Positions 1-10,835 of a stretch of 10,835 bases of DNA are shown one piece after another (position 1 is the stretch's first letter; every line of letters starts with the position of its first letter). The DNA lies in contig CATKZA010000021.1 in NCBI GenBank assembly GCA_949841235.1, forward strand, positions 1-10,835. The letters are read 5' to 3'. Source of the stretch: an uncultured Clostridiaceae bacterium (GTDB taxonomy: Bacteria > Bacillota > Clostridia > Lachnospirales > Lachnospiraceae). A program made the translations under genes and the position numbers. The notes below the pieces were generated by a model, which had not been told where the DNA came from, did no database searches, and worked only from the letters and a program-made list of their open reading frames with translations.

Positions 1-6
1 ATCAGT

Positions 7-17
7 CCTCCTTTTTT
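7..17 (-). promoter_or_regulatory. Possible ribosome binding site of a minus-strand gene starting off the left edge
   Basis: Read on the minus strand, this stretch is AAAAAAGGAGG followed by ACTGAT up to the window edge. A strong Shine-Dalgarno about 6 bases from the edge suggests a gene on the minus strand whose start codon lies just outside the window, divergent from csrA. No coding sequence of it is visible, so this is inference from the site alone. Confidence 0.3.
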
Positions 18-170
18 CTGTACATATCTCCATTCTGTTGTAATGCTAAATGAAATATCATGCTTTTTGATGCGTCGGATAAAATTTGCAGGAACTATAT
101 GGCATGCCGTGCCTCAAGCCCCTATTTATCATGGCTTGGCCAATGTGCATTCGGTTATCCGATAGTTTTT

Positions 171-202
171 CCATGCAACATTTTATGCAAAGTGTTGCAT
201 GG
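171..202. repeat. 10-bp perfect inverted repeat upstream of csrA
   Basis: CCATGCAACA (171-180) and TGTTGCATGG (193-202) are perfect inverted repeats around a 12-base spacer. An outer pair, CAAGCC (115-120) and GGCTTG (205-210), could extend the structure. There is no T-tract, so it is not a terminator. It may be an operator or a leader hairpin of csrA. Just upstream, TCCGATAG (158-165) resembles a sigma-28 -10 box but has no good -35. Apart from this, positions 18-288 hold nothing I can call. Confidence 0.4.
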
Positions 203-288
203 GAGGCTTGAAGTCTTGTGCCACCTGGACAGGGGGATTTTTTGTAAATGGAAGACTTGGAGCCGGGATTGCAGAAATGAGGTTGGCT

Positions 289-543
289 ATGTTAAATTTG
301 ACAATTCGGCCGGGAGATTACCTTGCCATCGGCGATGAGATTCGGGTGGTTATCCTGGGAGGAAGCAAGAATAATGTGAAGGTCATGGTGGATGCGCCAA
401 AGTGCCTTGAAGTGGTGCGTGGCAGCGTTTTGGAGAGGGAGGCGGGCGTTTCGGAGGACAGGGAGGGGCTAAGAACATTTTATCCCGAAAAACCTCTTTC
501 GCCAAAAGAAATTCGCAGGCTGATTGCCAGCCAGACAAAGTGA
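289..543 (+). CDS. csrA: Divergent CsrA/RsmA-family RNA-binding translational regulator
   Basis: 84-residue CsrA-like protein. CsrA dimers bind GGA motifs in mRNA leaders and usually block translation; in Firmicutes the classic target is the flagellin mRNA. The start at 289 is chosen because residues 1-50 align without gaps to the CsrA fold (MLNLTIRPGD, then IGDEIRV, then VDAPK) and GAGG at 279-282 is well placed. Leu4, Arg7 and the RNA-contacting Arg44 are present, but position 6, normally Arg, is Ile. A C-terminal extension of about 30 residues, ending near ETIRRL-like charged sequence (KEIRRLIASQ), makes it longer than the usual 60-75. The flagellin gene follows 208 bases downstream and its leader carries two CsrA-type sites, so flagellin is the obvious target. 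The FliW partner is not in the window. Confidence 0.9.
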   Translation: MLNLTIRPGDYLAIGDEIRVVILGGSKNNVKVMVDAPKCLEVVRGSVLEREAGVSEDREGLRTFYPEKPLSPKEIRRLIASQTK

Positions 544-562
544 GGAGATTAGTAGCCGAAGG
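536..562 (+). promoter_or_regulatory. Candidate sigma-28 (SigD/FliA-type) flagellin promoter
   Basis: CAAA (536-539), exactly 15 bases, then GCCGAAGG (555-562). The sigma-28 consensus is TAAA-N15-GCCGATAA. The -35 matches 3 of 4 and the first five bases of the -10 match. The -35 lies inside the last codons of csrA and the -10 just after its stop. The predicted start near 569 gives flagellin a leader of about 183 bases. Based on motif and context only. Confidence 0.55.
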
Positions 563-636
563 AATGCTATCTACTCTCGATTTTAGCAGGATAGATCATG
601 GCAGGGCAGCCTAGGGCTTTGCTATTTTCTATAAAT

Positions 637-691
637 CTGGGCGGCGGCAGAACCGCTCAGGCATGACGATTGGGCGATGTTCATATCGCCC
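637..691 (+). promoter_or_regulatory. Two upstream hairpins of the flagellin mRNA leader
   Basis: Hairpin A pairs CTGGGCGG (637-644) with CCGCTCAG (653-660): 8 pairs, one of them G-U, with an 8-base loop. Hairpin B pairs GGGCGAT (672-678) with ATCGCCC (685-691): 7 perfect pairs with a 6-base loop. Neither is followed by a T-tract, so both look like leader or stability structures rather than terminators. They lie in series ahead of the CsrA-site hairpin. Confidence 0.55.
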
Positions 692-704
692 TGGTTTTAT
701 ACAA

Positions 705-744
705 CTGCCCAACCATGGATGGGGGCAGAGCAAACACAAGGAGG
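705..744 (+). promoter_or_regulatory. Paired CsrA binding sites in the flagellin leader
   Basis: CTGCCC (705-710) pairs with GGGCAG (723-728), presenting CATGGATGG in a 12-base loop; the GGA is at 717-719. The second site, ACAAGGAGGT (736-745), matches the SELEX consensus ACARGGAUGU at 9 of 10 bases and contains the Shine-Dalgarno AAGGAGG (738-744), 7 bases ahead of the ATG. The GGA cores are 23 bases apart. One hairpin-loop site plus one over the Shine-Dalgarno is the arrangement known for Bacillus subtilis hag. CsrA bound here would block ribosome entry. Confidence 0.7.
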
Positions 745-751
745 TAGTATT

Positions 752-1588
752 ATGATAGTACAGCACAATATGGCGGCACTGAATACCAACAGGCAGTTAG
801 GTGTTACAAACAAAACACTCTCAAAGAGCACGGAGAAATTGTCTTCCGGCTACCGGGTAAACCGTGCGGCGGACGATGCGGCAGGACTTTCCATCTCTGA
901 GAAGATGCGTGGACAGATCAGAGGTCTGAACCAGGCGTCTACCAATGCCCAGGATGGCCAGTCCCTGATTCAGACAGCAGAGGGTGCGCTGGGTGAGATT
1001 CACGAAGTGGTTCAGAGAATGCGGGAACTGGTTGTTCAGGCATCCAACGATACGAATGTATCTGCAGATCGCGCTGCCGTTGCTTTGGAATTGCAGGCAC
1101 TGTCCTCTGAAATTAATCGAATTGCATCTCAGACGGAGTTCAACACGATGAAGCTTCTTTCTGGTGGATTTAGCAATAAGGTTCTGCAGGTTGGTGCCAA
1201 CGCAAATCAGTTAATCAGGTTTAGCATTGATGCAATGACTGCTGATAAACTTGGCGTTACAGTTGCTACGATTGCATCCAAAGTAAATCCTGGTAATGCG
1301 ACTGGCTCTGGCATTACAGCGCTGATTACTACAGTGAACAAGGCACTTTCCCTTGTATCACAGCAGAGATCTAAGCTGGGTGCATTGCAGAACAGATTGG
1401 ATCACACCATTGCCAATGCGGACAACATGGCTGAGAACCTGCAGTCATCCGAGAGCAAGATTCGTGACGTTGACATGGCGAAGGAGATGGTTACTTACTC
1501 TGCGAAGTCCATTCTTCAGCAGGCAGGCCAGTCTATGTTGGCTCAGGCGAACCAGGCAACCCAGGGCGTGCTTTCACTGCTTCGCTAG
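752..1588 (+). CDS. hag: Flagellin (short, D0-D1 type)
   Basis: 278-residue flagellin, the subunit of the flagellar filament, exported by the flagellar type III apparatus. The start at 752 gives the typical N-terminus MIVQHNMAALNTNRQL and sits 7 bases after AAGGAGG; the open frame runs further upstream but without coding character. The N-terminal D0-D1 helices (about residues 1-140) include LSSGYRVNRAADDAAGL and QRMRELVVQ (88-96), the region recognised by TLR5 in other flagellins. The C-terminal D1-D0 helices begin near residue 190 and end in QANQATQGVLSLLR. Only a short linker joins the halves, so the surface domains D2/D3 are absent and the filament would be smooth. It is followed by its own terminator and appears monocistronic, controlled by sigma-28 and CsrA. 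Confidence 0.95.
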   Translation: MIVQHNMAALNTNRQLGVTNKTLSKSTEKLSSGYRVNRAADDAAGLSISEKMRGQIRGLNQASTNAQDGQSLIQTAEGALGEIHEVVQRMRELVVQASNDTNVSADRAAVALELQALSSEINRIASQTEFNTMKLLSGGFSNKVLQVGANANQLIRFSIDAMTADKLGVTVATIASKVNPGNATGSGITALITTVNKALSLVSQQRSKLGALQNRLDHTIANADNMAENLQSSESKIRDVDMAKEMVTYSAKSILQQAGQSMLAQANQATQGVLSLLR

Positions 1589-1597
1589 TGGTGGCGG

Positions 1598-1633
1598 CTT
1601 TTCTTTGGCGGATGCGCCGAGAAGGGTTTTTTT
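1598..1633 (+). terminator. Intrinsic terminator of the flagellin gene
   Basis: GGCG (1607-1610) pairs with CGCC (1615-1618) around GATG. The stem continues outward through TTCTTT against GAGAA with one bulged T and some G-U pairs, to C1598-G1626. It is followed directly by seven T (1627-1633). It starts 10 bases after the flagellin stop. Confidence 0.75.
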
Positions 1634-1692
1634 GGAATGGCGGTACGATGATAGCAATTTGAAAATAATAGTTTTCCCTATACCTAGGCAGG

Positions 1693-1725
1693 GCGAAAGA
1701 GGATGCATTGCGCATCCTCTTTTGC
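1693..1725. terminator. Second hairpin terminator, possibly bidirectional
   Basis: AAAGAGGATGC (1696-1706) and GCATCCTCTTT (1712-1722) form 11 perfect pairs around ATTGC, extendable by three outer pairs. The 3' side ends in TCTTTT and the 5' side begins with AAA, so it could act on either strand. It backs up the terminator 60 bases upstream. Confidence 0.6.
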
Positions 1726-1810
1726 ATTGCTTTATCGTTTACCTGATTATTCAATAGAAAATATTCATGCCTATAGGAACAAATTATTGGATTGTGTAGT
1801 CCGATTTTAA

Positions 1811-2060
1811 AATGATTTCGCTGATTGTGTATTTGAGGAAAGCGATAAAAACGAGGCTCCAACGGATGAAACTCCAGCGGACGAGGCTCAATCAGATGAA
1901 GATAGGGCGCAAGTTTTGGATTAACTGCGTGATGGATGAAAAGGATCTGGGGAAGGTGCACTTTATGGGACATATATCTTTCTTTGATGCGGAGAGGTAT
2001 ACGAAGAAGCAGATGATTGCATTTGCAAAATCAATTCATTTGAAGCAGGGGCGACGATAA
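1811..2060 (+). pseudogene. Probable frameshifted gene remnant with an acidic segment
   Basis: Two frames look coding in succession. From 1811 to 1924 one frame reads an acidic, Ala/Pro-rich stretch (EAPTDETPADEAQSDE, then RAQVLD and a stop) with no start codon. A second frame, open from an ATG at 1812 to a stop at 2058-2060, reads basic and unnatural over that part, then becomes protein-like from about 1923 (MDEKDLGKVHFMGH, then FFDAERYTKKQMIAFAKSI). The simplest reading is one decayed gene tail with a frameshift near 1920; the 5' part is missing. Alternatively, 1812-2060 is an 82-residue gene of unknown function. It ends 6 bases before a strong terminator, which supports former transcription. 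I do not recognise the family. Confidence 0.35.
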
Positions 2061-2066
2061 GATAAT

Positions 2067-2102
2067 GCCCCCCTGGGCTTTGTACTGCCTAGGGGGGCTT
2101 TT
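2067..2102 (+). terminator. Strong intrinsic terminator
   Basis: GCCCCCCTGGGC (2067-2078) pairs with GCCTAGGGGGGC (2087-2098): 12 pairs, one G-U, with an 8-base loop, followed by TTTT. It closes the flagellar region. Confidence 0.85.
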
Positions 2103-2635
2103 AAGGGAGTCGCAATAATGTATTGGGATTATGAAGTATCACATCCAGATTGCTTTATCTTATGTAAATGTGTAGGAATGAAGTTTCGTTCATCTGGATA
2201 TGACACGATTGCAATATACCACATTTTTGTGTCGCATGCAAATCTGCTTGTCGTTTTTTGGGGCATTTTGTCGTGAAATGGGAGGGGGAAATGTGCTTTT
2301 TCTGAAGGAATGTTTACAGTATGTTCATAAATGCTGCTGTTCGGGTCGTCATATTTGTCGTTCGGGTCGCGAAGAATAAAAATAAAAGTTAAATGTAAAT
2401 TTTTTGTGAACTTCGATAATCGAGGATGGGGCAACGGTCTGCCAATTCTTGAACTATTATTTTTCAACATCGGCAAGAACGCAAATTAAACCAATTAAAC
2501 GTTGTATTCTTATTTGAATTATACCTCTCTTGTTTTTCCCATTCTCATCTGATGTACTGAATGGGTAAAATTTTTCTTCTGTGAGGTATTCAAAGGAGCA
2601 AGACAAGGAGGGCGAGAGCGAAGTAGGGATAGTGA
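2103..2635. other. AT-rich gap with no convincing gene
   Basis: No reading frame here has family features. The best small candidate is a 52-codon plus-strand frame at 2118-2276 (MYWDYEVSHPDCF...), preceded by AGGGAG at 2104-2109, but nothing else supports it. Another 52-codon frame at 2331-2489 lacks a ribosome binding site. GTTCGGGTCG occurs twice (near 2339 and 2360) as a short direct repeat. The base composition is more A+T-rich than the flanking genes, as in decayed or acquired DNA. Confidence 0.4.
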
Positions 2636-2664
2636 TTGATTATGGGTTGGAATCATGGTATGAT
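2636..2664 (+). promoter_or_regulatory. Extended -10 sigma-A promoter of the ATPase-TPR operon
   Basis: TTGATT (2636-2641), 17 bases, then TATGAT (2659-2664), preceded by TGG so that it is also an extended -10. The predicted start is near 2671, giving a leader of about 36 bases with AGGAGG at 2693-2698. The pair of genes therefore has its own promoter, independent of the flagellar genes. Confidence 0.75.
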
Positions 2665-2706
2665 AACATCAATGCTGACAAAAACTTTCATTAGGAGGAG
2701 TATGTG

Positions 2707-4002
2707 ATGAAATATGCAGCCCGAGTTTCAGAAATGATCAATGCCTTTTCGCCGGCGCCATTGCAGAGGGAGCAGATGGAGGAATTTTACTGCAAGGATA
2801 CGATGGAGTTTCGTACCAGCGATAAGTACGACTCTCCCATAGAGGATATCTATGATGCCTGTCGGGAGAACCAGGAGTGCATGGCCTTTCTGCTGCTGGG
2901 ACACCGGGGGTGCGGGAAAAGCACGGAACTGAACAGGATGTCCGAGAGGCTGGCTGACGAAGGCTATCATGTAAAGATTATCAAATGCACCAAGGACTTG
3001 GATTTGGTCAACATGGTGCATTCAGATCTCTTTATTCTGATGGGGGAGGCTCTGCTGCAAATGGCTGAGGAATCGGGGTGCAATCTGAGTCAGGATATGA
3101 TAGGGAGAATTGAGAATTTCTGGTGCGAGGGCACAGAAACCATGGTATCCCAAGAGGTGGAAGCCGCTTCCTTGGAAGAGGGCGCATCTGTGGGTACAGG
3201 AATTTTTGCAAATATTTTTAGCGTCTTTGCAAAGATTAAGATGGATTTAAAATACAATGAAGAGTCTAGAAAAGAATATCGGAAAAGAATCCGCATTCGC
3301 TCCAGCGAATGGATAGAGATCTTGGCGGGCATTTCAGAAAAGATTGCCGGGCATAATGATGGAAAGCGTCCCATCATTATTTTCGAGGATTTGGATAAAT
3401 TGAATCCCGAGGATGCTTGGAAGGTATTTTATAATTATGAGGCAATCCTTTCAGGAATGAACTTTCCGGTCATCTATACTTTTCCCATCAGCCTCTCCTA
3501 TGATGTCAAGTTTTCTGCCATGGAGAGCTATTTCGTGACAAAGACTCTTCCCATGATTAAGATCCAGACCATGGAGGGGGAGGATTTTCAGGATGGCATT
3601 GACGTGATAGAAGAGATTGTGGCAAAGCGCACTGAGTTGGAACTATTTGGAGAGGGCGTGTTAAAGAAACTGATTCAGAGTACGGGAGGCTCCCTGCGGG
3701 ATTTATTCATGGCGATTAATGCATCGGCAAAGAGAGCGGTGCGCAGGGACAGCCGGACGGTTTCCATGGAGGATGCCGGGCGTGCGCTGGAGGAGTTAAA
3801 GACCTCCCTGACCCGGCGGATTGAGAAAAAGGACTATCAATTCTTAGCAAATATTTACCGGGGCAATAAAGAGCAGATAGAGGATAAGGAGATGCTTCTA
3901 AATATGCTTCAGGCATCGGTGGTTTTGGAATATAATGGCAAGCGGTGGCACAATGTCCACCCGCTGGTAATAGATTTTTTGAAAGGGCAGGGATTGGATT
4001 AG
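2707..4002 (+). CDS. P-loop/AAA+ ATPase of a two-gene ATPase-TPR system
   Basis: 431-residue cytoplasmic NTPase. ATG 2707 is chosen (8 bases after AGGAGG); GTG 2704 in the same frame is also possible. Walker A is GHRGCGKST (65-73), preceded by hydrophobic FLLL. Walker B is IIIFEDLDK (223-231) with acidic catalytic residues. A sensor-1-like strand follows (IYTFPISLSYD), then a sensor-2-like GGSLRDLF, then a C-terminal region that looks like a winged helix ending in VHPLVIDFLKG. The order resembles Orc1/Cdc6-like AAA+ and the ATPase core of STAND proteins. There is no membrane segment or visible nuclease motif. The next gene begins one base after the stop, so the products likely act together: the ATPase as switch, the TPR protein as sensor or adaptor. 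The substrate is unknown. Confidence 0.85.
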   Translation: MKYAARVSEMINAFSPAPLQREQMEEFYCKDTMEFRTSDKYDSPIEDIYDACRENQECMAFLLLGHRGCGKSTELNRMSERLADEGYHVKIIKCTKDLDLVNMVHSDLFILMGEALLQMAEESGCNLSQDMIGRIENFWCEGTETMVSQEVEAASLEEGASVGTGIFANIFSVFAKIKMDLKYNEESRKEYRKRIRIRSSEWIEILAGISEKIAGHNDGKRPIIIFEDLDKLNPEDAWKVFYNYEAILSGMNFPVIYTFPISLSYDVKFSAMESYFVTKTLPMIKIQTMEGEDFQDGIDVIEEIVAKRTELELFGEGVLKKLIQSTGGSLRDLFMAINASAKRAVRRDSRTVSMEDAGRALEELKTSLTRRIEKKDYQFLANIYRGNKEQIEDKEMLLNMLQASVVLEYNGKRWHNVHPLVIDFLKGQGLD

Positions 4003-4003
4003 G

Positions 4004-5518
4004 ATGGCAGAAAGCAATCAGGAAGGGTATCGTTCATTGGGCTGGATTATCAATGAATCGGAGCAGGGGATCTATCTGGTGGTGGCCGACGAGGACATGC
4101 AGCAGGAAATCGCCAGAATATATGGCCGGGGCATGGTGGAAGTATACGACTGCCGCCAGCATCCCGGAAACTACTCCTTTCAGGAATTGCAAGCATGGGT
4201 CGCCGGTTTTCCGGAGGTCCAGGCATTTCTCATTGCCAATTTTCACTTGGCATTGCAGGAAGAAGAGGGATTGCGCCGCCTGAACTTTAGCAGGGATATG
4301 CTGGAGGGACTGGGGAAGAACCTGATATTCCTGACTACGCCCTATGGGGATGAGAGGCTGGCCACCGGGGCCTATGATTTCTATTCATTTATCAAGTTGC
4401 GGATTGCCTTTCAAGGCTATGAGGAAGAGGGGGAGGAGGAGCATGAGACACTGCCTTCCGAGAAGAATGAGATAGAGATGGGCGAGAGGGAGAATTTGCG
4501 TGAAGTGATGAATAAAGCCAATGCATTAGTGGAACAGGCTTGGCATGCGCAAGAGTGGGCGGAATATGTTGAGAGCAGACGACTGCTGTTGCAGGCGAGG
4601 GAAATTAAGGAAAAACTGCTGGATGAGGGGCATGTGGAACTGGCAGAGATTGACCACGATTTGGCATTCTTATGTGAGAAGCAGGGAAAGTATGGGGAAG
4701 CGGAAGCCTTGTATCAAAAAAGTTTGAGGATAACAGAGAAAGTATTGGGAGAGGAGCATCCAAATACGGCAACCGGTTATAGCAATCTGGCATTGGTGTA
4801 TGAGAAACAGGCAAGGTACAGGGAAGCGGAAATCATGCAGCAAAAAAGTTTGGAGATTAGAAGGAAAATATTGGGAGAAGAGCATTTAGATACTGCCAAC
4901 AGTTATAATAATTTGGCATACATATATGAGAAACAGGGGAAGTACAGGACAGCGGAGACCCTGTATCAAAAAAGTAAAGAGATTAGGGAGAGGGTATTTG
5001 GAGAAGAGCATCCAGATACGGCGACAAGCTATAAAAATCTGGCAGGAGTGTATGAGAGTCAGGGAAACTACAGGAAGGCGGAAGTGCTGTATGAAAAAAG
5101 CTTGGAGATAAAGGAGGAATTATTAGGGGAAGAGCATCCAGATACAGCGAGAGGTTATAATAATCTGGCAGGAATATATAAACTTCAGGGAAAATATGTG
5201 GAAGCGGAAGCGCTACATGAAAAAAGTTTGGAGATAAAGGAGAAATTATTAGGAGAGGAGCATCCAGATACGGCGATTGGTTATAATAATCTGGCAGGAG
5301 TATATGGGAGGCAGGGAAAGCATGAAAAGGCGGTGACTTATTATCTCAAGGCATATGTAATCTCGCTTCGCATGCTTGGGCGGAATCATCCGGATACACA
5401 GATGGTTTATGATAACATTGAGCAGGCTTACACGGATTGGAATCCGGCAGGGGATTTCCCGCAGTGGCTGGAGGATCAGGTGGGAGAACCGGAGGATTCC
5501 CCTGTCGGGGATGATTGA
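4004..5518 (+). CDS. TPR-repeat protein with an uncharacterised N-terminal domain, partner of the upstream ATPase
   Basis: 504 residues, no signal peptide or membrane segment. Residues 1-138 form a compact alpha/beta-looking domain with LNFSRD (93-98) and a FLTTPYGDERL...DFYSF stretch (109-129). This recalls a region I have seen in STAND/TPR proteins of other bacteria (N-R-x-x-L, then a P-x-x-x-x-L...DF-x-S pattern), but I cannot name it. An acidic linker (about 139-165) and a helical lead-in precede six tandem 42-residue repeats (212-463) of the kinesin-light-chain/TPR_12 type, with signature EEHPDTA..YNNLA.VYE.QGKY..AE.LY. A half repeat and an acidic tail follow. The start codon lies 1 base after the ATPase stop with only a weak ribosome binding site, suggesting translational coupling. 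The TPR superhelix likely binds a protein ligand. Confidence 0.85.
   Translation: MAESNQEGYRSLGWIINESEQGIYLVVADEDMQQEIARIYGRGMVEVYDCRQHPGNYSFQELQAWVAGFPEVQAFLIANFHLALQEEEGLRRLNFSRDMLEGLGKNLIFLTTPYGDERLATGAYDFYSFIKLRIAFQGYEEEGEEEHETLPSEKNEIEMGERENLREVMNKANALVEQAWHAQEWAEYVESRRLLLQAREIKEKLLDEGHVELAEIDHDLAFLCEKQGKYGEAEALYQKSLRITEKVLGEEHPNTATGYSNLALVYEKQARYREAEIMQQKSLEIRRKILGEEHLDTANSYNNLAYIYEKQGKYRTAETLYQKSKEIRERVFGEEHPDTATSYKNLAGVYESQGNYRKAEVLYEKSLEIKEELLGEEHPDTARGYNNLAGIYKLQGKYVEAEALHEKSLEIKEKLLGEEHPDTAIGYNNLAGVYGRQGKHEKAVTYYLKAYVISLRMLGRNHPDTQMVYDNIEQAYTDWNPAGDFPQWLEDQVGEPEDSPVGDD
4637..5392 (+). repeat. Six tandem 126-bp coding repeats (TPR units)
   Basis: Each unit encodes 42 residues. The last inner units are very similar at the DNA level: GAGCATCCAGATAC recurs at 126-base intervals around 5010, 5136 and 5262, and the stretches about 5097-5180 and 5223-5306 differ at only a few positions, mostly third bases. 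Near-identical neighbouring units suggest recent duplication or ongoing recombination that can change the repeat number. Confidence 0.85.
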
Positions 5519-5523
5519 TTGTG

Positions 5524-5565
5524 GTGAAAAGTAACATGGTTATATGGCTCTCTGTTACTATTCAC
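5524..5565. repeat. Inverted pair of the foldback-element end motif
   Basis: GTGAAAAGTAAC (5524-5535) is the reverse complement of the element end GTTACTATTCAC (5554-5565) with one mismatch, across 18 bases. It lies just after the TPR gene stop and outside the predicted element. It may be an older solo end, or part of a preferred target. Confidence 0.6.
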
Positions 5566-6151
5566 AGTCGATGTGAATAGATAATAACTTATTATCCATC
5601 AATAGTTTATGCTTTTGCAGACCATTTTCAATGTTTTGAAGAGTTTTTTGCTGAAGTCTGCGAAAGCATCCAAAAAGAAAACTGGACGCACCTTGCAATA
5701 TTACGACTTTCGGAGGGAACTATATGCTTTGCGGTTTCGATGCATGATTTATGTGCCTCTCCGATAACTCGCATCATGCAACCGATTTCATGTATTTTCC
5801 GACAGAGGCACTCGCGAATCGCCGACACTTACGAGATGTTTTTTATCTCGTTATGTGTCGTGGCGTTATGAGCGGTAGCGAAAGCGTGCCTCTTAGGAAA
5901 ATACTGAAACGGTGCATGCTGTTCAGACAATGCTGCGAGGCACATATCCATCGAAACCCTGCAAAGCAAAGTTCCCTTGCGAAAGTCTACATTGTCTAGC
6001 GGTGCGTCCAGTTTTCCTTTTCGGATGCGGTGCAAAATATTGTAGCAAAAAACTTTTTACAATTTTGAATGGTCTGCAAAAATCAAAGGTTCAAAGGATA
6101 ATAAGTTATTATCTGTTTTTCACGCTCGACCGTGAATAGTAACGGCTCTCT
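5546..6151. repeat. 8-bp direct repeats flanking the foldback element (target site duplication)
   Basis: GGCTCTCT occurs at 5546-5553 and 6144-6151, directly abutting the two terminal inverted repeats. An exact 8-bp repeat at both borders is what insertion by a transposase making 8-bp staggered cuts leaves. Confidence 0.7.
5554..6143. mobile_element. 590-bp foldback MITE-like element (giant imperfect palindrome)
   Basis: The ends are perfect 12-bp inverted repeats, GTTACTATTCAC (5554-5565) and GTGAATAGTAAC (6132-6143). The two arms match along almost their whole length in blocks: GATAATAACTTATTATCC, TTTTGCAGACCATT, AGTTTTTTGCT, GAAAACTGGACGCACC, AGGGAACT, GGTTTCGATG, ATGTGCCTC, TATTTTCC. The centre is a hairpin: CGACAC (5823-5828) pairs with GTGTCG (5855-5860) and CGAGAT (5832-5837) with ATCTCG (5845-5850), around GTTTTTT. 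No reading frame encodes a transposase; the short frames inside are mirror images of each other. It would be a non-autonomous element mobilised in trans. Alternatively it is a long structured RNA gene with symmetric arms. The 8-bp flanking duplication favours a mobile element. Confidence 0.8.
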
Positions 6152-6172
6152 GAATTCCCCGGCAGAATACGG

Positions 6173-6201
6173 TTGACATTCTGGAGAAATCCCGCTATAA
6201 T
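6173..6201 (+). promoter_or_regulatory. Consensus sigma-A promoter of aspS
   Basis: TTGACA (6173-6178), 17 bases, TATAAT (6196-6201): a perfect consensus match with ideal spacing. Transcription should start near 6208. The foldback element ends 29 bases upstream of the -35. Confidence 0.95.
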
Positions 6202-6207
6202 CTATGC

Positions 6208-6583
6208 TTATATGGCGATGACGGAGAGAAGTAGCATGCATTATCGTTTCCAGAGAGCGGGGAATGGTGCGAGCCTCGCAAAGTGAATGGATGTGAATAA
6301 CACTCTAAGACGCTGGCTTTTTAAGTCGGGCGTTCAGCCGCAATCTGAAAGGGAGATGTTCTCGTTGCCTTTTTTGGTGGTGAGGAAAGGATTTCTGCAT
6401 GATTAGCAGGATTGGCATTTTCCCAGTAGGTGCGCCGCAGGCTCTGCGTTATGGAGCGAGCTGCTGCCGGGGATGGCAACAGCGAGTTGAGTGACTGAGT
6501 ACAGTAATTCGGGTGGTACCGCGGACTTATGATACAGAGAAGTTCGTCCTGAACAAAAGAGTTTAGGGCGAACTTCTCTTTTT
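6208..6583 (+). ncRNA. T-box riboswitch leader of aspS, predicted Asn (AAC) specifier
   Basis: T-box leaders sense uncharged tRNA by codon-anticodon pairing and by binding its 3' end, then switch a terminator to an antiterminator. The T-box sequence GGGTGGTACCGCGG is at 6511-6524. Stem I is clear. The lower helix AGAG (6225-6228) pairs with CTCT (6303-6306). The loop-E side AAGTAG is at 6229-6234. The upper helix CATGCATT (6235-6242) pairs with AATGGATG (6286-6293) with one mismatch. The distal GAGAGC...GGTGCGAGCC is at 6253-6275. The 3' side of the specifier loop is GAATAACA (6295-6302), which aligns with GAAAGGCA of the B. subtilis glyQS leader, making the specifier AAC (6299-6301), an Asn codon. 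No GAC lies in the loop. The tRNA-end-pairing base of TGGT is T, compatible with a G73 discriminator through wobble. Confidence 0.93.
6536..6583 (+). terminator. T-box attenuator terminator
   Basis: AGAGAAGTTCGTCCT (6536-6550) pairs with AGGGCGAACTTCTCT (6565-6579): 15 pairs, one G-U, with a 14-base loop, followed by TTTTT (6579-6583). It is mutually exclusive with the antiterminator formed around the T-box sequence and blocks aspS transcription when charged tRNA is abundant. Confidence 0.93.
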
Positions 6584-6619
6584 CTAATGAGGGTTTGTCC
6601 GCAATAAAGGAGGAAGAGG

Positions 6620-8377
6620 ATGCAGACGAATGTAGGAAATATTTATCGTGACAGAACGATGGATCAGATTACGGAGAAGGATGTAGATCAGAACCTGAAG
6701 ATTGCCGGGTGGGTGGAAAATATCAGAGACCACGGTGGCGTATCTTTTGTGGATTTGCGTGACATGTACGGGGTAATGCAGGTGGTGATGCGGGATACCT
6801 CATTGCTGGAGGGCATTGCCAGGGAAGAGTGCATCAGCGTGGAGGGCGTGATCCAGAACAGGGACGAGGAGACTTACAATCCCAAGATTCCCACGGGAAC
6901 CATTGAACTGGAAGCACACAAGGTGGAGATTCTGGGCAAGGTATATCGCCAGCTGCCCTTCGAGATTATCACCTCCAGGGAGACTAGGGAGGATGTGCGC
7001 CTGAAGTACCGCTATCTGGATTTGCGCAATGCAAAGGTGCGGGACAATATGATTTTCCGCTCTAATGTGATTGCCTATCTCCGGGAAAAGATGACGGAGC
7101 TGGGATTTCTGGAAATCCAGACCCCGATTCTCTGCGCATCCTCCCCGGAGGGAGCTAGGGATTACATCGTGCCATCCCGCAAATTCAAGGGGAAGTTTTA
7201 TGCTCTTCCCCAGGCACCCCAGCAGTATAAGCAGCTTCTGATGGCATCCGGGTTTGACAAGTATTTCCAGATTGCTCCCTGCTTCCGGGATGAGGATGCC
7301 AGGGCGGACCGCTCCCCGGGAGAGTTTTACCAGTTAGATTTCGAGATGAGCTTTGCCACCCAGGAGGATGTATTCTGGGTGGGGGAGGAAGTGCTGTCTG
7401 CCACTTTTGAGAAGTTTGCGCCGGAGGGGGCGGAGGTGACGAAAGCACCCTATCCCGTCATCAGCTACAGGCAGGCCATGCTGGAGTTCGGCACGGATAA
7501 GCCGGATTTGAGGAATCCCCTGCGCATCGTGGATGTGACGGATTTCTTCCAGAGATGCACCTTCAAGCCTTTCCATGGCAAGACGGTGCGCGCCATCAAC
7601 GTCCATGCCAAATTGTCCAAGGGACAGCACGAGAAGTTGTTGAAGTTTGCCCAGTCCATCGGCATGGGCGGTCTGGGATATTTGGAAGTCAAGGAAGATA
7701 TGGGCTATAAGGGGCCTATTGACAAGTTCATTCCGGAGGAGATGAAGACGGAAATCAAAGAGATAGCCGGACTGGAGGTGGGAGATACCATCTTCTTTAT
7801 CGCTGACAGGGAGGAACTTGCGGCCCTCTATGCGGGGCAGATTCGGGCAGAATTGGGAGAGCGTCTGGATCTTCTGGAGAAGAACGCATTCCGCTTCTGC
7901 TATATCAATGATTTTCCCATGTACGAATATGACAGGGAGGAGAAGAAGTATATCTTTACCCACAATCCATTCTCCATGCCCCAGGGAGGCTTGGAGGCGC
8001 TGAATGGAAAGAAGCCGGAAGAAATTCTGGCATACCAGTATGATATCGTGTGCAATGGCATCGAGCTTTCTTCCGGTGCCGTGCGGAACCATGATATGGA
8101 CGTGATGGTGAAGGCGTTTGAGATTGCCGGATATACGGAGGAGGATTTGCAGCAGAAGTTCGGGGCGCTGTACAGCGCATTCCAGTTTGGCGCGCCGCCC
8201 CATGCCGGAATGGCCCCGGGCGTGGATAGGATGATTATGCTTCTGCGCAATGAGGAAAATATTCGGGAGGTCATTCCCTTCCCCATGAATGGAAATGCTC
8301 AGGATCTGATGTGCGGCGCACCGGGGGAGGTGTCCGAGACCCAGCTTCGGGAAACCCATATCAAAGTGAGGAAATAA
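6620..8377 (+). CDS. aspS: Aspartyl-tRNA synthetase, bacterial type, probably non-discriminating
   Basis: 585-residue class IIb synthetase that attaches Asp to tRNA in the cytoplasm; the length fits bacterial AspRS (about 590). AAAGGAGG (6606-6613) fixes the start. An N-terminal OB-fold anticodon domain (about 1-110) carries GWVENIRDHGGVSFVDLRD. Motif 1 lies around FLEIQTPIL, followed by SPEGARDYIVPSR. Motif 2 is FRDEDARADRSPGEFYQLD. The bacterial GAD insertion spans about 290-410, and motif 3 is PPHAGMAPGVDRM near the C-terminus. His38, in RDHGG, occupies the place of His31 of Pseudomonas aeruginosa AspRS, a residue linked to charging both tRNA-Asp and tRNA-Asn; discriminating enzymes such as E. 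coli's have Leu there. With the Asn-reading T-box this suggests production of Asp-tRNA-Asn for GatCAB amidation. It appears monocistronic. Confidence 0.96.
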   Translation: MQTNVGNIYRDRTMDQITEKDVDQNLKIAGWVENIRDHGGVSFVDLRDMYGVMQVVMRDTSLLEGIAREECISVEGVIQNRDEETYNPKIPTGTIELEAHKVEILGKVYRQLPFEIITSRETREDVRLKYRYLDLRNAKVRDNMIFRSNVIAYLREKMTELGFLEIQTPILCASSPEGARDYIVPSRKFKGKFYALPQAPQQYKQLLMASGFDKYFQIAPCFRDEDARADRSPGEFYQLDFEMSFATQEDVFWVGEEVLSATFEKFAPEGAEVTKAPYPVISYRQAMLEFGTDKPDLRNPLRIVDVTDFFQRCTFKPFHGKTVRAINVHAKLSKGQHEKLLKFAQSIGMGGLGYLEVKEDMGYKGPIDKFIPEEMKTEIKEIAGLEVGDTIFFIADREELAALYAGQIRAELGERLDLLEKNAFRFCYINDFPMYEYDREEKKYIFTHNPFSMPQGGLEALNGKKPEEILAYQYDIVCNGIELSSGAVRNHDMDVMVKAFEIAGYTEEDLQQKFGALYSAFQFGAPPHAGMAPGVDRMIMLLRNEENIREVIPFPMNGNAQDLMCGAPGEVSETQLRETHIKVRK

Positions 8378-8545
8378 GGCATAAGCTGCCGGAAATTGGG
8401 CATGATAAATCCGTGGTACTATGTATGGCCTGCGGAGAGTAGAATGTTACTATTCAGGCGATGCTTCATGGATTGTTTTTGCCGCTTGCGGCATGTTTGA
8501 TAGGATGATGACAGGTTAATCATATTTTATTTAGGAGGGATTCAT
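8378..8545. other. aspS-trxA gap with a solo element-end motif and weak control signals
   Basis: GTTACTATTCA (8446-8456), followed by GGCGATG, repeats the first 11 bases of the 590-bp element and resembles its next bases (CAGTCGATG). TGCCG (8480-8484) and CGGCA (8489-8493) form a small hairpin with only a weak T-run after it, a doubtful terminator. TGGTACTAT (8414-8422) is a possible extended -10 for trxA with a poor -35. I cannot place the trxA promoter firmly. Confidence 0.45.
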
Positions 8546-8857
8546 ATGGATATCGTACATTTGTCAAAGGATAATTTCGAGGAGGAAGTGATGCAGTCTG
8601 ATTTGCCGGTGCTCGTTGATTTCTGGGCGACCTGGTGCGGGCCCTGCCAGATGCTGGGGCCTGTTTTGGAGGAGATTGCGCTGGAAGTGGATGACGTGAA
8701 GATTGCCAAGGTCAATGTAGATGAAAATCAGGAATTGGCGCAAAAATACGGCGTGATGAGCATTCCCATGCTTGCCCTGATTAAGGATGGGAAAGTGGTG
8801 GATACCACGGTGGGGGCGCAGCCAAAGGCGGATATCCTGAAATTTATGGGCAAATAA
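8546..8857 (+). CDS. trxA: Thioredoxin
   Basis: 103-residue cytoplasmic dithiol-disulfide oxidoreductase that reduces protein disulfides and supplies electrons to enzymes such as peroxiredoxins; TrxB recycles it with NADPH. The active site is WCGPC (30-34) after the typical VDFWAT strand. The buried Asp25 and the cis-proline Pro74 (in SIPML, usually SIPT) are in place, and a GKVVDTTVGAQP segment precedes the final helix. The length matches the family. AGGAGGG (8533-8539) lies 6 bases ahead of the ATG. trxB follows after 17 bases, so the two form an operon. It is one of the plain thioredoxins, with no signal peptide or extra domain. Confidence 0.97.
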   Translation: MDIVHLSKDNFEEEVMQSDLPVLVDFWATWCGPCQMLGPVLEEIALEVDDVKIAKVNVDENQELAQKYGVMSIPMLALIKDGKVVDTTVGAQPKADILKFMGK

Positions 8858-8874
8858 TAAGGTATGGTGATGAT

Positions 8875-9786
8875 ATGTATGACGTGATTGTAATCGGTGC
8901 AGGCCCTGCGGGGCTTTCCAGTGCCATCTATGCCCTGCGGGCGGGCCGGCAGGTGCTGGTCTTGGAGGGAAAGAGTTATGGCGGGCAGATCGTCAACACC
9001 CCCAAGGTGGAGAATTACCCGGGAATCAAGGAGATTTCCGGGTTTGAGTTTGCCACGAATATGTTTGAGCAGGCAAAGGCTCTGGGAGCGGAAATCCGGT
9101 ATGAAAAGTGTACGGGAATCGAGAGGGGGACGGCGGGAGATTTTGTCATATCCGCCGGAGACCATTCCTATGAATGCCGGAGCATCGTGCTGGCGGCGGG
9201 AGCCGTGAATAGGAAGCTGGGCGTGAAGGGAGAGAAGGAACTGACCGGGAAGGGCGTTTCTTACTGTGCCACTTGCGACGGCGCATTTTTTCGGGGAAAG
9301 GATGTGGCGGTGGTAGGCGGTGGGAATACCGCCCTGGAGGATGCCCTCTTTCTGTCAAATTACTGCAAGTCGGTATCTGTCATCCACCGCAGAGATGCTT
9401 TTCGGGGGGAGAAGAAGAAGGAACTCCTCTTGCGGGAAAAGGAGAATGTGCATTTTTATCTGGAACAGCAGGTGGTGGCCATCGCCGGGGAGGATCATCT
9501 GGAGGGATTGACCCTTCGCAATACTTCCACGGGGGAGGAACGGGATCTTCCGGTGGAAGGGCTGTTCGTTGCCGTGGGGCAGATGCCCGACACCCAGGGG
9601 TTCACGTCGCTGATCCAGGTGGACGAGGGGGGATATGTGGTGGCGGAAGAGAATTGCCGTACCAGTATTCCTGGCATTTTTGCGGCGGGCGACTGCCGGA
9701 CGAAGAACGTGCGCCAGCTGACGACTGCGGTGGCAGATGGCAGCGTGGCGGCGCTGGCGGCCTGTGCCTACTGCGAGGGGCAATGA
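8875..9786 (+). CDS. trxB: Thioredoxin-disulfide reductase (NADPH, FAD)
   Basis: 303-residue low-molecular-weight flavoenzyme that passes electrons from NADPH through FAD and a redox disulfide to thioredoxin. The FAD site is GAGPAG (8-13). The redox pair is CATC followed by Asp (131-135). The NADPH domain has GGGNTA (148-153) and HRR (171-173), the residues expected to hold the NADPH 2'-phosphate, so NADPH rather than ferredoxin use is likely. The second FAD motif is GIFAAGDC (267-274). The length is typical. The ribosome binding site is weak (AAGGT at 8859-8863, GGTGAT nearer), suggesting coupling to trxA. No clear terminator is seen after it; the next gene converges from the minus strand 55 bases away. 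Confidence 0.97.
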   Translation: MYDVIVIGAGPAGLSSAIYALRAGRQVLVLEGKSYGGQIVNTPKVENYPGIKEISGFEFATNMFEQAKALGAEIRYEKCTGIERGTAGDFVISAGDHSYECRSIVLAAGAVNRKLGVKGEKELTGKGVSYCATCDGAFFRGKDVAVVGGGNTALEDALFLSNYCKSVSVIHRRDAFRGEKKKELLLREKENVHFYLEQQVVAIAGEDHLEGLTLRNTSTGEERDLPVEGLFVAVGQMPDTQGFTSLIQVDEGGYVVAEENCRTSIPGIFAAGDCRTKNVRQLTTAVADGSVAALAACAYCEGQ

Positions 9787-9841
9787 GGATAGAAATGCCG
9801 TTAGGATAGGGGCAGAGGCCGTCAGAATGTTTTTTGCCAAG

Positions 9842-10207
9842 TCAGCGGATGGCGCAATGCTTTTTGATTGCCTCGAAACTTTCTTTGCTGATGACGTGTT
9901 CCATGCGGCAGGCATCCTGGGCGGCAATTTTCGCATCTACCCCCATGCCTGTGAGCCAGTTTGTCAGAAATTCGTGTCGCTCGTAGATCATTTCTGCGAT
10001 TTCCCTGCCGCTGTCCGTGAGGAAAATATATCCCTGCTCCATCACGGTGATGTAGCCTTTCTCCCGGAGGTTCTTCATGGCAATACTGACGCTGGGCTTT
10101 TTGAAGCCCAGTTCATTGGCAATGTCTACGGAGCGCACCACCGGCAGGCTCTTGCTTAAGATCAGTATGGTTTCTAAATAATTTTCTGTAGATTCATTTG
10201 ATTTCAT
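9842..10207 (-). CDS. DtxR/MntR-family metal-dependent transcriptional regulator, short form
   Basis: 121-residue metal-sensing repressor without the C-terminal SH3-like domain of DtxR, similar in length to MntR. A winged helix-turn-helix covers about residues 5-65 (VRSVDIANELGFKKPSVSIA, wing GYIFLTDSG). The dimerisation/metal region follows. Likely ligands are Glu12 (ENYLETIL), His78 (ERHEFL), Cys100, Glu103 and His104 (ACRMEHVIS). The C-x-x-E-H pattern is like DtxR/IdeR iron sensors, whereas B. subtilis MntR has Glu in place of the Cys. The Asp8 equivalent of MntR is Asn9. Iron is therefore as likely as manganese. The start at 10207 is set by homology; the only purine-rich site (AGGGGGA) is about 11 bases upstream. 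Targets are not visible. Confidence 0.9.
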   Translation of the reverse strand: MKSNESTENYLETILILSKSLPVVRSVDIANELGFKKPSVSIAMKNLREKGYITVMEQGYIFLTDSGREIAEMIYERHEFLTNWLTGMGVDAKIAAQDACRMEHVISKESFEAIKKHCAIR

Positions 10208-10263
10208 TTCGCTTCATATCCCCCTATCATCTGCGAATCTAAATTCATTCATAATTTCCGTAT

Positions 10264-10272
10264 AGTATAACA
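10264..10272 (-). promoter_or_regulatory. Extended -10 promoter of the DtxR-family gene
   Basis: On the minus strand this reads TGTTATACT, an extended -10 with a TATACT core (10264-10269). The -35 position (10287-10292, TGGTGC) is poor, as extended -10 promoters allow. The predicted start near 10257 gives a leader of about 50 bases. Confidence 0.5.
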
Positions 10273-10306
10273 TAAATATTCTCCAAGCACCATCGTTTGT
10301 TTTGTC

Positions 10307-10318
10307 GTTTCTATTCAC
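10307..10318 (+). repeat. Solo copy of the 590-bp element end motif
   Basis: GTTTCTATTCAC followed by AGT matches the left end of the 590-bp element (GTTACTATTCACAGT) at 14 of 15 bases. It lies between the divergent promoters of the regulator and the membrane protein gene. Confidence 0.55.
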
Positions 10319-10335
10319 AGTAACGTTTTTTCTTT

Positions 10336-10364
10336 TTGACTTTCCAACCCATGTGAAGTATAAT
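10336..10364 (+). promoter_or_regulatory. Near-consensus sigma-A promoter of the downstream membrane protein gene
   Basis: TTGACT (10336-10341), 17 bases, TATAAT (10359-10364): 11 of 12 consensus bases with ideal spacing. The start near 10371 places the whole 163-bp foldback element in the mRNA leader of about 209 bases. Confidence 0.85.
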
Positions 10365-10382
10365 AAAATGATAGGAGTAATT

Positions 10383-10545
10383 TAGTACAACGTATACTAA
10401 ATAATTTTACGTTAAACTTGTCTTCAATTCTATCTGCTGTGTCACAAAATCTAGCCGTAGCCACCACTACGCCGTCGATTTTGTTCCTTGCAGATATAAC
10501 CGAATCCTGCGCTTAACATAAAAAGACTTAATATACGTTGTACTA
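10383..10545. mobile_element. 163-bp foldback (MITE-like) element or structured leader
   Basis: The ends are perfect 14-bp inverted repeats, TAGTACAACGTATA (10383-10396) and TATACGTTGTACTA (10532-10545). The similarity continues inward to about 35 bases with six mismatches. Further in, TATCTGC (10431-10437) pairs with GCAGATA (10490-10496), CAAAATC (10445-10451) with GATTTTG (10477-10483), and CGTAG (10456-10460) with CTACG (10467-10471), around the loop CCACCA. The symmetry centre is exact. TA at both tips could be the target duplication of a Tc1/IS630-type transposase. There is no coding frame. It could instead be a regulatory hairpin RNA of the gene at 10580. A nested palindrome, ATTTAGTA-N7-TACTAAAT (10380-10402), just downstream of the predicted transcription start, might also act as an operator. 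Confidence 0.65.
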
Positions 10546-10579
10546 GCACATCAAAAATTGTTCGGAAACGAGGGGTGTC

Positions 10580-10835
10580 ATGGTAAATGAGGAAAAAGTT
10601 CGCGTGATGACAGGCATTGCCCTGACGGAGACCAAGTATGGGAAGGACGAGGTGAAGGAGGGGGGATATTTCCGCTCGGACTATATTCGCTTTCGCGTGA
10701 CCTCCGCCATGTGGGACGTTACGGTCAGTTATTTCTTCATCCTGCTGTTGATTGGGATTTATCACGCTGACTATCTTTTTAAAAATGTGGCATCCTTACC
10801 ATATGGACTGATGGGGGCCATTATTCTGGTGATCT
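10580..10835 (+). CDS. Putative membrane protein, 3' end beyond the window
   Basis: 85 codons are visible and the frame is open at the right edge. The start ATG follows GAGGGG (10570-10575). The first 45 residues are hydrophilic and charged (EEKVRVMTGIALTETKYGKD). A membrane helix follows at about 47-61 (VTVSYFFILLLIGIY), and another appears to start near residue 76 (GLMGAIILVI). I do not recognise the family. The strong promoter at 10336-10364 and the intervening foldback element would control it. It faces away from the DtxR-type regulator, so regulation by that protein is possible but not shown. Confidence 0.8.
   Translation, partial: MVNEEKVRVMTGIALTETKYGKDEVKEGGYFRSDYIRFRVTSAMWDVTVSYFFILLLIGIYHADYLFKNVASLPYGLMGAIILVI

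Follow-up and report, generated by a model that had tools for sequence, protein, structure and literature searches.

A palindromic non-autonomous transposon upstream of aspS in Lachnospiraceae, with a conserved tip domain and an inverting core

The locus and its palindromic element

The window, i.e. the whole stretch of 10,835 nucleotides that was analysed, has, at 2704–5518, an ORF for a KAP/AAA-like P-loop NTPase (weak Pfam hits) that stops directly ahead of a TPR-repeat gene, whose product carries six TPR_12 stretches. The palindromic element starts 35 bp beyond the end of the TPR gene ORF at 5518. Downstream of it are a perfect sigma-70-type promoter, TTGACA-17-TATAAT (6173–6201), and the T-box leader of aspS (6209–6554), which scores 69.2 bits where the Rfam gathering score is 93. 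There is no terminator-like site in 5500–6260. The features of the element are as follows.

5546..5553, unstranded: left copy of the target duplication GGCTCTCT, 8 bp
5554..6143, unstranded: palindromic non-autonomous element of family A, 590 bp
5554..5567, + strand: left terminal inverted repeat GTTACTATTCACAG; an IS4-family IS in genome G094 has the same ends
5580..5596, unstranded: left dyad site GATAATAACTTATTATC, location of the inversion breakpoints
5694..5986 (approximate limits), + strand: slowly evolving core, common to the CACGG-ended elements
5805..5892, + strand: tip domain with RNA-like features, 88 nt, model R1
5878..5885, + strand: mini-hairpin GC-GAAA-GC within the tip; across the wider set, 54 of 59 distinct tips have GNRA here
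6097..6113, unstranded: right dyad site GATAATAAGTTATTATC
6130..6143, − strand: right terminal inverted repeat
6144..6151, unstranded: right copy of the target duplication GGCTCTCT, 8 bp

The original prediction of a 590-bp, nearly complete palindrome with inverted ends is confirmed at 5554–6143, and the GGCTCTCT direct repeat on its two flanks is exact over 8 bp. The inverted ends are 18 nt long with 94% complementarity and start with GTTACTATTCAC. The palindrome is imperfect, as the element is 71% identical to its own reverse strand, and is centred at about 5841–5849. Both strands are predicted to fold far more stably than shuffled sequences: −286.2 kcal/mol for the + strand (shuffled mean −151.8, z −22) and −278.2 kcal/mol for the − strand (shuffled mean −143.7, z −26), with none of 20 shuffles as low in either case. 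The element had been described as lacking a transposase, and the ORF list together with a Pfam search of its four small internal ORFs, none of which has a match, contains no transposase gene. The longer outer arm (6136–6108, − strand) and the matching arm elsewhere carry a promoter-like, inward-reading TTCACG-16/17-GATAAT, and the shorter outer arm has promoter-like boxes with a spacer of 13. An inversion would exchange the strand that is read, which is only an idea; promoter-like matches of the TTCACG/GATAAT class inside the element are near background.

Copies, target duplications and end sequences

A search of the genome and its relatives, as the original prediction had proposed, finds 42 matches to the element in its own genome (G000, 2.1 Mb; an assembly 66% complete in 404 contigs). 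These amount to 21 separate places, because the palindrome matches itself on the opposite strand and some copies are split. Matches are also found in six of 28 genus genomes. Six contigs of the own genome (C29, C75, C138, C150, C251 and C305) terminate at the element or inside it. The repeat is therefore likely to interrupt the assembly, which makes the copy number an underestimate. The end motif GTTACTATTCACRG, with up to two mismatches, occurs 244 times in this genome versus 23 times for the reversed control. At one mismatch it occurs 189, 157 and 279 times in G019, G027 and G006 (controls 3, 0 and 1), and it is present exactly in 44 of 250 genomes of the bacterial family.

Eight-base-pair duplications with at most one mismatch flank 14 of 20 sampled elements (six exact, eight with one mismatch), a sample that covers a 176-bp deletion form (L143), a second family, B (L146–L148 and L150), and a 937-bp candidate (L149); the other six (L002, L004, L011, L138, L149 and L150) have no recognisable duplication. 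Among 19 small elements of 72–247 bp that have both ends, seven show an 8-bp repeat that is exact (four) or has a single mismatch. Another repeat, flanking small element L169, is 9 bp long, and a twentieth small element outside this set, L171, lacks a good far end.

The search for empty sites yielded a clean one at one of the three G019 loci queried: two genes are joined in G027 (contig C245) where G019 carries an insertion (L066/L137). At a second queried locus the element is missing in G000 and G027, along with other small length differences. The window locus itself offers no clean join since the left neighbour of aspS is different in G019 and G027. Instead of a fixed locus without empty sites, there are no element matches beside aspS among the matches in other genus genomes and there is one clean empty site. 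The proposal of a MITE family is borne out by the multiple copies, the target duplications and this site. That the element is a non-autonomous foldback (MITE-like) transposon that has transposed in the past is well supported.

Two kinds of additional hairpin-like inserts occur at fixed places in some copies (~84 nt in L011, L138, L141 and L142; ~25 nt in L004, L011 and L137). Family B is a second family of giant hairpins, 664–688 bp long (L146, L147 and L148 in G006; L150 in G005), which has GTTAC ends as in family A and arms without a blastn match to family A beyond the ends. A scan of genome contigs with the core pattern matched in two organisms only (the own genome possibly being outside the scan), and viral contigs gave no match.

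A full-length transposon with the same ends, which the original prediction had suggested looking for, is found in a different genus of the same family. It is a 1748-bp IS4-family IS in G094 with GTTACTATTCACAG at both ends, flanks AAAATTCG/AAAATTTG that form an 8-bp repeat with one mismatch, and a transposase of 461 aa (PF01609; NF033592 at 168 bits, cut-off 115). Seven of 28 genus genomes match this IS, closely only in G014 (67%), where paired ends are absent from the 3.2-kb contig. The own genome, which is 66% complete, yielded no transposase with the element's ends. IS4_1 hits in G019, G005 and G006 were considered as the autonomous partner and rejected, the fetched loci being without paired GTTACTATTCAC ends; for G019 this concerns all eight matches. 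Two composite or autonomous candidates were also discarded: L173 (G207), among whose ORFs no transposase was recognised by eye, and L149 (G006), which has no duplication. The identity of the ends, rather than co-occurrence, suggests that an IS4-family DDE transposase mobilises the element in trans, recognising GTTACTATTCAC ends and duplicating 8 bp of target.

The core is not tied to one kind of end. In G005, it is carried by 17 fetched elements of 672–685 bp (one of 759). These have CACGGAAATCAATTTT ends, and further in a decayed GTTAC-type end remains legible. G019 has two CACGG-ended copies alongside GTTAC-ended ones, with different outer sequence, so that one core stands on two end systems within one genome. 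Exact repeats of at least 9 bp flank 14 of the 19 CACGG-ended elements of G005 and G019 and are absent in five (L217, L220, L225, L231 and L234). The CACGG motif (at most one mismatch) occurs 151 times in G005, and its control does not occur. No intact partner transposase was found for CACGG ends; a C-terminal IS1634-type fragment adjoins the CACGG end of L262 in G019 (86.5 bits, cut-off 100). Further end systems, TAGGTAATTGCGAAAC-like and TAGCYATGAGCAAAAC-like with direct repeats of 8–10 bp, accompany six of 29 tips scanned in the wider family.

The tip domain

The core evolves more slowly than its surroundings. Between G000 and G005, core identity is 0.75–0.84, compared to 0.47–0.63 in the outer parts and 0.511 at third positions of aspS; between G000 and G019, the corresponding values are 87–92%, 74–77% and 76%, the limits of core and outer parts having been picked after viewing the alignment. 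A coding origin of the core was rejected: it has no Pfam match and only six homologous predicted proteins, one of them apparently the own genome's, and in G005 copies the reading frame is disrupted by length changes of a single base. Tip model R1 also matches family B tips in G006 (L146, E 1.6e-7) and G005 (L150, E 6.4e-8) and a related G006 element (L052, E 1.4e-13), with no match at E <=1 in L147 and L148.

Across the bacterial family, tip matches occur in 67 of 299 genomes, which represent 66 of 298 genera (covariance model, E <=0.001, E-values roughly calibrated); copy numbers per genome are lower bounds, as scoring was limited to 14 candidates per genome. Of a set of 31 tips, 30 were located, and 20 entered alignment A2. 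Standard pairs fill 95.6% of the pair cells of 59 distinct tips, 24 of 30 pairs are changed on both sides and there are 320 double-change cells versus 83 shuffled; alignment A3 was fitted to the model's structure, so its pair counts lean that way. The internal loop TT/TAT is retained in 52 of 59. The tetraloop takes the GNRA form in 54 tips and the ANRA form in five, with a purine at position 3 in all 59 and A, C or G at position 2. G-T pairs outnumber A-C pairs by 202 to 10, an excess that comes largely from a few positional wobbles and is partly favoured by a covariance model tolerant of G-U; the two best helices alone give 16 versus 6 (p 0.05). A strand-specific conserved fold is thus limited to the tip and does not extend to the whole hairpin.

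The tip has no recurrent neighbour: no gene family recurs beside it in 19 wider-family loci. Nine tips in these loci lie between co-directional ORFs, three in sense and six in antisense, so a dependence on host transcription is not apparent. Rfam has no match overlapping the element or the tips (the window at gathering, 5400–6700 at E <=1, four further loci at gathering and 29 wider-family loci at E <=0.5), and one wider-family tip had no match among plasmid and phage records. Tip elements also form tandem arrays, with a spacing of 187 bp for three in G137 (L352) and of 141 bp for two in G218 (L346).

Stems were compared for 58 of 71 matches, after removal of duplicates from the same place and of a few second matches. 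In six genomes (G214, G215, G069, G178, G064 and G054) the copies share stems, and G087 is mixed. In G218 (four copies), G133 (two) and G052 (three), the tip is conserved but each copy has its own, unrelated stem, and stems within a genome are as dissimilar as those of different genomes. The stems in G218 (L344–L347), G133 (L351) and G052 (L305, L353) are well paired despite this unlikeness. An origin of the wider-family stems from local flanks was set aside as unnecessary in the six stem-sharing genomes, and may apply in G218, G133 and G052.

The tip is most likely an RNA that acts for the element. The conserved unit would then be an 88-nt single-strand structure that serves the element and not a neighbouring gene and that has travelled with three or more kinds of transposon ends. 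Its candidate jobs could be to bind a host or transposase factor, or to shield the palindrome or its transcript. GNRA is an RNA motif; GNNA-type loops and G-T pairs are, however, stable in single-stranded DNA also, which leaves the RNA nature of the tip probable rather than certain. The strand-specific features would equally suit a single-stranded DNA hairpin bound by a recombinase or replication protein, as would the position of the tip at the apex of a DNA palindrome whose flips (see below) imply extruded or recombining arms. But the invariant purine at position 3 of the tetraloop combined with a varied position 2 fits GNRA, and no partner recombinase is known, which leaves the DNA hairpin a doubtful alternative, though one to be kept in mind.

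Arms, core inversion and interpretation

The arms of the hairpin behave differently from the tip. A structure that holds on both strands was predicted solely from 14 elements of family A, and 151 of its pairs, all unambiguous, were compared with the G005 elements. There, 108 pairs are unchanged and 26 are doubly changed and still Watson–Crick, where 2000 permutations gave 4.8 on average and 11 at most. Thirteen pairs are changed on a single side (three to G-T, two to A-C and eight to mismatches), and four are doubly changed and unpaired. On pairs predicted on both strands, G-T is not in excess of A-C (55 versus 46, p 0.43). The ratio depends on the structure used, being 147:54 for the + strand prediction and 68:122 for the − strand one, and it is 58:42 in 57 distinct wider-family stems. 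The arms therefore co-evolve without strand bias, and the notion of a structured RNA that also transposes, part of the original prediction, stands for the 88-nt tip and fails for the hairpin as a whole.

Pairing of this kind might be maintained by selection for a cruciform or a long double-stranded RNA. Alignment A1, which holds 15 of 19 aligned elements, agrees with this in that 96.8% of the cells of its 182 pairs are paired, and 65 pairs are changed on both sides versus 43.5 shuffled (253 cells versus 82); further pair types number 112 versus 122 shuffled, below all 500 shuffles. But selection on pairing would have to be reconciled with the balance of G-T and A-C, and with the few one-sided wobbles between family A and G005 (five against 26 double changes). 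Among 15 close copies of family A', moreover, there are 18 mirrored changes on both arms versus 0.98 expected, ten of them private to one element, and five of those ten are transversions. The same copies tolerate 159 one-arm changes, and the flips described next show exchange between arms. Selection on pairing is thus an unlikely source of the complementarity. Because the mirrored changes are without strand bias, we infer that it reflects partial copying between arms, the one-arm changes indicating that copying is far from complete. The arms would remain complementary mainly by the copying of one arm onto the other, through template switching or inverted-repeat recombination.

The core has repeatedly switched its orientation with respect to the termini, and the switch takes place at a conserved dyad, GATAAY-N5-RTTATC. 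The outer arms of 15 of the 18 A' elements (L209, L231 and L232, of other outer types, were excluded) are of two types, of which, relative to the core, X is on the left in eight and Y in seven. Among well-separating alignment columns, those up to 160 track the outer type and those from 186 on track the core, column 73 doing partly both, and the switch sits over GATAACTCCCTGTTATC. In family A, pairs with opposite ends have nearly identical inner parts (L001/L002, 94%; L134/L137, 94.3%; L141/L142, 99.2%). The minimum number of flips is three on a family A tree of 11 of 14 elements (L004, L136 and L138 were left out as ambiguous) and four on the A' tree, a soft number as this tree is poorly resolved. 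An arm-to-arm identical tract of 17–29 nt overlaps the dyad in 13 of 16 elements and is the longest, or joint longest, in ten. Homologous exchange at such a tract accounts for the breakpoint as well as a dedicated recombinase does, and the arm exchange that would keep the arms alike may also be what flips the core.

MITEs are normally viewed as relics of insertion sequences. The present elements could be plain MITEs, in which palindrome and tip have no function and the tip is conserved only as young and recently spread horizontally; their anatomy is standard for MITEs, and there are many fragments and small relatives. This is nevertheless quite improbable, given a tip that occurs across 66 genera with differing stems and ends, the 24 of 30 tip pairs that are doubly changed, and a core slower than both the arms and the third positions of aspS. 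A fixed RNA gene or a gene-specific regulator (leader or terminator) of the aspS region, suggested by the place of the element between the TPR gene and the aspS promoter and T-box, is scarcely credible and, barring some special effect on aspS, refuted by the empty site and by multiple copies with flanking duplications, to which are added the lack of matches beside aspS in other genus genomes, of a recurrent neighbouring gene in the 19 wider-family loci and of a terminator-like site in 5500–6260.

The best explanation as a whole, to which we give a probability of roughly 0.75, is that these are selfish palindromic elements whose conserved tip, probably an RNA, can be mobilised by several transposases. 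A more far-reaching version, tentative when all its parts are taken jointly, would make the tip an ancient parasitic RNA module of the bacterial family that hitchhikes on unrelated DNA transposases. Its ends would come from at least three systems (GTTACTATTCAC with 8 bp, CACGGAAATCAATTTT with 9 bp and TAGGTAATTGCGAAAC-like with 8–10 bp), and it might act for the element by, for example, recruiting a shared host factor. The wholly different stems of copies in some genomes could mean that the tip inserts into or creates palindromes, and in the giant forms inversion at the dyad might also switch the strand read by an end-borne promoter.

End swapping, arm co-evolution, core inversion and the conserved tip domain go beyond the original prediction. 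A single structured tip kept in 67 of 299 sampled genomes despite changing stems and ends would point to a conserved, transposon-carried and probably RNA function, which is missing from Rfam and which the finding makes testable. The inversion and arm-copying data provide a natural system for the survival of long palindromes in bacteria.

That no named family has these ends agrees with our searches: none was found in Rfam or the literature, where end and tip words retrieved no related paper by title (most subscription papers and preprints being outside the coverage), and "undescribed" is used here in the sense of absent from Rfam and from the literature searched. TwoAYGGAY RNA (RF01731) resembles the elements in its long stem and conserved apical hairpins (PMC2864571), but it does not match the tip itself in the loci tested. 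A TwoAYGGAY RNA lies near a tip element in G064 (L308 1181–1346, − strand, the same place as L340 1–103). The G094 IS (NF033592, DDE_Tnp_1) shares the GTTACTATTCACAG ends and the 8-bp flank repeat with one mismatch; unlike the elements, it has no tip domain (no R1 match in L172), and its inner sequence has no likeness to the hairpin apparent by eye. RPE (105–146 bp), which is palindromic, and RUP (107 bp) are mobile repeats of small size too, but a tip common to different terminal repeats is not mentioned in the portion of PMC2229807 used here. Closest in plan, in the portion of PMC10969869 used here, are the bacterial MITEs QMITE2 (Coxiella) and Chunjie (Geobacter), ~190–235 bp long, with no protein, terminal inverted repeats, a target duplication, the ends of a parent IS and predicted stable stem-loop transcripts. 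Compared to these, the present elements are 590–700 bp long and palindromic from end to end, their conserved tip is common across genera and end types, and their core inverts.
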